Positions 1 through 64,000 of a DNA stretch of 64,000 bases are shown one piece after another (the stretch's first letter is position 1; the number at the start of each line of letters is the position of its first letter). The DNA comes from an uncultured Spirochaetales bacterium. Its GTDB lineage: Bacteria; Spirochaetota; Spirochaetia; Sphaerochaetales; Sphaerochaetaceae. The notes beneath the pieces were generated by a model. The model did not search any database. It saw nothing but the letters and a program-made list of their open reading frames with translations, and was not told the origin of the DNA. The position numbers and the translations under genes are program-made. The stretch is from assembly GCA_902773355.1 (NCBI GenBank), contig CACYEI010000068.1, forward strand, positions 1 to 64,000. The letters run 5' to 3'.

Positions 1-2
1 AA

Positions 3-84
3 TGGAGAGAGAAGGATTCGGACCTTCGAAGGCTGAGCCAACAGATTTACAGTCTGCCCCCTTTGACCGCTCGGGAACCTCTCC
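3..84 (-). tRNA. tRNA-Tyr (GUA)
   Basis: Read on the minus strand this folds as a class II tRNA with a long variable arm. The 7-bp acceptor stem GGAGAGG/TCTCTCC has one G-T pair. The anticodon stem GCAGA/TCTGT encloses the loop CTGTAAA, giving anticodon GTA. The T arm is GAAGG-TCCGAAT-CCTTC. The discriminator base is A and the CCA end is not encoded. It lies 20 bases downstream of tRNA-Thr and is probably co-transcribed with it. Confidence 0.95.
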
Positions 85-104
85 ATATCTATAAATTAAA
101 ACTA

Positions 105-178
105 AGCCACCTGTCCGATTCGAACGGACGACCCCGAGATTACAAGTCACGTGCTCTGGCCAGCTGAGCTAAGGTGGC
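105..178 (-). tRNA. tRNA-Thr (UGU)
   Basis: The minus strand folds into a standard cloverleaf. The acceptor stem is GCCACCT/AGGTGGC with discriminator T. The D stem is GCTC/GAGC, the anticodon loop CTTGTAA gives anticodon TGT, and the T arm is GTCCG-TTCGAAT-CGGAC. The anticodon stem CGTGA/TCTCG contains one T-T mismatch in the middle (29:41). CCA is not encoded. It is the promoter-proximal gene of the Thr-Tyr pair. Confidence 0.95.
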
Positions 179-198
179 AATACTTTAATTTCTCTGAT

Positions 199-227
199 AA
201 GATATATTAGATTAAAATTTTAAGCAA
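199..227 (-). promoter_or_regulatory. Candidate sigma-70 promoter for tRNA-Thr/tRNA-Tyr
   Basis: On the minus strand TTGCTT (222-227) is separated by 17 bases from TATCTT (199-204), which lies 20 bases before the 5' end of tRNA-Thr. The same -10 hexamer occurs in the promoter assigned to rpmF. This is a consensus match only. Confidence 0.4.
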
Positions 228-245
228 GTATTAGGAGAAGCTTTT

Positions 246-1460
246 ATGAAAAATTTACCATTAAAACCAGCAGATATTCTTATTCCTGATAATATTGATT
301 TAAATAAATGGGCCGTAGTTGCTTGTGACCAGTTTACTTCTGAAAAAGATTATTGGGAAAAAGTAGAAGAATATGTTAAAAATTATCCATCAACATTTAA
401 TATTATTTTTCCAGAGTGCTATCTTGGTGATAATAATTCTGAAAGAATTCAGAGAATTAATAAGTATATGTCTGATTATTTCAATAATAATCTATTTAGA
501 AAATATGAAGACTGCTTTATTTTTGTTAAAAGAAAAATTAATAACAAAATTAGATATGGATTAATGGTTACATTGGATCTGGAAGAATATGAACCATTTA
601 GTAATTCTTCTATAATTAGACCAACTGAGGGAACCATTTCCAGCAGAATACCACCTAGAAAGCAAATAAGAGAAAATGCTTTATTGGAATGTCCTCATAT
701 TATGGTTTTAATATCAGATAAAAATAATAATATTTTTGGTACTTTAAAAAATATAGATGATTCTAAAAAAATCTATCAGACAGATTTAATGTTTAATGGT
801 GGTGAAGTTAGTGGCTATTTGGTTGATGGAGAATTGAAAAATACTGTTATTGATTATTTCTCTAAATTAGATCCTTTTATTTTTGCAGTTGGTGATGGGA
901 ATCATAGTTTAGCTACTGCTAAGGCATGTTATGAAGATTTAAAAAAACAAGGTAATACGGAAAAATTAAAAAACACACGTTATTGTTTAGTTGAAATTGA
1001 AAATATTTTTGATGACGCTGTAGTCTTTTCTCCAATTCATAGGTTAGTCTTTGATACTGATATTAATCTTTTTAATTCATATTTAAGTGATTTTAGTTTA
1101 AAAATAAGTGAAATTGGTACACCCGAATTTTCTAAATCCAGTAAATCTTTTATTGTGATTAAGGATGGAAAATATTATTTATATGAATATGAAAATGATG
1201 GTTTGACTGTAGCTACAGTTGATATAGCAATTGATAAGTTAGTGAAAGAAGGGCACAAAATTGATTATATTCATGAACCATCAGTTTTAAAAAATTTAAC
1301 AGATAACACCGGTAATTTTGGAGTTATTCTTCCCAATATTAATAAAGATAATTTCTTTACTGATATTATTAATTACGGCACATATCCTAGAAAAACATTT
1401 TCAATAGGGCATCCTGAAGAAAAAAGATATTATTTAGAATGTAGATATATTGGGATATAA
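246..1460 (+). CDS. DUF1015 family protein
   Basis: This 404-residue soluble protein has the hallmarks of the DUF1015 family. The N-terminal block around residues 8-40 contains KPADILIP and WAVVACDQFTSE, and the central block near residue 217 contains AVGDGNHSLATAK. The family is found in spirochaetes, clostridia and Thermotoga and its biochemical role is unknown; in some clostridia it lies near serine biosynthesis genes, but no such neighbour is present here. The start is supported by AGGAG eight bases before the ATG. The gene stands alone, divergent from the tRNA pair and converging on the helicase gene, whose stop lies 6 bases away. No signal peptide or membrane segment is seen. Confidence 0.85.
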   Translation: MKNLPLKPADILIPDNIDLNKWAVVACDQFTSEKDYWEKVEEYVKNYPSTFNIIFPECYLGDNNSERIQRINKYMSDYFNNNLFRKYEDCFIFVKRKINNKIRYGLMVTLDLEEYEPFSNSSIIRPTEGTISSRIPPRKQIRENALLECPHIMVLISDKNNNIFGTLKNIDDSKKIYQTDLMFNGGEVSGYLVDGELKNTVIDYFSKLDPFIFAVGDGNHSLATAKACYEDLKKQGNTEKLKNTRYCLVEIENIFDDAVVFSPIHRLVFDTDINLFNSYLSDFSLKISEIGTPEFSKSSKSFIVIKDGKYYLYEYENDGLTVATVDIAIDKLVKEGHKIDYIHEPSVLKNLTDNTGNFGVILPNINKDNFFTDIINYGTYPRKTFSIGHPEEKRYYLECRYIGI

Positions 1461-1466
1461 GAAAGA

Positions 1467-3434
1467 TTAAAATAAGAATGATTTAATTTTTTCAGGAATT
1501 TTTTCTATACTGCATTTTATTATTTCTGGATAATCAATTCCCTTTATTGAATTTATAAAAAGACTTCCATATGAGTGATTTTCAGGAATTATGCTGTTAT
1601 CTAATACTGTAATAACTCCTCTATCTTTACTGTTTCTTATAAGCCTGCCTACGCCTTGTTTGAATTTAATCACTGCATAAGGTAGGCTGTAATTAGTAAA
1701 AAAATGTTCTGTTATTTTTTCTCTGGCTAAATACATAGGATCTTTAACATACGGAAAAGGTAATTTATAAATTATTACCTGTCTTAAACTGTTTCCAGGT
1801 ACATCTATACCTTCCCAAAAACTATCTAAACCAAATAAAACGCTGTTTATATCCCTTTTAAAAATTGAAAGTAACTCTTCATTTGAATAATTATTTTGGC
1901 CCTGACAATAACTGTTAATATTATGGCTGATTAAGAGGTTATATATTTCAGTAAATACATGATTCATAACTGTCTTATTGGTAAAAAGGACTAAACAACC
2001 CCCATTACTTGCCTTAATGATTTCTGTCAAATCATAAACAGAAATACTATTATTTTTGTTTGTATTAGTTGAAATTATTATTTTCATGTTTTTGCTCAAT
2101 ACGTATGGTGATGGATAGCTTAGACATTTAATATCATCTTCATTTAAACCAGAAAGATTTTTAAAAAAAGAAAAGTCATTATTATTGTGACTTAAAGTTG
2201 CACTGGTCATTATCACAGATTTTAACTTATTAAAGAAATTGTATTTGAGAAATTCAGATACATATATTGGGGAAATTTTAATTAATATTCCATTTGATTT
2301 TTGTAAATAATAAACGTTTTGTTCATTTCTTTCATAAAAAAATAATTTGAATATCCTTATGATATTAAGTAAATGTATCTGAAAAGCACTTATATCCATT
2401 AAATCTGATTCAGTACTTTCATTGATTGTTATTTTTTTAGTTATATCTGTATAGAAATTGTTTAGCTTATTAGCTCTTAAAATTAAATTATCTACTTCTT
2501 TTACTATACTATCATTAAAGGCATAATCTTTATCTATTATTAAAACAGAGTCATCTAAGTTATTTTGTTTTTGATTTAAAAAAAGTAAAGTTAAATAAGA
2601 ACTTAATCTAGTAAAGCTATCATTAAATTTTGAAAATAAAACAAAGAAATCATCTGGAAAACTTTTTTTATATAATTTAATCAGTTTTGAATTAACAGAA
2701 TTCATTGAATTTAATTTGTTTGCATTAGAAAATTCTAGTTCATACAGTTTAAAGTTTATTTCTTCAGAAATACAGCTGGTAGCACTTAAATCTATTTTGT
2801 GCGCTTCATCAATAATTAAATACCTGAAAGAAGGTAGAACACAGGGGTATGAGTAATCTGATTTATCATTAAACCTAGCCTGACAGTCTGAGAATAATAA
2901 ATGATGATTACAGATAATTATTTTTGAGTTCATATATATTTCACGGTTTGTAACATAATCACATTCTTTTAGATATTTACATTTTTTGTTAAGACAATAT
3001 TCAGATTCAGAATGGAAGATTTTTTCCCCTCCTCCTTGTTCATTTGTTCTTCTTTTACATATATAATTATTTCTTCCTAATGCAATATGATAAGGTATAT
3101 CTTCTTTAAGATAATCTAATATATTTTGTAAATCCTTATCATATAATTGTGATTGAAGATTCTTTGTTTCTGTACTGATAACTACTACTTGATTAGTATA
3201 TTTAATAAATATAATTACTGGTACTAAATAGGCATAACTTTTTCCTATTCCTGTTCCTGCTTCTATAATTAGTTTTTCATTGTTTACTAAACTTTTGAAG
3301 ACATTTATAGCCATTTTTAATTGGCTTTCTCTGAATTCATAATCATCTCTTAATTTTGCTAAAGTTCCACTATCTGAAAAAAAATTGTTTATTTCTTCTA
3401 TAGCTGTTTCCAAAAAATCATGCATTTTCTTCAA
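1467..3434 (-). CDS. dinG: DinG/XPD-like iron-sulfur superfamily 2 DNA helicase
   Basis: The 655-residue protein is an ATP-dependent 5'-3' DNA helicase of the DinG/YoaA/XPD type, expected to act in repair or at blocked forks. Walker A is at residues 58-66 (IEAGTGIGK) and the DEAH box at 209-212. Between them C126, C147, C152 and C158 form the expected 4Fe-4S site. CNHHLL near 175 and QGVGRLIR at 593-600 (motif VI) are typical of the family. No exonuclease domain is fused. The start overlaps the end of the response-regulator gene by 17 bases, so it is probably the last gene of the cvpA-holB-kinase-regulator operon. The gene symbol is a family assignment; YoaA-type function is equally possible. 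Confidence 0.85.
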   Translation of the reverse strand: MKKMHDFLETAIEEINNFFSDSGTLAKLRDDYEFRESQLKMAINVFKSLVNNEKLIIEAGTGIGKSYAYLVPVIIFIKYTNQVVVISTETKNLQSQLYDKDLQNILDYLKEDIPYHIALGRNNYICKRRTNEQGGGEKIFHSESEYCLNKKCKYLKECDYVTNREIYMNSKIIICNHHLLFSDCQARFNDKSDYSYPCVLPSFRYLIIDEAHKIDLSATSCISEEINFKLYELEFSNANKLNSMNSVNSKLIKLYKKSFPDDFFVLFSKFNDSFTRLSSYLTLLFLNQKQNNLDDSVLIIDKDYAFNDSIVKEVDNLILRANKLNNFYTDITKKITINESTESDLMDISAFQIHLLNIIRIFKLFFYERNEQNVYYLQKSNGILIKISPIYVSEFLKYNFFNKLKSVIMTSATLSHNNNDFSFFKNLSGLNEDDIKCLSYPSPYVLSKNMKIIISTNTNKNNSISVYDLTEIIKASNGGCLVLFTNKTVMNHVFTEIYNLLISHNINSYCQGQNNYSNEELLSIFKRDINSVLFGLDSFWEGIDVPGNSLRQVIIYKLPFPYVKDPMYLAREKITEHFFTNYSLPYAVIKFKQGVGRLIRNSKDRGVITVLDNSIIPENHSYGSLFINSIKGIDYPEIIKCSIEKIPEKIKSFLF

Positions 3435-4773
3435 TTAGTTTTTTTGCAAGTGTTTTTCTTCCAATTTGTAAAATATCAGCTGCTTTACTTTTATTTCCGC
3501 CACAAAATGATAAAGTATGTCTTATTATTTGTTTCTCTGCATTTTCCAGTGTTGTTCCAATTGGAATTACAATACCTTCTTTTTTTTCTAAGTTTTGCAT
3601 ATAAGACGGTAAATCTGAAATATCAATAACATTCTTTCTACACATTATTACTGAACTTTCTATACAGTTTCTAAGCTCTCTTACATTTCCAGGCCAATTA
3701 TAAAGTCCTATAGCCTGTTTGGCTTTTTCAGTAAAACCATTAATTTTTTTATTGTTTTCTTTACAAAATTCATCCAAAAAGTGATTACTTAGTAAAGGTA
3801 TGTCTTCACGCCGTTCTCTAAGAGGTGGTACTGTAAGTTTGACTACGTTTAATCTGTAGTATAGGTCTTCTCTGAAATTTCCATTTTTTATTTCTTCTTC
3901 AAGATTTTTATTTGTTGCAGTAATAAGTCTTACATCTGTTTTAATTGTTTTTTCACCACCAACTTTTTCAAATTCATGTTCTTGTAATACTCTTAAAAGC
4001 TTTATTTGAGTGCTTTTATCTATTTCTCCAATTTCATCCAGAAAAATTGTACCTGTATCTGCTTGCTCAAATCTTCCTTTTTTATCTGAAATAGCCCCAG
4101 TAAATGAGCCTTTAACATGACCAAACAGCTCACTTTCAAGTAAATTTGTGTTTAAAGCAGCACAGTGAACTTTAATGAAGGGTTTATTTGCTCTATCTGA
4201 AAAATCTACTATGCTCTGAGCTACAAGTTCCTTCCCTACACCACTTTCACCAAAAATTAAAACAGAAGCTTTAGATGGTGCAATTTGAACTATTGTTTCT
4301 AATAGTTTTTCCATTTCAGCACTCTGCCCTATTATTTTTTTCAAACCTGATTTTTTTTGTATCTTTTCTATCTGTTTTTTTAATTCAATGTTTTGATTTT
4401 TAATTTCATTATCATGAAGAGTTTTATGTATTAGTACATTCAGATATGATAAATTAACAGGTTTTGTTAAAAGATCTACGGCACCATTTTGCATAGATTT
4501 AACAGCTTCTTCTATTGTTCCGTGTCCTGTTAGCATAATTACTGGAACAGTAGGATAAGATGAACTAATTTTTTTTAATAATTCATTTCCATCCATTTTA
4601 GGCATTCTTATATCTGTTAATACTAAATCTATTGGCTGTTTATTAATTATTTCCCATGCATTAATCCCATCTTCTGCTGTAAGTGTATTAAAACCTTCAA
4701 GTTTTAATGCGGTAGATAAACCGTTTCTTATATTTATTTCATCATCAACAATTAAAATTGTACTCTTATTCAT
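3418..4773 (-). CDS. NtrC/AtoC-type sigma-54-dependent response regulator
   Basis: This 451-residue regulator has three domains. The receiver domain spans residues 1-120, with acidic pocket D10/D11, phosphoacceptor D54 and K104. The AAA+ sigma-54 activator domain spans about 147-375, with Walker A GESGVGKE at 175-182, the sigma-54-contact loop GSFTGA at 222-227 and the NWPGNVRELRN block. A Fis-type helix-turn-helix lies at the C-terminus. It should drive open-complex formation by RpoN polymerase when phosphorylated by the upstream kinase. The gene starts directly after the kinase stop codon, with no gap. The same regulator-kinase-holB-cvpA order is familiar from treponemes. Target promoters are not evident in the window. 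Confidence 0.9.
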   Translation of the reverse strand: MNKSTILIVDDEINIRNGLSTALKLEGFNTLTAEDGINAWEIINKQPIDLVLTDIRMPKMDGNELLKKISSSYPTVPVIMLTGHGTIEEAVKSMQNGAVDLLTKPVNLSYLNVLIHKTLHDNEIKNQNIELKKQIEKIQKKSGLKKIIGQSAEMEKLLETIVQIAPSKASVLIFGESGVGKELVAQSIVDFSDRANKPFIKVHCAALNTNLLESELFGHVKGSFTGAISDKKGRFEQADTGTIFLDEIGEIDKSTQIKLLRVLQEHEFEKVGGEKTIKTDVRLITATNKNLEEEIKNGNFREDLYYRLNVVKLTVPPLRERREDIPLLSNHFLDEFCKENNKKINGFTEKAKQAIGLYNWPGNVRELRNCIESSVIMCRKNVIDISDLPSYMQNLEKKEGIVIPIGTTLENAEKQIIRHTLSFCGGNKSKAADILQIGRKTLAKKLIEENA

Positions 4774-5943
4774 TTAATCTCCTATCCTAAAACGTTCACT
4801 ACTTGGTACAGGTAATTTTAAAATAAATGTTGAACCTTCGTTATAAGTTGAATTTACTGTTATTTCACCATTATGTTCCTTCATTATTTTTAGAATTGTG
4901 GTTAGCCCTAACCCCGTTCCTGTATCCTTGGTTGTATAATACGGTTCAAAAATATGCTTTTGTTGTTCTTCTGTCATACCTATTCCATTATCATTAACTT
5001 CAATCTTAATATAGTTTCCGTCTGTATGGGCTCTTATTATAATATTTTTGCTTTCTCTTTTAGTGTTATTGAACGCTTGAATAGAATTTCTGATTAAATT
5101 TAATAAACACTGTTCTATCATAGATGAATCTATAAAAGCTTTTGGAAGTGAATTTGAAATATCAAGTTTAAGGCTTATGTTATTAATATCAGATTCAGCT
5201 TTGACTATCTTATAAGTTTTTTCAAGCGTTTCTTTTAAATCAGCTAATTTCATGTTTGGATTAAGTGGTCTGACAGCAAAAAGAAAATCTACTGCAATTT
5301 TATTTAATCTCTCTATTTCATCTGAAATAACATTTATACTTTGTTGGGCATCTTCTTTGGAAATAAAACCATTTTTATCTATATATTTCTGTAATAATTG
5401 AATATATATGGATATAGATGCTAAAGGGTTTTTTATCTCATGCGCAACTCCTGCTGCCATGGTAGTCATGGCTGCCAAACTTTCATTTTTTTTGAATTGT
5501 TCTTCCAGTTCTTTCAAAAAAGTAATATCTCTTATGGAAAATAAAAATGTATCATTTGAAAAATATTTTAAACTATCAATTCTTATTATTGTATTTATTT
5601 CTTTTTTATTTCTACTATAAACAATATTAAGCCCTTCTTCTTTGGATTTTATAGTTTCTTTTAAAAAATTAATTATTTCCTGAGATTTAAAAAAAAGAGA
5701 TATGTTATATTTTTCATCAGAATTGAAAATTAAACTTTTATTTTTTTCTGCAAGAATTGAAAAGCTTTTATTAAAATATAAAACATCTAGTACAGGATTC
5801 AAAATAAAAAGTCCTTGATCTATACTATCTAATACTTCTGCTTGAACTTTTAGCTGTTGATTTTGTAAATCAAATATTGTAAGAATTTGCTGATTTGATA
5901 GTTTATCTAACTTTTTTTTTGCTTTTTCAACAAATCTGTTCAT
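4774..5943 (-). CDS. NtrB/AtoS-type sensor histidine kinase
   Basis: The 389-residue kinase has a PAS-like sensor region at about residues 35-150, then the dimerisation/phosphotransfer helix with VAHEIKNP, in which H168 is the phosphorylated histidine. The HATPase domain follows, with N box (LLNLIRNSIQAF), G1 (DNGIGM) and G2 (TGTGLGL). There is no signal peptide or transmembrane segment, so it senses a cytoplasmic cue. It is the cognate partner of the sigma-54 activator immediately downstream and overlaps holB upstream by 4 bases. The signal cannot be deduced from sequence. Confidence 0.9.
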   Translation of the reverse strand: MNRFVEKAKKKLDKLSNQQILTIFDLQNQQLKVQAEVLDSIDQGLFILNPVLDVLYFNKSFSILAEKNKSLIFNSDEKYNISLFFKSQEIINFLKETIKSKEEGLNIVYSRNKKEINTIIRIDSLKYFSNDTFLFSIRDITFLKELEEQFKKNESLAAMTTMAAGVAHEIKNPLASISIYIQLLQKYIDKNGFISKEDAQQSINVISDEIERLNKIAVDFLFAVRPLNPNMKLADLKETLEKTYKIVKAESDINNISLKLDISNSLPKAFIDSSMIEQCLLNLIRNSIQAFNNTKRESKNIIIRAHTDGNYIKIEVNDNGIGMTEEQQKHIFEPYYTTKDTGTGLGLTTILKIMKEHNGEITVNSTYNEGSTFILKLPVPSSERFRIGD

Positions 5944-7049
5944 TTTATTACCTTAAGTACTTCCTTAATTTTAAACGTAATATAATCATAAGTCATTCTG
6001 CTTGTTTGATTGAAAATATTTGAATTTTTTATTTGTTTTTTTATATTTTTCAACAGATAATCAGTTTTTCTTAAATTGATATAGTTGTTTAAATATTTAT
6101 CAACTATATTTGCATATAGTAAGTTGTAAAAATAAGGCCATGTGTTATTTTTTTCCAGTTCACTTATTAGTCTTATTTCATCATATGGTAAGTCATTAAT
6201 TATTAAATCAGATGATTCCTTTAATAGTTTTATATTACAACCTGAAAGGAACATGAATAATTCATCCATACTTGAAAATTCGGTTAAATTTATAGACCAC
6301 GTTTTTAATAGATTATTTTTATTTTCTTCTGTCCAGGCGGGGAAATGGAAACATCTGAGTCTACTTAAGATAGTAGGAAGTATGGCTCTCTTATTTTGTG
6401 AAATAATAATGATATGTAATGATTCAGGAGGCTCTTCTAGTAGTTTTAAAAGAGCATTGTTTGCTGAATCGTTTGAATTTTCTATACCTTCTATAATAAC
6501 TGTTTTTTGTGAATTAACATTATCTGTTTCTTTAGCCCACATTTTTATCATTCGGACATGATTAATATTTAAACTTGTATCTCCTAATGAACCTTCTTTA
6601 ATTAATGTGGTTAAACAATCGGATATTTTTTCTATATTTGAATCCAGTTCATTTTTGTTTTTTATGTCTAAATTATGCAGTAATTCATTAATTTCAAATG
6701 CAATATTGAATTTTTTTTTATCAGCTCCTGGTAGTTCAAGTAAAGCCCCATTATATTGTTTTAAATAGCATAACACAGAATTTTTAAATAAATTTAGAGA
6801 AGTTTCATCTTTGTTTTTTTTTAAAAGAGCCAAACTACCTAGTAAGCGGAATCTATGTGCTCTATTAGATATTATGATAGTATTAGACATGTTGGCATTA
6901 AAATACTGGCTTATGCAGTTGGCAGCAAACATTTTTGAAGAATAAGGTGGCCCTTCAAACAGTACAGTATTTGGAAATAAGTTTTCTTTTATCAGATTAT
7001 AGAATTTATCAGCTAATTCATTTTGTGTTAATTCTAAACCGTAAAACAT
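5940..7049 (-). CDS. holB: DNA polymerase III delta-prime-like clamp-loader subunit
   Basis: This 369-residue protein matches the AAA+ clamp-loader family. The P-loop is degenerate (GPPYSSKM at 33-40, lacking the GxGKT core), as expected for the non-hydrolysing delta-prime subunit. The sensor region contains the typical NNALLKLLEEPPESLHII and ILSRLRC stretches. It should form part of the complex that loads the beta clamp. The family's zinc-binding cysteine cluster is not obvious. It overlaps cvpA upstream and the kinase gene downstream by one to four bases, so the operon is tightly coupled. A DnaX paralogue is less likely given the dead P-loop and short length. Confidence 0.8.
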   Translation of the reverse strand: MFYGLELTQNELADKFYNLIKENLFPNTVLFEGPPYSSKMFAANCISQYFNANMSNTIIISNRAHRFRLLGSLALLKKNKDETSLNLFKNSVLCYLKQYNGALLELPGADKKKFNIAFEINELLHNLDIKNKNELDSNIEKISDCLTTLIKEGSLGDTSLNINHVRMIKMWAKETDNVNSQKTVIIEGIENSNDSANNALLKLLEEPPESLHIIIISQNKRAILPTILSRLRCFHFPAWTEENKNNLLKTWSINLTEFSSMDELFMFLSGCNIKLLKESSDLIINDLPYDEIRLISELEKNNTWPYFYNLLYANIVDKYLNNYINLRKTDYLLKNIKKQIKNSNIFNQTSRMTYDYITFKIKEVLKVIK

Positions 7050-7543
7050 TAAAGCCCTTTTGTTATATTATTTACATAACCTGTAAATATAGAGAAAACT
7101 GGATTAATGATTTTGTTATAAACAAGACTGTCTGAAAATAAAGAATAAGAATTGAAAAAATTTTGTGTTGATAATAAAGTCAGAATAAAACCAATTATTA
7201 TAAAGGATTCAAAAATTCCAATAACAAAACCAAGTACGTGATCTAATATTTGTAAATTTGCTAATGTAAAAAATTTTTGAAAACTATGTCCTAATGTTTT
7301 TATAAGCAAAAACCCAGTTAAAAAAAGAATAAAGTAAGATAAAGCCGCAGCTAGCCATAAAGGTATTAATGTCTGTTTATGAATAAATGATGAAAACTCT
7401 TTAGTAAATATTAATGCAATAAAAAAACCACCAATATATCCAAAAATTTTTGATATTTCATCAAAAAAACCTCTTACTGCTACTAGAGAAGAAATAATGA
7501 GTGTTATTCCAATAAGGATGAAATCTATTAGCTGTAAATTCAT
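7049..7543 (-). CDS. cvpA: CvpA family membrane protein
   Basis: The 164-residue protein consists almost wholly of four hydrophobic segments at about residues 5-22, 30-48, 62-85 and 100-125. It opens with the CvpA-like pattern LQLIDFILIGI followed by RGFFDEISKIFGYIGGF. CvpA proteins lie in the inner membrane and have been linked to colicin V export and envelope-stress tolerance; their activity is not settled. It is the first gene of the cvpA-holB-kinase-regulator-helicase operon, shares one base with holB, and has a plausible promoter upstream. Confidence 0.8.
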   Translation of the reverse strand: MNLQLIDFILIGITLIISSLVAVRGFFDEISKIFGYIGGFFIALIFTKEFSSFIHKQTLIPLWLAAALSYFILFLTGFLLIKTLGHSFQKFFTLANLQILDHVLGFVIGIFESFIIIGFILTLLSTQNFFNSYSLFSDSLVYNKIINPVFSIFTGYVNNITKGL

Positions 7544-7563
7544 TTTTTATTCCAGTTCATATG

Positions 7564-7593
7564 AGTATATTTCTTTATCAATCACTTTGTCCA
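7564..7593 (-). promoter_or_regulatory. Candidate sigma-70 promoter for the cvpA operon
   Basis: On the minus strand TGGACA (7588-7593) and TATACT (7564-7569) are separated by 18 bases. The predicted start lies about 13 bases upstream of the cvpA ATG, leaving room for the GGAA ribosome-binding sequence. Consensus match only. Confidence 0.4.
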
Positions 7594-7594
7594 C

Positions 7595-7623
7595 TGGTTA
7601 TTTATTCAAGCATTTTATATAAT
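7595..7623 (+). promoter_or_regulatory. Candidate secA promoter placed for a leaderless mRNA
   Basis: A perfect TATAAT (7618-7623) ends six bases before the secA ATG at 7630, so the expected transcription start falls on or next to the start codon. The 17-base-spaced -35 position (7595-7600, TGGTTA) is weak. No Shine-Dalgarno sequence precedes the ATG. Confidence 0.45.
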
Positions 7624-7629
7624 TAGAAT

Positions 7630-10368
7630 ATGAGTATTTTTACAGCACTTTTTGGAACAAAACAGGAAAAAGATTTAAAAAAATTAAAACCAATATTAGA
7701 TGAAGTTAATTCATTTTCAGATTGGGCTAAGTCATTGAATAATGAAGATTTCCCAAAACAAACAGAAGAATTTAAAATACAGATAAAAGAAGGTGCATCT
7801 TTAGATTCCATACTTCCTAAAGCATATGCATTAGTAAGGGAAGCTTCCTTCAGAGTACTAGGTGAACGTCATTATGATGTTCAGATTTTAGGAGCTATAG
7901 TTTTGCATCAGGGAAAACTTTTGGAACTAAAGACAGGTGAAGGAAAAACTTTAACTTGTGTTCCTGCTGCTTATTTGAATTCTTTAAGTGGTAATGGTGT
8001 CCATATTATCACAGTAAATGACTATCTGGCTGAAAGAGATGCCAATTGGATGGGACCTGTCTATGAATTTCTTGGACTCAGTGTTGGAGTTATTGTGTCT
8101 AATATGGATAATGACAGACGTAAAAATGCCTACTCATGCAATATAACATATGGCACAAATAATGAATTTGGATTTGATTATTTAAGAGATAATCTAAAGT
8201 ATAGATATGAAGATAAAATTCAAGCTAAACATAGCTACTGTATTATAGATGAAATTGACTCAATTTTGATAGATGAAGCTAGAACACCTCTGATTATTTC
8301 CGCTCCTGCTGAAGATGATTCTGTTTTGGCTGTGAATGCAGAAAAAGTTACTCCTTATTTAAAGGAATGTGAAAAGGATCCTGAAACTGATGACTACCCT
8401 GTTTTCTCTGCATTTGCAAGATTTGAAGAAAATGCAAAAACAGAACCTGATGGGGATTTTATGATAAATGAGAAGCAAAAAAGAATCAGTTTCACAAAAG
8501 AAGGTATCATACATATAGAGGAGCTTTTAAAGAAAATGAATGTTATTACAGGCTCAATATATGACGATAATAATTTTGAATATGTTCATTATGTAACTCA
8601 GGCTATGGTAGCAAAATATCTTTATAAAAAAGATGTGGATTATGTTATTCAGGATAATAAAATACAGATTGTTGATGAATTTACTGGTCGTATTCTATAT
8701 GGCAGAAGATATAGTGAAGGTCTTCATCAGGCTATAGAAGCAAAAGAACATATAAAAATCTATGGAAAGAACAGAACCCTAGCTACTATTACTTTTCAGA
8801 ATTTTTTCAGAATGTATACTAAGCTGTCAGGTATGACAGGTACAGCTGATACTGAAAGTGCTGAATTTAATTCAATTTATAATTTAGATGTTGTTGTCAT
8901 ACCTACACATCTTCCAATAAAGAGAATTGATTATGATGATTCTGTTTATTTAAATGAAAAATTCAAATTAACCGCTATTTGTAATGAAATAAAAAAAGTG
9001 CATGAAACAGGTCAGCCTATTTTAGTTGGAACAGTTTCAATAGAAAAATCAGAATTACTTTCAGCTTTAATGCGTAAAATGGGTATTCCGCATGAAGTTT
9101 TAAATGCTAAAAATCATGCAAGAGAAGCTTCAATTATTGAAAATGCTGGAATGCTTGGTGCTGTAACCATAGCTACTAATATGGCAGGGAGAGGAACAGA
9201 TATTAAGCTAGGTGGCTCTCCTGAAGCTATGGCTAGAAAGATTGTTGGTTCTGAAGCTACTCCAGAAGAATTAAGGTTAGCTAAGGAAAAGATAATGCCT
9301 AAATATTTAGAACAATATGAAAAGGTAAAATCATTGGGTGGTTTGTATATTCTGGGGACAGAGCGTCATGAATCAAGAAGGATAGATAATCAGCTAAGAG
9401 GAAGAAGCGGAAGGCAGGGGGATCCAGGTTGTTCCAGATTTTTTGTTTCATTTGATGATACTGTTATGAGGCTTTTTGCTAAAGACAATATAAAAAATCT
9501 AATGAGCAGACTAGGTTTAAATGACGGCTCTCCTATTTCTCATCCTCTAGTTAGTAGAACTATAGAAAATGCCCAAAAGAGAGTGGAAGAAAGAAATTTT
9601 GAAATAAGAAAAAATCTTTTAGAATATGATGATGTTTTAAATGAACAGAGAAACTTTATATATTCTCAAAGAGATGAAATATTAAAAGATGAAAATATCA
9701 TTAATAGAGTTTTAAGTAATGTTAAGGAATACATAGAAGATCTTATAGATAGTTCTTTTTCTTTACAGGAAAAAGAAAAATTTACAGCAATATGCAGAGA
9801 TTTAAAAGATATTATAGGTTATGATTATATTCCAGAGTTGGATGATAAAAATCTGTTAAAGAATGAATTAATCAACAAAATTTATTCATGCATAAAAAAA
9901 GAAATAGATGATAAAATTAATCTTGTTGAACCTAAAATTTTTTCTGCTTTTGTATTACATACTTATCTCAGAAATATTGATTACAGATGGCAAAATCATC
10001 TGGAAGAACTTGAAGATTTACGTGATTCTGTATCACTTAGATCTTTTGCACAAAAAAATCCCTTACTGGAATACAAACTTGAAGGTTATGATATTTTTGA
10101 TGATATGTTGTTTAAAATCAAAACATCAGTAATTAAAACAGTTATTGGAGTTAAAATAAATTTAACACCTCAAGTTCAAAAAAAACCAGCAGTTAAAACA
10201 ATAGAAACCCACTCTGCTTCAACTTCAACTAGTCCAGTTAAACAAAATGAAACATTACCAATTCAGGTAATAAGATCAACTCCAAAGATTGGAAGAAATG
10301 ATCCTTGTCCTTGTGGTAGCGGTAAAAAATATAAAAACTGTCATGGAAGAAATCCTAATTCTTTATAA
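7630..10368 (+). CDS. secA: Preprotein translocase ATPase SecA
   Basis: The 912-residue motor drives post-translational protein export through SecYEG. The nucleotide-binding domain 1 P-loop is KTGEGKT at 101-107 and the DEID Walker B is near 211. The preprotein cross-linking domain, second helicase domain ([26 protein letters not shown]) and helical scaffold follow in order. The C-terminal SEC-C zinc motif is complete (C893, C895, C904, H905), consistent with SecB or ribosome contact. It stands alone on the plus strand between divergent cvpA and the convergent FtsB-like gene. The ATG lacks a Shine-Dalgarno sequence and lies six bases after a TATAAT. Confidence 0.98.
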
Positions 10369-10370
10369 TC

Positions 10371-10868
10371 TTATATTTTACTGATATCCATACCTGTTTT
10401 ATCTGAATAATCTGAGATTTCTGTTTTTCTATTTCGCATAATAAAAAAATACAACATGCTTATGATTATGCTTGGTAGTAAAGCAATAATAAAGCATGTT
10501 AAGTTTGAGATTGGATTATAAAAATCAGTGGAGTTAATCTCTCTGGCATATTCATAGTTTCCGTTTTCTGTTTGCATTGAAGAAGCAGAATAGATGTAAA
10601 CAAAATTATCTGAAAAATAATATCCAAGCTGTGAAGCAACTTTTTCCTTTCCTTCTGGAGTATCTAAGTAATCAGATATTTTCTTTAGTCTTTCAATTTC
10701 ATCATTTAAGTTCTGTTCTTCTGACATTAGAACGGCTATTTTTTTGCCAATTGAATTATTATAAATAAAACCTCGTGGACCAAAAATTCCTGCAATAAGA
10801 AAATAAAAAATTAAAACTAACATGAATCCTATCAGGATTGTTTTTGATTTATAAGATAATTCAGTCAT
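10371..10868 (-). CDS. FtsB/DivIC-like septum protein with a second membrane segment
   Basis: The 165-residue protein starts with a short cytoplasmic tail and a transmembrane helix at about residues 10-30. A coiled-coil stretch (EEQNLNDEIERLKKISDYL) and the pattern TPEGKEKVASQLGYY follow, which resembles septum-formation initiators of the FtsB/DivIC family. Unlike typical FtsB it has a second hydrophobic helix at about 123-145 and a charged tail. FtsB-like proteins join FtsL and FtsQ to activate septal wall synthesis; ftsL- and ftsQ-like genes are present near 56-58 kb. It overlaps rnz by 8 bases at the end of a long operon. A generic coiled-coil membrane protein is the alternative. Confidence 0.55.
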   Translation of the reverse strand: MTELSYKSKTILIGFMLVLIFYFLIAGIFGPRGFIYNNSIGKKIAVLMSEEQNLNDEIERLKKISDYLDTPEGKEKVASQLGYYFSDNFVYIYSASSMQTENGNYEYAREINSTDFYNPISNLTCFIIALLPSIIISMLYFFIMRNRKTEISDYSDKTGMDISKI

Positions 10869-11781
10869 TATTCTCTATCCTAATATACATCCCATCTTCT
10901 GCAAGATATGTTTCGGTAAATATTTCCCTAGCTTCATTTAATAATTTTTTTAATTCATATGATGAATATCTTGGGCTATAATGTGTAAGATATAGTTTTT
11001 TTGCACCTGCATCTAAAGCAATTTTTGCTGCTTGTGAACTAGTCATATGTTTTTTTTCATATGCATCTTCTGATAAATCTTTTGTAAACATACCTTCACA
11101 TATTAAAATATCTACATCTTTAACATAATTACTTATACTAGATAAATACATGGTATCTGTAATATAAGCAAAAGAATTTCCTTTCCTTTTTTCTCCAAGT
11201 ACTTGCTCTGGCTTAAACGTTTTACCATTATAATTTATTGTTTCACCTTTTTGAAGTTTTCCCCAAAGAGGTCCTTTTGGTATTCCAAGTTCTTCTGCTC
11301 TATCAACCTTAAACTCACCTACCCTGTCTTTTTCTCTTAAAATAAATCCATAACATGGTTTTGTATGAAGTAATGGAACTGAATTTATTATAAATTCTTC
11401 TGTTTCTAAATTTACTCCAAGTTTAACAGGTTTAAAAATTATTTCATAATTAATAAACATGTCTAAAAGTTTTCTGTTTGAATTAATATATTCATTAAGT
11501 ATTTCTGGACCATATATGTATAGGGGTTTATCTCTGTCAACTTGAGATGAAAGCATTAAAAGTCCTGGTAATCCCGTTACATGATCAGCATGCATATGTG
11601 AAATGAAGATATAATCTATTTTTTTCCAATGCATATTTATTTTTTTTAAAGCAACCTGAGTACCTTCTCCACAATCAAAAAGAAAAAGCTGTCCATTTCT
11701 TCTTATGATAGTACTTGTTAGGTGTCTATCTGGTAGAGGTAACATACCGCTGGTTCCTAAAACAAAAACTTCTAAACTCAT
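10861..11781 (-). CDS. rnz: Ribonuclease Z (tRNA 3'-end endonuclease)
   Basis: This 306-residue metallo-beta-lactamase-fold enzyme cuts 3' trailers from tRNA precursors, which matters here because the two tRNA genes in the window do not encode CCA. It carries HMHADH near residue 61 and the SSQAAKIA and LYLTHYSPRY motifs of the short RNase Z form. It lies 19 bases after lolE and overlaps the FtsB-like gene downstream. Confidence 0.93.
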   Translation of the reverse strand: MSLEVFVLGTSGMLPLPDRHLTSTIIRRNGQLFLFDCGEGTQVALKKINMHWKKIDYIFISHMHADHVTGLPGLLMLSSQVDRDKPLYIYGPEILNEYINSNRKLLDMFINYEIIFKPVKLGVNLETEEFIINSVPLLHTKPCYGFILREKDRVGEFKVDRAEELGIPKGPLWGKLQKGETINYNGKTFKPEQVLGEKRKGNSFAYITDTMYLSSISNYVKDVDILICEGMFTKDLSEDAYEKKHMTSSQAAKIALDAGAKKLYLTHYSPRYSSYELKKLLNEAREIFTETYLAEDGMYIRIENND

Positions 11782-11800
11782 AGTGTAATTTTATATTTTT

Positions 11801-12964
11801 TCAAAGGCTTGTGAACAGTTGTATTGGTGAAATACGTTTTGTTTTTCTAAGAGAAATAAAAATACTGATAACTGATATGATAAGAAGACTTGATAAAACT
11901 AAAAATATATCTGAGTAAGGTATAGTTATATCAAAATCCAATAGATAGTATGAAAAGGCACTTATACCTGATTCAGCTAAATGAGATAGAAATGGTCCTA
12001 TATTAAAAGAAATGAAAAGGCCTAAGAAAAAACCTATAATTACACCTAATAATGTAACAGTAAAAACACTAATAAAAGATGAAGCAACTATAAGTTTGTT
12101 ACTTCCACCAATTAATTTCACTGTAGCTATTTCTACCATATCATCTTGTATCATCTGCTGCGCTATGTTGGCTGAATAATATGCTGCAACACATGAAATA
12201 AGTAATAAAATAATAATAATCATTTGTCTGCTGGTTACAAAATTCTGGTAAACAGAGATATTATTTTGATCCCATGTTGAATATTTAATGTTATCATTAA
12301 AATTAGATGTAATAACGTTTGTTTTGTCCATTAGTGAATTTGAAAGTAATATTTCTGTAGAAATTGATTCTTCTGAAGGGAAAAGAGTCCTAGCATAATC
12401 ATAACTTACAAATGCCAGGTTTTCATCCAGTTGATCATATCCACTGTAAAATAAAGAATTAACTCTAACAATTTTTGGAGCAACAACACTATTTGAGGAA
12501 TCAGGCACAATCATTAATGCTATTCTATCACCAATTTTTACATTTAAATTTTCAGCTGTTTTTCTACTTAAAGTTATTCCACTTAAATTACTTTGATTGA
12601 TATTTTCTTCAGTTATAAATGTTAATTGTTTTTGTCGTTGTTCATTAAAGTATGAATTTGTAATTCCCTTAATGACAAATGAAGCTGTAGAATCTGAAGA
12701 ATATGCAAGTGCTGAGCCTGAAATAACAGTGTCAACATATATAATATTTGTTTTATCTGGTTCTATATTACTTAATCCATGAACCAAAATATGACCATTT
12801 GATAGATAGATGTATTTGTTTGTTATTCCAGCCATCATACTGCTGGAAAAGACCAGTGCTAAAACAAGAGGAGCAGTTACAAGACAAATTAAAACCATGC
12901 ATCCTGTTAATCTACTTCTTCTTAAGATCTTTCTAACTGCCCAGAAAAAAGTAAATCTGTTCAA
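11801..12964 (-). CDS. lolE: LolCDE-type ABC transporter permease
   Basis: The 387-residue permease has the MacB/LolE layout. It has one N-terminal transmembrane helix (about 20-40), a large periplasmic domain (about 45-240) and three C-terminal helices, ending in a basic cytoplasmic tail with the pattern SPIQLFTSL. With the adjacent ATPase and second permease it should release lipoproteins from the inner membrane for transfer to the outer membrane. It overlaps lolD by 4 bases. Whether it is LolC-like or LolE-like is assigned only by order, because the two subunits are homologous. Confidence 0.8.
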   Translation of the reverse strand: MNRFTFFWAVRKILRRSRLTGCMVLICLVTAPLVLALVFSSSMMAGITNKYIYLSNGHILVHGLSNIEPDKTNIIYVDTVISGSALAYSSDSTASFVIKGITNSYFNEQRQKQLTFITEENINQSNLSGITLSRKTAENLNVKIGDRIALMIVPDSSNSVVAPKIVRVNSLFYSGYDQLDENLAFVSYDYARTLFPSEESISTEILLSNSLMDKTNVITSNFNDNIKYSTWDQNNISVYQNFVTSRQMIIIILLLISCVAAYYSANIAQQMIQDDMVEIATVKLIGGSNKLIVASSFISVFTVTLLGVIIGFFLGLFISFNIGPFLSHLAESGISAFSYYLLDFDITIPYSDIFLVLSSLLIISVISIFISLRKTKRISPIQLFTSL

Positions 12965-13656
12965 TTTTTTTCCCTCAAAAGCTCTAAATTATGGTTTTTT
13001 AAAAGATACATATAATCACATTTCTCAGCAAATTCAATATTGTGAGTAACTAATAAAAGACTTCGGTTCTCTTTTTTGACTTGTGATAACAGAAGCTCTT
13101 CAACTTCCAAAGCATTTTCTTCATCCAGTGAGCCTGTAGGTTCGTCTGCTAAAATAATGTCTGGTTCATTAATCAATGCCCTACAAATTGCAATTCTTTG
13201 TTTTTCTCCTCCACTTAATGTACCTGTTGAATGGAACATTCTATCTTCTAACGCAAGATCAGATAAAAGCATTTTAGCTCTATCTAAAACCTGCTTTTTA
13301 CTTTTACCAGAAATCAGTGCTGGAATCATTACGTTTTCTAATGCATTAAAATCATCTAAAAGAAGATGAGCCTGAAATATAAAACCAATCTTCCTGTTTC
13401 TAAATTGTGATGCTTTTGAATCATTCAGTGTAGTAATATCTACTCCATCACAAAAAACATGTCCTGAAGTAGGTTTATCTAGTCCACCAGCTATCTGTAA
13501 TAAAGTACTTTTACCTGTACCACTTTTACCTATTATAGAAACAGATTTTCCAGTTTCTACAGTCAGAGAAATACCAGATAGAATAGTTATATACTCATTT
13601 CTGTTTTCTACTGCTTTAAATGATTTGAATATATTGTTTATTTCAAGTGGATGCAT
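12961..13656 (-). CDS. lolD: LolD-type ABC transporter ATP-binding protein
   Basis: The 231-residue ATPase has Walker A IGKSGTGKST near 43, the signature TLSGGEKQRIAICRAL and Walker B ILADEPTGSLD followed by the switch-region histidine in LVTHN. The sequence style is that of the MacB/LolD/FtsE subfamily. It sits between two permease genes and overlaps both (4 and 14 bases), so the three form one transporter. Powering lipoprotein release is the expected role in a lipoprotein-rich diderm; an FtsE-like role is unlikely given the two permeases. Confidence 0.88.
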   Translation of the reverse strand: MHPLEINNIFKSFKAVENRNEYITILSGISLTVETGKSVSIIGKSGTGKSTLLQIAGGLDKPTSGHVFCDGVDITTLNDSKASQFRNRKIGFIFQAHLLLDDFNALENVMIPALISGKSKKQVLDRAKMLLSDLALEDRMFHSTGTLSGGEKQRIAICRALINEPDIILADEPTGSLDEENALEVEELLLSQVKKENRSLLLVTHNIEFAEKCDYMYLLKNHNLELLREKN

Positions 13657-14833
13657 TTAATATTATCTCCATAATTTCATATTTATTTAATTTTTTACAA
13701 CTTCTAATAATAAAAAAAGTTCCAATGAAAAAAATAATGATGCATGAAATAATAATTTCAACAGCGTTTAGGTTAGTTGTAAATGGGAATGATCCCAATA
13801 TAGTTCCAGTTCCAGTTAATGACCGTATAATAAAATCAATAATATTAAGGATGGTTTGAATATTTGATTGAATAATAATTCCAAGTATAAGGCCAAAAAT
13901 TTCTCCAAGTATAAGAATAATTAATCCTTGTTCCAAAAAAATTTGTACTACTTTATTTTTCTTTAAGCCTAATGCTCTTAACATGGCAGTTTCTTTACTT
14001 TTATTTCTAATGAGTCTGGTAGTTGAATTTTTTAAACTTACACTGATGATAATAAATATGAAACCTAAAAAAACATACATGGTTATTTTTTCTAATAATA
14101 ACGCACTATAAACTGCATTGTTGGCTTTTTTCCAGTTGATAATTTCAGCATTTGGATCTAACAACTTTATTTCAGATTCAACTTTATTCAATTCACCATT
14201 TATAAATACACCAATTTTTAGATCCTTTTCACCAATGATATGTTTGAGTGATGATAAATCCATAAATGCAGTATTTCTATTAAATTCTGAAACACTAGAT
14301 GTATAAAAACCAGAAACATATAAATTTTTTGTATCCGCTTTAATTCTCATGGTATTTCCGTCATTTAGAAATGTGACACTAAGTTCACTTAGATATGATG
14401 CATCTAATATGCTATACAGGGTATAAGATAGGTTTATTGAGCTAAAATCATTTGTTATTTTTATATCATCCATCATTCTTGTATTTTTTATATCATCAAG
14501 ATTTAGACCTCTGATTCTTAGACCAATATTTCTTCCGTTTTTTTTATTTGAAACAAGTACTGCTGTGTCTAAAAATTCAAAAGCTGTCTCTACACCTTTT
14601 ATTTTTTTAATATCTTCAGCTGATAGAGAAGCTGACTTTACTGATATGTCAAATGATTGAATATTCTTTAAACCTTTAATTTGGAAATTTTGTAAATTGT
14701 TCATCATTCCTGATATTACAATCAAAGCAGCTAAGCCTAAAGACAAACCTATGATAATTAGAATATTTGTGGTTCTTTGTGCTTTATATTTAGAAAAAGC
14801 ATATTTAAAACAGATTTTTAGAGTAAGTTTCAT
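13643..14833 (-). CDS. lolC: LolCDE-type ABC transporter permease
   Basis: The 396-residue protein repeats the permease plan of its partner. It has an N-terminal helix at about 25-45, a periplasmic domain at about 50-250 and three closing helices (about 260-285, 305-335 and 360-385). The stretch KETAMLRALGLKKNKVVQIFLEQG is shared by LolC/E and MacB permeases, and is given here as KETAMLRALG with the conserved AL and QG positions. The start overlaps the stop of the upstream secreted-protein gene (ATGA). It forms the complex with the following ATPase and permease. Confidence 0.8.
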   Translation of the reverse strand: MKLTLKICFKYAFSKYKAQRTTNILIIIGLSLGLAALIVISGMMNNLQNFQIKGLKNIQSFDISVKSASLSAEDIKKIKGVETAFEFLDTAVLVSNKKNGRNIGLRIRGLNLDDIKNTRMMDDIKITNDFSSINLSYTLYSILDASYLSELSVTFLNDGNTMRIKADTKNLYVSGFYTSSVSEFNRNTAFMDLSSLKHIIGEKDLKIGVFINGELNKVESEIKLLDPNAEIINWKKANNAVYSALLLEKITMYVFLGFIFIIISVSLKNSTTRLIRNKSKETAMLRALGLKKNKVVQIFLEQGLIILILGEIFGLILGIIIQSNIQTILNIIDFIIRSLTGTGTILGSFPFTTNLNAVEIIISCIIIFFIGTFFIIRSCKKLNKYEIMEIILNAST

Positions 14834-15783
14834 CTACGTATTGCAGTCCTTTCATATACTACATTTTTAACTCTTAAATTATCTGGTTCATAATAAACTG
14901 TTCCAATTTTATTTCCATTTGAATAGATAATTTTAATCATACCTTCTTTATCATAAATAATCTCTTCTGAAATTATTCCATTTATTGAAGTTGATTCTGA
15001 TTCTGGTGAATTCTGATTATCTTTTGAATAAAAAGATGTTTTTATTACATTCCCTATTGTTTCTACAGTATATAATAGAATTTCATTTGAATCATAAAAA
15101 TATTCTGTTACTGAATCTGTATATTCTGCTTTTAAAATTTTTCCAGATGGCATAAAAGTATAAGTTACATTGTTTCTTGTATATTTAATTTCTCCTGAAT
15201 CAGTTACTTCAAAATCTCCTTGTAGAATAAAATCATCTCCAGCATCCCTGAACAGATTATCTTCTTCATATAAATAACCTTCACCTAGTAGTACTAACGA
15301 ATCAGAATATGTTCTGACTCCTATAAGACTCCCATCATATGCACTTCTTAAGAAGTAAGTTATTGTTTGAATATTTCCATCAACTGATTTGGAAATATAT
15401 ATTAGAGAAGAATCAGAATAGACTAAGTTTTCTTCTGTTTTTACACCTTTTTCTTCTGTTATACACTTAACCAATAACTCATCATGATATATATATTCTG
15501 TTTTTACAGATGTCTTGTAATCATATATTGTAACAGTCTTTTCTGTTACATTATTCTGATTGGTTGGCTCTATGGTTTCATATGTATAACTTTTAACTAG
15601 TTCTCCTTTGTTATATAACTGCTCATAATTATCATCTACTCTTAATACATAATTGTTTCTATAAACTCCTGAAGCATTTGTAGGACTAATTTTTTGACCT
15701 ATTGAGTTTGAAATATAATATGAGATACTGTATATATTAAATGTAAAAAACAATAAGTAAAAAACAAATAAAGCTTTTTTCAT
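14830..15783 (-). CDS. Secreted repeat-rich protein of unknown function
   Basis: I do not recognise a named family. The preferred ATG at 15783 gives a 317-residue protein beginning with a clear signal peptide (MKKALFVFYLLFFTFNIYSIS). An in-frame ATG at 15807 that overlaps the ftsY stop is possible but would put eight residues before the signal. The mature part is built of short beta-rich units with repeated tyrosines and glycines (for example TYFLRSAYDGSLIGVR and TEYFYDSNEILLY), reminiscent of MORN/YD-type repeats. No lipobox is present. Its position between ftsY and lolCDE suggests an envelope role, possibly linked to lipoprotein traffic. Confidence 0.6.
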   Translation of the reverse strand: MKKALFVFYLLFFTFNIYSISYYISNSIGQKISPTNASGVYRNNYVLRVDDNYEQLYNKGELVKSYTYETIEPTNQNNVTEKTVTIYDYKTSVKTEYIYHDELLVKCITEEKGVKTEENLVYSDSSLIYISKSVDGNIQTITYFLRSAYDGSLIGVRTYSDSLVLLGEGYLYEEDNLFRDAGDDFILQGDFEVTDSGEIKYTRNNVTYTFMPSGKILKAEYTDSVTEYFYDSNEILLYTVETIGNVIKTSFYSKDNQNSPESESTSINGIISEEIIYDKEGMIKIIYSNGNKIGTVYYEPDNLRVKNVVYERTAIRR

Positions 15784-15803
15784 TTCAATATTACCCTGTT
15801 TAA

Positions 15804-16652
15804 TCAAATACCAGCCAGTGTAGATAAAAACTTGTCTTTATCAAAAATCTGAATATCTTCATATTTTTCTCCTGTGCCAATAAAAGCTACAGGAATACCT
15901 ATTTGTAATAAGGCACCCGCTTTAGACATAGAATCATACTTTGTTAGTATAAGTGCATCTATACCTATGAATTGATTAAATAAATTAGCCTGACTTATAG
16001 AATTTTGACCTGTAGTAGCATCCAAGACCAGTATTTTCTTATAATTTTGTTCTTTAATTCTATTTTTTATTATTTTATCTGTCTTTTGAAGTTCTTTCAT
16101 TAAATTTTCTTTATTATGCATCCTCCCAGCGGTATCACATAGTATCAAATTATCACCTTTGGCAAATGCGCTGGAAATGGCATCATAAACCACAGCTCCA
16201 GGATCGCTTCCACTTTCCTGTTTAACAATTCTAGTATTTGTTCTTTTAGCATGAAGATCTAACTGTTCTATTGCTCCAGCTCGGAATGTATCTCCTGCCG
16301 ATAAAACAACTTTATAATTTTTTTTAGAATAATAACTGGCAAGTTTTGCTATTGTAGTTGTTTTGCCAACACCGTTAACTCCTAATATTAAATAAACATT
16401 TAATTCATTAGGGTTAGGTTCAAGCAGAATACCAGAAATTTTATCATCAAGAATTTCTTTCACTTGTTTTAAAAATTCATCTTCTGTTTTTGGCTTTAAT
16501 TTATTTACATGCTCACTTATTAGCATAGCATTTTTTGCACCAAAATCACCCTCTATAAGCATATCTTCAAGGTCATCAAAAAATTTATCATCCAGTGTTT
16601 TTCTAAAACCAAAAAATTGTGCAAGTTTTGCACCAAATCCAAATTTAAACAT
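15804..16652 (-). CDS. ftsY: Signal recognition particle receptor FtsY
   Basis: The 282-residue SRP GTPase receptor consists of the NG domain only; the acidic A domain of enterobacterial FtsY is absent, as in many compact forms. The helical N domain spans about 1-80. The G domain has P-loop GVNGVGKT at 91-98, DTAGRM in the middle, TKYDS and the closing FIGTGEKYEDIQIFD. It docks Ffh-ribosome complexes at SecYEG; ffh lies at 45744 in this window. It sits 10 bases after the PEGA-protein gene in the same operon. Confidence 0.95.
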   Translation of the reverse strand: MFKFGFGAKLAQFFGFRKTLDDKFFDDLEDMLIEGDFGAKNAMLISEHVNKLKPKTEDEFLKQVKEILDDKISGILLEPNPNELNVYLILGVNGVGKTTTIAKLASYYSKKNYKVVLSAGDTFRAGAIEQLDLHAKRTNTRIVKQESGSDPGAVVYDAISSAFAKGDNLILCDTAGRMHNKENLMKELQKTDKIIKNRIKEQNYKKILVLDATTGQNSISQANLFNQFIGIDALILTKYDSMSKAGALLQIGIPVAFIGTGEKYEDIQIFDKDKFLSTLAGI

Positions 16653-16662
16653 ACACTATCCT

Positions 16663-17745
16663 TTATGGTGATACGTAATCAGCAAATCTGTAGTAATCTG
16701 ATAGATTGCTGAATAAATCAACCAAATTTAAAACTGATGTACCTATGGCAAATGATTTTATTGCATTTCTAAGTCTTAAATCTTCTAAATTTATTGAATT
16801 TGAAACAATAGATAAAGCAAATGAAGACAAAACTCTAGTAAATGCCCAATAAAAATTATTTCTTGCTTTATTGTAGAAATTAAAATCAGACATCCATTGG
16901 GGTTTCAGTTCTACATAGATGTTTTCCTGAGGTGATGTTATATTTATTGTTTGCTCAATATAGCCATCTGATCTTAAAGAAATGGATATAGGTAAAGAAT
17001 CTTTAAATACAAACGGAGTTATTCCTGATAATATGCCGTCAAGATAGACGGAAGCATTTACATTTGAAGTTAGATTAAATTCAAATTCAGATTTAACATC
17101 TTCTACACCGTTTTCTAAGTTATAGATAAACTGATCTGCATCTGTGTCATTCATGAATAAATATGCCATGGATTTTAGAACTGAAGGTCCATAAACATCA
17201 GATGTCTGTTTTATTTCACCATAAATTAAATTAATTTCTCTAGTTTCTGTATCATAAGTATATAAAGTTAAATAATTCAAATCAGATAGTTCTTCCTTTA
17301 TTGGAAAAATAATTAAATCTAAATTATATTTATTTGTAAGATATTCAGCTGTTTTATTATTAAGAGATGTAGAATCTATTGAAAAATTTTCATTTATATC
17401 AATAATCTTAACTGTTAAGTCAACTGGTAAAATTGGTTCAATATTGCTGTTGTTATATACAGATTCAGCAGAACTAATATCAGATGCTTTTTCTGATTCA
17501 TATGCTTTGGCTAGATTTCTACCAAGTGTAATTTTGTTTTCTTTATTTAATCTATTATTAATTACTTCAGCAGTACTATCAGTATAATGTTTTTGTAAAA
17601 AATTAATATTTATAAATGATCTTATTTCACTATTATCTGGATAAATTCCTACATTATAGTCAGCTGCATAAATAAAACTACTAAGTATAATTAGAAAAAT
17701 AAAACAAAAAATAAATCTATAATTTTTAAACAATACCATTTTCAT
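16663..17745 (-). CDS. Exported PEGA-domain protein
   Basis: The 360-residue protein has a signal peptide (hydrophobic core [18 protein letters not shown] at about 12-29). A periplasmic region follows, and then a PEGA-type beta domain at about 222-290, seen in [13 protein letters not shown] and [15 protein letters not shown]. The C-terminal 70 residues are mildly hydrophobic. PEGA domains are common in surface or envelope proteins of spirochaetes; no enzymatic motif is seen. The ATG lies inside the end of prfB (20-base overlap); a second Met two codons later is also possible. Precise function is unknown. Confidence 0.65.
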
Positions 17746-18839
17746 TATTCCATATTAAAAAAGATTCAATAAAATTATCAATTTCACCATCCATAACAGC
17801 TTGTATGTTGCCCGTTTGTTCTCCAGTTCTAGTATCTTTAACCATGGTATAAGGCTGAAATACGTAACTTCTTATCTGAGAACCCCATGATATATCTTTT
17901 TTCTCTATAGCTTCAGCTTTATGCTGTTCTTCAAGTTTTTTACTGTAATAATCATATAACCTACTTCTAAGCATTTTAAAGCACATATCTTTATTCATCT
18001 GTTGAGAACGTTCATTTTGACATTGAACAACTATTCCAGTTGGGAAATGAGTTATTCTGACAGCTGAATCAGTTTTATTAACATGCTGACCTCCTGCTCC
18101 TCCAGCTCTATATGTATCAATTCTTATATCATCTGGTTTAATATCAATATCAATATTATCATTTATAACAGGTGAGGCATACACTGAAGCAAAGGATGTA
18201 TGACGTCTAGCATTAGAATCAAATGGTGAAATCCTTATTAATCTATGTACTCCTGCTTCACCTTTTAAAAATCCAAAAGCGTAGGCACCAGAAACTGAAA
18301 TTGTAATACTCTTATATCCTGCAATATCATCTAAAGAATCTAAGATAACAGCTTTAAAATTATGTCTTTCACACCATCTTAAATACATTCTTGTAAGCAT
18401 CCCAGTCCAATCTGAAGCTTCTGTTCCTCCTGCACCAGAGTGGATGGTAAGAAACATGTCTCCAGTATCATATTTCCCATTTAAAAGTGTTTTAAGCTTT
18501 AATTCTCTAAATTCAAAATTTAATTTTTCTATTTTATCATCTATTTCTTTAGATAAAACCAAATTATCAGGATCTTCTTCTTCATATAAATCTATTAATT
18601 CATATGTTTCAGAAATTTGGTTTAAAAGATTAGAAAAAGAAGAGACCTTTTCTTTTAGTGTATTCAGTTCAGAAAAAACTAAATCTGAATTTTGCTTGTC
18701 TTTCCAAAAATTTTCATCTGAAATTTCTTTTTCTAATTCTGTAATTCTACTTTTTATTTTATCAGGGTTAAAGTCCCCTCCAAACTGATTGGGAATCTGT
18801 ATTAAGTTGATCTAACATATTCTTATTATTTAGTATCAT
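17726..18839 (-). CDS. prfB: Peptide chain release factor 2, expressed by programmed +1 frameshift
   Basis: RF2 releases peptides at UGA and UAA codons. The main part, in frame from 18769, carries the SPF anticodon-like motif (ISPFDS), the catalytic GGQ ([12 protein letters not shown]) and the QNERSQ block. A 23-codon leader from the ATG at 18839 is in the other frame and ends CTT TAA; a +1 slip at CTT gives a 370-residue product of normal RF2 length. The ATG at 18839 is preceded by AGGAG nine bases upstream and overlaps the stop of the GH57-like gene; a second in-frame ATG at 18818 has no good ribosome-binding site. The gene is read as 18839-18771 joined to 18769-17726. Confidence 0.93.
18767..18782 (-). 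promoter_or_regulatory. prfB programmed +1 frameshift site with UAA
   Basis: On the minus strand the layout is GGAGG (18777-18781), three bases, the slippery CTT (18771-18773) and the zero-frame stop TAA (18768-18770) followed by C. The spacing is the same as in the classical RF2 recoding site, but the stop is UAA where UGA is the usual choice. Reading resumes in the +1 frame at AAC. Confidence 0.85.
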
Positions 18840-20553
18840 AGATGGTTTCTCCTGTTTTTTTCTTATCTAATCTCAATGTAAACGAACATTCATATATTTC
18901 ATCTGGGTTAATAGTCATGTCCTTTTTTAATTCAATATGAGTATATTGATAAAAATGTTTAATGCCAATAATAGATGAATAATCTCTAACTACATTTTTT
19001 GTATAAATATTATAATTATCTGTAGAATTCAAATTAAAAATAACAGGATTTTTTTTATCTATTAAAGACAGACTTTGAACATTTTCCTGAAATTCCTGAA
19101 AAGATGGTTCTTTTGGAAAAGATAGATCTAAGGAAATAGAATAGATATTTTTATAGATTTTATTAGAATTATTAGTAATTTTTAATGTTAGGAATATGTA
19201 ATTCTGTCTAAATTTATAGTGCTTTTCTATTTTGATATTTGTATGATTATTATGAAATTCAGAAATAAGCAAATAGTCTGCTTTTTTTCTGTCAATATTT
19301 TCTATTTGATATATTAAAGAATTGAATATATCAAAAAATATGCCACTACCTGTATTATAACAAAAATCTAAATGATTATTTAAAAGAAAATATGATGAAA
19401 TATGACCTGACCTTTCATTGATATGAGCCATGTAGTTTTTGTTATACACAGGCATTTCTCTACCATCTAGCTGATCAAATTGGAGAAATTCTGGTAATAA
19501 TTCAAGATTATATAAACATTCTTCCGCTTCACAAATATTCTTATGTGCTAAATTCTGTACTGTTGTATAGTTATAGAATTCTGGCAAATATATCAAAGAG
19601 GAAGAGGCTTTATGTATCAGATTCTCTAAATGTTTTCTTTCATCTGTATTTTTTTTAACAGATCTTAATGAATCTCTTATAAAATTCAATTCTTGATAAT
19701 GTTTAGAAATAACTGGCGTATTAATAATACGTGCATTTAACGAATATTCTTTAATTGATTTAACATCATTTCCATATATACCTGAAGGTAAGTAAGAAAA
19801 AGGCAATCTGTCATTTTCCTCAAGTATTTCTGAAAGTAAAAAAGAAGAGTTTGTATTATCATAGATATACGGAAATATAAATGATGAATAATTACAATTA
19901 CATAAGTAATCTAAATTAAAAAAAAGTAAATTAAATTTAGAAGAACTTAGATTTGATAATAAATTTTTAACATCAGAATAAAATTTTTCAGAATTATTAT
20001 GGACAGAAGCTTCTTTTACAATTTGTGAAAAATCATTGTTTAAAGGGAAAATGATTGCTTTTCTACCCAGTTCATCCATTTTAAATGGATCTTCTGGAAT
20101 TTTTAAATCAGAATGACTGTTATTAGAAATAACCACATAATCTAAAGCACATTTATCTAAAATAGGGACAATTGATGGATTAAAAACCTGATAATTCAAC
20201 CATATTCCATGGGGTTTTTTTGAAAACATCTTTCTAAGATAAGTTGTGGATTTTTCAATTTGCAAACTGATTTCATAGCTTGGTATCAAACCTGGAAAAC
20301 TATCATAGTATGTACCAGTTAAAAGTTCCAATTTGTTTAGTTTGCATAAATTTTTTATGAGCATGTTTATTTCTGCGTGATTTTGTTCCATCCATTCAAA
20401 AATATGTATGCCCAAATATAAAACCAGCTTAAATGAATTTGATTCATAAACTGTTTTTAAAAGAGGAACAAGTAAATTTTCTGTAAGAGCCTTATATTCA
20501 TCATCATCTGCTCCTGCAGGAATCTGACTGTAAGCTCCAACAACGCATTTCAT
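18826..20553 (-). CDS. GH57-like glycoside hydrolase homologue, probably catalytically altered
   Basis: The 575-residue protein resembles GH57 alpha-amylase/4-alpha-glucanotransferases in its N-terminal half. The patterns ELLTGTYYDSFPGLIP (about 76-91) and the WLxxxVFNP stretch at 118-126 are recognisable. Where active enzymes have the nucleophile in WLxER, this protein has W-L-N-Y-Q, with Tyr121 at the glutamate position. The C-terminal half is beta-rich and matches the glucanotransferase C-domain in style. The ATG at 20553 is chosen because GGAG precedes it by nine bases; an upstream TTG at 20568 overlaps that site. It overlaps prfB by 14 bases. It may be a pseudoenzyme or carbohydrate-binding protein. 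Confidence 0.6.
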   Translation of the reverse strand: MKCVVGAYSQIPAGADDDEYKALTENLLVPLLKTVYESNSFKLVLYLGIHIFEWMEQNHAEINMLIKNLCKLNKLELLTGTYYDSFPGLIPSYEISLQIEKSTTYLRKMFSKKPHGIWLNYQVFNPSIVPILDKCALDYVVISNNSHSDLKIPEDPFKMDELGRKAIIFPLNNDFSQIVKEASVHNNSEKFYSDVKNLLSNLSSSKFNLLFFNLDYLCNCNYSSFIFPYIYDNTNSSFLLSEILEENDRLPFSYLPSGIYGNDVKSIKEYSLNARIINTPVISKHYQELNFIRDSLRSVKKNTDERKHLENLIHKASSSLIYLPEFYNYTTVQNLAHKNICEAEECLYNLELLPEFLQFDQLDGREMPVYNKNYMAHINERSGHISSYFLLNNHLDFCYNTGSGIFFDIFNSLIYQIENIDRKKADYLLISEFHNNHTNIKIEKHYKFRQNYIFLTLKITNNSNKIYKNIYSISLDLSFPKEPSFQEFQENVQSLSLIDKKNPVIFNLNSTDNYNIYTKNVVRDYSSIIGIKHFYQYTHIELKKDMTINPDEIYECSFTLRLDKKKTGETIYDTK

Positions 20554-20617
20554 TAATTTTTTCTCCAAATACTAATCTCTATCTTACATAAAAATTTGAT
20601 ATAATCAATATTTTAAT

Positions 20618-21412
20618 TTAAATTTGAAAAATAATATTTTGGGGACAATTCTCCATAGCTTTTTTTGTATTTTCTGAAATAGTTGATTTATCGGAATATG
20701 ATGCCAGATTATCATTAACAACAAAACCAGAATCTGGATATTTAATTTGACAAATCTTACAGCCAATACATCCAATCTTACACTCTTTTTTTACAAATAT
20801 ACCTTTTTGATGGTTATTACATTTAACATAATATTTCTGCTGTTCTGGTATAAGTTTAATTACATGAGTTGGACAAATATTTACACATTTACCGCAACCT
20901 ATACATAATTCTTCATTAACATTTATTCTTCCATTGCTATCTTTGAATATTGCATTTTCTGGGCATATATTTATACATGACCCTAAATGTAGGCAGCCTT
21001 CCTTACATGAAAAGGAGCCTTTAAACAGCATATACATGCTATTACAATCATTTAGACCTTTATAATTGTATTCTTTTTCAGTGGAATTTAAATCTGAATT
21101 ACAAAAAACTACAGCTTTAAGTTTTTGAATCTTTTCCTGATTTAAACCCATTATACTTGAGCATTTATCTGCTACTTTCTGACCTCCTGGAGCACATTGC
21201 CCTATTTTTGCTTTTCCGTTAAATATTGCTTCAGCATAAGATACACAGCCAGCAAAACCGCAGATTCCACAGTTTGCACCTGGCATAGCATTTTCTAGTT
21301 CAATTAATTTTGAATCTTTACTAATTTTAAGTTTTTTTTCTGCAACAGACAGGAAAAAACCTAAAATAGATCCTATTAAAAGAAGTATTATAAAAGAATA
21401 AAAAACAATCAT
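20618..21412 (-). CDS. rnfB: Rnf complex iron-sulfur subunit RnfB
   Basis: The 264-residue subunit has an N-terminal membrane anchor (about 2-22). The Rnf-specific cluster motif follows (CGICGFAGC plus a downstream Cys in GQCAPGG, about 48-75). The C-terminal half carries ferredoxin-like clusters (CLHLGSCINICP and CIGCGKCVNICP) and a further cysteine-rich segment (CIGCKICQ). RnfB passes electrons from reduced ferredoxin into the ion-pumping Rnf complex. It is the last gene of the rnfCDGEAB operon, 8 bases after rnfA. Confidence 0.95.
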   Translation of the reverse strand: MIVFYSFIILLLIGSILGFFLSVAEKKLKISKDSKLIELENAMPGANCGICGFAGCVSYAEAIFNGKAKIGQCAPGGQKVADKCSSIMGLNQEKIQKLKAVVFCNSDLNSTEKEYNYKGLNDCNSMYMLFKGSFSCKEGCLHLGSCINICPENAIFKDSNGRINVNEELCIGCGKCVNICPTHVIKLIPEQQKYYVKCNNHQKGIFVKKECKIGCIGCKICQIKYPDSGFVVNDNLASYSDKSTISENTKKAMENCPQNIIFQI

Positions 21413-21420
21413 GTCTATAC

Positions 21421-22017
21421 CTATGCCGTCAAACCTAAGTTTATTAATAAATTATTATCAAATGCCATAAAACTCATAGCCATAAGACCTGCAGAAATAA
21501 AAGTAATAGGTACATCTTTGAACCATTTTCTTACTGGTGTTATACTGAGTTTTTCTCTGATATTGCTCATTAATATAATTGCTAATGTAAAACCTAAACC
21601 TGCTGATATTCCAGCTATAAAAGATTCAAGTAAATTATATGATTCATCAATATTGATTATGCTTATCCCTAAAACAGCACAGTTTGTTGTAATTAAAGGA
21701 AGATATATACCTAATGCTTTATACAGTGCTGGACTTACTTTTTTTATAACCATTTCAATTAATTGTACAAGAGTTGCTATGATTAGTATAAAAACCATTG
21801 TTCTTAAATATTCTAGTTTTAACGGAACAAGTAACATATAGTAAGAGAGATAACAGATTACAGATGCTGTGGCAGTTACAAAAGTTACTGAAAGACCCAT
21901 TCCAATAGCACTTTCACTATTTTTTGATACACCAATAAAGGGGCATAAACCTAAAAATTTAACCAGTATGAAATTATTGATAAAAATAAAAGTAATAATG
22001 ATTCCTAAATATGTCAT
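21421..22017 (-). CDS. rnfA: Rnf complex membrane subunit RnfA
   Basis: The 198-residue integral membrane protein has about six hydrophobic helices. It carries the RnfA/NqrE start pattern NNFILVKFLGLCPFIGVS and a second conserved stretch ITTNCAVLG. These two half-repeats hold the cysteines proposed to coordinate an intramembrane iron-sulfur cluster. With RnfD and RnfE it forms the ion channel of the complex. It overlaps rnfE by 4 bases. Confidence 0.95.
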   Translation of the reverse strand: MTYLGIIITFIFINNFILVKFLGLCPFIGVSKNSESAIGMGLSVTFVTATASVICYLSYYMLLVPLKLEYLRTMVFILIIATLVQLIEMVIKKVSPALYKALGIYLPLITTNCAVLGISIINIDESYNLLESFIAGISAGLGFTLAIILMSNIREKLSITPVRKWFKDVPITFISAGLMAMSFMAFDNNLLINLGLTA

Positions 22018-22643
22018 ATTTTTTTCCTTTTTGAAGATAGGTAATCAAACAATGCTTTCATATAACCCATAAAAAGAAGAGCTCCAGCAGGCAAAGCTAA
22101 AACTCTAATTGGACTATTATTTAGGATAGGTATCTTTATTACACCACTCCACCTTCCTATAGGGAATAATGTAATAGTTCCATTTCCTATTGCTTCTCTG
22201 ATTAATGAAATAAAAGATAGGGAAAGAGTAAATCCCAAGCCCATTCCTAATGCATCAAAAATACTGTTAATAACATTATTTTTACTTGCAAATGCCTCTG
22301 CCCTACCTAAAATAATGCAATTAACTACTATCAGTGGTAAATAGACTCCTAAAGAATTATATACTTCAGGTAGAAATGCATGAAATAACATTTCTAAAAT
22401 TGTTACAAAAGCAGAAATAATTACAATATAGCATGGAATACGGATACTGTTTGGAATTAAATTTTTTAAAATTGAAATAATAATATTACTTAGCAGCAAA
22501 ACAAAAATAACACCTATTCCCATACTTAATGCATTTATAAACTGTGTTGTTACTGCTAATGTAGGGCACATTCCAAGCATGATTACAAATGTTGGATTTT
22601 CCTTTACTATGCCTTTAATGAAATTTTTTATATCAGTATTCAT
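22014..22643 (-). CDS. rnfE: Rnf complex membrane subunit RnfE
   Basis: This 209-residue membrane protein is the RnfA-like partner subunit, recognisable by KENPTFVIMLGMCPTLAVT and LIVVNCIILGRAEAFA. The ATG at 22643 is selected because GGAG lies six bases upstream; starts farther upstream would run deep into rnfG. Even so it overlaps rnfG by 11 bases, which suggests translational coupling. It provides half of the symmetrical membrane core with RnfA. Confidence 0.95.
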   Translation of the reverse strand: MNTDIKNFIKGIVKENPTFVIMLGMCPTLAVTTQFINALSMGIGVIFVLLLSNIIISILKNLIPNSIRIPCYIVIISAFVTILEMLFHAFLPEVYNSLGVYLPLIVVNCIILGRAEAFASKNNVINSIFDALGMGLGFTLSLSFISLIREAIGNGTITLFPIGRWSGVIKIPILNNSPIRVLALPAGALLFMGYMKALFDYLSSKRKKI

Positions 22644-23202
22644 TTTTTTCTCCAAGATTTTTAACAAAGAAACTTCCTTCATTCAACATCTTTGAAATTG
22701 ATGTAAAAGTAATTGTTGCACCACTAACAAGGTTTTTATCTGGATCAGATAACTGGTTTTTGTTTAGTGGTATGGCTATATCTGAACCTTTACCTATATA
22801 TTTATCCATATAACCTTTATTTTCAGCTTTCTTTCCAACTCCAGGTGTTTCAGAGTTACTAATCAATTCTACAGCCATTATATTACCTTTTGTGTCGTAA
22901 CTGGCTAATAAAGAAATTTCTCCTCCATAGCCATTACCTTTTAAACTTAAAATATAGCCTTTAAGAGAATTGGTTTTAAAATCCATTAAATTGTAATATG
23001 AATCAATTGAATGATTATCTGTTACTTCTACTTTATCAGAAATATTGTTATTAAATGAAACTTTATTGAGTGCTAAATTTAGTTTGTTAAATTCATTAAG
23101 TTCTATTCTATCAGATGTAATGTTATTAACTAAAACTAAAATTGCTCCTGATATTGAACATATGAGACCAAGTACAAGTGCAGTTTTAAAAAATAATTTC
23201 AT
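22633..23202 (-). CDS. rnfG: Rnf complex FMN-binding subunit RnfG
   Basis: The 189-residue subunit has one N-terminal membrane helix (about 8-28) and a periplasmic FMN-binding domain. The conserved SGAT motif (LVSGATITF, about 160-168) supplies the threonine for covalent FMN linkage by ApbE. The family's preceding Asp is Asn here (N-L-V-S-G-A-T). No apbE gene lies in the window. The gene overlaps rnfD by 4 bases and rnfE by 11. Confidence 0.93.
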   Translation of the reverse strand: MKLFFKTALVLGLICSISGAILVLVNNITSDRIELNEFNKLNLALNKVSFNNNISDKVEVTDNHSIDSYYNLMDFKTNSLKGYILSLKGNGYGGEISLLASYDTKGNIMAVELISNSETPGVGKKAENKGYMDKYIGKGSDIAIPLNKNQLSDPDKNLVSGATITFTSISKMLNEGSFFVKNLGEKNEY

Positions 23203-24257
23203 TTCAACTCCTTAATTAGACCATATTTTTTTGGGATAATAAATCTATCTATTGTTGGAGTAAAAATATTCATCATAAGTATAGCTATACTGACAGATTC
23301 AGGTAGAGAACCAAATGTTCTGAATAAAAAACAAATAAAGCCACAACCACAACCAAATATTACTCTTCCTTTATTTGTTATTGGACTAGTTACGCTATCT
23401 GTAGCCATAAAAATTGCACCTAATATTAATCCACCTCTAAGTAATGATGATATTACATCTCCATTAAATAAGCCTAATCCAAATGGAATACCTCCAAAAA
23501 TCCATGTTAAAATAGAAAAACTGCCTAAAAAACTTAAAGGAATATGAATGGTTATTACTTTTTTCAGTACAAGATAAATACCACCAATTATTAACAATAG
23601 CTTGGATATTTCTCCTATGGAACCAGGTATAAATCCAAAAAACGCATCTATATTGTAAGCATTAAATCCTGTTTTTGAACTTAAAAATTTTGCAAAATCA
23701 GTTGTAGGAAAGTTTTCTGAATAAAGTATATCTAAAGATGATTTAAGATTTGATTGGCCAGATGTAACTGCAGTTTTAATTAAAGAAAGAGGGGAAGCTT
23801 CACTTACAATAACAGAGTTTTTTGTCAATATTGTGGGTATGGTATATTTTGTCATAGCTGATGTAAAAGAATAAAAAACAAAAATTCTACCTGAAATGGC
23901 TGGATTAGCCCAGTTGCAACCTAATCCTCCAAAAGTCCATTTAACAACAAAAATAGCAAAAATACTTGCTATTATAGGAATAAACAGCGGTACATCTGAA
24001 CTCATGTTCATACCAATTAAAATACCAGTAACTAATGCTGAAAAATCTGTAACTGTTTTTTCTTTAGTGAATAAATTTAAAATGTATTCAGTCAAAACAG
24101 AACTTAGAATACTTATAATCATTACTATTAAAGCTTTGGAACCAAAAATTATACATCCCCATATCCATGCAGGTGTTAAAGATATGGCTACATTAAGCAT
24201 GATAGATGAAGTACTGTCTGAATTATGAAAATGAGGTGACGAACTAATAATTTTCAT
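23199..24257 (-). CDS. rnfD: Rnf complex membrane subunit RnfD
   Basis: The 352-residue polytopic subunit shows RnfD/NqrB hallmarks: SPHFHNSDSTSSIM at the start, FGGLGCNWANPAI near 109-121, and ATDSVTSPIT near 287. RnfD normally binds a covalent FMN through the threonine of a DxxSGAT motif. Here the aligned stretch at 149-155 reads V-I-V-S-E-A-S, so the acidic residue and glycine are changed and Ser155 stands in place of Thr. Flavinylation may still occur on Ser or may be lost. The start overlaps the rnfC stop (ATGA). Confidence 0.93.
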   Translation of the reverse strand: MKIISSSPHFHNSDSTSSIMLNVAISLTPAWIWGCIIFGSKALIVMIISILSSVLTEYILNLFTKEKTVTDFSALVTGILIGMNMSSDVPLFIPIIASIFAIFVVKWTFGGLGCNWANPAISGRIFVFYSFTSAMTKYTIPTILTKNSVIVSEASPLSLIKTAVTSGQSNLKSSLDILYSENFPTTDFAKFLSSKTGFNAYNIDAFFGFIPGSIGEISKLLLIIGGIYLVLKKVITIHIPLSFLGSFSILTWIFGGIPFGLGLFNGDVISSLLRGGLILGAIFMATDSVTSPITNKGRVIFGCGCGFICFLFRTFGSLPESVSIAILMMNIFTPTIDRFIIPKKYGLIKELK

Positions 24258-25552
24258 TTTTTTCTTCCTAATTTTTTCCCTAGTTTAAAGGATTGAACCA
24301 AATCTAAATGTGCAGGACAAACATAAGAACAACATCCGCACTCCTTACAATCCATAAGACCTATTTTATTAGCTTTATCATATAAAGAATTAACTATATA
24401 TTTGTACATCTGTAAAGGTTGTAGCCCCATAGGACATGCTGCAACACATTTACCGCAATGAATACAGTTTGTTTTCTTATTCTTTATTTCATTTTTTATG
24501 GCTATTATACCACTTGTTCCTTTACATACAGGTAAATTTAAATTATAAAAAGAAAACCCCATCATAGGTCCGCCAGAAATAATTTTATCAGGTTCGGATT
24601 TAAATCCATTACATTCCTTAATTAAATGAGATATTGGTGTTCCTATAGGTACAAGTAAATTTGACGGATTTTCTATACATTCACCTGAAACAGTTACTAT
24701 TCTTTCTATTAGTGGCATTTTATAAACTACAGCTTTAAATATGGACCATATTGTGCCAAGATTTATAACAACACAGCTTACATCTAAAGGTAGTTTCCCA
24801 GAAGGAACTTCTCTATGAGTCAAAGCACTAATTAATTGTTTTTCGTCTCCTTGGGGATATTTTATTTTTAATAACACAGGTTCTATTTCTGTTCCTTTTG
24901 CTTTTTCTTTTATTAAATTAAAAGCATCAATTTTATTTGCTTCTATACCAATTAAAGTTTTTTGTGGATTCAAAAGTTTTTGACATATTTTTATTCCATT
25001 TAAGATATCATCTGTTTTTTCAATCATTAATCTATAATCTGAGGTTAAGTATGGTTCACACTCTACACCATTAACAATCAGATAATCCAAATTTTTTTCT
25101 TTAGGAATTGATAGCTTTACAGTAGTTGGAAAAGTTGCACCACCCTGTCCAACAATTCCTGAACTATTGATTATGTCCAATATTTTTTCTGCACTTAATA
25201 AGTTAAAATCATATTTTTCTGTAAATAATGTTGGTTGTATTGTATCTGCTTTTATTACTACGGCATCTGATTCAACACTATTTTGTAGTGTGATTTTTTT
25301 AATCTCTGAAATAACTCCACTTAAAGAAGCATGAATATTTGCTGAAATTAATGTAGAAGATTTTGCAATTATTTCACCTTTTTCAACATGATCTCCAATG
25401 TTTTTAATTAATATAGCTGGAGCACCTAAATGTTGTGACAACGGAATAATAACTTCATCTACGTTATTCAAAATTCTGATATCCTTATCTTTAGTTAAAT
25501 TTTTTTTATCATTTGGGTGTACTCCACCTTTTTTAAATGTTCTTAATTTCAA
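24254..25552 (-). CDS. rnfC: Rnf complex NADH-binding subunit RnfC
   Basis: The 432-residue peripheral subunit opens with the diagnostic FKKGGVHPNDKK. The NADH/FMN-binding fold includes GQGGATFPTTVK and NGVECEPYLTSDYRL, and the protein ends with two 4Fe-4S motifs (CIHCGKCVAACP and CKECGCCSYVCP). It links the complex to NAD(H). The start is taken as TTG at 25552, because GGAG lies five bases before it; the in-frame GTG at 25558 directly abuts that GGAG and cannot use it. It is the first gene of the rnfCDGEAB operon. Confidence 0.95.
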   Translation of the reverse strand: MKLRTFKKGGVHPNDKKNLTKDKDIRILNNVDEVIIPLSQHLGAPAILIKNIGDHVEKGEIIAKSSTLISANIHASLSGVISEIKKITLQNSVESDAVVIKADTIQPTLFTEKYDFNLLSAEKILDIINSSGIVGQGGATFPTTVKLSIPKEKNLDYLIVNGVECEPYLTSDYRLMIEKTDDILNGIKICQKLLNPQKTLIGIEANKIDAFNLIKEKAKGTEIEPVLLKIKYPQGDEKQLISALTHREVPSGKLPLDVSCVVINLGTIWSIFKAVVYKMPLIERIVTVSGECIENPSNLLVPIGTPISHLIKECNGFKSEPDKIISGGPMMGFSFYNLNLPVCKGTSGIIAIKNEIKNKKTNCIHCGKCVAACPMGLQPLQMYKYIVNSLYDKANKIGLMDCKECGCCSYVCPAHLDLVQSFKLGKKLGRKK

Positions 25553-25591
25553 TTTCACTCCAAATAATTTGTTAGATTCAAAAGTATAATA

Positions 25592-25620
25592 TTAACATTA
25601 TAAAATAATACATTTATAAT
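25592..25620 (+). promoter_or_regulatory. Strong sigma-70 promoter placed for a leaderless mRNA
   Basis: TTAACA (25592-25597), a 17-base spacer and TATAAT (25615-25620) form a near-consensus promoter. The ATG of the downstream ATPase gene begins six bases after the -10 element, where transcription should start. No Shine-Dalgarno sequence is present. Confidence 0.6.
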
Positions 25621-25626
25621 TAAAAC

Positions 25627-26481
25627 ATGTCTTTTTTAAAATATTTTTTTAAGTACAGAAAGACTCCTAAGGTTTATGCTCTTGTTGGTAGAAGCGGAAC
25701 AGGGAAAAGCTATAGAGCTCAATTTATTGCACAGAAATACAGAATTAGCCTAATTATTGATGATGGCTTACTAATAAAAAATGATAAAATTCTAGCTGGT
25801 AAAAGTGCAAAACAGGAAAATAATTTCCTTTCTGCAGTAAAGTGTGCTGTATTCAGTAATCAGGATCATAGAAACCAAATATTAAAAGTATTATCAACTG
25901 AAAAGTTTAGAAAAATTTTAATTATTGGGACATCTGAAAAAATGGCACAAAAAATTACAGAAGTATTAAATCTTCCATATCCTGAAGTTATTTTGCATAT
26001 TGAAGATATTGCAACTAAAGATGAAATTGATACTGCACTTCAAATTAGATATAATGAAGGTAAGCATATTATTCCTGTTTCTCCTATTCAAATTACAAGA
26101 TTCTATCCAGCAATAGTCTATGATTCTATCATCTCTACCATATCAAGAAAACTAAGTTTTGGAAAAAGAAAAATAAAAAAAGAAAAAACATTAGTAAAAC
26201 CAGAATTCAGTAAACCTACAGAAACAGCTATTACTGAAAACACATTAAAGCAAATGATAAATCAGTGCCTTTATGCTTATGGAAAAGATCTAAAGATAGA
26301 AGAATTCAATTATACAGAAGTATTTCAGAGGTATGTAATTAATATTACGCTTAGAACTCCTATTAGGCTTACACATAATGAAGAAAACGAACTTAAAGAT
26401 TTTATTTCTGATTCTATTGAAAAATATGGTGATATCAGAATTAATAATTTAAATCTAAGTTTTAACGTTTGGGATTTATAA
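25627..26481 (+). CDS. Conserved P-loop ATPase-like protein of unknown function
   Basis: This 284-residue protein has an N-terminal P-loop (VGRSGTGKS near 20-28). An unusual conserved block follows, with IDDGLLI and ILAGKSAKQE (about 45-65) and LIIGTSEKM near 101. Similar proteins occur in clostridia and spirochaetes without an assigned role. The last 80 residues, after a lysine-rich linker, form a separate alpha/beta domain of unclear identity. No membrane segment is seen. It is a single gene divergent from rnfC, with a near-consensus promoter and no ribosome-binding site. It overlaps the convergent pcnB-like gene by 6 bases. Confidence 0.6.
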   Translation: MSFLKYFFKYRKTPKVYALVGRSGTGKSYRAQFIAQKYRISLIIDDGLLIKNDKILAGKSAKQENNFLSAVKCAVFSNQDHRNQILKVLSTEKFRKILIIGTSEKMAQKITEVLNLPYPEVILHIEDIATKDEIDTALQIRYNEGKHIIPVSPIQITRFYPAIVYDSIISTISRKLSFGKRKIKKEKTLVKPEFSKPTETAITENTLKQMINQCLYAYGKDLKIEEFNYTEVFQRYVINITLRTPIRLTHNEENELKDFISDSIEKYGDIRINNLNLSFNVWDL

Positions 26482-27567
26482 GATATTTTTTTTTCTTTGC
26501 TTTCTTCTTTTAAAATAAAAGTTCTTTTTCTGAATTTTAGGTACCTTTTTCTTGGGTATTTCACTATTTATGATACCATTATCTTTCATAAAATTAGAAC
26601 AAGCGGTTTCTATATCAAAATTTGGTGGTGTTATTGGATTTAAGAGTACTTTAGCCTGCCTGAAAAGATCAGATTTAATTTCCTGGGGTTCATTAAGATT
26701 TGGATTAATATAGAGTGATGATTTTATTAATGCTGAAATTCCATCAGATAAAGAAATACCAGAAGCTTTTTTACTATCAAGTTCTTTTAGGTTAGAAAGC
26801 ATTGAATTCTTATCTGATATAAACGATAAAAATGGAAGCATAAATTGAAGTAAATGGAAGTTATATAGCTGTTTGATTATTTCAGAAGACTGTCCGCTGT
26901 TAAGAATTTTTATTATTTCATCTGTTATTCTTGAATGACTTACATTTTGAAGTTCTGAAGAAAAAAATTTTATTGTAAGTTTAAGTTTTAATGGAATTTT
27001 GAATCCTGTAGTAACTGAATATTTTACCGCTCTTATCATCCTTACAGGATCTTCTTTAAATGTGAATCTTAATGGAATTAAGGATTTTATTATTTTTTTT
27101 TTAATATCATTATAACCGTTTGTAAAATCCAAAATTGTCTGTTCAAATGGATTGTAATACAAACTGTTTAAAGAAAAATCTCTGCGTTTTGAATCTTCTT
27201 CTATAGTACCAAAGATGTTGTTAGATTCTTTTCCTCTAAAAGTTGAAACTTCAATTATTTTATGTCCAAATGCAACATGAACCAATAAGAAACGTTTCCC
27301 AATGATTCTTGAATTATAAAATAAACGTCTTACCTGTGCAGGACTTGCAGATGTGACAACATCAAAATCTTTTGGATTAATTCCTAATAATAAATCTCTA
27401 ACAGCTCCTCCAACAATATAGGCATTAAATCCAGAATCCGTTAGTTTTTTTATAATTTTAATTGCGTCCTTATCAACTTTATTTATATCTATATTGTGCT
27501 CTGAATTAGTATAGATCTTAGCCAAAGGTTTTGCTTTATTCTGATCTTTTTTGTATCTTATTTTCAT
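26476..27567 (-). CDS. pcnB: Poly(A) polymerase/CCA-type nucleotidyltransferase, PcnB-like
   Basis: The 363-residue class II nucleotidyltransferase has the catalytic signature GGAVRDLLLG then DFDVV near residues 55-75. LFYNSRIIGKRFLLVHV is typical of bacterial poly(A) polymerase I, and RRDFSLNSLYYNP and KEDPVRMIRAVKYS follow. The C-terminus is strongly basic (about 335-363), as in PcnB, and would bind RNA. A second, CCA-adding-like enzyme is encoded at 41116, so this copy probably adds 3' poly(A) tails. No Shine-Dalgarno sequence precedes the ATG. Confidence 0.82.
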   Translation of the reverse strand: MKIRYKKDQNKAKPLAKIYTNSEHNIDINKVDKDAIKIIKKLTDSGFNAYIVGGAVRDLLLGINPKDFDVVTSASPAQVRRLFYNSRIIGKRFLLVHVAFGHKIIEVSTFRGKESNNIFGTIEEDSKRRDFSLNSLYYNPFEQTILDFTNGYNDIKKKIIKSLIPLRFTFKEDPVRMIRAVKYSVTTGFKIPLKLKLTIKFFSSELQNVSHSRITDEIIKILNSGQSSEIIKQLYNFHLLQFMLPFLSFISDKNSMLSNLKELDSKKASGISLSDGISALIKSSLYINPNLNEPQEIKSDLFRQAKVLLNPITPPNFDIETACSNFMKDNGIINSEIPKKKVPKIQKKNFYFKRRKQRKKNIL

Positions 27568-27617
27568 TATATTTTAAATTATCAAATAATATATTTGTAT
27601 TCAATACTCCAACTAGA

Positions 27618-27646
27618 TTGAACATAAAAAACTAACTACTTATAAT
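27618..27646 (+). promoter_or_regulatory. Sigma-70 promoter of the hisS operon
   Basis: TTGAAC (27618-27623), a 17-base spacer and a perfect TATAAT (27641-27646) lie 46 bases before the hisS ATG. The leader of about 40 bases contains a GAGG ribosome-binding site near the ATG. This conventional layout contrasts with the leaderless-type promoters elsewhere in the window. Confidence 0.65.
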
Positions 27647-27692
27647 TTAGTATCATACACGCAGTACACATAAATAAATTATTGAGGTTAAC

Positions 27693-28958
27693 ATGATTGA
27701 ACCAAAAATTTTAAAAGGATTTAGAGATAGTCTTCCCAAAGCAGAAACATATAAACAAACACTTATTGATACTATTAAGAACACTTTTAGATTGAATGGT
27801 TTTTCTCCTATAGATACTCCTGCTTTAGAGTATTCAGATATTCTATTGGGAAAAGGCGGAGGAGAAACTGATAAGCAAGTTTTTAGATTTAAAGATAATG
27901 GGGATAGAGATATTGCATTAAGATTTGATCATACCGTTCCTCTTGCCAGATTTTCAGCGTTAAATTATGAAAACCTGGTTTTCCCATTAAAATGTTATCA
28001 AATTAGTAAGGTCTGGAGAGGAGAAAAACCACAAAAAGGTAGATTTAGAGAATTTACACAATGTGATTTTGATATTTTAGGCTCTGATTCCATTTACTCT
28101 GATTTTCAAGTTTTATTTTTAATTTATAAATGTTTTAAAAACTTAAATGTAGACAATTTTAAAATACACATTTCACATAGAGGTTTACTTAATGAATATT
28201 TAAAAACAAAAAATATTGCTAATGATGATAATGAAATTCTTAAAATTTTAGACAAGTTAAAAAAGATAGGTATTGATAAAGTTAAGGAATCACTATATCA
28301 AACTGGTCTATCTGAAATGGATGTAAACAGTATTTTAGATTTTATTTCTGTAAAAGATATTAATGAATTAATAAACCTTATTGGAATGGAAAATGAATAT
28401 TTATCATTATTAAATGATGTTTTTGATCAAATTAAACTTTTAAATCTTTCTGATTATTTTGTTTTAGATACATCAATAACCAGAGGTCTGGACTATTATA
28501 CGGGTATTGTTTTTGAAACATTTTTAAGTGGTGTAGAATTTATGGGTTCAGTTTGCTCTGGAGGAAGATACGACAATTTATCATCATTATATATTAATAA
28601 AAAAATTTCTGGAGTTGGAGGAAGTATTGGCTTAGACAGATTAATATCAGCATTAACAGAGTTAAAAAAATGCTCTTTTGATAATATTAAATCTGCTGAT
28701 TTTCTAATTACAAATCAAAAATGGGCTTTTAAGCTACTTGATTTGTTAAATAAAAATAATATCAGTTCAGACATATACTGTGGTAATAAATCACTAGGTC
28801 ATCAGTTTGCGTATGCACAACAATTATCTATTCCTTTTGTTGTTTTTTCTTATAGTGAGGAAAAAGATAAATATAGTATAAAAAATATTAAAAAAATGGA
28901 AATCTATGACGACATAAGTTTTGACTTTATTCTAGGACTATCAAATGATAAAACCTAA
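27693..28958 (+). CDS. hisS: Histidyl-tRNA synthetase
   Basis: The 421-residue class II synthetase charges tRNA-His. Class II motif 2 appears in VWRGEKPQKGRFREFTQCD near 110-128, the histidine-specific loop in TRGLDYYTGIVFE near 263, and motif 3 in SGVGGSIGLDRL near 308. The C-terminal anticodon-binding domain spans about 330-410. It heads the hisS-hrpA-aroB-nifS-thiI operon behind a good promoter and overlaps hrpA by 14 bases. Confidence 0.96.
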   Translation: MIEPKILKGFRDSLPKAETYKQTLIDTIKNTFRLNGFSPIDTPALEYSDILLGKGGGETDKQVFRFKDNGDRDIALRFDHTVPLARFSALNYENLVFPLKCYQISKVWRGEKPQKGRFREFTQCDFDILGSDSIYSDFQVLFLIYKCFKNLNVDNFKIHISHRGLLNEYLKTKNIANDDNEILKILDKLKKIGIDKVKESLYQTGLSEMDVNSILDFISVKDINELINLIGMENEYLSLLNDVFDQIKLLNLSDYFVLDTSITRGLDYYTGIVFETFLSGVEFMGSVCSGGRYDNLSSLYINKKISGVGGSIGLDRLISALTELKKCSFDNIKSADFLITNQKWAFKLLDLLNKNNISSDIYCGNKSLGHQFAYAQQLSIPFVVFSYSEEKDKYSIKNIKKMEIYDDISFDFILGLSNDKT

Positions 28959-31461
28959 CAATCTTCCAGTTTGGGATAATAGAGATCAGATTCTTAGTGC
29001 CTTAAAAGATAATAATGTTGTAATTATAGAAAGTCCTACAGGAAGTGGTAAAACAACACAGATACCTCTTATTCTAAAAGAAGCAGGATTTAATGGTTTA
29101 ATTGGAATAACTCAGCCAAGAAGAATAGCAACTCTTTCTGTTTGTGAATTTATTAATAAACAACTATCAGATGAGAACTTAGATCCCTCTTATTGCGCTT
29201 ATAAAATGAGATTCTATGATACAACAACAGAGAACACAAAAATTAAAATCTTAACTGACGGAATGTTACTTCAGGAATTAAAAGCTGATCCTGCTTTAAG
29301 TAAATATTCCATTATCATGGTAGATGAAGCTCATGAAAGAAGTTTGAATATTGATTTTATTTTAGGTTTATTAAAACAGATATTATCATATAGAGATGAT
29401 TTTAAATTGATTATCTCATCTGCAACCATTAATACTGAAGTTTTTTCAAAATTTTTTGCTTTAAAAAATGGTAAAAATGCACCAATAGTTTCAATTAAAG
29501 GTAAAAAATATAATGTAGATATTAAATATTTAAATTTAGATAAAGAATATAATGAAGATTTGATAATTGATAAAATTAGCTCACTTATAAATGAAATCAC
29601 GCAGCGTTTTATTTCAAATAATAAAAAAATAAATTTAGATACACTTGTTTTTTTACCTGGTGAATATGAAATAAAAAAATCAATGATGAATGTAATGATG
29701 AATTGTGATACGTCCTTACTTCAGCTCTACCCGTTATATGGAAGACTTAATAAAGAAGAACAGGAACGGGTTTTTACTCCAACTGAAGAAGGAAAAATTA
29801 AAATTGTTTTTGCAACAAATATTGCTGAAACAAGTTTAACAATAGATGGAATAACTATTGTTATTGATAGTGGTTATGCTAAGTTTAATTCATATAATCA
29901 AACAAATTTCACATCAGCATTACAAACACAGCAGATTAGTAAAGCTTCAGCCATGCAAAGAGCTGGAAGAGCTGGAAGAACTTCTGATGGAATATGTTTT
30001 AGACTATATTCAAGCAAAGAATTTAAAGAAAAAGATATGTACACCAAGGAAGAAATACTTAGAACTGATCTTTCTGAGGTTGTTTTAAGAATGTCTGATT
30101 TAGGTATTTTTGATTTTGAAAATTTTCCATTTATAACTCAGCCCGGAAAAAATGCATTAAAAAGCGGAGAAAAAACTTTGCTGATGCTATCAGCTATAGA
30201 TGAAAAAAGACATTTGACAAAAATAGGTGAATTGATGGTTAAATATCCACTTTTACCTAGACATAGTAGAGCCTTAGTGGAAGCTGTAATTAGAGAACCT
30301 GAGATAATATATCCTACAATCATCAGTATCAGTTTTTTATCTTGTAAAACACCTTATATTTACCCTGTAGGATTAGAAGATGAAGCTAGAGCATTTAGAA
30401 AAAATCAAAGTACAGAATATGGAGATTTTATAGATTGTGTTAATTTATATTTGAAATATATAAGTTTAAATACAAATAAAAAAAGAGAAAAATTTTGTAA
30501 TAATAATTTTTTAGATAAACAGTCAATGGATGAAATAGTTCATGTAACAGAGCAATTATGCGAAATTACAAGAGAAATTGGTATTCCCGTTAAAACAGAA
30601 GGATTTAGTTTCCTAAACAAATATTATAAAGATTGTATTATTTCCATGGCTTCTGGTTTAAGACAATTTATTTGCGTTAAAAATAAAAAAGATAATTCTT
30701 ATCACTCTATTACAGCAAAAGAAATATATATTCATCCTGGTTCTGCATGGTTTAAAAATCAACCTCAGTTTATATTAGCTGGAGAGATTGTTTACACCAC
30801 TAGACTATATGCCAGAACAGTATCTCCTATTATGCCTAAATGGATAGATAGTATTTCAAGTAGTATTGTTCAAAATTTATATTCCAGCTCCAAAGAATAT
30901 AAAAATAAAAAAACGGAAGTAGAAATTGAATATTTGAAAGATTCAGAAAACAATCTAGTAATCAATGGAATTTCCTTTAACTATCTTAAAATAAAAAAGA
31001 AAAGAAAATTAGTTGTTATACCGTATGATAAAATAAATGTATTAAACAATTATATAAAAAGAAAACCAAATAATAATCAGCTAAAAGGTACTCTTCTCTT
31101 TAAAGATAGATATTTATTATTTGATGAAAAAATAACTTCAATATTAAAAATTTCCAAATTCTTAGATTTTTCTGATAATGGTTTTTTAAAAGAAAAAATA
31201 CCAAACTTTATTTATTACTATACTGATGAAAACAAAATTAATGCATTCATTTCAAATATCTTAAAAATTTGCGAATATGATAATAAATTTTTAGGCTTTG
31301 TTGAACTTATAAGTCTTTCAAATGGATATAAATTTCAGGTTGAAACATCGTTTAATAAAGCTGTTTCAGATACTGCATTCAGTTATCTAAACCTATATGA
31401 TGAAACTGGTAAAAAACATTATAATAAGCTATACAATAAACTGGTAAAATATGTTGAATAA
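28945..31461 (+). CDS. hrpA: DEAH-box ATP-dependent RNA helicase, HrpA-like
   Basis: The 838-residue helicase has motif I GSGKTTQIP near 33-41, the DEAHERS box near 127, SAT in motif III, and motif VI QRAGRAGRTSDG near 332. The helicase-associated and OB-fold regions follow, with YARTVSPIMPKWI near 620 typical of HrpA. It is much shorter than the roughly 1300-residue enterobacterial HrpA and lacks its long C-terminal extension. It probably remodels mRNA or ribosomal complexes. It overlaps hisS by 14 bases and aroB by 11. Confidence 0.85.
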   Translation: MIKPNNLPVWDNRDQILSALKDNNVVIIESPTGSGKTTQIPLILKEAGFNGLIGITQPRRIATLSVCEFINKQLSDENLDPSYCAYKMRFYDTTTENTKIKILTDGMLLQELKADPALSKYSIIMVDEAHERSLNIDFILGLLKQILSYRDDFKLIISSATINTEVFSKFFALKNGKNAPIVSIKGKKYNVDIKYLNLDKEYNEDLIIDKISSLINEITQRFISNNKKINLDTLVFLPGEYEIKKSMMNVMMNCDTSLLQLYPLYGRLNKEEQERVFTPTEEGKIKIVFATNIAETSLTIDGITIVIDSGYAKFNSYNQTNFTSALQTQQISKASAMQRAGRAGRTSDGICFRLYSSKEFKEKDMYTKEEILRTDLSEVVLRMSDLGIFDFENFPFITQPGKNALKSGEKTLLMLSAIDEKRHLTKIGELMVKYPLLPRHSRALVEAVIREPEIIYPTIISISFLSCKTPYIYPVGLEDEARAFRKNQSTEYGDFIDCVNLYLKYISLNTNKKREKFCNNNFLDKQSMDEIVHVTEQLCEITREIGIPVKTEGFSFLNKYYKDCIISMASGLRQFICVKNKKDNSYHSITAKEIYIHPGSAWFKNQPQFILAGEIVYTTRLYARTVSPIMPKWIDSISSSIVQNLYSSSKEYKNKKTEVEIEYLKDSENNLVINGISFNYLKIKKKRKLVVIPYDKINVLNNYIKRKPNNNQLKGTLLFKDRYLLFDEKITSILKISKFLDFSDNGFLKEKIPNFIYYYTDENKINAFISNILKICEYDNKFLGFVELISLSNGYKFQVETSFNKAVSDTAFSYLNLYDETGKKHYNKLYNKLVKYVE

Positions 31462-32482
31462 ATTTTCTAAAATAGTCTTTTCTGATAATTTAAAAGAAAA
31501 ATTGTTAATAATTGAAAATGAAGATGCTTATTTTATTTGTGATAAAAATACATATAAATTTTTACCAATAGAGCCAAAAAAACTATTAATTATTAATTCT
31601 GATAAAGAAGAAATAAAAACACAGTTTTATCTAATTCAAATTCTAGATTTTTTTTATAAAAATTCTGTAAGGAGAAATTCCATAGTAGTATGTTTTGGTG
31701 GAGGCACTTTAAGTGATTTAGTTGGATTTGCTTCATCTATTTACTTAAGGGGCATAAATTTTATTATTGTACCCACTACTCTATTAGCTATGGTTGACGC
31801 ATCAATTGGAGGTAAAACAGGTATTAATTATAATGGAACAAAAAATTTAATAGGTTCCTTTTATTATCCAAAAGAAATAATAATAAATACAGATGTTTTA
31901 AATTTCTTATCTGAAAATGACTATTTTTCCAGTATTGGTGAAATAATCAAATATTCACTTATTACAAAAAATAAAATTTTTTTTAAATATTTAATTGATA
32001 ATGTAAATTTGTTTTATAAGAAGGATGCAGTTTTTATATTAAAAATAATTAAAGAGTCAATTAAAATAAAAAAATCATATGTTTTAAAAGATCCGTTTGA
32101 TAATAAGAATATCAGAGTAAATTTAAATTTAGGTCATACTTTTGCCCATGCCTTAGAAAGTTTATATGATTTCAGTATAAGCCATGGTAAAGCTGTAGGT
32201 ATTGGTATTTATTGGTCTCTTTGTTTATCATATAAATTAAAATTATGCAGTAGAAAATTTTTTAATATGACTATAAATATTTTAAATCAATACTCTATTA
32301 TGGATAATCTGGTAGTTGTAAAAGATGATAATTTTGAATTATTTTATTCATTTTTATTAAAAGATAAAAAAAATTCATCAGAAAAAATTTCTTTTATTTT
32401 ACTTAAAAATTTTGGTAAAACAATAAAAAGGGATGTTGAAAAAAATTTAATTAAAATGGTACTTAAAAATGAAATATTTTGA
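31451..32482 (+). CDS. aroB: 3-dehydroquinate synthase
   Basis: The 343-residue enzyme converts DAHP to 3-dehydroquinate, the second step of the shikimate pathway. It has the NAD-binding GGGTLSDLVGFASS near 78-91, the substrate and metal block VDASIGGKTGIN near 112-123, and LNLGHTFAHALE near 213-224 with its metal-binding histidines. No other shikimate gene is in the window. It is embedded in an operon of tRNA-related genes and overlaps both neighbours (11 and 14 bases). Confidence 0.93.
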   Translation: MLNKFSKIVFSDNLKEKLLIIENEDAYFICDKNTYKFLPIEPKKLLIINSDKEEIKTQFYLIQILDFFYKNSVRRNSIVVCFGGGTLSDLVGFASSIYLRGINFIIVPTTLLAMVDASIGGKTGINYNGTKNLIGSFYYPKEIIINTDVLNFLSENDYFSSIGEIIKYSLITKNKIFFKYLIDNVNLFYKKDAVFILKIIKESIKIKKSYVLKDPFDNKNIRVNLNLGHTFAHALESLYDFSISHGKAVGIGIYWSLCLSYKLKLCSRKFFNMTINILNQYSIMDNLVVVKDDNFELFYSFLLKDKKNSSEKISFILLKNFGKTIKRDVEKNLIKMVLKNEIF

Positions 32483-33596
32483 TTGGACAGCAACATCATT
32501 AATCAGTGATCAAGCACTTGATAGTTATATTAATTTTTCAAAAAAATTTTACGCTAATCCTTCATCATTACATTATTTAGGTAAAGAAGCAAAAATTGAA
32601 TTAGAAAAAATAAGAGAAAAATTTTCAATTTTGTTAAAATGCTCTACAGATAATGTTTTTTTTACGTCAGGTGGAACAGAATCAAACAATATTATTATCC
32701 AACATCTATTCAGCTACCCTTCTGAATCCGAGATAATAACCACTTCAGTTGAACACTCTTCAATATTAGAGTTTTCAAAATCATTATCAAATCATAATAT
32801 ACATTTAAAGAAGATTGATTGTGAAAAAGGGATGATCAATCTTGAGAAACTTAAATTATTACTTTCTGATAAAACCAAGATGGTATGTCTTATGAAAGTA
32901 AATAATGTAACAGGGAATATATTGAATATTGAAGAAGCAATTACTTTAATAAGAGCATATGAAAAAGATAAAAATAGAAAAATTCATATTCATTCAGACG
33001 CTGTTCAAGCTTTAGGAAAGATAAGTTTCTATCCAAGTGCAATAGATTTGGATTCATCTTCTTTCTCTGCACATAAGTTTTATGGTCCTAAAGGTGTTGG
33101 TATACTTTATAATAGAAATAAAAACATTATTGCATTAAATAAGGCTGGAGGTCAGGAATCAGGTTTACGTGGTGGAACAGAAAATGTTCCAGGAATATAT
33201 GCTTCATTTACTGCTTTAAATGATGCTTTAAATAATTTAGATGAGAACTATGAATATGTATATTCGTTGAATTCATTTTTCAGAGCTTTTCTTTTAAATA
33301 ATAATCTGCCTGTTTTAAGTTTAGATTTACCTAAAAGTTCCCCATATATTATTAATTTTTCCATACCAAATATTCCATCTGAAGTAACTTTAAGATTACT
33401 GTCTGATGCAGGGTTTTGTGTTTCTTCTGGTAGTGCATGTAATTCCAATTCCAGAGGTAAGGTAGAACAAACATTAAAAGGATTTGGGATTCCTGATAAT
33501 TTAATCAAAGGAAGTATAAGAGTGTCATTTGGTATTTTAAATAAATTAAATGATGTTAAAGATTTATGTGATTCAATTTATAAGATTGTAAAATAA
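32469..33596 (+). CDS. nifS: Cysteine desulfurase (NifS/IscS family)
   Basis: The 375-residue PLP enzyme mobilises sulfur from cysteine. PLP-binding Lys203 lies in SAHKFYGPKG, the cofactor pocket shows TSGGTESNN near 66-74 and HSDAVQALGK near 175, and catalytic Cys324 is in SSGSACNSNSRG. It is followed 22 bases later by thiI, so it most likely donates sulfur for 4-thiouridine synthesis, although an Fe-S cluster role is possible. No iscU or scaffold gene is adjacent. The start overlaps aroB by 14 bases. Confidence 0.93.
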   Translation: MKYFDWTATSLISDQALDSYINFSKKFYANPSSLHYLGKEAKIELEKIREKFSILLKCSTDNVFFTSGGTESNNIIIQHLFSYPSESEIITTSVEHSSILEFSKSLSNHNIHLKKIDCEKGMINLEKLKLLLSDKTKMVCLMKVNNVTGNILNIEEAITLIRAYEKDKNRKIHIHSDAVQALGKISFYPSAIDLDSSSFSAHKFYGPKGVGILYNRNKNIIALNKAGGQESGLRGGTENVPGIYASFTALNDALNNLDENYEYVYSLNSFFRAFLLNNNLPVLSLDLPKSSPYIINFSIPNIPSEVTLRLLSDAGFCVSSGSACNSNSRGKVEQTLKGFGIPDNLIKGSIRVSFGILNKLNDVKDLCDSIYKIVK

Positions 33597-33618
33597 ATTC
33601 TTAAGGAGAATTGATTAT

Positions 33619-34788
33619 ATGGAAGAAAAACTATTTTTAATTAAACTTGGAGAAATCAGCTTAAAAGGATTAAATAGACCTCTTTTTGAAAAAAGACTTA
33701 AAAACAATATAAAACTCAGATTAAGACCATATTATAGCAGAATAAAAAAAGAAAAAGGTAGACTTTATCTTTATTGTACAGACTGTCCTGATAGCTTAAT
33801 TATAAGTGTTTTAAGTACTACTTTTGGTGTTGTAGCTTTTTCTAAATCATATGTAACAGATAAAAATTGGGATTCTATTGTAAATGAGGTAAATAATGTA
33901 ATTTCTTATGCTCCTTTTGATAATGGAATTGGCACTTTTAAAGTTATTTCAAAAAGAGCTGATAAAAATTTTATGTATAATAGCTATAAAATTTCATGCG
34001 AACTAGGTGGAGTAATATTGGATAAATATCCAAATATGAAAGTAAAACTGGATAACCCAGAAAAAACATTAAATATAGAAATAAGAGATAAAGCATATAT
34101 TTATACTTCTGACCTTTCAGGCCCATCTGGACTTCCCTGTGGTGTATCAGGAAAAGGCCTTTTACTTCTTTCTGGTGGGATAGATTCACCTGTAGCAGGC
34201 TATCTTATGTCTAGCAGAGGTATGAAAATTGATTGTATATATTTTCATGCTTATCCATACACTTCAGAACAGGCATTAACTAAAGTGGAACATTTAGCTG
34301 AAATATTAGCCAAATGGAACTGTGGTATAAGTTTAAATGTAGTAAATTTTACCAAAGCTGAACTGTGGATAAAAGATCATTCTAGCGAAAGTGAGCATAC
34401 TTTAATGATGAGAGCATCCATGATTAAAGTTTCTACTGAGCTTGCAAAAAAAATAAATGCAAAAGCACTTATAACAGGTGAATCTTTAGCACAGGTAGCC
34501 TCTCAAACATTAGATAGTATTTCTTTTACAAATAGCATGACTGATTTACCAGTTTTTAGACCACTTATAGGGCATGATAAAGATTTTATTATTGATATAG
34601 CTAAAAAAATGGGAACTTATGAAACAAGCATTCTGCCTTATGATGATTGCTGTACAATTTTTAGTCCAAAACATCCGCTTTTAAATCCAGATACTATGAT
34701 AGAAAGTGATTCATTTCAAAAAATGAACATTCAGAGTATATTAGATGAATGTCTGGACAGTATCCAAACCAAGTATTATTCCTGGTAA
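33619..34788 (+). CDS. thiI: tRNA 4-thiouridine synthetase ThiI
   Basis: The 389-residue enzyme thiolates U8 of tRNAs using sulfur from a cysteine desulfurase. The N-terminal ferredoxin-like and THUMP regions (1-165, opening with LIKLGEISLKGLNRPLFEKRL in outline) bind tRNA. The PP-loop LLSGGIDSP is at about 183-191. There is no C-terminal rhodanese domain, so the thiazole-biosynthesis branch seen in enterobacterial ThiI is not expected. Its partner nifS lies directly upstream. AAGGAG precedes the ATG at a suitable distance. Confidence 0.95.
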   Translation: MEEKLFLIKLGEISLKGLNRPLFEKRLKNNIKLRLRPYYSRIKKEKGRLYLYCTDCPDSLIISVLSTTFGVVAFSKSYVTDKNWDSIVNEVNNVISYAPFDNGIGTFKVISKRADKNFMYNSYKISCELGGVILDKYPNMKVKLDNPEKTLNIEIRDKAYIYTSDLSGPSGLPCGVSGKGLLLLSGGIDSPVAGYLMSSRGMKIDCIYFHAYPYTSEQALTKVEHLAEILAKWNCGISLNVVNFTKAELWIKDHSSESEHTLMMRASMIKVSTELAKKINAKALITGESLAQVASQTLDSISFTNSMTDLPVFRPLIGHDKDFIIDIAKKMGTYETSILPYDDCCTIFSPKHPLLNPDTMIESDSFQKMNIQSILDECLDSIQTKYYSW

Positions 34789-34790
34789 AA

Positions 34791-35792
34791 TTACTTTTGG
34801 TAAAGAATACCTATTGTGTTATAAACTTGTTTAATTTTCTTTTCCGCTTTATCTAATGCTTTTTCTGCTCCATTTTTAAGTACGTTTTCTATGTAGCCTT
34901 TATCCGAAAGGAATTGGGTTTTCCTTTTCTGGAGTGGAATTAAAACTTCTGCTACAGCTTCTGCTACAGATGTTTTAAAAACACCATATCCATGCCCAGA
35001 AAATTCATTTTCAGATTCCTTAATTGTTTTTCCTGTCATAACAGAATATATTGTTAATAAATTAGATATCCCAGCTTTATTTATAGCATCATATCTAACT
35101 TCATTTTCACTGTCAGTAACTGCTTTTTTAAATTTTTTTATTATTGTATTTTCATCATCATTTAAACTTATAAATGAGTTTAAATTTGCATCTGATTTTG
35201 ACATTTTTTTATCAGGATTTTGAAGACTCATAATTTTTGCACCATTTTCTGATATATATGGTTCTGGTATAATAAATGTATCTGTGTATCTGTTGTTAAA
35301 TCTTTCAGCCAAATTCCTTGCTAATTCCAGATGTTGTTTCTGATCAGCACCTACAGGAACAAGATTTGTATTATATAACAAAATATCAGATGCCATTAAA
35401 ACCGGATAGTCCATTAACCCCATATTAATATTATCAGAATGAGATTTACTTTTATCTTTAAACTGGGTCATTCTCTGTAATTCACCTGGATATGTAATGG
35501 TATTAAGTATCCATGTTAGTTCTGTATGTTGGTGAACACTTGACTGTAAAAAAAATATGCATTTATCTGGATTTAAATCACATGCTAGATATGTTGCTGC
35601 AAGATCAAACACATTTTGTTTAAATTGTACAGGATCCTGTTTCACTGTAAGTGTATGTAAATCTGCTATGGAAAAAATGCAGTTATATTCTGTATCCAAT
35701 AATTTAATCCAGTTTGAAATAGCCCCAATATAATTACCTAAAGTCAGTATTCCAGATGGTTGTATAGCTGAAAATAATATTTTGCTTTCCAT
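34791..35792 (-). CDS. trpS: Tryptophanyl-tRNA synthetase
   Basis: The 333-residue class I synthetase has the HIGH-type motif PSGILTLGNYIGA near 13-25 and the signature KMSKSDANLNSFI near 196. GMLMDYPVLMASDILLYN-like active-site residues occur near 120-138, and GADQKQHLELARNLA near 142. It is the last gene of the ileS-lipoprotein-trpS group and converges on thiI with only two bases between stops. Confidence 0.96.
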   Translation of the reverse strand: MESKILFSAIQPSGILTLGNYIGAISNWIKLLDTEYNCIFSIADLHTLTVKQDPVQFKQNVFDLAATYLACDLNPDKCIFFLQSSVHQHTELTWILNTITYPGELQRMTQFKDKSKSHSDNINMGLMDYPVLMASDILLYNTNLVPVGADQKQHLELARNLAERFNNRYTDTFIIPEPYISENGAKIMSLQNPDKKMSKSDANLNSFISLNDDENTIIKKFKKAVTDSENEVRYDAINKAGISNLLTIYSVMTGKTIKESENEFSGHGYGVFKTSVAEAVAEVLIPLQKRKTQFLSDKGYIENVLKNGAEKALDKAEKKIKQVYNTIGILYQK

Positions 35793-35813
35793 ATTTTTAT
35801 AATCCTTTTTTAT

Positions 35814-36635
35814 TTATATTTTTACATCAATAATATCCAAAACTATTTCATCTGAATAATCCTGATTTTTAAGATAAACAGATTTTAATTCTTGCGTGAT
35901 TGTTTCTTTTAGCTGTTCAACACTTGGTCTAATTCCTTCTTGTCTTTTAGCTGTAGTGTATGCCATTTTTATTAATTTAAAAAAACTATCAGAAAATTCT
36001 TGAGAAGTCATACTAAACTCCACGCTATATTTTTTACTGTTATCATTTTTATTTACTGACAGAAAAATGTAATCAAATCTTTCTAATGAACTATCAGATA
36101 AATCTAATCCAAAATTTGGCATTACTGACGGCTTTTTAATGTACAAAGAAGTTTCAGCATTAATCAAAGATCTGGTTATTTCTGGAGATAATCTAGTTTC
36201 TTTAAATTTATAAGTCATTTCATAAACTGAATCTATATCCTTATTTGCAAATAAAATTATTCCATTTGCGGGAACAACAATCTGAAGAGATGATTTATTA
36301 TGAACCCATACATTAAGGTTATTAATTTTTATTTTTTTAAATTCATTTGAAAGATTTAAACCTGTTTCAGCTATAAATTTACTGAATTTTCCTTCAAGTG
36401 CTCCATAATAATTCTGATTTACAGGATTATAAGATCCTGAAATCCTGTAAAATGATACTTTTTCAACACTAACAAACTGATTAATTAATGCTTGATCTGA
36501 TGTTGTAAAAATATAATCTCCAGGTTCACCTATTACTGAAACATATGGATTATTATCAGTGAAAGGATTATTAGTTGCACATGAGAAAAAAAAGAAAGCT
36601 ATAAATATAATTGATATAAATTTTAATTTTTTCAT
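35814..36635 (-). CDS. Putative lipoprotein of unknown function
   Basis: The 273-residue protein starts with a lysine-rich n-region and hydrophobic core ending in FFFFSC. Cys19 is a likely lipidation site with the relaxed lipobox common in spirochaetes. The mature part is a mixed alpha/beta domain without recognised motifs; the pattern VSVEKVSFYRISGSYNP near 54-70 recalls treponemal hypothetical lipoproteins. It overlaps the ileS stop by 4 bases and precedes trpS by 21 bases, so it is co-expressed with two synthetases, probably by chance of operon layout. Confidence 0.65.
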   Translation of the reverse strand: MKKLKFISIIFIAFFFFSCATNNPFTDNNPYVSVIGEPGDYIFTTSDQALINQFVSVEKVSFYRISGSYNPVNQNYYGALEGKFSKFIAETGLNLSNEFKKIKINNLNVWVHNKSSLQIVVPANGIILFANKDIDSVYEMTYKFKETRLSPEITRSLINAETSLYIKKPSVMPNFGLDLSDSSLERFDYIFLSVNKNDNSKKYSVEFSMTSQEFSDSFFKLIKMAYTTAKRQEGIRPSVEQLKETITQELKSVYLKNQDYSDEIVLDIIDVKI

Positions 36636-39600
36636 AATTTTTTTAACTCTAATCTGAATTCATCTTCCATTTTATCATCTATTATAAAACTTATTTCAAT
36701 GGATAATGTTTCATTAGAAATATAATCTTTATACTGCTCTACTGCTCTACATATGTTTTCATGTCCTATAATTGACGTTTTAATCCTATCAGCAACATTA
36801 AAATCCTCTTCTTTTCTTTTTGTTTGAATACTTCTGATTAAATCTCTAGCTATACCTTCATTTTCCAGTTCTTCTGTTATTTCTGTATCAAATCCTAACG
36901 TCAAAAAATCTTCATTTAAAATTTTTAAATTAGGTTTTTCATTTCTTTGAATAATCAAATCATTCTGTGATATATCTAAAGAATTATCTTCACCATACTT
37001 TATACTTAACTTATTTTTTTTATTTGATAATAATGAAGCAATAGCATCAGAGCCAAATTCCTGAATTTTAGATGCCACTTCCTTCATATGCTTACCAAGT
37101 TTACTTCCAAGAACTTTAAAATTTGCTTTAGCTGTATAATCTACCAATTCTGATTCATTACTTTGAATTTCAACATTTTTTACATTTAATTCTTCAGCAA
37201 TAATATCCTTCATTTTTTTCAATATATTTCTGTCTTCAGAATTTGAATCAACTATAAAAAGTCTGTTAAGTGGCTGTCTATTTTTAATGTTGCCAATACT
37301 CCTTAGAGATCTACCCATTGTAATGGCTTTAACTGTTAGATTCATCATCCTTTCCAGATTTAAATCTCTGTTGTTTTCGTTATAAAGTGGATAATCACAT
37401 AAATGTACAGACACAGGATCCTTTTTTGTTCTTAAATTCAGATATATTTCTTCAGTGATGAAAGGAATAATTGGACATGCCAGTTTTATGTATTTCATAA
37501 GAACAACATAAAGTACTGAATAAGCTGTTTTTTTATCATTATCATTTTCAGATTTCCAAAATCTTCTTCTGTTTCTTCTTATGTACCAATTATTCAAACT
37601 ATCAATAAACTGAACTAAATGGTTACAAACACTCTGTAGATCGTATCTTTCAAATGAATCAGTTACATCCATGGTAAGTTTTTCTGAAACAGAAATAATC
37701 CATTTATCCATTGGGTTAGATAAAGATTTAAAATCTTCATTATTAAAACTGTTTTTGTCAGGTACAAATTTATCTAAATTTGCATAAGTTACAAAAAAAG
37801 AATAGGAATTCCACAATGGAAGTATTAATGTTTTTAACACATCTTTAACAAGGCTATCGGAATATTTTACATCATCAGCATGTACAGCTCCGCTATTCAT
37901 TAAGGCAAATCTTAATGAATCAGCACCATAACTATTAATTACATCTACAGGGTCTGTAAAATTATTTTTACTTTTTGACATTTTCTCACCATTTTCAGAT
38001 AAAATAATGCCGTTTGTTACATTATTATAAAAAGCAGGTTTATTAAATAATGCTGTAGATATTACATTTAATGTATAAAACCAACCTCTTGTTTGATCTA
38101 AACCTTCACTTACAAAGTCAGCAGGAAAAATTTTTTCAAATCTGTCTATATTTTCAAAAGGATAATGTAATTGTCCATAAGGCATACTGCCACTTTCAAA
38201 CCAGCAATCCAATACATCCGGGACTCTACGCATTACACCTTTTCCATCTGGAGAAGGCCATGTTAACTGGTCAATATAATGTTTATGTAAATCATTAATT
38301 TTTTTGCCAGTTTTTTCTTCTAATTCTTTAACAGATCCTATAACTTCTACATAATTTGATGAATCTGATATCCATACAGGAATTGGATTTCCCCAAAACC
38401 TATTTCTAGAAATAGCCCAGTCTCTGGCTCCTTCAAGCCATTTGCCAAATCTTCCATTTTTTAAATGTTCTGGAATCCATGTAATTTGTGAATTTGAATT
38501 TAATAAAGCTTCACGAAGTTTTGATACACTAACAAACCAGCAGTCCATGGCTCTATAAATTAGCGGTGTACCTGTGCGCCAGCAGAATGGATAACTATGA
38601 ACAAAATTTTCTTTTCTTATAAGTTTTCCTTCTTCTTTTAATCTTTTTATTATACTTTTATCTGCATCTTTTACAAAAATATCCTTATAGTCTGGAACTT
38701 CTTCAGTAAACTTACATTCATCATTTATTGGACACACTACAGGTATTCCTGTATCTTTTAAAACATTATAGTCATCTTCTCCAAATCCTGGAGCCGTATG
38801 CACTATTCCACAGCCATCATCTGTGGTTACATAATCACCGCATACAACAACAAAAGCGCCTTTATCATAAAGATCCTTAAAATATGGAAACAAAGGTTCA
38901 TATCTCATACCTTTTAGGTCCTTACCTTTATATTCTTCCAATATCTTGTATAAAACTTTACCGTCTTCCTGTTCTTTATAGTATGCAGATAGTCTGTTCT
39001 TTCCTAAAATATAATTTTCCCCAGTGTCTAAATCCTTTATTTTAACATATTCTATTTCAGGACCAACAGCTAATGCCAAATTTGAAGGTAAAGTCCAAGG
39101 TGTAGTAGTCCATGCTAAAAAATATGTATTTTCAGTGTTTTCTACTTTAAATTTTACTGTTACTGCTGGATCTGAAACATCTTTATAGCCTCCTAGATTA
39201 ACTTCCATATTACTTAATGGACAGCCTAAACCTGGGCTATATGGTAATATATTATAACCTTTGTAAATTAATTTTTTATCATATAAATTTTTAAAAACCC
39301 ACCAAACAGATTCCATAAATGATAGATCCATGGTTTTATAACCATTTTTAAAGTCAACCCATCTTCCTGTTCTCTTAATTATTTTTTCCCAATCTGATGT
39401 AAATCTGAGTACAATGGATCTGCACTGTTCATTATAATTAGCTATTCCGTATTCATGAATTTCTTTTGATGAAGAAATACCTAACTTCTTTTTCATTTCA
39501 TTTTCAACTGGTAAGCCGTGACAGTCCCAGCCCCACCTACGAATGACTTTAAAACCTTTCATAGTTTTATATCTAGGAATAGCATCTTTTATTGTCCCCG

Positions 39601-39781
39601 GAACCAAATGACCAAAATGTGGTTTTCCAGTAGCAAAAGGAGGACCATCATAGAATGAAAATTCTTTACAGTTATTTCTTAGTTCAATAGATTTTTCAAA
39701 AATTTTATTATCCTCCCAAAAATTAAGAATTTTCTCTTCCATCTTTGGGAAATTTTCTCTTCCATCTACAGACTTGAACAT
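36632..39781 (-). CDS. ileS: Isoleucyl-tRNA synthetase, long eukaryote-like type
   Basis: The roughly 1049-residue class I synthetase carries GKPHFGH at 52-58, WGWDCHGLPVENEMKKKLG near 84 and KMSKSKNNF near 600. The length and the GLPVENEMKKKLGI pattern are those of the second IleS type, shared with eukaryotes and spirochaetes and often less sensitive to mupirocin. The start is placed at the ATG at 39781, because GGAGG (39787-39791) precedes it by five bases. The ATG at 39793 contains that site in its own second codon. It is the first gene of a three-gene minus-strand operon. Confidence 0.95.
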   Translation of the reverse strand: MFKSVDGRENFPKMEEKILNFWEDNKIFEKSIELRNNCKEFSFYDGPPFATGKPHFGHLVPGTIKDAIPRYKTMKGFKVIRRWGWDCHGLPVENEMKKKLGISSSKEIHEYGIANYNEQCRSIVLRFTSDWEKIIKRTGRWVDFKNGYKTMDLSFMESVWWVFKNLYDKKLIYKGYNILPYSPGLGCPLSNMEVNLGGYKDVSDPAVTVKFKVENTENTYFLAWTTTPWTLPSNLALAVGPEIEYVKIKDLDTGENYILGKNRLSAYYKEQEDGKVLYKILEEYKGKDLKGMRYEPLFPYFKDLYDKGAFVVVCGDYVTTDDGCGIVHTAPGFGEDDYNVLKDTGIPVVCPINDECKFTEEVPDYKDIFVKDADKSIIKRLKEEGKLIRKENFVHSYPFCWRTGTPLIYRAMDCWFVSVSKLREALLNSNSQITWIPEHLKNGRFGKWLEGARDWAISRNRFWGNPIPVWISDSSNYVEVIGSVKELEEKTGKKINDLHKHYIDQLTWPSPDGKGVMRRVPDVLDCWFESGSMPYGQLHYPFENIDRFEKIFPADFVSEGLDQTRGWFYTLNVISTALFNKPAFYNNVTNGIILSENGEKMSKSKNNFTDPVDVINSYGADSLRFALMNSGAVHADDVKYSDSLVKDVLKTLILPLWNSYSFFVTYANLDKFVPDKNSFNNEDFKSLSNPMDKWIISVSEKLTMDVTDSFERYDLQSVCNHLVQFIDSLNNWYIRRNRRRFWKSENDNDKKTAYSVLYVVLMKYIKLACPIIPFITEEIYLNLRTKKDPVSVHLCDYPLYNENNRDLNLERMMNLTVKAITMGRSLRSIGNIKNRQPLNRLFIVDSNSEDRNILKKMKDIIAEELNVKNVEIQSNESELVDYTAKANFKVLGSKLGKHMKEVASKIQEFGSDAIASLLSNKKNKLSIKYGEDNSLDISQNDLIIQRNEKPNLKILNEDFLTLGFDTEITEELENEGIARDLIRSIQTKRKEEDFNVADRIKTSIIGHENICRAVEQYKDYISNETLSIEISFIIDDKMEDEFRLELKKL

Positions 39782-39859
39782 TTTATCCTCCATACTTAGA
39801 AATCTTATTCATTACAGATTTTATTTTAAATTTTTTCTCTTGTTAATACCTAAGTCTTA

Positions 39860-39888
39860 TTGACTTAAAGAACCTATTTTTATATCTT
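39860..39888 (+). promoter_or_regulatory. Candidate promoter of rpmF-acpP-rnc
   Basis: TTGACT (39860-39865), a 17-base spacer and TATCTT (39883-39888) lie 60 bases before the rpmF ATG. The region 39782-39948 between divergent ileS and rpmF holds no gene; besides this element it is A+T-rich sequence with a GAGG ribosome-binding site for rpmF. Confidence 0.5.
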
Positions 39889-39948
39889 TTCATTGATTCT
39901 TAAAATTTATTAAAGATAGCTAAAATATAAAATTATAGAGGTAATTTC

Positions 39949-40131
39949 ATGGCAACACCTAAATATAAAACATCAAAAGCTTCAGCTGCATCTAGAAAAG
40001 CAGTTAATATGAAACTAAGTGCTCCTGTCCTTACTGCTTGTCCGCAGTGTGGAACCCAAATAAGACCACACCATGTTTGTCCTAAATGTGGTTATTATAA
40101 GGGTGTTCAGTATGTTAATCCTGAGGAGTAA
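39949..40131 (+). CDS. rpmF: 50S ribosomal protein L32
   Basis: The 60-residue protein has the L32 start ATPKYKTSKAS and an intact zinc ribbon with C31, C34, C44 and C47 (CPQCG and CPKCGYY). It is therefore the zinc-binding form. AGAGGT lies eight bases before the ATG. It begins the rpmF-acpP-rnc operon, and its stop overlaps the first of two adjacent ATGs before acpP. Confidence 0.96.
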   Translation: MATPKYKTSKASAASRKAVNMKLSAPVLTACPQCGTQIRPHHVCPKCGYYKGVQYVNPEE

Positions 40132-40133
40132 TG

Positions 40134-40379
40134 ATGACTAAAGAAGAAGTTTTTGAAAAAGTTAGACATATTATTTCTGAAAAACTAGCCATAGATGATT
40201 TGGATTCAATAAAACTTGAATCTTCATTTGTAAATGATTTAAGGGCAGATAGTATGGATATTCTTGACTTAGTTAACGGATTTGAAGAAGAATTTGATAT
40301 TTCTATTCCTGATGAAAAAGGCAGAACATTTGAAACTGTAGAACAGGCAGTTGATTATCTTTGTTCATTAGTTAATTAA
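40134..40379 (+). CDS. acpP: Acyl carrier protein
   Basis: The 81-residue acidic helical protein carries fatty acyl chains on a phosphopantetheine arm. The attachment site is Ser40 in LRADSMDILDLV; the usual DSL is DSM here, a tolerated variant. The ATG at 40134 is chosen because AGGAG precedes it by five bases, whereas the ATG at 40131 is too close. plsX and fab genes, which often adjoin acpP, are absent. It lies 6 bases before rnc. Confidence 0.95.
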   Translation: MTKEEVFEKVRHIISEKLAIDDLDSIKLESSFVNDLRADSMDILDLVNGFEEEFDISIPDEKGRTFETVEQAVDYLCSLVN

Positions 40380-40385
40380 AATACA

Positions 40386-41126
40386 ATGGATGACTGTGAT
40401 AAAAAAGCTCCAGAACTATCTTATAACAGGGTTTTGGAGCTTTCTCATTTTGTAGAAGAATCAAATATACCAATCAGTAATTTAAATCTTCTTGATACAG
40501 CTCTAACACATTCTTCATATGCAAATGAATCTATAAATAAAAAAGATGATAACGAAAGATTGGAATTTTTGGGTGATAGCGTTCTACAACTAAGTATATC
40601 TTCATACCTTTATAATAATTTAGATATGAATGAAGGTTTTTATACTAGATTAAGGAGTGCTATTGTTTCAGAAGATGCACTCTATAATCTTTCAAATAAG
40701 TTAAATATTTCAAAATATATTTTAATAGGAAAGGGAGAAGAACATACTGGAGGTAGGGGAAAAAAAGCATTATTAGCTGATGCAATGGAAGCAGTTTTAG
40801 GCGCAATATATTTAGATAACGGGTTTAATACTGTCTCAAAATTTATTATAGAAGTTCATAAAGATTATATTTTATCAGTTTTAAACAACAACATAATTAA
40901 AGATTATAAAACTACACTCCAGGAATATGTTCAAACAAAATGGAAAATAACTCCAACATATATTCTTCATAAAACAGAAGGGCCTGAACATGATAAGGTT
41001 TTTTACTATAGTGTAAAGTTTAAAAATAAATCTTTTGGTCCATCTTTTGGAAAAAATAAAAAAGATGCTGAGCAAAATGTAGCAAAACTTGCATTAACAA
41101 ATCTAGGACTTATACCTACTCATTAA
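40386..41126 (+). CDS. rnc: Ribonuclease III
   Basis: The 246-residue endonuclease processes double-stranded RNA, including rRNA precursors. The catalytic signature NERLEFLGDSVLQ lies near 54-66, the second acidic block KALLADAMEAVLGAIYLD near 130-147, and a double-stranded-RNA-binding domain at about 175-244. Its stop converges with and overlaps the cca-like gene by 11 bases. Confidence 0.96.
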   Translation: MDDCDKKAPELSYNRVLELSHFVEESNIPISNLNLLDTALTHSSYANESINKKDDNERLEFLGDSVLQLSISSYLYNNLDMNEGFYTRLRSAIVSEDALYNLSNKLNISKYILIGKGEEHTGGRGKKALLADAMEAVLGAIYLDNGFNTVSKFIIEVHKDYILSVLNNNIIKDYKTTLQEYVQTKWKITPTYILHKTEGPEHDKVFYYSVKFKNKSFGPSFGKNKKDAEQNVAKLALTNLGLIPTH

Positions 41127-42402
41127 CATTTAAGACTTTAGTCATTAGGTATTCTTTTGTGTTGTGTTCTGGATAATCTATAACATCATCTAACATTGTA
41201 TTTAAAATATTTTTAATTTCTGGTCCTGATTTTATACCATTTTTTATTAAATCATCACCATTTATTGCTAAATCTTTAAAACAAGAAGGCTCATTTTTTA
41301 TTATTTGATATCTATTTTTAAATGATTCACGTACTTTTGTAATTTTTTTAGTTGCATTTCTGTTAAAATTAATGCAATGCTGTAATTCAAATAATAATTC
41401 AACATTTTCTATACCTACTTTATTTATAAAGCGTTTTACCTCACTATTTGTCCAATTAAAGTTATAAACTTGTAATTGATTCTGGATTAAATTTAAAATT
41501 TTATCTTTCATAAAATTAGAAAATTTTAACCTTTTTAGTATGTTATTTACCAAATATGCACATTCATCTGGATTTTTCCCTAAATAAATTAACAAACATG
41601 TCCATCTTATAATTAAGGAATAGTTATATCTAGAAGCATTTTTTATTGATTTAAGTATATTTTTATAAAGATATGAATTTGATGAATATTTTAATTCAGG
41701 TAAGATAGAAAATAAAAGTCCAGTTTTTTTCATTAAATTTATACCAATATCTGGATGACTAGTTAAAAGAATTTTATCTAATTCATCGTGTATCCTTTCA
41801 GAAGAAATATGAATAATATTTGAACTTAAATTTTTAGCTTCTTTTAATGTATTTGATTCTGGTGAAAAATTTAATTTAGAACAAAACCTGCACATTCTGA
41901 GAAGACGGAGTGCATCTTCAGTAAATCTATTTTTAGGATTACCAATACATCTTATCTTTTTATGTTTTAAATCTTTAAAGCCATTAAATAAATCTATTAT
42001 TATCCCTGTTTCACAATCACAAGCTAGTGCATTTACTGTAAAATCTCTTCTTGATAAATCTTCTTCAAGATTAGAAACGTATGTAATAGTTTCAGGATGT
42101 CTGAAATCTTTATAGTTTTTTTCTGTTCTAAATGTTGTTATTTCAAACATATCATTTTCAAAAATTACAGTTACGGTTCCGTGCTTTATTCCAGTTGGAA
42201 TAACTTTTTTAAACATTGATAAAATTTTTTCAGGTACAGCAGATGTGCAAAAATCAAAATCATGATTTGGTATTTTTAATAAATAGTCTCTTATTGCTCC
42301 ACCAACAATATATATTTTTTCATTATGTGATGAAAAAATATTATTAAGTTTTTTTATTTTGATAGGAACAGGAAATATCTTCATAGATTGGTGTTGGAAC
42401 AT
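41116..42402 (-). CDS. cca: CCA-adding-type tRNA nucleotidyltransferase
   Basis: This class II nucleotidyltransferase of about 428 residues has IVGGAIRDYLL, then DFDFCTSA (the catalytic acidic pair), GTVTVIF, EITTFRTE and RRDFTVNALACD in order. FTEDALRLLRMCRF follows. The pattern matches bacterial CCA-adding enzymes, which are needed because the tRNA genes here do not encode CCA. The start is uncertain: ATG at 42402 is preceded by GAGG at long distance, and ATG 42384 and TTG 42411 are alternatives. All overlap the end of coaD. A PcnB-like relative lies at 26476. Confidence 0.88.
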   Translation of the reverse strand: MFQHQSMKIFPVPIKIKKLNNIFSSHNEKIYIVGGAIRDYLLKIPNHDFDFCTSAVPEKILSMFKKVIPTGIKHGTVTVIFENDMFEITTFRTEKNYKDFRHPETITYVSNLEEDLSRRDFTVNALACDCETGIIIDLFNGFKDLKHKKIRCIGNPKNRFTEDALRLLRMCRFCSKLNFSPESNTLKEAKNLSSNIIHISSERIHDELDKILLTSHPDIGINLMKKTGLLFSILPELKYSSNSYLYKNILKSIKNASRYNYSLIIRWTCLLIYLGKNPDECAYLVNNILKRLKFSNFMKDKILNLIQNQLQVYNFNWTNSEVKRFINKVGIENVELLFELQHCINFNRNATKKITKVRESFKNRYQIIKNEPSCFKDLAINGDDLIKNGIKSGPEIKNILNTMLDDVIDYPEHNTKEYLMTKVLNVNE

Positions 42403-42865
42403 ATTTATCAAGATCCTCAGTTTTATTTTTTTTTATTAAGTCTCTTACTATACTACTATTTATATGACTCAGATTATTATTACAGGAAAACAACAAATAG
42501 TTAAGTTTACAGTTAAGCTTTTTATATGAATTAATCAATTCATATTCATAAATGATATCAGTAGCATTTCTATAACTTCTTACCACAGTTCCTATAGATT
42601 TTTCCTCACAATAATCAGTTACAAAATTTTCAGTATAATCACATGATACGTTTTTTAATGAATAATAAGACAATGCACTATTAATAAATTTTATCCTGTC
42701 ATTAACAGAAAAAAAATAATCTTTATCTGGATTTACCGCAATTAAAACTGTAATTTTTTGAAAAATAAAACTTATTTTATTTATTATATCCAAATGACCT
42801 AAAGTTATTGGATCAAAGCTGCCAGGAAAAACGGCATAATTAATATGACATGTTTGAATCAACAT
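42344..42865 (-). CDS. coaD: Phosphopantetheine adenylyltransferase
   Basis: The 173-residue enzyme makes dephospho-CoA from phosphopantetheine and ATP, the penultimate step of CoA synthesis. It has the nucleotidyltransferase motif PGSFDPITLGHLDII near 14-28, the central VVRSYRNATDIIYEY and the C-terminal INSSIVRDLI (the ISSTxVR equivalent). It overlaps the upstream zinc-motif gene by 26 bases and the cca gene downstream by about 60. No other CoA genes are nearby. Confidence 0.93.
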   Translation of the reverse strand: MLIQTCHINYAVFPGSFDPITLGHLDIINKISFIFQKITVLIAVNPDKDYFFSVNDRIKFINSALSYYSLKNVSCDYTENFVTDYCEEKSIGTVVRSYRNATDIIYEYELINSYKKLNCKLNYLLFSCNNNLSHINSSIVRDLIKKNKTEDLDKYVPTPIYEDISCSYQNKKT

Positions 42866-43235
42866 ATTCTTTCATCTTTTTATATCTTTCTTGTGTTTCA
42901 TACTGAATTTTTTGCTTAATATAATAGCCACCTTCATGTTTAATTCCCATAATAGCAAAATTTCCTTGACCAACATAAGAAATTTTATCAGGAGGCATTA
43001 TATTGTATTTACTATTTAACAAATGAATAACACAATCAAAATGGCTATAATAATCATCTTCTTCCATAATTGCTGAACTAATATTTTCAATAACTTTATT
43101 ACATAATTTACATATAGGTTTTGGTTCAACAATATGTTTATTTTTAAATAAATCAGATTTGTATTTTGAAACATATTTCTTTTCAGCTGATTGATTATTA
43201 GATAAATTTTTCTGTTTTGTTTTTTTTGTTTGCAT
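42840..43235 (-). CDS. Small putative zinc-binding protein, lineage-restricted
   Basis: I do not recognise a named family. The 131-residue protein has a lysine-rich N-terminus (1-35), then a likely single-zinc site C42-x2-C45 with H65 and C68, and the unusual pattern PPDKISYVGQGNFAIMG near 81-97. The end is basic and helical. The layout suggests a small nucleic-acid-binding or regulatory protein. It is locked between yraN (stop and start overlapping) and coaD (26-base overlap), so it is surely translated with the ribosome-maturation operon. Confidence 0.6.
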   Translation of the reverse strand: MQTKKTKQKNLSNNQSAEKKYVSKYKSDLFKNKHIVEPKPICKLCNKVIENISSAIMEEDDYYSHFDCVIHLLNSKYNIMPPDKISYVGQGNFAIMGIKHEGGYYIKQKIQYETQERYKKMKEYVDSNMSY

Positions 43236-43582
43236 TAAAAAACCCCATCAAAAAAAATATAATCACTTCCCTGTACAACAAAAACATCAAAACTTATGGA
43301 AGTAAAATTTTTCTTATTATTTTTTTGTATAAAGTCCACAGCTGTATATTTAATTTTATTTTTTTTTAAATTATTTATTTTATATCTTATATCAGACAAA
43401 TCCCATTCTTTAGGTAATGTTTTAACCTCAATAAAAGATAGATTATCATCTTTAAGTGCAATAATATCTATTTCACCTTTTTGTGTTCTATAATTTCTTT
43501 CCAGTATTTCATACCCCCTACTGGAAAGATAATTACAACATAAATCTTCTGATATTTTTCCTTTTTCAGTATTTGAATACAA
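43235..43582 (-). CDS. yraN: YraN/UPF0102 nuclease-like protein
   Basis: The 115-residue protein belongs to the UPF0102 family with a restriction-endonuclease-like core. The catalytic pattern is visible in GEIDIIA, then FIEVKTL (about 36-55), preceded by GKISEDLCCNYLSSRGYEIL. Its cellular role is unresolved; the gene is frequently next to rplS or rnhB. It follows rplS directly with no gap and shares a base with the downstream zinc-motif gene. Confidence 0.88.
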   Translation of the reverse strand: MYSNTEKGKISEDLCCNYLSSRGYEILERNYRTQKGEIDIIALKDDNLSFIEVKTLPKEWDLSDIRYKINNLKKNKIKYTAVDFIQKNNKKNFTSISFDVFVVQGSDYIFFDGVF

Positions 43583-43942
43583 CTATATTCCTTTGTGCCC
43601 TCTAATTTGCTCTGGAACTTTAGCTGCTTTTCCAATCTTATCTCTGAGATAATAAAGTTTTGCTCTTCGTACCCTTCCTTTCCTTACTACTTCAATTTTT
43701 TCTACTCTAGGAGAATGAAGAGGGAAAATTCTTTCAACACCTACTCCATAAGAAATTTTTCTTACAATAAATGTTCTTCTTAGTCCTGAATTGTTTTTAG
43801 CAATAACAACACCTTCAAATACTTGAACTCTCTCCGTGGCACCTTCCACTATTTTAAAATATACCTTTACAGTATCTCCAACATGAAAGTTTTCAGCATT
43901 ATCTTTCATCTGCTCTTGCTCAATAGCTTTAATCAAATCCAT
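43583..43942 (-). CDS. rplS: 50S ribosomal protein L19
   Basis: The 119-residue protein has typical L19 features: [13 protein letters not shown] near 19-31, [16 protein letters not shown], and [20 protein letters not shown] near the C-terminus. L19 sits at the 30S-50S interface. Its start overlaps the trmD end by 14 bases, as is common in the rpsP-rimM-trmD-rplS operon. Confidence 0.97.
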
Positions 43943-44669
43943 TTTCTACCCCTTGGTCAATTAATTTATCTAGTAATTTAGCTGTTTCAGGTTCCAATTT
44001 ATCAACCTTTAACAGATCCGGCCTATTTTTTAATGTTTTTTTCAGCCGTTCTTGTAGCCTCCACTTACGTATATTTTCATGATGACCTGAAAGAAGGATT
44101 TCAGGAACATTCATGCCGTCATATACTTCTGGCCTAGTATATTGTGGGTATTCCAATAACTGACCATTAAAGCTCTCTTCCAAAAGAGATGAATTTGTAA
44201 TTACACCATTTATAAGTCTATAAACAGCATCAATTACCGCTAGAGTGGCTACTTCTCCAGAACTTAAAACATAATCACCTATGCATATCTCATCTGTAAC
44301 ATATTTATCTATTATTCTTTGATCAATCCCTTCATAATGACCACAAATAAAGATAAGCTCTTCTTCAGCACTTAGCTCATAGGCATAATGCTGATTAAAA
44401 GGTCTGCCAGATGGTGTAGCATAAACAACACGTTTTTTTATGGCATCAAGATAATCTAGAGCTTTAAAGAGTGGTTCAGGTTTAATGACCATACCTGAAC
44501 CCCCTCCAAAGGGTGAATCATCACACTTATGGTGTCTGTCTGAAGTAAATAATCTCCAATCAATTATTTGATAAGAAATAATATTTGCTTTAACAGCTTT
44601 TGCCATTATAGAGCTATTAAAGAAACCAGTTAAAATATCAGGAAATAGTGTTAAAATAGTAATTTTCAT
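43929..44669 (-). CDS. trmD: tRNA (guanine-N1-)-methyltransferase TrmD
   Basis: The 246-residue SPOUT-class enzyme methylates G37 next to the anticodon to prevent frameshifting. It shows [17 protein letters not shown] near 56-72, the knot segment [21 protein letters not shown] near 132-152, and LEYPQYTRP near 174. It lies 16 bases after rimM and overlaps rplS. Confidence 0.97.
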
Positions 44670-44685
44670 ACTTTTCCATTCTTAA

Positions 44686-45201
44686 TTAATGTATATCTTC
44701 AACTAAATCTCTTCTAAGCAATTTAATTTTTTTTGAAGAAACATTTACATCAGAAACAAAGATATTCCTTAGAAAAGGAACAAATCTCAATTTTCCATCT
44801 AAACATTTAACTTCAAGTAAATATGACTGAGAACCTTCTGCTGTAGAAACAACAGTTCCAACAACATCATCCTCATATATCAAATCCATTCCAACCAAAT
44901 CAGAAAGATAAACTTCATCATTTTTAAGCCTAGGGGCATACAATCTTGGTATAATTACCAAAGAACCAGAAAGCAATGAAGCTTTCTCTGGTGAATTATA
45001 ATCAGCAAATTTGATTATATAAGAACCAGATACACACCTTAAATCTTCTACTACATATTCAAAGTATCTGTTATTTTTTTCTAATTTTAATTTTTTTAAA
45101 CCATATAAATGATCAAGATTTTCTGAAAATGGTTTAATTTTTAAATAACCTTTTATACCATATGTAGATAAAACTTTAGCAGTATAGAAGTAATCTCTCA
45201 T
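44686..45201 (-). CDS. rimM: 16S rRNA processing protein RimM
   Basis: The 171-residue protein assists maturation of the 30S head and binds S19. The N-terminal beta-barrel begins TAKVLSTYGIKGYLKIKPF, and the PRC-barrel half contains DLVGMDLI, then LEV, FVPFLRNIF and the closing LLRRDLVEDI. It is placed between khpA and trmD as in most bacteria. Confidence 0.95.
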   Translation of the reverse strand: MRDYFYTAKVLSTYGIKGYLKIKPFSENLDHLYGLKKLKLEKNNRYFEYVVEDLRCVSGSYIIKFADYNSPEKASLLSGSLVIIPRLYAPRLKNDEVYLSDLVGMDLIYEDDVVGTVVSTAEGSQSYLLEVKCLDGKLRFVPFLRNIFVSDVNVSSKKIKLLRRDLVEDIH

Positions 45202-45220
45202 TCATTCTTGGCTAAAATTT

Positions 45221-45454
45221 TCAATCTAAAATTTCAAGAGAAGTATGTTTACCGTTTTTTGTAGCAGATGCACTAACTATGGTTCTTAATGCTTTAGCAA
45301 TTCTTCCCTGTCTTCCTATTACTTTACCAATATCAGCTTCAGACACTCTTAACTCTATTATAGTAGAACGTTCACCTTCAACTACTCTTACATCAACCTG
45401 ATCTGGATTATCTACTAATGATTTAACAATAAATTCAACTAATTCTTTTTCCAT
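45221..45454 (-). CDS. khpA: KH-domain RNA-binding protein KhpA
   Basis: This 77-residue single KH domain has the RNA-binding loop VIGRQGRIAKALRTI (GxxG as GRQG) near 43-57. KhpA works with KhpB on RNA in several bacteria and is regularly found next to rpsP, as here (13 bases downstream). A GAGGTGA ribosome-binding site precedes the ATG. Confidence 0.94.
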   Translation of the reverse strand: MEKELVEFIVKSLVDNPDQVDVRVVEGERSTIIELRVSEADIGKVIGRQGRIAKALRTIVSASATKNGKHTSLEILD

Positions 45455-45467
45455 AAAATCACCTCAA

Positions 45468-45725
45468 TTATTTTTTTATAGGATTATGAATCCCGTTTTT
45501 TAAAAATATACCTTTAACGGTATCAGAAGGTTTAGCTCCCTGAGAAAGCCAGTATTCTGCTCTTTCTGCATTTACGCTAACCTGATTTTCTTTTTCAATA
45601 GGATGATAATATCCCAATTCCTCTAAAGGTTTACCTTTGGTTGCTTCTCTACTGTCCATAACAACAATTCTGTAATATGGCCTTTGTTTTGAACCAAACC
45701 TTTTAAGTCTGATACTTACACTCAC
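45468..45725 (-). CDS. rpsP: 30S ribosomal protein S16
   Basis: The 85-residue protein opens with the S16 signature IRLKRFGSKQRPYYRIVVMDSR and has ERAEYWLSQGAKPSDTV near 54-70 (both quoted in outline of the conserved positions). It is an early-assembly protein of the 30S body. It follows ffh by 18 bases, with GGAGG before its ATG. Confidence 0.97.
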   Translation of the reverse strand: MSVSIRLKRFGSKQRPYYRIVVMDSREATKGKPLEELGYYHPIEKENQVSVNAERAEYWLSQGAKPSDTVKGIFLKNGIHNPIKK

Positions 45726-45743
45726 TGTTTCCTCCTCAAAAAA

Positions 45744-47081
45744 TCACATTCCTAGTTGCTTCATCATAGCAGCCTGATAAGTTTTATTTTTAGCCAGTCT
45801 TTTCATTCCCAGCTTTAGTTTTTCAAATTTTTTTAACAAATGTCCAACTTCTCCTACAGATGTACCACTACCTTTAGCAATTCTTTTTTTTCTTGATGGT
45901 CCTATTATATAAATATTTTTTCTTTCTGTTAAGGTCATTGACTGAATTATAGCTTTTTCTTTAATTAATTTCTTCTTATCTATGTTATCTTCTGAAATAT
46001 TTCCTTTAAGAGCTCCAGGTAGCATATTCAATAATTTACCAATTCCGCCCATTTGGGTCATTTTTTCCAACTGTTCCAGATAATCTTGAAGATCAAACTC
46101 ATTTTTAGCCATCTTTTTTTCTAATTTAGCAGCTTGTTCTTCATCATATACTTCCTGAGCTTTTTCAACTAAAGAAACTACATCTCCCATTCCAAGAATT
46201 CTGGAAGCAATTCTATCAGGATAAAATGGTTCTAAATCATCAGGTTTTTCTCCAACACCAATAAATTTTATTGGTTTACCTACAATTTCTCTAAGTGATA
46301 ATGCAGCTCCACCTCTTGTATCAGAATCAAATTTAGTCAGAACAACACCAGAAATACCAACCTTATCTTCAAATTCCTTAGCTATATTAACTGCATTTTG
46401 ACCAGTCATGGCATCAACTACAAATAACGTCTCATCTGGTGAAACTGATGTTGCCACATTTCTAATTTCATTCATCATATCTTCATCTAAATGAAGTCTT
46501 CCTGAAGTATCTATTATTAATACATCATTTTGATTCTTTTTTGCTTCCTGATAGGCTAATCTTGCCACTTCTACTGGATCCTTTAAATCAGTTCTTGCAT
46601 AGACAGGAACTGAAATTTGCTGACCTAAAACCTGAAGTTGTGTTATGGCAGCAGGTCTAACTAAGTCAGCAGCTGCCAAAAGAACCCTTCTTCCTTCTTT
46701 TTTCAGTCTTAAAGCTAATTTGGCACTTGTAGTTGTTTTTCCAGATCCTTGAAGCCCCATCATTAGAATTACACTTACAGTATCAGGTCCTTTTAGATTT
46801 AATTTTTCAGAATTTGGAGATCCTAACAGTTCAACCATTTTATCGTATACAATTTTTGTGAATTGTTGTCCTGGATCTACTGATTTTAATACTTTATCTC
46901 CTAATGCTTCATCTGTAGTTCTATTGATAAATCTTCGTACTACCCGTAAATTTACATCAGCATCAAGCAATGCAATTTTTATTTCATCAACTGCATCCCT
47001 GATATTTTTTTCAGAAATTTTATTTTTTCCCTGAAAAGTTCTTATTATTGTTGAAAATTTTTCACCTATTGATTCAAACAT
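45744..47081 (-). CDS. ffh: Signal recognition particle protein Ffh
   Basis: The 445-residue SRP GTPase binds signal sequences of nascent membrane proteins. The N domain spans 1-100, and the G domain has P-loop GLQGSGKT at 109-116, DTSGRLH and TKFDSDTRGG. The methionine-rich M domain spans about 325-445 and includes GSGTSVGEVGHLLKKF, which binds SRP RNA. The SRP RNA gene is not in the window; the receptor ftsY is at 15804. AGGTG lies six bases before the ATG. Confidence 0.97.
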   Translation of the reverse strand: MFESIGEKFSTIIRTFQGKNKISEKNIRDAVDEIKIALLDADVNLRVVRRFINRTTDEALGDKVLKSVDPGQQFTKIVYDKMVELLGSPNSEKLNLKGPDTVSVILMMGLQGSGKTTTSAKLALRLKKEGRRVLLAAADLVRPAAITQLQVLGQQISVPVYARTDLKDPVEVARLAYQEAKKNQNDVLIIDTSGRLHLDEDMMNEIRNVATSVSPDETLFVVDAMTGQNAVNIAKEFEDKVGISGVVLTKFDSDTRGGAALSLREIVGKPIKFIGVGEKPDDLEPFYPDRIASRILGMGDVVSLVEKAQEVYDEEQAAKLEKKMAKNEFDLQDYLEQLEKMTQMGGIGKLLNMLPGALKGNISEDNIDKKKLIKEKAIIQSMTLTERKNIYIIGPSRKKRIAKGSGTSVGEVGHLLKKFEKLKLGMKRLAKNKTYQAAMMKQLGM

Positions 47082-47116
47082 ATACGCACCTATTTTTATT
47101 ATTTTAACTATTTATA

Positions 47117-49918
47117 TTATTTTAACGTGGCTTCATTCCCACTTTCATCTTTTTCATCACTTAAACTATATGACATTCCCATAGAAACACCAGGCTCTTC
47201 TTGAGTAACACCTAGAATAGAACTTGCTCCCATAGCAGTTTTTTTATTATGTGTTATTATAATAAACTGACTTTTATCTCCAAAAGTTTCCAGTACCCTA
47301 AGAAATGCATCAACATTTCTAGCATCTAACGCTGCATCTATTTCATCTAAAATACAGAATGGAGAAGATTTAACCTTATATGTTGCAAACAATAAGGCTA
47401 CTGCAGTCATAGATCTTTGACCGCCTGATAATAGGGACAGATGTGAAAGTTTCTGACCAGGCGGCTGAGCAAGAATTTCTATTCCTGACTCTAAAGCATT
47501 TTCAGGATCGGTTAGCGCAAGTTCTGCTTTACCCCCTCCAAATAGTGTTGTAAACATTTCCATAAATGCATCTGAAATAAGATTATATGTGTTAAGAAAT
47601 CTTTCTGTACTTTCTGTATTAATTCTTTCAACTATATTTTTTAAATCATCAACAGATTTATTTATATCTTCAAGATGAGAACTGTATAAATTATATGTTC
47701 TTTCAGCTTCTTCAAATTCTTCTTCAGCCAAATAGTTTACATTCCCCATATTGTGAATCTTATTTCTAACGCTTTCCAATTGCTTTTTCAGTTCCTCTGA
47801 AGATTCAGTTACTTCATGGTCATCTCTTATCAATAATGATTTGTGAGTTCTATCAGAATACTCTGTAAAATATGTTTCTATTTGTTTGTTCAGATTTTCA
47901 ATATTACTAGATGTTCTTATTAATTGTTCATTCAAACTTTGCTTTCTGTTAAATTTATCAGTATTTTCCATGTTTTCAGAATTTATTTCATTTAATAAAG
48001 CAGAAATCTGATCTTTCAATGCTTCATAATTAACTGTATCTTCATTAATTCTTTCTGAAAGTTTTTCTATTTCTTTTTTTGTTTGAGCTATTCCTCTTTT
48101 ATATTCCTCAGCAGAATCTAATTCTTTTTGATAGGTTTGCTTTACTGAATCAAAATCACTATCAAATTGATAAATATCTTCTTGAGTTTTTTCAATATTA
48201 TTTTTCAATACTTCAATTTCAGTATTCAAGGAATTCTTTTCTTCTTTTATTTCATCAATTTCGGAAGTACTTAAAAGTCTTGCATTTTCAAGTTTGATAA
48301 TTTCTTTCTTATAATCATCTATTATTTTATTGTTTTCTTCTTCCTGTTTTGCTATTTTATCAAGTTCATCATCTAAAATATTCTTTTCAGATAAAGTACT
48401 TTCAGGATCCATAAATTCATCTAAAAATGTTGGAATAGTTCCATTATATTCTTGAAACAAGCCTTTCAAATTTCCAAGTTCTTCAGTAAGATCAGTATAA
48501 GCAGAATTTAGTTCTGAAATTATTTTTTCATTAGAAGAACTTGTATTAATTAGATCTTTAATAATCTGTATTCTTGTTTTCAAGATATTTATAACCTTAT
48601 TTAAGTTCAGAATAAAATTAGATTCAGCACTTCTTCTTAACTCTGTACTATATGCACTCCCTTTTATACTTGATGATAGTTTTAATGTTATATCCTTAGC
48701 CAAATCATATATCTTATTATTTAGTACGGATCTCTGATTAACTAAGTCATCATTCTGTACGTTTAATTGATTAATATTGTTTTCAAATGAATTAATATTT
48801 TCCTGTATATTATTAATGTCAGTAGTTAATTGAATTTCTCTTTTTTCACATTTACTAAGCAATTCTCTTTTAGCACTCAATCTTGCTTCATAAGATGTTA
48901 TCATCTCTTTTAAGGCGTTAAGTCTGTCTTCAAATCTTTTAACATTAGATTCGGAAGTAACTATTCTAGACTGTTGCAGTTCAAGATTATTACTTATTAA
49001 ATTAAGCTTATCCTCTGCTGCATTTTTCTTTTCTTCATTTCTATGAATTGCTTCACCGCATTTATCCTGATTCCTTCTAAGGTTATCAAGATGTAATGTT
49101 TTTTCATTAATTGATTCTTCAATATTCTCAAGTTGTGCATTTAATTCAGATATTTCTTTCTGAAGTTTTTCTGTTTGTTCCTGACCTAAAGATATAGTTT
49201 TTCTCAAATTTTGAACATATGAAAGTTGTAATTCAGCATCTAAATCTTCTTCCATTTTTTGTAATTCTTTTCTTTTTCTTACCTGATCCACCTGTACTTT
49301 AAGTCTATCATATTTAACTTTTGAACTGTCATATTGAATCTGAATCTGTTTTAAATCTTCTTCATTTTTTTGAAGATTTCTATTAGCAATATCTTTATCT
49401 ACTTTACTTTTGCTAATTCCAGCTGCTTCTTCAAAAATATATCTTCTATCTTCCGCTTTTGCAGAAAGAATTTGATCAATTTTTCCCTGTTCAAGAATAC
49501 TATATGCCGTCTTACCAACTCCAGTATCTAAAAACAGGTTTTTAATATCTGTTAATCTACACAAATTTTGATTAATAAAATATTCACTTAAACCAGAACC
49601 TCTATGTAATCTTCTTTTAATTTCAACTTCTGTAGCTTCTATATTTAAAAGCCTTTCTTCATTATTAACAGTTAGAATAACTTCACAGAACTGCATGGGC
49701 GGTCTAGTCTCAGTTCCATTAAAAATAACGTCTTCATTTTTTGAAGCACGAAACGATGATGGTGCGGAAGTACCTAAAACCCATTTAACAGAATCAACAA
49801 CATTACTCTTCCCTGAGCCATTTGGACCTAATAATGCAGTAATGCCTTCTGAAAAATCAAATTTCCATCTATCAGCAAATGATTTAAAACCAAATAATTC
49901 AACAGACTTTAAAAACAT
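47117..49918 (-). CDS. smc: SMC-family chromosome condensation ATPase, hinge not recognisable
   Basis: The start is taken at the ATG 49918 (MFLKSVELFGFKSFADRW), giving 933 residues. Walker A is GPNGSGKSN at 31-39; at the C-terminal end come the signature LSLLSGGQRSMTAVAL and Walker B FCILDEIDAAL. Two long coiled-coil arms connect them. The middle, where a hinge of about 150 residues with conserved glycines is expected, is instead mostly helical with one short break (TIPTFLDEFMDPES). The total is about 250 residues shorter than typical bacterial SMC. An upstream in-frame start at 50125 would overlap rnhB and is rejected. It leads the ffh-rpsP operon. Confidence 0.9.
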   Translation of the reverse strand: MFLKSVELFGFKSFADRWKFDFSEGITALLGPNGSGKSNVVDSVKWVLGTSAPSSFRASKNEDVIFNGTETRPPMQFCEVILTVNNEERLLNIEATEVEIKRRLHRGSGLSEYFINQNLCRLTDIKNLFLDTGVGKTAYSILEQGKIDQILSAKAEDRRYIFEEAAGISKSKVDKDIANRNLQKNEEDLKQIQIQYDSSKVKYDRLKVQVDQVRKRKELQKMEEDLDAELQLSYVQNLRKTISLGQEQTEKLQKEISELNAQLENIEESINEKTLHLDNLRRNQDKCGEAIHRNEEKKNAAEDKLNLISNNLELQQSRIVTSESNVKRFEDRLNALKEMITSYEARLSAKRELLSKCEKREIQLTTDINNIQENINSFENNINQLNVQNDDLVNQRSVLNNKIYDLAKDITLKLSSSIKGSAYSTELRRSAESNFILNLNKVINILKTRIQIIKDLINTSSSNEKIISELNSAYTDLTEELGNLKGLFQEYNGTIPTFLDEFMDPESTLSEKNILDDELDKIAKQEEENNKIIDDYKKEIIKLENARLLSTSEIDEIKEEKNSLNTEIEVLKNNIEKTQEDIYQFDSDFDSVKQTYQKELDSAEEYKRGIAQTKKEIEKLSERINEDTVNYEALKDQISALLNEINSENMENTDKFNRKQSLNEQLIRTSSNIENLNKQIETYFTEYSDRTHKSLLIRDDHEVTESSEELKKQLESVRNKIHNMGNVNYLAEEEFEEAERTYNLYSSHLEDINKSVDDLKNIVERINTESTERFLNTYNLISDAFMEMFTTLFGGGKAELALTDPENALESGIEILAQPPGQKLSHLSLLSGGQRSMTAVALLFATYKVKSSPFCILDEIDAALDARNVDAFLRVLETFGDKSQFIIITHNKKTAMGASSILGVTQEEPGVSMGMSYSLSDEKDESGNEATLK

Positions 49919-49928
49919 AATCAAATTA

Positions 49929-49957
49929 ATTATAGTATTTATAAAAATAATTTTGAA
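49929..49957 (-). promoter_or_regulatory. Candidate sigma-70 promoter of smc with very short leader
   Basis: On the minus strand TTCAAA (49952-49957), a 17-base spacer and a perfect TATAAT (49929-49934) lie ten bases before the smc ATG. The mRNA leader would be only three or four bases with no Shine-Dalgarno sequence. The sequence also serves the divergent rnhB gene, for which no clear promoter is seen. Confidence 0.5.
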
Positions 49958-49961
49958 CACT

Positions 49962-50534
49962 ATGAATAAGAAAATAATAATTGGCGTTGATGAAGCTGGT
50001 AGAGGCCCTTTAGCTGGTCCTGTGTATTCTGCCGCTGTGGTACTTTCGGAAAATTTTGATTTATCATATCTTAATGATTCAAAGAAACTTAGTGCTATAA
50101 AAAGAGAAGAAGCTAAAAAATACATTTTAAAAAATGCCAGCTATTATTCAATATCATCAGTCAGCTCTGATATGATTGATGAAATAAACATTCTAAATGC
50201 TACTTTATTAAGTATGGAACAAGCAGTGGGAGAAGTTTTAAAAAAAATTAACCATTTAACTGACAATATTTTGATATTAATTGATGGAAATAAAACCATC
50301 AATACTTCTTATGAATGTAAAGCTATTATTAAAGGAGATTCAAAAATTCCTGAAATCATGGCAGCGTCAATTCTAGCTAAAACAGAAAGAGATAAATTTA
50401 TGATAGAAATGGATAAAATATATCCTTTATACGGATTTAAAAAACATAAAGGTTATGGAACAAAAGAACATTATGAAGCAATAAAAAAATATGGAGTCTG
50501 CCCGCTTCATAGAAAAACCTTCAGACTCCATTAA
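49962..50534 (+). CDS. rnhB: Ribonuclease HII
   Basis: The 190-residue enzyme removes ribonucleotides from DNA and RNA-DNA hybrids. The signature GVDEAGRGPLAGPVYSAAV lies near 8-26, with the second acidic site in LIDGNKTI and ASILAKTERDKFM downstream. The ATG at 49962 is used because a longer reading would run into smc. No clear Shine-Dalgarno sequence is visible. Its last 40 bases contain the stem of a terminator for the convergent groES transcript. Confidence 0.95.
   Translation: MNKKIIIGVDEAGRGPLAGPVYSAAVVLSENFDLSYLNDSKKLSAIKREEAKKYILKNASYYSISSVSSDMIDEINILNATLLSMEQAVGEVLKKINHLTDNILILIDGNKTINTSYECKAIIKGDSKIPEIMAASILAKTERDKFMIEMDKIYPLYGFKKHKGYGTKEHYEAIKKYGVCPLHRKTFRLH
50481..50531 (-). terminator. 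Intrinsic terminator of groES embedded in the end of rnhB
   Basis: A perfect 10-bp inverted repeat (ATGGAGTCTG at 50491-50500 and CAGACTCCAT at 50522-50531) encloses a 21-base loop. Read on the minus strand it is followed at once by ATTTTTTTAT (50481-50490). It starts 20 bases after the groES stop and lies within the last codons of rnhB on the other strand. On the plus strand no U-tract follows. Confidence 0.7.
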
Positions 50535-50551
50535 ATTTAATAATGATAAAG

Positions 50552-50812
50552 TTATTTTACAATAGCTAAAATGTCTTCTTCTTTTAAAATTAAACATTCA
50601 TCATTATTTATTTTTATAGATGTACCAGCATATTTATCATGAAGAATCTTATCTCCAACTTTTACATTAGCTACCTTGTCTCCTACTGCCTCAACTTTAC
50701 CAAACTGAGTTTTCTCTTGAGCAGTTTGAGGGATATAAAGACCGCTAGCAGTCTTTTCTTCAGCAGAATCAATTTTAACTAATACTCTCTCTCCAAGTGG
50801 TAACACATTCAT
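50552..50812 (-). CDS. groES: Co-chaperonin GroES
   Basis: The 86-residue protein caps the GroEL cavity. It starts NVLPLGERVLVKID, has the mobile loop region EEKTASGLYIPQTAQEKTQ and ends with the ILKEEDILAIVK strand. No groEL gene is adjacent; a separated groES is also known in treponemes. GGAGAT lies before the ATG. It has its own promoter flanked by an inverted repeat and its own terminator, so it is a monocistronic unit. Confidence 0.96.
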   Translation of the reverse strand: MNVLPLGERVLVKIDSAEEKTASGLYIPQTAQEKTQFGKVEAVGDKVANVKVGDKILHDKYAGTSIKINNDECLILKEEDILAIVK

Positions 50813-50845
50813 ATTAAATCTCCTATATGTAATAATTTATATCAC

Positions 50846-50887
50846 TACTTGCTAAAATATAACTTTAAAAAAATTATTCGGCAAGTA
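50846..50887 (-). promoter_or_regulatory. groES promoter with flanking inverted repeat (possible operator)
   Basis: On the minus strand TTGCCG (50879-50884), a 17-base spacer and TATATT (50856-50861) form the likely promoter. The perfect inverted repeat TACTTGC...GCAAGTA has one arm over the -35 (50881-50887) and the other just downstream of the -10 at the expected start site (50846-50852), 28 bases apart. It is not the classical CIRCE sequence. Confidence 0.45.
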
Positions 50888-52534
50888 TTATACTTTTTTA
50901 ATATTTGGTATTAATGCATCTAAATCTATATCAAGTAAAACATTAAACTGAAAATCTGATTTTGTCTTATTTGTATGTTCAAAATTCCATTTAGTAATAC
51001 TTGAAAGTTTAAGTTTGTAGTTCAAAACATTATTAAATAATTTACCTTCCACTCCTAAATCAAATACCAGTGCATTTTCTCTTGGAAGTAATATATGATT
51101 TTTAGATATAGTCCTATCTTCATTCTTGCCTATTCCATAATTTCCTTTTGATCTGAATGATATATTTGATAGTAAAGTTAAATCCCAGTTTCTATATTTT
51201 CCACCAATACTTATTACCCATACATCTCCTCCATATGGATATCCTATAAATTGTGATTCATTTTCACTGTTCATGTAGTTGTCTCCAACAAGATCTACAT
51301 TCCAGTTTTTAACATTGTCATAATCTTCTTTTAAATTATCATCAATAATACCATAGTAAAAGTTATCTTCTTCTTTTAAATATAATTGTGGACTATTATA
51401 AACAAATTCAATATATGGCTCCAAGATACCGTTTTTATCAAAATCAAAAGCTCCCTTTGCATTAAATAGGATGCCATATGAATTATCTCCACTGTTTTCA
51501 AGTTCACCAGAAGTAAATAATTGATCAATAATTACGTTAAGATTTAATTCTATACCTGGAATAACTGGATAACTTATTTCAAAACCAAAATAGTTATTTG
51601 AATTTCCAGAATAAAAAGAAAAAGTATTGTGAATCATCATAAAAGGGTTTAATGCTTCTAAATTACCTAATAGACCTGATGTAAATACTGAGTTTCCTTC
51701 ATATAAAGAAATACTTAAAATTTTTGGTATTACAGCTGAAAATCTATGATTAATAATTGTTTTTGATTTAGAACCAAGATCTGTAATATGAAGATATGCT
51801 GTATTGTCTTTAAAATCCCAATAATTAAAAGACAATGCTGTAAAATCATAAGAAAGAAAACCATCATAAACAGAAAATTTTGCAAATTTATCATAAAGAT
51901 GATTTTCAGAAAAATTTAAATTACCTGTAACACCATTACCTGCACTTATTCTATCTCTACCTATAACCAAATTTAAGGATTTATTTCCAATTGATCCATA
52001 TGCTTTTATGGGATATGACAAAAGACCAAATTTTACATTATAAAGTGTATTTAATCTTATATCACCTAACTCTGTATAATCACTAAATTGCTTAGGATAA
52101 AGATCAATATCAAAGACACCATAAAAATATTTTGAAATACCTATTTGGAAATCAAAATTAGCAAATGATTTCATCTCATTGTATTTAATTACATCATTAC
52201 CTCTTATCATTTGAAATAAGAGTAAATCTATATCTGCATCTATTGTAACTGAGTCACTTTTAAATAATTTAGGAGAACTAGTTAATCTGTTTTTTAATTC
52301 AAAATATATTTTTAAAGAACTAGAACTTAAAACAGAAGTATCTATAGTTTCAAGCATTTTTATTAAATTATGCTGTGTAATTGGATATGTAAGATTAATT
52401 AAAGGTGTACCTGTAAGTTTACTTAATAACAAAAGTGTTTGAACTTCAGGTGATGAGTAAGAATAAGTTTGTACTGCCGCAAATGTATAAAAAGAAATAA
52501 ATAGTAGAACAAAAATAATTATAAATTTTTTCAT
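50888..52534 (-). CDS. Putative outer-membrane beta-barrel protein
   Basis: The 548-residue protein has a signal peptide ([19 protein letters not shown]) and then a long series of amphipathic beta-strands with alternating aromatic residues, consistent with an outer-membrane barrel. The stretch [20 protein letters not shown] near 188-207 recalls the Wzi-like capsule-assembly barrels, but this is only a local resemblance. No enzyme motif is seen. It is translationally coupled to the upstream xer gene (4-base overlap), at the distal end of the division operon. Function is unknown. Confidence 0.6.
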
Positions 52535-53430
52535 TTATTCATAATTCTACTATATTCATTATAAAGGTCAATTGTATTTACGTGTGTATATATTTCTGTA
52601 GTACGAATATCCGCATGACCCAATAATTCCTGTACTGATCTTAAGTCAGCTCCATTTTGTAACAAATGAGTTGCAAAACTATGTCTGAGTGTATGAACTT
52701 TTGAGTTAGTATCTGAGATACTGCAATATTTTTTCAGTCTGTTCCATATTTGTTGCCTTGTAATTCTATCACCTTTTTGAGATAAAAATAGTGCCTTCTG
52801 TTTTTTATCTTTTAATAAAGTATTTCTAGAAATATTTAAATAATCATTTATATCATTTACAGCTACTGAGCCCATAGGTAACAAACGTTGTTTATTTCTT
52901 TTACCTGTGACTAAAATTCTGTTTTCGTTTTTATAATAGTCATTTAAATTTAAAGAAACACATTCAGAAACCCTTAAACCACAAGAATAAATTAGTTCAA
53001 AAATAGCTTTGTCTCTTACTCCTAGGTAATCATCTGTATTAATTGATGATAAAATATTGTCAATTTTATCATAATCCCAAACTACAGGAAGATCTTTTTC
53101 TAATCTTATCTTTCCTAATAGCTCTGTTGGATTATCATCTCTTATTTTTTGTAAATTAATAAATTCAAAAAAATCTTTCAACGCAGTTCTATATTTAAAA
53201 ATAGTAGAATAACTTAGACATTTTTCTTGAGATAAATAAATCAAAAAATTTCTTATATCTCTATTTAAAACTGTTTCAATATTCAAGTTTTTTTCATCCA
53301 AATAAGAGATAAAATCAATTATTGTAGGTAAATAAGTATTTATACTGCTTAACATTAATCCTCTATCAATTATTAAATACTCTTTAAAGGATAAAATTAA
53401 GTCAGAATCTGTTTTAATCATCTTTTCCAT
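52531..53430 (-). CDS. xerC: Tyrosine recombinase XerC/XerD-like
   Basis: The 299-residue recombinase should resolve chromosome dimers at dif. The N-terminal SAM-like core-binding domain spans about 1-95. The catalytic domain shows the Arg in [27 protein letters not shown] (H-x-x-R), [13 protein letters not shown] with the tyrosine nucleophile, and a Lys in [10 protein letters not shown]. The start is taken at ATG 53430, which overlaps the ftsZ end; ATG 53421 is nearly as good. Only one Xer gene is seen here, and XerC versus XerD cannot be decided. Its place directly after ftsZ fits dimer resolution at division. Confidence 0.88.
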
Positions 53431-54610
53431 AACGTAGAATAGCAGGGATAGAATAATCAGTGTCATCAGATTGATCATTTTTTTGCATATCTATCTGCTG
53501 TTGGAATTCTTGCCATCTGCTTATTATCATTCCTGGTTCCTTAGAATTATTATCAGAAGAAACTGAATCTTTATTTAAGCTTTCAAAAACAGAGACTGAA
53601 GGTTGATTTTGTGGTTTTGTAAATCCTGTAGCAACAACTGTAACCTTAATTTTTTCGCCAAGATCGGGGTTATATGCCTGTCCAGCTATAATAAAAGCAT
53701 CTGGATCTGCTGTTTTGGTAATATATTCTACTATCTGCTGATATTCATTCATAGTTATGTTATCGCTAGACGTAACGTTAATAAGAATACTTTTTGATCC
53801 ATTAATGCTGTAACCTTCAAGCAGATTATTATGTATTGCATTTTTTGCTGCCTTTATTGCTCTTTCTGGCCCTTCACCCATGCCCATTCCCATTAATGCA
53901 TCACCTTTATTTTTCATAATAGACTTCACATCAGCAAAATCAATATTTATTTCTCCAGGAACAGTGATTAATTCTGAAATGCCTTGAATACCTTGTTTTA
54001 AAACATCATCAGCCATTTCAAAGGCTTCTCTAACCGTTGTTTTGGTTTCAGATGCAGTAAGAAGTTTTTGATTTGGAATTATTATTAATGTATCAACATT
54101 TTTTTTAAGTTCTTCTATTCCTTTTTTGGCAAAATCCGCTTTAGGCTTTCCTTCAAATTGAAATGGTGTAGTAACAACTCCTACTGTTAAAATATCCTGT
54201 TCTCTGGAAAGCCTAGCTACAACAGATGCTGCTCCTGTCCCAGTTCCTCCACCCATTCCAGCTGTTATAAACACCATATTTGCACCACTTATAGCTTCTT
54301 TTATATCCTGAGAACTTTCTTCTGCTGCTTTTTTACCAATTTCAGGGTTGCCGCCAGCTCCAAGACCTTTAGTTAAATTTTTTCCTATGGCTATTCTTAC
54401 TTTAGCATTAGACCTTCTAAGTGCCTGAATATCTGTATTTAGAGCAATAAATTCAACTTTATCAATGTTGCATTTAATCATGTTATTGACAGCATTTCCA
54501 CCTGCTCCACCTACTCCAACTACTTTTATAATTGTAGGTTCATTTGAATTTAATAAGAAATTATCAACTTCTTCTGAATTTGATTCAAAATTATCAAAAA
54601 AATCGTTCAT
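53414..54610 (-). CDS. ftsZ: Cell division GTPase FtsZ
   Basis: The 398-residue tubulin homologue forms the Z ring. The tubulin signature GGGTGTG is at 120-126, with [14 protein letters not shown] at 31-44 and the T7 loop in [11 protein letters not shown]. The flexible linker is followed by a C-terminal peptide [11 protein letters not shown] resembling the FtsA-binding tail. All catalytic parts appear intact. It lies 17 bases after ftsA and overlaps xer. Confidence 0.97.
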
Positions 54611-54627
54611 AAATACCCTCTCAAATC

Positions 54628-55866
54628 TTATACTACAGTTTTAAAAAAATTAGATATTTTTTTAAAAATTGAAAACTCATTATTATTTCTTCTATCATCA
54701 TTTGAGTGAAAAACAGAAGAACTACTATTCTTGACTTCATTTTTTAATAAACCTAAAACAGTTGTATATCTAGGATTAATAAAATTTCTATCAAGTCCAG
54801 GTAATGCTTCAGGAAAAGACAGCTTTGATGGTAGACCAAAAATTTCTGAGCATAATTCATTAACACCTGATAAAAGAGAGCCACCACCAACTAAATATAC
54901 TCCAGCTCCATAAGATAATAAGCCAACATTTTCATCAAGTTGTTTTTTTAACAATGAAAATATTTCAGCCATTCTTGCTTCTATAATTTTACTTAATTCT
55001 ACTTTAGGTATTTTAATAGATGGAAGCCCACTGCTAGCTGGTATTTCAACATATTCATTATTATCTACTGATGGTAGATAACAATTACCAAATTCATGTT
55101 TTATTTGTGCTGATTCCTGTTTGGTTCTTTTAGAAATATAAGATATATCATTTGTTACATTATCTCCACCAAGATCAATTCCTCCAATATATACCGGATA
55201 ACCATTTGAATACGCTATTATACCTGAACTTTGCGCACCAAGATTTATTAATACCACTCCTTTTTGTTTGTCTTCATCATTTAAAACAACATCAGCATCA
55301 GCTAAAATTTGAACCATCTTCCTAGAAGAAAATGAATTAATCCTGTTTAAACAGTTTTCAATATTTTTTATCACAGCAGTATTTCCACAAACTAAAAGTG
55401 CATTTACTTCTAATCTATGACCCAAAGTATTTACAGGTATATTTTCTTTAATTTTTTCATCTACTTTATAATCCTGAACTAGAGTATGAATTATTGAGGT
55501 ATTATTTGGAATTTCAATAGATCTAGCTACATCTAAAGACCTATAAATATCAGAATAAGAAATAACCTGATCTTTTGAATGAATTCCCACAACTCCTGTA
55601 TTTTTTTTACATATAACTTCTGAACTGCATAAGCCTGTTATAAGAATTTTTGTACTAATTCCTGCCTGTCTTTGTGCTTCGTTTATAACTGATTTTATAC
55701 AATTTGATGCTAAGGAAATATCAACAATTTTGCCCTTTTTTATACCTTCACTTGGTCTCTCACAAATACTATCAATCATTAATCTATCTCTGCTTATTGT
55801 TCCAATTGCAGATCTAATCCTTTCGGAACCAATATCTAAGGAAAGTACTATTTTATCTCCGGTCAT
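54628..55866 (-). CDS. ftsA: Cell division protein FtsA
   Basis: The 412-residue actin-like ATPase tethers FtsZ to the membrane. The N-terminal phosphate loop is in [15 protein letters not shown], the second in [14 protein letters not shown] near 194-207, and the adenosine motif is [15 protein letters not shown] near 320. The end ([14 protein letters not shown]) is the amphipathic membrane-targeting helix. The start overlaps the ftsQ stop by one base. Confidence 0.95.
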
Positions 55867-56627
55867 TAATAACTCCTGTTAATTAAATTCTCAACTTGTT
55901 CAAGTCTTGTTCCATCCACGTTAAATGTTAAACCAAATAGATTATACTCATAGTCTGAAACTTGGTCTAATACTTCTATTAATCTCTGAACTGTTATTGG
56001 TGCATTTATTAAGATTCTACAATTATTTTTCAGCAAAACATCTAAAGTACCAAAACCAAAGGATGAAATTGAAGTTGAATCAATATATTTCATATTTTCA
56101 GAAAGACCACTATTTTGTATTACAGATGTCAACTCAACTAATTTAGTTAAATCAGATATTGAACCTTCCTTTTCAATTCTAGTTTGCAGATGTTTCAAAT
56201 AATTAGAAGAAAATTCCACTTCTCCTACTTCATGATAAAAATCATAAACACTTTGATCTACTTGAAAAAGGATACCATTTTCATAAAAGTATAAAGAATC
56301 TGAAGTTTTTAATTTTAAATCAATTTTGCCATAATTTACATTTACTTCAAGCGTATTAGGATATATTTTGTTTATTGTTGCATCTTTTACAACATCAATA
56401 CTTTTTAAATTTGAAATAATCTTTTTTTCAGATAATCTTAATAAATTTTTTCCTTTATATGAATTAATCATAGTAACTACAGAGTCAGAATTAACAGATG
56501 AAGAACCTAAAGGATTAATAACTACTTCATTTATATTTAATTTTGAGGAAAACAAAAGGGAAATGTATAAGATTAAAGAAATAACAATCAATGAAACAAC
56601 AAAGATTATAGATTTTATTTTAGTCAT
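55866..56627 (-). CDS. ftsQ: FtsQ/DivIB-like division protein
   Basis: The 253-residue protein has a short cytoplasmic tail, one membrane helix (about 6-27) and a POTRA-type domain recognisable in LRLSEKKIISNLKSIDVVKDA followed by IYPNTLEVNVNYGK (quoted in outline). FtsQ recruits FtsL and FtsB to the septum. The ATG at 56627 is preceded by AGGTGA and overlaps the end of the ftsW-like gene by 8 bases; an upstream start at 56711 would run far into that gene. It adjoins ftsA. Confidence 0.8.
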   Translation of the reverse strand: MTKIKSIIFVVSLIVISLILYISLLFSSKLNINEVVINPLGSSSVNSDSVVTMINSYKGKNLLRLSEKKIISNLKSIDVVKDATINKIYPNTLEVNVNYGKIDLKLKTSDSLYFYENGILFQVDQSVYDFYHEVGEVEFSSNYLKHLQTRIEKEGSISDLTKLVELTSVIQNSGLSENMKYIDSTSISSFGFGTLDVLLKNNCRILINAPITVQRLIEVLDQVSDYEYNLFGLTFNVDGTRLEQVENLINRSY

Positions 56628-57675
56628 TGTTATCACCTGATATAATGATGTCTTTATTTTCGTTTGTTTCTTTAAAACATTTAAAAAATAAAAAAAATGA
56701 AATGATAACACTTGTTAAACTTAAATCGGCATTTAAAAAAGGAATACTTAAATCAAAAACAGGAATAATATATAATTCATTTAAAACTGGAATCACCGAA
56801 TTAAAGATTATAAATAATGTGGATATATATAATGTATTTGATCTAAATGTATCACTATATTTAAATAGTGATACATATTTAATACCTATGAAAAGTATAA
56901 TAAACAATAATAATACATAAACAACAACGCCAATTAATCCTGTTTCATTAATAAAATTTAAAAAAACTGAATTTTCTTTTATACTACTTGCACCAATCCC
57001 TACTCCTGTTATAGGTGTTTCAACTAATGTATTAAGTATTTTTGAATTATTTGGATATTTAAAAAAATTCATTAAAGAAGAAAAAGCAGTGTAATTAGTT
57101 AATAGAAAAAAAATTAATGGAATAAAAACAAAACCATCAAATAATAAGATGTTTTTATATCCTACCGAACACACAGCAAAAACAAAGCTTAATTCTATTG
57201 CAAAAAAAATAACAGTCATAATATCATGTTTGAAAAAAGAAATAATTATGAAAAGTACTGAAACAATTAGTGGATATAAAAATTCCTGTAAATTTGTAAA
57301 TACGTTATCTCTGTTTGACGAATAAAATGCAATATATAAAAAAAGCATAAGTAACGCTAAATAAGATGAATTATTGGTAATGATATAAACAACAAAGGAA
57401 ATAACTAAAGATACCGGACTTATAACAGATAAAACATTCTTATTTGACTTAAAGAAAATTACACCTAATGTTAGCCCTATAATTACATATAAAGAATAAT
57501 TTAAAATTACGTTATTATTTAGTGAACTATATGCAGAATAATAAAAAATGAATCCAAAACTTAACAATAAACAAAAAATAAATATAACAGGGTATTTGAT
57601 AAAATTTTTTATACTTAATTTATAGTTGCGTATATCTTGCCCAATAAAATTCCAATCATTAGTATCATAAGTCAT
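56620..57675 (-). CDS. Degenerate FtsW-like SEDS membrane protein
   Basis: The 351-residue protein has about ten transmembrane helices. It aligns with FtsW through FGFIFYYSAYSS at 40-51 (FtsW GLVMVYSASS), KHDIMT at 149-154 (QPDLGT), NETGLIG at 243-249 (EELGLIG) and SIPFLNADLSL at 310-320 (PLPFLSYGGSSL). The loop that holds the catalytic Asp in PExHTDF reads K-E-N here, so Asn236 replaces it, and the GARRW segment is deleted. It therefore looks like an FtsW that has lost glycosyltransferase activity but kept its fold and dcw position between ftsL and ftsQ. An O-antigen-polymerase-like protein is the alternative. Confidence 0.6.
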   Translation of the reverse strand: MTYDTNDWNFIGQDIRNYKLSIKNFIKYPVIFIFCLLLSFGFIFYYSAYSSLNNNVILNYSLYVIIGLTLGVIFFKSNKNVLSVISPVSLVISFVVYIITNNSSYLALLMLFLYIAFYSSNRDNVFTNLQEFLYPLIVSVLFIIISFFKHDIMTVIFFAIELSFVFAVCSVGYKNILLFDGFVFIPLIFFLLTNYTAFSSLMNFFKYPNNSKILNTLVETPITGVGIGASSIKENSVFLNFINETGLIGVVVYVLLLFIILFIGIKYVSLFKYSDTFRSNTLYISTLFIIFNSVIPVLNELYIIPVFDLSIPFLNADLSLTSVIISFFLFFKCFKETNENKDIIISGDNND

Positions 57676-57980
57676 TTTGTTACCTTAGAGCTACTAGCTA
57701 ATTTAACATCTCCATCTTTTGTTAAGAAACCTGCTATAGTTGGATTACTATTTAATAATAAAGAAGCAGGTGTATTTTTTTTAGCAATCTGATTATTCTG
57801 GTTATATATTTCGGATATAAGTTTAATATTTGTATTATTCAAACTTTCATACCTGTTTGTTAGATTATTATTTGATATAGACTGATTTAAAAAAAAGAAA
57901 GCACTGAAAATAAGTAAAAAAGATAAAGAGACAATTAAAAGAATGTCAGTTGTGTAATTTGTGTTTTTATTATACTTCAT
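57672..57980 (-). CDS. ftsL: FtsL-like division protein
   Basis: The 102-residue protein has a short N-terminal cytoplasmic tail, one transmembrane helix (about 12-33) and a periplasmic stretch rich in Asn and Leu with heptad-like spacing (SISNNNLTNRYESLNNTN). The sequence is poorly conserved, as FtsL always is. The call rests mainly on its place directly after rsmH and its topology. It overlaps rsmH by 11 bases and the ftsW-like gene by 4. Confidence 0.6.
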   Translation of the reverse strand: MKYNKNTNYTTDILLIVSLSFLLIFSAFFFLNQSISNNNLTNRYESLNNTNIKLISEIYNQNNQIAKKNTPASLLLNSNPTIAGFLTKDGDVKLASSSKVTK

Positions 57981-58869
57981 TTTTTTTTCTCCTTACTACT
58001 CTAAATTTAGCACTTCTTGATGGAGGATTTGACAGTATTTCAGCATCAGAAGGAACTATAGGCTTTTTTGTTAATATTTCTAAAGAATCTACATTTTCTT
58101 TAAAAAAATTTTTTACTATTCTGTCTTCAAGCGAATGAAAAGTAATCACACCTAGTAAACCATTAGAATTTAAATGTCTTATTGAATATTTCAATCCCTC
58201 AGACAATCTATTAAGTTCATCATTTACCTCAATTCTAAGTGCTTGAAACGTTTTTGTTGCTGGATGATTTTTAAGGTGTTTATAATCCTTTGGAACAGCC
58301 TTATAAATAATATCTGCCAGCTCTGATGTTTTTTTTATTTTTTTATTTTTTCTGTATGTACAAATAGCCCTACTTATTCTTCTAGAATATCTTTCCTCAC
58401 CATATTTATAAATAATGTCAGCCAAATGAACTTCATCATAGTTGTTTACTATGTATTCTGCATTTAAACTATCATTTCTATCCAGTCTCATATCAAGATT
58501 TTCTTCTAAAAGGAAACTGAAACCTCTTTTTGATATTTTATAATGATAAACACTGATTCCTAAATCAAATAAAATAATATCAACATCAGGACCCAAATAA
58601 TTCTTCCAAAAATGATCAAACCTATCATTTTTAAAAACTATTCTATCTTTGTATTCAGACAATCTTTCCTGAGCCCTGCTTTGAATTTCAGAATCAGCAT
58701 CTAAACCTATAATGTGTATATTTTTATATTTTTTTAAAAATAATTCAGAATGGCCTCCTTCTCCTAAAGTGGAATCAACCATAAGAGATAAATCATTGGC
58801 CGGTATTAGATAATTCAATACCTCCTTATACAACACCGGCACATGTATAGCCCACATAAAACAAATCAC
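57970..58869 (-). CDS. rsmH: 16S rRNA (cytosine-1402-N4)-methyltransferase RsmH
   Basis: The 299-residue methyltransferase modifies C1402 in the decoding centre. It has HVPVLYKEVLNYL near 9-21, the SAM-binding DSTLGEGGHSELFL near 33-46, LFDLGIS near 99-105 and ITFHSLEDRIVKNFF near 257. It follows mraZ with a 4-base overlap, the classic head of the dcw cluster. Confidence 0.96.
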   Translation of the reverse strand: MICFMWAIHVPVLYKEVLNYLIPANDLSLMVDSTLGEGGHSELFLKKYKNIHIIGLDADSEIQSRAQERLSEYKDRIVFKNDRFDHFWKNYLGPDVDIILFDLGISVYHYKISKRGFSFLLEENLDMRLDRNDSLNAEYIVNNYDEVHLADIIYKYGEERYSRRISRAICTYRKNKKIKKTSELADIIYKAVPKDYKHLKNHPATKTFQALRIEVNDELNRLSEGLKYSIRHLNSNGLLGVITFHSLEDRIVKNFFKENVDSLEILTKKPIVPSDAEILSNPPSRSAKFRVVRRKKNEV

Positions 58870-59315
58870 CTTCTTAATAATGCTTTAGTTAGGCTGTCAC
58901 CACTAATTTCAAGTTCCTGCTGAAAACTATCAACCAATCTGTCATATACATCAGCTCTAATTATTTCAATATGTGTCCTTGAGCCTAAAATAACACATTC
59001 AGTTTTTTCATTTAAATCAGCAAATAATCTAAAAACCTGTGGCACAGCCAAACGTCCAGCCTTATCAAGTTCAACAGATCTAGCGGGTGAAATTATAGTC
59101 ATATCAATTCTTCTGGAGTCTTTATTAAGCAAAGATAGAGGACCATTATTTACTTCAAGATCAAATTTGTTAAATTCTTCTTCAGTAAATAACCATAAGG
59201 ATTTAGTAACAGATCTGGTAAGAACAAGATTAAGATCTCCCAATTCTTCTCTGAATTTAGGAGGAATCATAATTCTGCCCTTTTCATCAATTACATTTCT
59301 GTACTCGCCTCTCAT
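58866..59315 (-). CDS. mraZ: Transcriptional regulator MraZ
   Basis: The 149-residue protein has two tandem SpoVT/AbrB-like modules. The first begins RGEYRNVIDEKGRIMIPPKFREE-like (about 2-24) and the second contains SVELDKAGRLAVPQVFRLFA near 76-95. MraZ rings bind short GTGG repeats in front of their own operon and adjust expression of the division cluster; three such repeats occur upstream here. GGAGAAG precedes the ATG by nine bases. Confidence 0.95.
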   Translation of the reverse strand: MRGEYRNVIDEKGRIMIPPKFREELGDLNLVLTRSVTKSLWLFTEEEFNKFDLEVNNGPLSLLNKDSRRIDMTIISPARSVELDKAGRLAVPQVFRLFADLNEKTECVILGSRTHIEIIRADVYDRLVDSFQQELEISGDSLTKALLRR

Positions 59316-59324
59316 GGCTTACTT

Positions 59325-59422
59325 CTCCCACTTAATCCGTATAATTACCACTTTCTTATCATTTTTATAAAGAAAATGGGAATATTTACCACTATAATAT
59401 TAGATTCTTAGACAAAACTCAA
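59325..59422 (-). promoter_or_regulatory. mraZ promoter with three MraZ-box-like repeats
   Basis: On the minus strand TTGAGT (59417-59422), 17 bases and TATTAT (59394-59399) form a promoter. Three same-direction repeats follow: TAGTGGTAAA (59385-59394) over the start site, AAAGTGGTAAT (59344-59354), and AAGTGGGAG (59325-59333), which merges with the ribosome-binding site. GTGG cores are 41 and 20 bases apart, close to whole helical turns. The rest of 59316-59457 is A+T-rich with no gene and no clear typA terminator. Confidence 0.55.
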
Positions 59423-59457
59423 CAGAAAAAAATAGAAAATATTAAAAAATTGTTAAT

Positions 59458-61290
59458 TTATAGAAATTCTGGTATATAACCCCTGTTTTCAAGTATATGC
59501 CTTTTCTGGTTATTTAAAATTTTTTTACACAGTCTTATTGATGTTGGAGTAACTTCAACAAGTTCATCATCTTTTATAAATGAAATGGCTCTATCTAAGG
59601 TCATTTTTTTTATTGGTGTTAATGTTACAGCTTCATCATGACCGCTTGCTCTTAAGTTAGTAAGTTTTTTTGTTCTTGTTGGATTTAAAATTAAATCACC
59701 TTCTTTATTTCTTTCACCAACAATCTGACCTTCATATACTGGATCTCCAGGTTCAATAAAGAATTTACCTCTGTCTTCAAGTTCCCAAATTCCATAAGCT
59801 ACAGCTTCCCCACTCCTATCGCAAATTAATGAACCTGTATTTCTTTCTAAAAAATCTCCTTTGTATTCTTCATATCCAATAAGTGAGCTGTTCAAAATTC
59901 CATAACCATGTGTTTCTGTAAGAAATAGATCTCTATAGCCTATTAATCCTCTGGATGGCACGTGAAATTGTAATTTAACTCTACCATTATCATTATAAAC
60001 CAAATTTATCAATATTGCTTTTCTATTAGATAAAGTTTCCATAACAGTACCAGAATACTCCTGAGGGCAATCTGCATAAACATTTTCAACTGGTTCCAAG
60101 ACATGGCCTTCATTATCTTTCTTAAATATTACTTTTGGTCTGCCAATACAAAGTTCAAACCCCTCTCTCCTCATTTGTTCTACAATAATAGCCATTTGAA
60201 ATTCACCTCTACCTTTCACAGTAAAAGTGTCATCTGTGTTTTTTTCAATTTGTATTGATACATTTTTTAGAGCTTCTTTTTTCAAATATTCCCAAATTCT
60301 GTTTGAAGTTAATATTTTTCCTTCGGTTCCTGATAAAGGTGATATATTTTTAGAAAATAACATAGAAACTGTAGGCTCATCTACGTTAATTCTTGGTAGT
60401 GCCTTTATTTGTTTTGATGTACAGATTGTATCTCCAATAAAAACATCATTAACACCTGAAAGAACTATAATATCTCCACTTTCAACTTCAGATACTTCTT
60501 TTAAAGAAGGTCCATCATAAATTTGTAATCTTGTTACCCTTAAACTTATATTGTTGTTTTTTTCATTTATACAAATTAATGAATCATTAACTGAGGCTTT
60601 ACCATTTATTACCTTACCTATAGCTAAGCGTCCCAGATATTCACTATAAGACAGATCTGATACAAGCATCTGAAAAGGTTCATCTGAATCAAATTCAGGT
60701 GCAGGCATTTTTCCTATTATAGCATCTAGAAGTTCATGTAAATCTTTAACACTTTCATTTTCTAATTTAGAAGAACATATGCCATCCCTTCCATTAGCAT
60801 AAAAAACAGGTGAATCTAGATATGATTCATCATCACTTAATTCAAGTAGTAAATCATATACCTCATTTAATACTTCTTTTGGTCTTGCGTCTTGTCTGTC
60901 AATTTTATTTATGACAATAATCAGTTTTAATTTTTTATTTAATGCTTTTTGAAGCACAAATCTTGTTTGTGGTAAAGGACCTTCTGCACTGTCACAGAGT
61001 AAAATAACTGAATCCACCATGCTGAGTGCACGCTCAACTTCTCCACCAAAATCAGAGTGACCTGGTGTATCTATAATATTAATTTTTACACCTTTATAAT
61101 GTATGGCACAGTTTTTTGCACTAATAGTTATGCCCCTTTCTCTTTCCAGAGCCATACTGTCCATAACTCTTTCTTGGGATAAATTATTTAAACCACTTTG
61201 TTTAAAAAGTGCATCTACTAATGTTGTTTTTCCATGGTCTACATGGGCAATTATAGCTACATTCCTTATTTTTTCATTTTTTTTTATCAT
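59458..61290 (-). CDS. typA: Ribosome-associated GTPase TypA/BipA
   Basis: The 610-residue translational GTPase of the EF-G family has P-loop AHVDHGKTT near 15-23, RERGITI in switch I, DTPGHSDFGGEV and NKIDR. The C-terminal region holds LFLTETHGYGILNSS, IEPGDPVYEGQIVGE and LTPIKKMTLDRAISFIKDDELVE-like motifs, unique to TypA. It supports ribosome assembly and stress responses. It overlaps the Sir2 gene by 4 bases and sits 36 bases before the mraZ promoter. Confidence 0.96.
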   Translation of the reverse strand: MIKKNEKIRNVAIIAHVDHGKTTLVDALFKQSGLNNLSQERVMDSMALERERGITISAKNCAIHYKGVKINIIDTPGHSDFGGEVERALSMVDSVILLCDSAEGPLPQTRFVLQKALNKKLKLIIVINKIDRQDARPKEVLNEVYDLLLELSDDESYLDSPVFYANGRDGICSSKLENESVKDLHELLDAIIGKMPAPEFDSDEPFQMLVSDLSYSEYLGRLAIGKVINGKASVNDSLICINEKNNNISLRVTRLQIYDGPSLKEVSEVESGDIIVLSGVNDVFIGDTICTSKQIKALPRINVDEPTVSMLFSKNISPLSGTEGKILTSNRIWEYLKKEALKNVSIQIEKNTDDTFTVKGRGEFQMAIIVEQMRREGFELCIGRPKVIFKKDNEGHVLEPVENVYADCPQEYSGTVMETLSNRKAILINLVYNDNGRVKLQFHVPSRGLIGYRDLFLTETHGYGILNSSLIGYEEYKGDFLERNTGSLICDRSGEAVAYGIWELEDRGKFFIEPGDPVYEGQIVGERNKEGDLILNPTRTKKLTNLRASGHDEAVTLTPIKKMTLDRAISFIKDDELVEVTPTSIRLCKKILNNQKRHILENRGYIPEFL

Positions 61291-62090
61291 ACTAAACTCT
61301 TTGAATCTATTATTTTATTTATTTCGGTAAAAACCTGATTTAAATCTTTAAAACATAATGTTGCATTTTTATCAAGTGGTGTTGTAGAAGCATTTACTAT
61401 AACCAATTTTGATAAATTGTTAACAGAAAGAAGAGGTAAACTTGAAGCAGGTTGAACGGTTAAAGATGAACCTAAGACTAAGCATAAATCACAATTTGAG
61501 AAATCACTAAAAGCTTTCTCTAATAATTTTACATTTAATGATTCTTCATAAAAAACAATATCTGGTTTAATAATACCATTACAATCTGGGCAATGTGGAA
61601 CTTTTCCTTCTTTCACAATTTTTGATACATATTCATAACTAAAATTTTTATTACAGCTTGTACAATGATTATTATAGGGACTTCCATGAATTTCTTTTAC
61701 TGAAATAGAACCAGCTTTTTGATGTAATAAATCAATATTTTGAGTATATATTTCATGAATTAGACCTAATTTTTCTAATTTATGGAGAACTATATGAACT
61801 ATATTAGGTTCATAATTCTCTAAATTAAACCACACATCTTTTGCCCATTTATAAAAAATATCTGGATTTCTTCTGAAAAAAGTTAAAGATATAATATCTT
61901 CAACATTTAAACCAGTCCATTTTTTTGAATAAATTCCATGTTCTCCTCTAAAATCTGGAATACCACTTAAAGTTGATATGCCAGCTCCTGTTAGAACTAC
62001 AGTTTTATTACTTTCCTTTAATAGATTAATTAATTTTCTAATTTTTAAATCAAAAATATCCTTTTTTTCAGAATAATTATCTTGCATCAT
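61287..62090 (-). CDS. cobB: Sir2-family NAD-dependent protein deacylase
   Basis: The 267-residue sirtuin removes acyl groups from lysines using NAD. The NAD-binding motif GAGISTLSGIPDFRG lies near 36-50, TQNIDLLHQKAGS and the catalytic His in EIHGS near 117-135, and the zinc site is C-x2-C ... C-x2-C (CTSC and CPDC). It is the full-length bacterial form without extensions. It follows miaB by 9 bases in the folD-miaB-sir2-typA operon. Confidence 0.93.
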   Translation of the reverse strand: MMQDNYSEKKDIFDLKIRKLINLLKESNKTVVLTGAGISTLSGIPDFRGEHGIYSKKWTGLNVEDIISLTFFRRNPDIFYKWAKDVWFNLENYEPNIVHIVLHKLEKLGLIHEIYTQNIDLLHQKAGSISVKEIHGSPYNNHCTSCNKNFSYEYVSKIVKEGKVPHCPDCNGIIKPDIVFYEESLNVKLLEKAFSDFSNCDLCLVLGSSLTVQPASSLPLLSVNNLSKLVIVNASTTPLDKNATLCFKDLNQVFTEINKIIDSKSLV

Positions 62091-62099
62091 AAATTCCTG

Positions 62100-63398
62100 T
62101 TATAAAATATTTCCAGAATAGGTATTACCATTTAACATATCTGTTTGAACAGTAATAAAATCACCAAACTTAATATCACTTTTATCTTTTTTAAACACAA
62201 CATTTTCATTGTGCTGCGTTTTACCTAATAAAAAATTTTCATCATTTCTGGAATTTGATAAAACCAATACTTTTTCTTTCCTTCCAACTCTTAATTCTTT
62301 AAGTTTTGAAGCATTGTTTAACTGGAATGAAATTAGCTCAGACAATCTAGCTTTTTTTTCATCTTCCGGTATTTGATTATCCATAGAAAAAGCTTTAGTT
62401 CCCTCTATTGGATTCCAATAATACATAAACGCTTCTATAAAACCTACTTCTTTTATTAAATTTAACGTATTATTAAAATCAATTTCTGTTTCATCAGGAA
62501 ATCCTACCATAATATCTGTTGAAAAAGTTACATCATTCACTTTATTTTTAATTTTATTTATAAGTTCAATATAATATTGTGAAGTATATTTTCTATTCAT
62601 AAGTGAAAGGATTTTATTACTTCCGCTTTGAACTGGCAGATGAATATGTGAAGCTATATTTTCTGTATTAGCAATAACATTTATTAAAGAATCTGAAAAA
62701 TCTTTTGGATGTGGGCTATCAAATCTAATCCATTTAATATTTTTGCATTTATCACTTATCATCTCTAGCAATTCAGAAAAATAAATGATATGACCTTTTT
62801 TTTCATATTTATAAGAATTTACATTTTGTCCAAGTAATGTTATTTCTTTTACATTTTTTTCTTCAAGCAAAAGGACTTCATCTAGTATACTTTCTGGACT
62901 TCTACTTATTTCCCTTCCTCTAACATATGGAACAATACAGTAAGTGCAGAAGTTATTACATCCATTCATTATAGGTACATATGCAGAAAAATCACCTTCT
63001 TTATAGTGAATTGGCGCAAAATCATATATTAATGATTTTTTAACAGATACATTATTTATAATATCCAATATTTTAAATTTATCAAATGTTCCTACAACAT
63101 AATCAATATACGGTGCGTTTTTTTTAACAGATTCCCCTAATCTATCTGCCATACAACCAGTAAAAATTATAGTTATATCCCTTTTCTTTTTTATTGGAGC
63201 ATAAAAACTCAATCTTCCCCAAATTCTATTTTCAGCTGAATTTCTTACAGAACAGGTATTAATAATTGCTAAATCAGCATCTTCAGGATTAGAAACCTGA
63301 TTATAACCTTTTGATATCAAAGTAGATGAAAGAAAATTTGCTTCTGCAGTATTCATCTGACACCCGTATGATTCAATAAAAAAATTTTTTATTTCCAT
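62100..63398 (-). CDS. miaB: tRNA-2-methylthio-N6-dimethylallyladenosine synthase MiaB
   Basis: The 432-residue radical-SAM methylthiotransferase modifies position 37 of tRNAs that read U-starting codons. The N-terminal UPF0004 domain ligates its cluster with C13, C49 and C82, the radical-SAM cluster with C147, C151 and C154 (CNNFCTYC), and a TRAM RNA-binding domain closes the protein (about 370-432). The NGCNNFCTYCIVPYVRGRE pattern favours MiaB over MtaB or RimO. It overlaps folD by 10 bases. Confidence 0.95.
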   Translation of the reverse strand: MEIKNFFIESYGCQMNTAEANFLSSTLISKGYNQVSNPEDADLAIINTCSVRNSAENRIWGRLSFYAPIKKKRDITIIFTGCMADRLGESVKKNAPYIDYVVGTFDKFKILDIINNVSVKKSLIYDFAPIHYKEGDFSAYVPIMNGCNNFCTYCIVPYVRGREISRSPESILDEVLLLEEKNVKEITLLGQNVNSYKYEKKGHIIYFSELLEMISDKCKNIKWIRFDSPHPKDFSDSLINVIANTENIASHIHLPVQSGSNKILSLMNRKYTSQYYIELINKIKNKVNDVTFSTDIMVGFPDETEIDFNNTLNLIKEVGFIEAFMYYWNPIEGTKAFSMDNQIPEDEKKARLSELISFQLNNASKLKELRVGRKEKVLVLSNSRNDENFLLGKTQHNENVVFKKDKSDIKFGDFITVQTDMLNGNTYSGNIL

Positions 63399-64000
63399 TT
63401 ATATTTATGCTCCGGTAAAAATTGGTAATTTCTTAAAAATGCAGCATTAACTGTATTTCTCATCAACATGGAAATTGTCATAGGTCCAACTCCTCCAGGA
63501 ACTGGAGTAATGGCATAAACCTTATCCTTTACAGATTCAAAATTCACATCCCCTACTAACCTGTAACCATTCTTTTTACTTGAATCAGGAATTCTATTCA
63601 TGCCTACATCAATTATTGTACAACCTTTTTTTATCATAGAAGCATCAATAAGATTAACAGATCCTGCAGCACTAATAATTATGTCTGAAATCAACAAATG
63701 CTCTTTTAAATTTGGAGTTCCAGAATGACAAATTGTTACAGTAGCATTTCTATCCTTTTGCATAAGTAAGCCTGCCATAGGTTTTCCAACAATATTACTT
63801 CTACCTATGATACATACATTTTTATGTTCAGTACTTATCTTATAATAATCCAAAATATGTAGAATACCTTTTGGAGTACATGGTAAAAATGCTGTATTTC
63901 CTATAAACATTTTCCCTATATTGTAAGCATTAAACCCATCAACATCTTTTTCAGGATTAATTAAAGATGTAATAAAGTCATCATTAAACCCAGAAACTGG
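63389..64000 (-). CDS. folD: Bifunctional methylenetetrahydrofolate dehydrogenase/cyclohydrolase FolD (5'-truncated by window edge)
   Basis: FolD interconverts 5,10-methylene- and 10-formyl-tetrahydrofolate. The visible 203 residues run from mid-protein to the C-terminus. NPEKDVDGFN precedes Met at 63910, then come FLPCTPKGILHIL, the NADP-binding GRSNIVGKPMAGLL, CHSGT, DVGMNRI and VPGGVGPMTISML. The frame stays open to the window end, so the catalytic N-terminal part lies outside. Met 63910 is internal and not the start. Confidence 0.95.
   Translation of the reverse strand, partial: PVSGFNDDFITSLINPEKDVDGFNAYNIGKMFIGNTAFLPCTPKGILHILDYYKISTEHKNVCIIGRSNIVGKPMAGLLMQKDRNATVTICHSGTPNLKEHLLISDIIISAAGSVNLIDASMIKKGCTIIDVGMNRIPDSSKKNGYRLVGDVNFESVKDKVYAITPVPGGVGPMTISMLMRNTVNAAFLRNYQFLPEHKYKWK

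Follow-up and report, generated by a model that had tools for sequence, protein, structure and literature searches.

A UAA stop codon in the prfB frameshift cassette of a Sphaerochaetaceae genome

The +1 frameshift site of prfB is among the most conserved bacterial recoding signals. Its stop codon, UGA, is read by RF2 only and gives the switch its RF2 specificity, and UAA, which also lies in RF2's set of stops, is read by both RF1 and RF2. What becomes of the switch when UGA is replaced by UAA? Natural UAA variants allow this question to be asked, in that they bear on whether RF2-specific sensing is needed at all. Here, we analyse such a site in a 64,000-nucleotide stretch of DNA (the window) from a gut spirochaete, whose genome is a 1.18-Mb MAG of 97 contigs with a completeness of 97.8%. 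Judged from the sequence, the locus is best read as the standard prfB autoregulatory +1 frameshift, in which a single G-to-A transition has turned the RF2-only UGA into UAA (rough probability, 85%).

Direct reading of the minus strand gives AGGAG-N9-ATG ... GTT-TGG-AGG-GGA-CTT-TAA-CCC for the prfB leader (Table 1). The original prediction of a 23-codon leader with an AGGAG ribosome-binding site, ending in GGAGG-N3-CTT-TAA-C with the spacing of the classical prfB site, is therefore confirmed. AGGAG-type sites also precede the leader in most relatives inspected. The cassette resembles that of E. coli (AGGGGG-UAU-CUU-UGA-C) in the internal Shine-Dalgarno sequence, the 3-nt spacing, the CUUU slip, the C after the stop, the short leader, and the position of RF2 in the +1 frame. 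It differs in the stop (UAA instead of UGA), in the first residue after the shift (Asn instead of Asp), and in the Shine-Dalgarno sequence (GGAGG). In particular, the leader has an early in-frame stop, RF2 follows in the +1 frame without another usual start, and the stop is one that RF2 can read, but it is not the RF2-specific UGA of the canonical form. The cassette thus belongs to the TAA subset, which makes up 1.4% of published sites (PMC12421855). Downstream of the UAA, the leader frame continues with CCC and then UGA UAA (18759–18764, minus strand), so that readthrough of the UAA would stop at once.

Table 1 Features of the prfB locus (positions in the window).
Feature	Position	Strand	Basis
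Upstream gene, glycoside hydrolase family 57-like; 14-nt overlap with the leader start	18826..20568	-	ORF and profile search
Leader ribosome-binding site AGGAG, 9 nt 5' of ATG	18849..18853	-	Sequence
prfB leader ORF, 23 sense codons, from ATG (18837-18839) to UAA	18768..18839	-	Sequence; leader peptides of relatives align
Internal Shine-Dalgarno-like GGAGG, 3 nt 5' of CTT	18777..18781	-	Sequence; same place in relatives
Slippery CTTT, CTT codon (18771-18773) and first base of the stop	18770..18773	-	Sequence; conserved in relatives
In-frame UAA where UGA is usual	18768..18770	-	Sequence; UGA in all close relatives
C directly 3' of the stop, canonical-like	18767..18767	-	Sequence
RF2 body, +1 frame, 347 aa and stop, SPF and GGQ motifs	17726..18769	-	Profile matches, alignment
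Downstream 360-aa ORF; 20-nt overlap with the prfB 3' end	16663..17745	-	ORF list

Translation with the shift joins the 23 residues of the leader to the 347 residues of the body, and the resulting 370 residues correspond to full-length RF2. The joined product matches the NCBIfam prfB profile (TIGR00020) at 486.6 bits (cut-off, 370) as well as the Pfam domains PCRF and RF-1, and both its leader part and its body align with those of relatives (e.g., MTLENRALLEQLKTESQSIWRGL before and DPEGQK after the site in locus L006). The residue at E. coli position 246 is Ala, the form of RF2 that has a major role in UAA reading in E. coli (PMC5373646). At E 0.001, neither Pfam nor NCBIfam has a match for the 360-aa ORF downstream of prfB.

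The nearest relatives carry TGGAGGGGACTTTGAC, the same cassette with TGA, one base different; over the catalytic part, their RF2 genes are 83–86% identical to the one in the window. Their leaders align with the leader in the window without gaps, in the comparison of related spirochaetes that the original prediction had proposed as a check. The identical cassette with TGA in the nearest relatives indicates that UAA is derived by one G-to-A change. In the family as a whole, the UGA cassette pattern is matched in 128 of 139 genomes, an upper count that may include chance matches, and UAA at prfB, with or without the following C, is found in the source genome only. Elsewhere in the family (138 genomes), the 16-base UAA pattern has only six occurrences, all at loci without an RF2 gene, indicating that its presence at prfB is not a chance match. 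A search for a congeneric genome among the family genomes and GTDB contigs found none.

The novelty that had been attached to the UAA was overstated. Of 12,753 genomes surveyed by Prince et al. in 2025, 8,164 have the shift motif, with TGA in 98.6%, TAA in 1.4%, and TAG in none, and the TAA sites are scattered over several phyla (PMC12421855). Antonov et al. had already given the consensus as YTT_TRA_C in 2013 (PMC3711429). The site in the window is the same cassette with the same substitution as the published, scattered TAA sites (PMC12421855), in this case in a Sphaerochaetaceae MAG. It is a further natural example of an already described variant and overturns nothing. It is useful because relatives with UGA in an identical cassette provide a natural comparison of a single base, in a genome where a third of the genes still end with UGA.

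The 393 genomes drawn from the phylum contain one further UAA site at prfB. In this genome (G170), the site is AGGGGGTATCTTTAAC, in frame with RF2 (locus L147, G170:C1:147500-152000; motif at L147 1847). G170 is 99% complete and 2.0 Mb in size, smaller than most of its family-mates (1.8–3.4 Mb). It resembles the source genome in its UAA, in the Asn after the shift, in being AT-rich (sample GC, 25.3%), and in having family-mates with UGA: 24 other genomes of its family match the UGA cassette, and no other has UAA in the cassette. However, it belongs to a different family and a separate lineage and has its own Shine-Dalgarno sequence, indicating that its UAA is an independent change. Thus, as judged from the cassettes, at least two separate changes from UGA to UAA at prfB have taken place in the phylum.

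None of the other CTTTAA matches in the family and phylum genomes adjoins an RF2 gene. Matches of AGGGGGTTGCTTTAAC in G252 and G261 are on contigs other than those of their UGA cassettes. Site-like matches in G441, G406, G202, G350, and G502 have no adjacent RF2 gene and were rejected as chance. At another matched locus, L236, the release-factor gene is more than 800 bases off, only 40% identical to RF2, and RF1-like.

We next consider the source of the change. The GC content of the window is 27.9%, compared with 40–50% in stretches of three UGA-type relatives, and the share of UAA among stops is 62%, compared with 18–44% in the same relatives, which makes AT drift a plausible source of a G-to-A change. 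The small genome is under strong AT drift, and the change probably arose in this way and not through selection for a new kind of sensor. AT drift alone is nevertheless insufficient, since G194, a member of G170's family, keeps UGA at 27.8% GC; nearly all members of that family keep it as well. Low demand for TGA was rejected as the cause in the source genome, where TGA makes up 34% of stops. An altered code with TGA reassigned was rejected too: as had been claimed, TGA serves as a stop in other genes. Among the 56 window ORFs of at least 100 aa, to which the count of stops applies, TAA ends 34, TGA 19, and TAG 3 (shares of 62%, 34%, and 4% for UAA, UGA, and UAG).

How would the switch work with UAA? 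The ribosome on the leader would come to a pause when CUU occupies the P site and UAA the A site, while GGAGG pairs with the anti-Shine-Dalgarno of 16S rRNA. A search of the MAG found no 16S rRNA and thus no anti-Shine-Dalgarno. If a release factor came first, the 23-residue peptide would be released. If not, Leu-tRNA would slip from CUU to UUU and translation would continue at AAC, so that RF2 would be made with Asn as the first residue after the shift, in place of the Asp (GAC) of relatives. The slip itself needs the Shine-Dalgarno pairing and CUUU, and the stop decides which factor competes, RF2 alone at UGA or RF1 and RF2 together at UAA. In the largest E. coli study of shift-site variants, UAG replaced UGA, and for CUU variants the results with UAG in the next position match those obtained with UGA (PMC5009743), indicating that the slip does not need UGA and that UAA should allow shifting. 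Frameshifting is accordingly expected at the prfB of the source genome. Its UAA is presumably read by both factors, and the RF2 feedback would persist, diluted by RF1's share of UAA reading.

In view of the known codon specificities of RF1 and RF2, it is reasonable to propose that a UAA switch might sense total RF1 and RF2 activity, to an extent that depends on RF1 activity. Published data point in two directions. Prince et al. argue for RF2 as the main reader of TAA in most bacteria, which would keep the site RF2-sensitive (PMC12421855). In B. subtilis, however, Lalanne et al. (2021) observed that ribosomes did not queue at UAA stops when either factor was depleted, and rsbV with a UAA stop was unresponsive to either knockdown (PMC8073009). 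As we read them, these results favour sensing of total release-factor activity and conflict with the argument of Prince et al. The abundance of RF1 matters here. RF1 is scarce in E. coli, with ribosome footprints of 83–87 versus 526–737 (PMC5373646), and with a similar scarcity RF2 would make up about 86–90% of the competing factor by our calculation. In a toy model with RF1:RF2 ratios of 0.12–0.17, a fourfold loss of RF2 raises shifting 2.0–2.1-fold with UAA and 2.3-fold with UGA; at a ratio of 1, the UAA response drops to 1.5-fold. The nearly unchanged response at E. coli-like ratios suggests that a UAA sensor stays mostly RF2-driven.

These data bear on the possibility that the sensor has been rewired, with prfB expression following the sum of RF1 and RF2 as a thermostat of total class-I release-factor activity kept by selection. 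The reading of UAA by both factors, the missing queues in B. subtilis (PMC8073009), and the independent case in G170 are compatible with such a sensor. We consider it unlikely, since UAA is scattered rather than fixed in clades, both in the survey (PMC12421855) and in the family genomes here, since the toy model remains mostly RF2-driven at E. coli-like ratios, and since RF2-specific control would still be useful where UGA ends a third of the genes. Similarly doubtful is the broader proposal that, in AT-rich, reduced spirochaetes, changes from UGA to UAA have repeatedly turned the prfB loop into a total class-I sensor, with an altered balance of RF1 and RF2.

Two further explanations would remove the UAA or the frameshift itself. 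The true base could be G and the site an ordinary UGA site, given that the A is one base in one draft MAG and that all relatives have G. The usual per-base consensus error of a MAG is about 1e-4 or lower. The published TAA frequency of 1.4% (PMC12421855) is far above this rate, which makes a true variant much more likely; in addition, the 99%-complete G170 has the same UAA state, and the remainder of the prfB locus is intact. A consensus error is therefore very improbable. The original prediction had named UGA in relatives, with a consensus mistake here, as what would undo it; the relatives do show UGA, but natural variation is much more likely than such a mistake. Slightly less probable still is that the leader is a relic and RF2 is initiated inside the +1 frame, e.g., at an ATT or ATA near the site. 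The +1 frame is indeed open for about a dozen codons 5' of the site. However, no ATG, GTG, or TTG occurs in the RF2 frame before the TTG at 18562, so the N-terminal part of RF2 needs either the +1 shift or a non-standard start, and the leader, the slippery CTTT, the spacing, and the C are all kept, elements that prfB genes without the shift lose (PMC12421855). The standard frameshift with a UAA stop thus remains the preferred reading.

The other release factors of the source genome were searched as well. Another contig carries an intact RF1 (501 bits; cut-off, 423) with the PET and GGQ motifs. A profile search of the genome for RF3 (prfC) gave none above the cut-off, the best matches being EF-G-like or related GTPases. 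A search of a plasmid collection gave distant matches only. In four other genomes (G001, G005, G011, and G027), the RF2 search returned one gene each, at an identity typical of RF1; either the drafts lack prfB or the gene may have been lost. In two family members (loci L015 and L017), the base that follows the UGA at the shift site is A rather than C, unlike the very conserved UGA-C.
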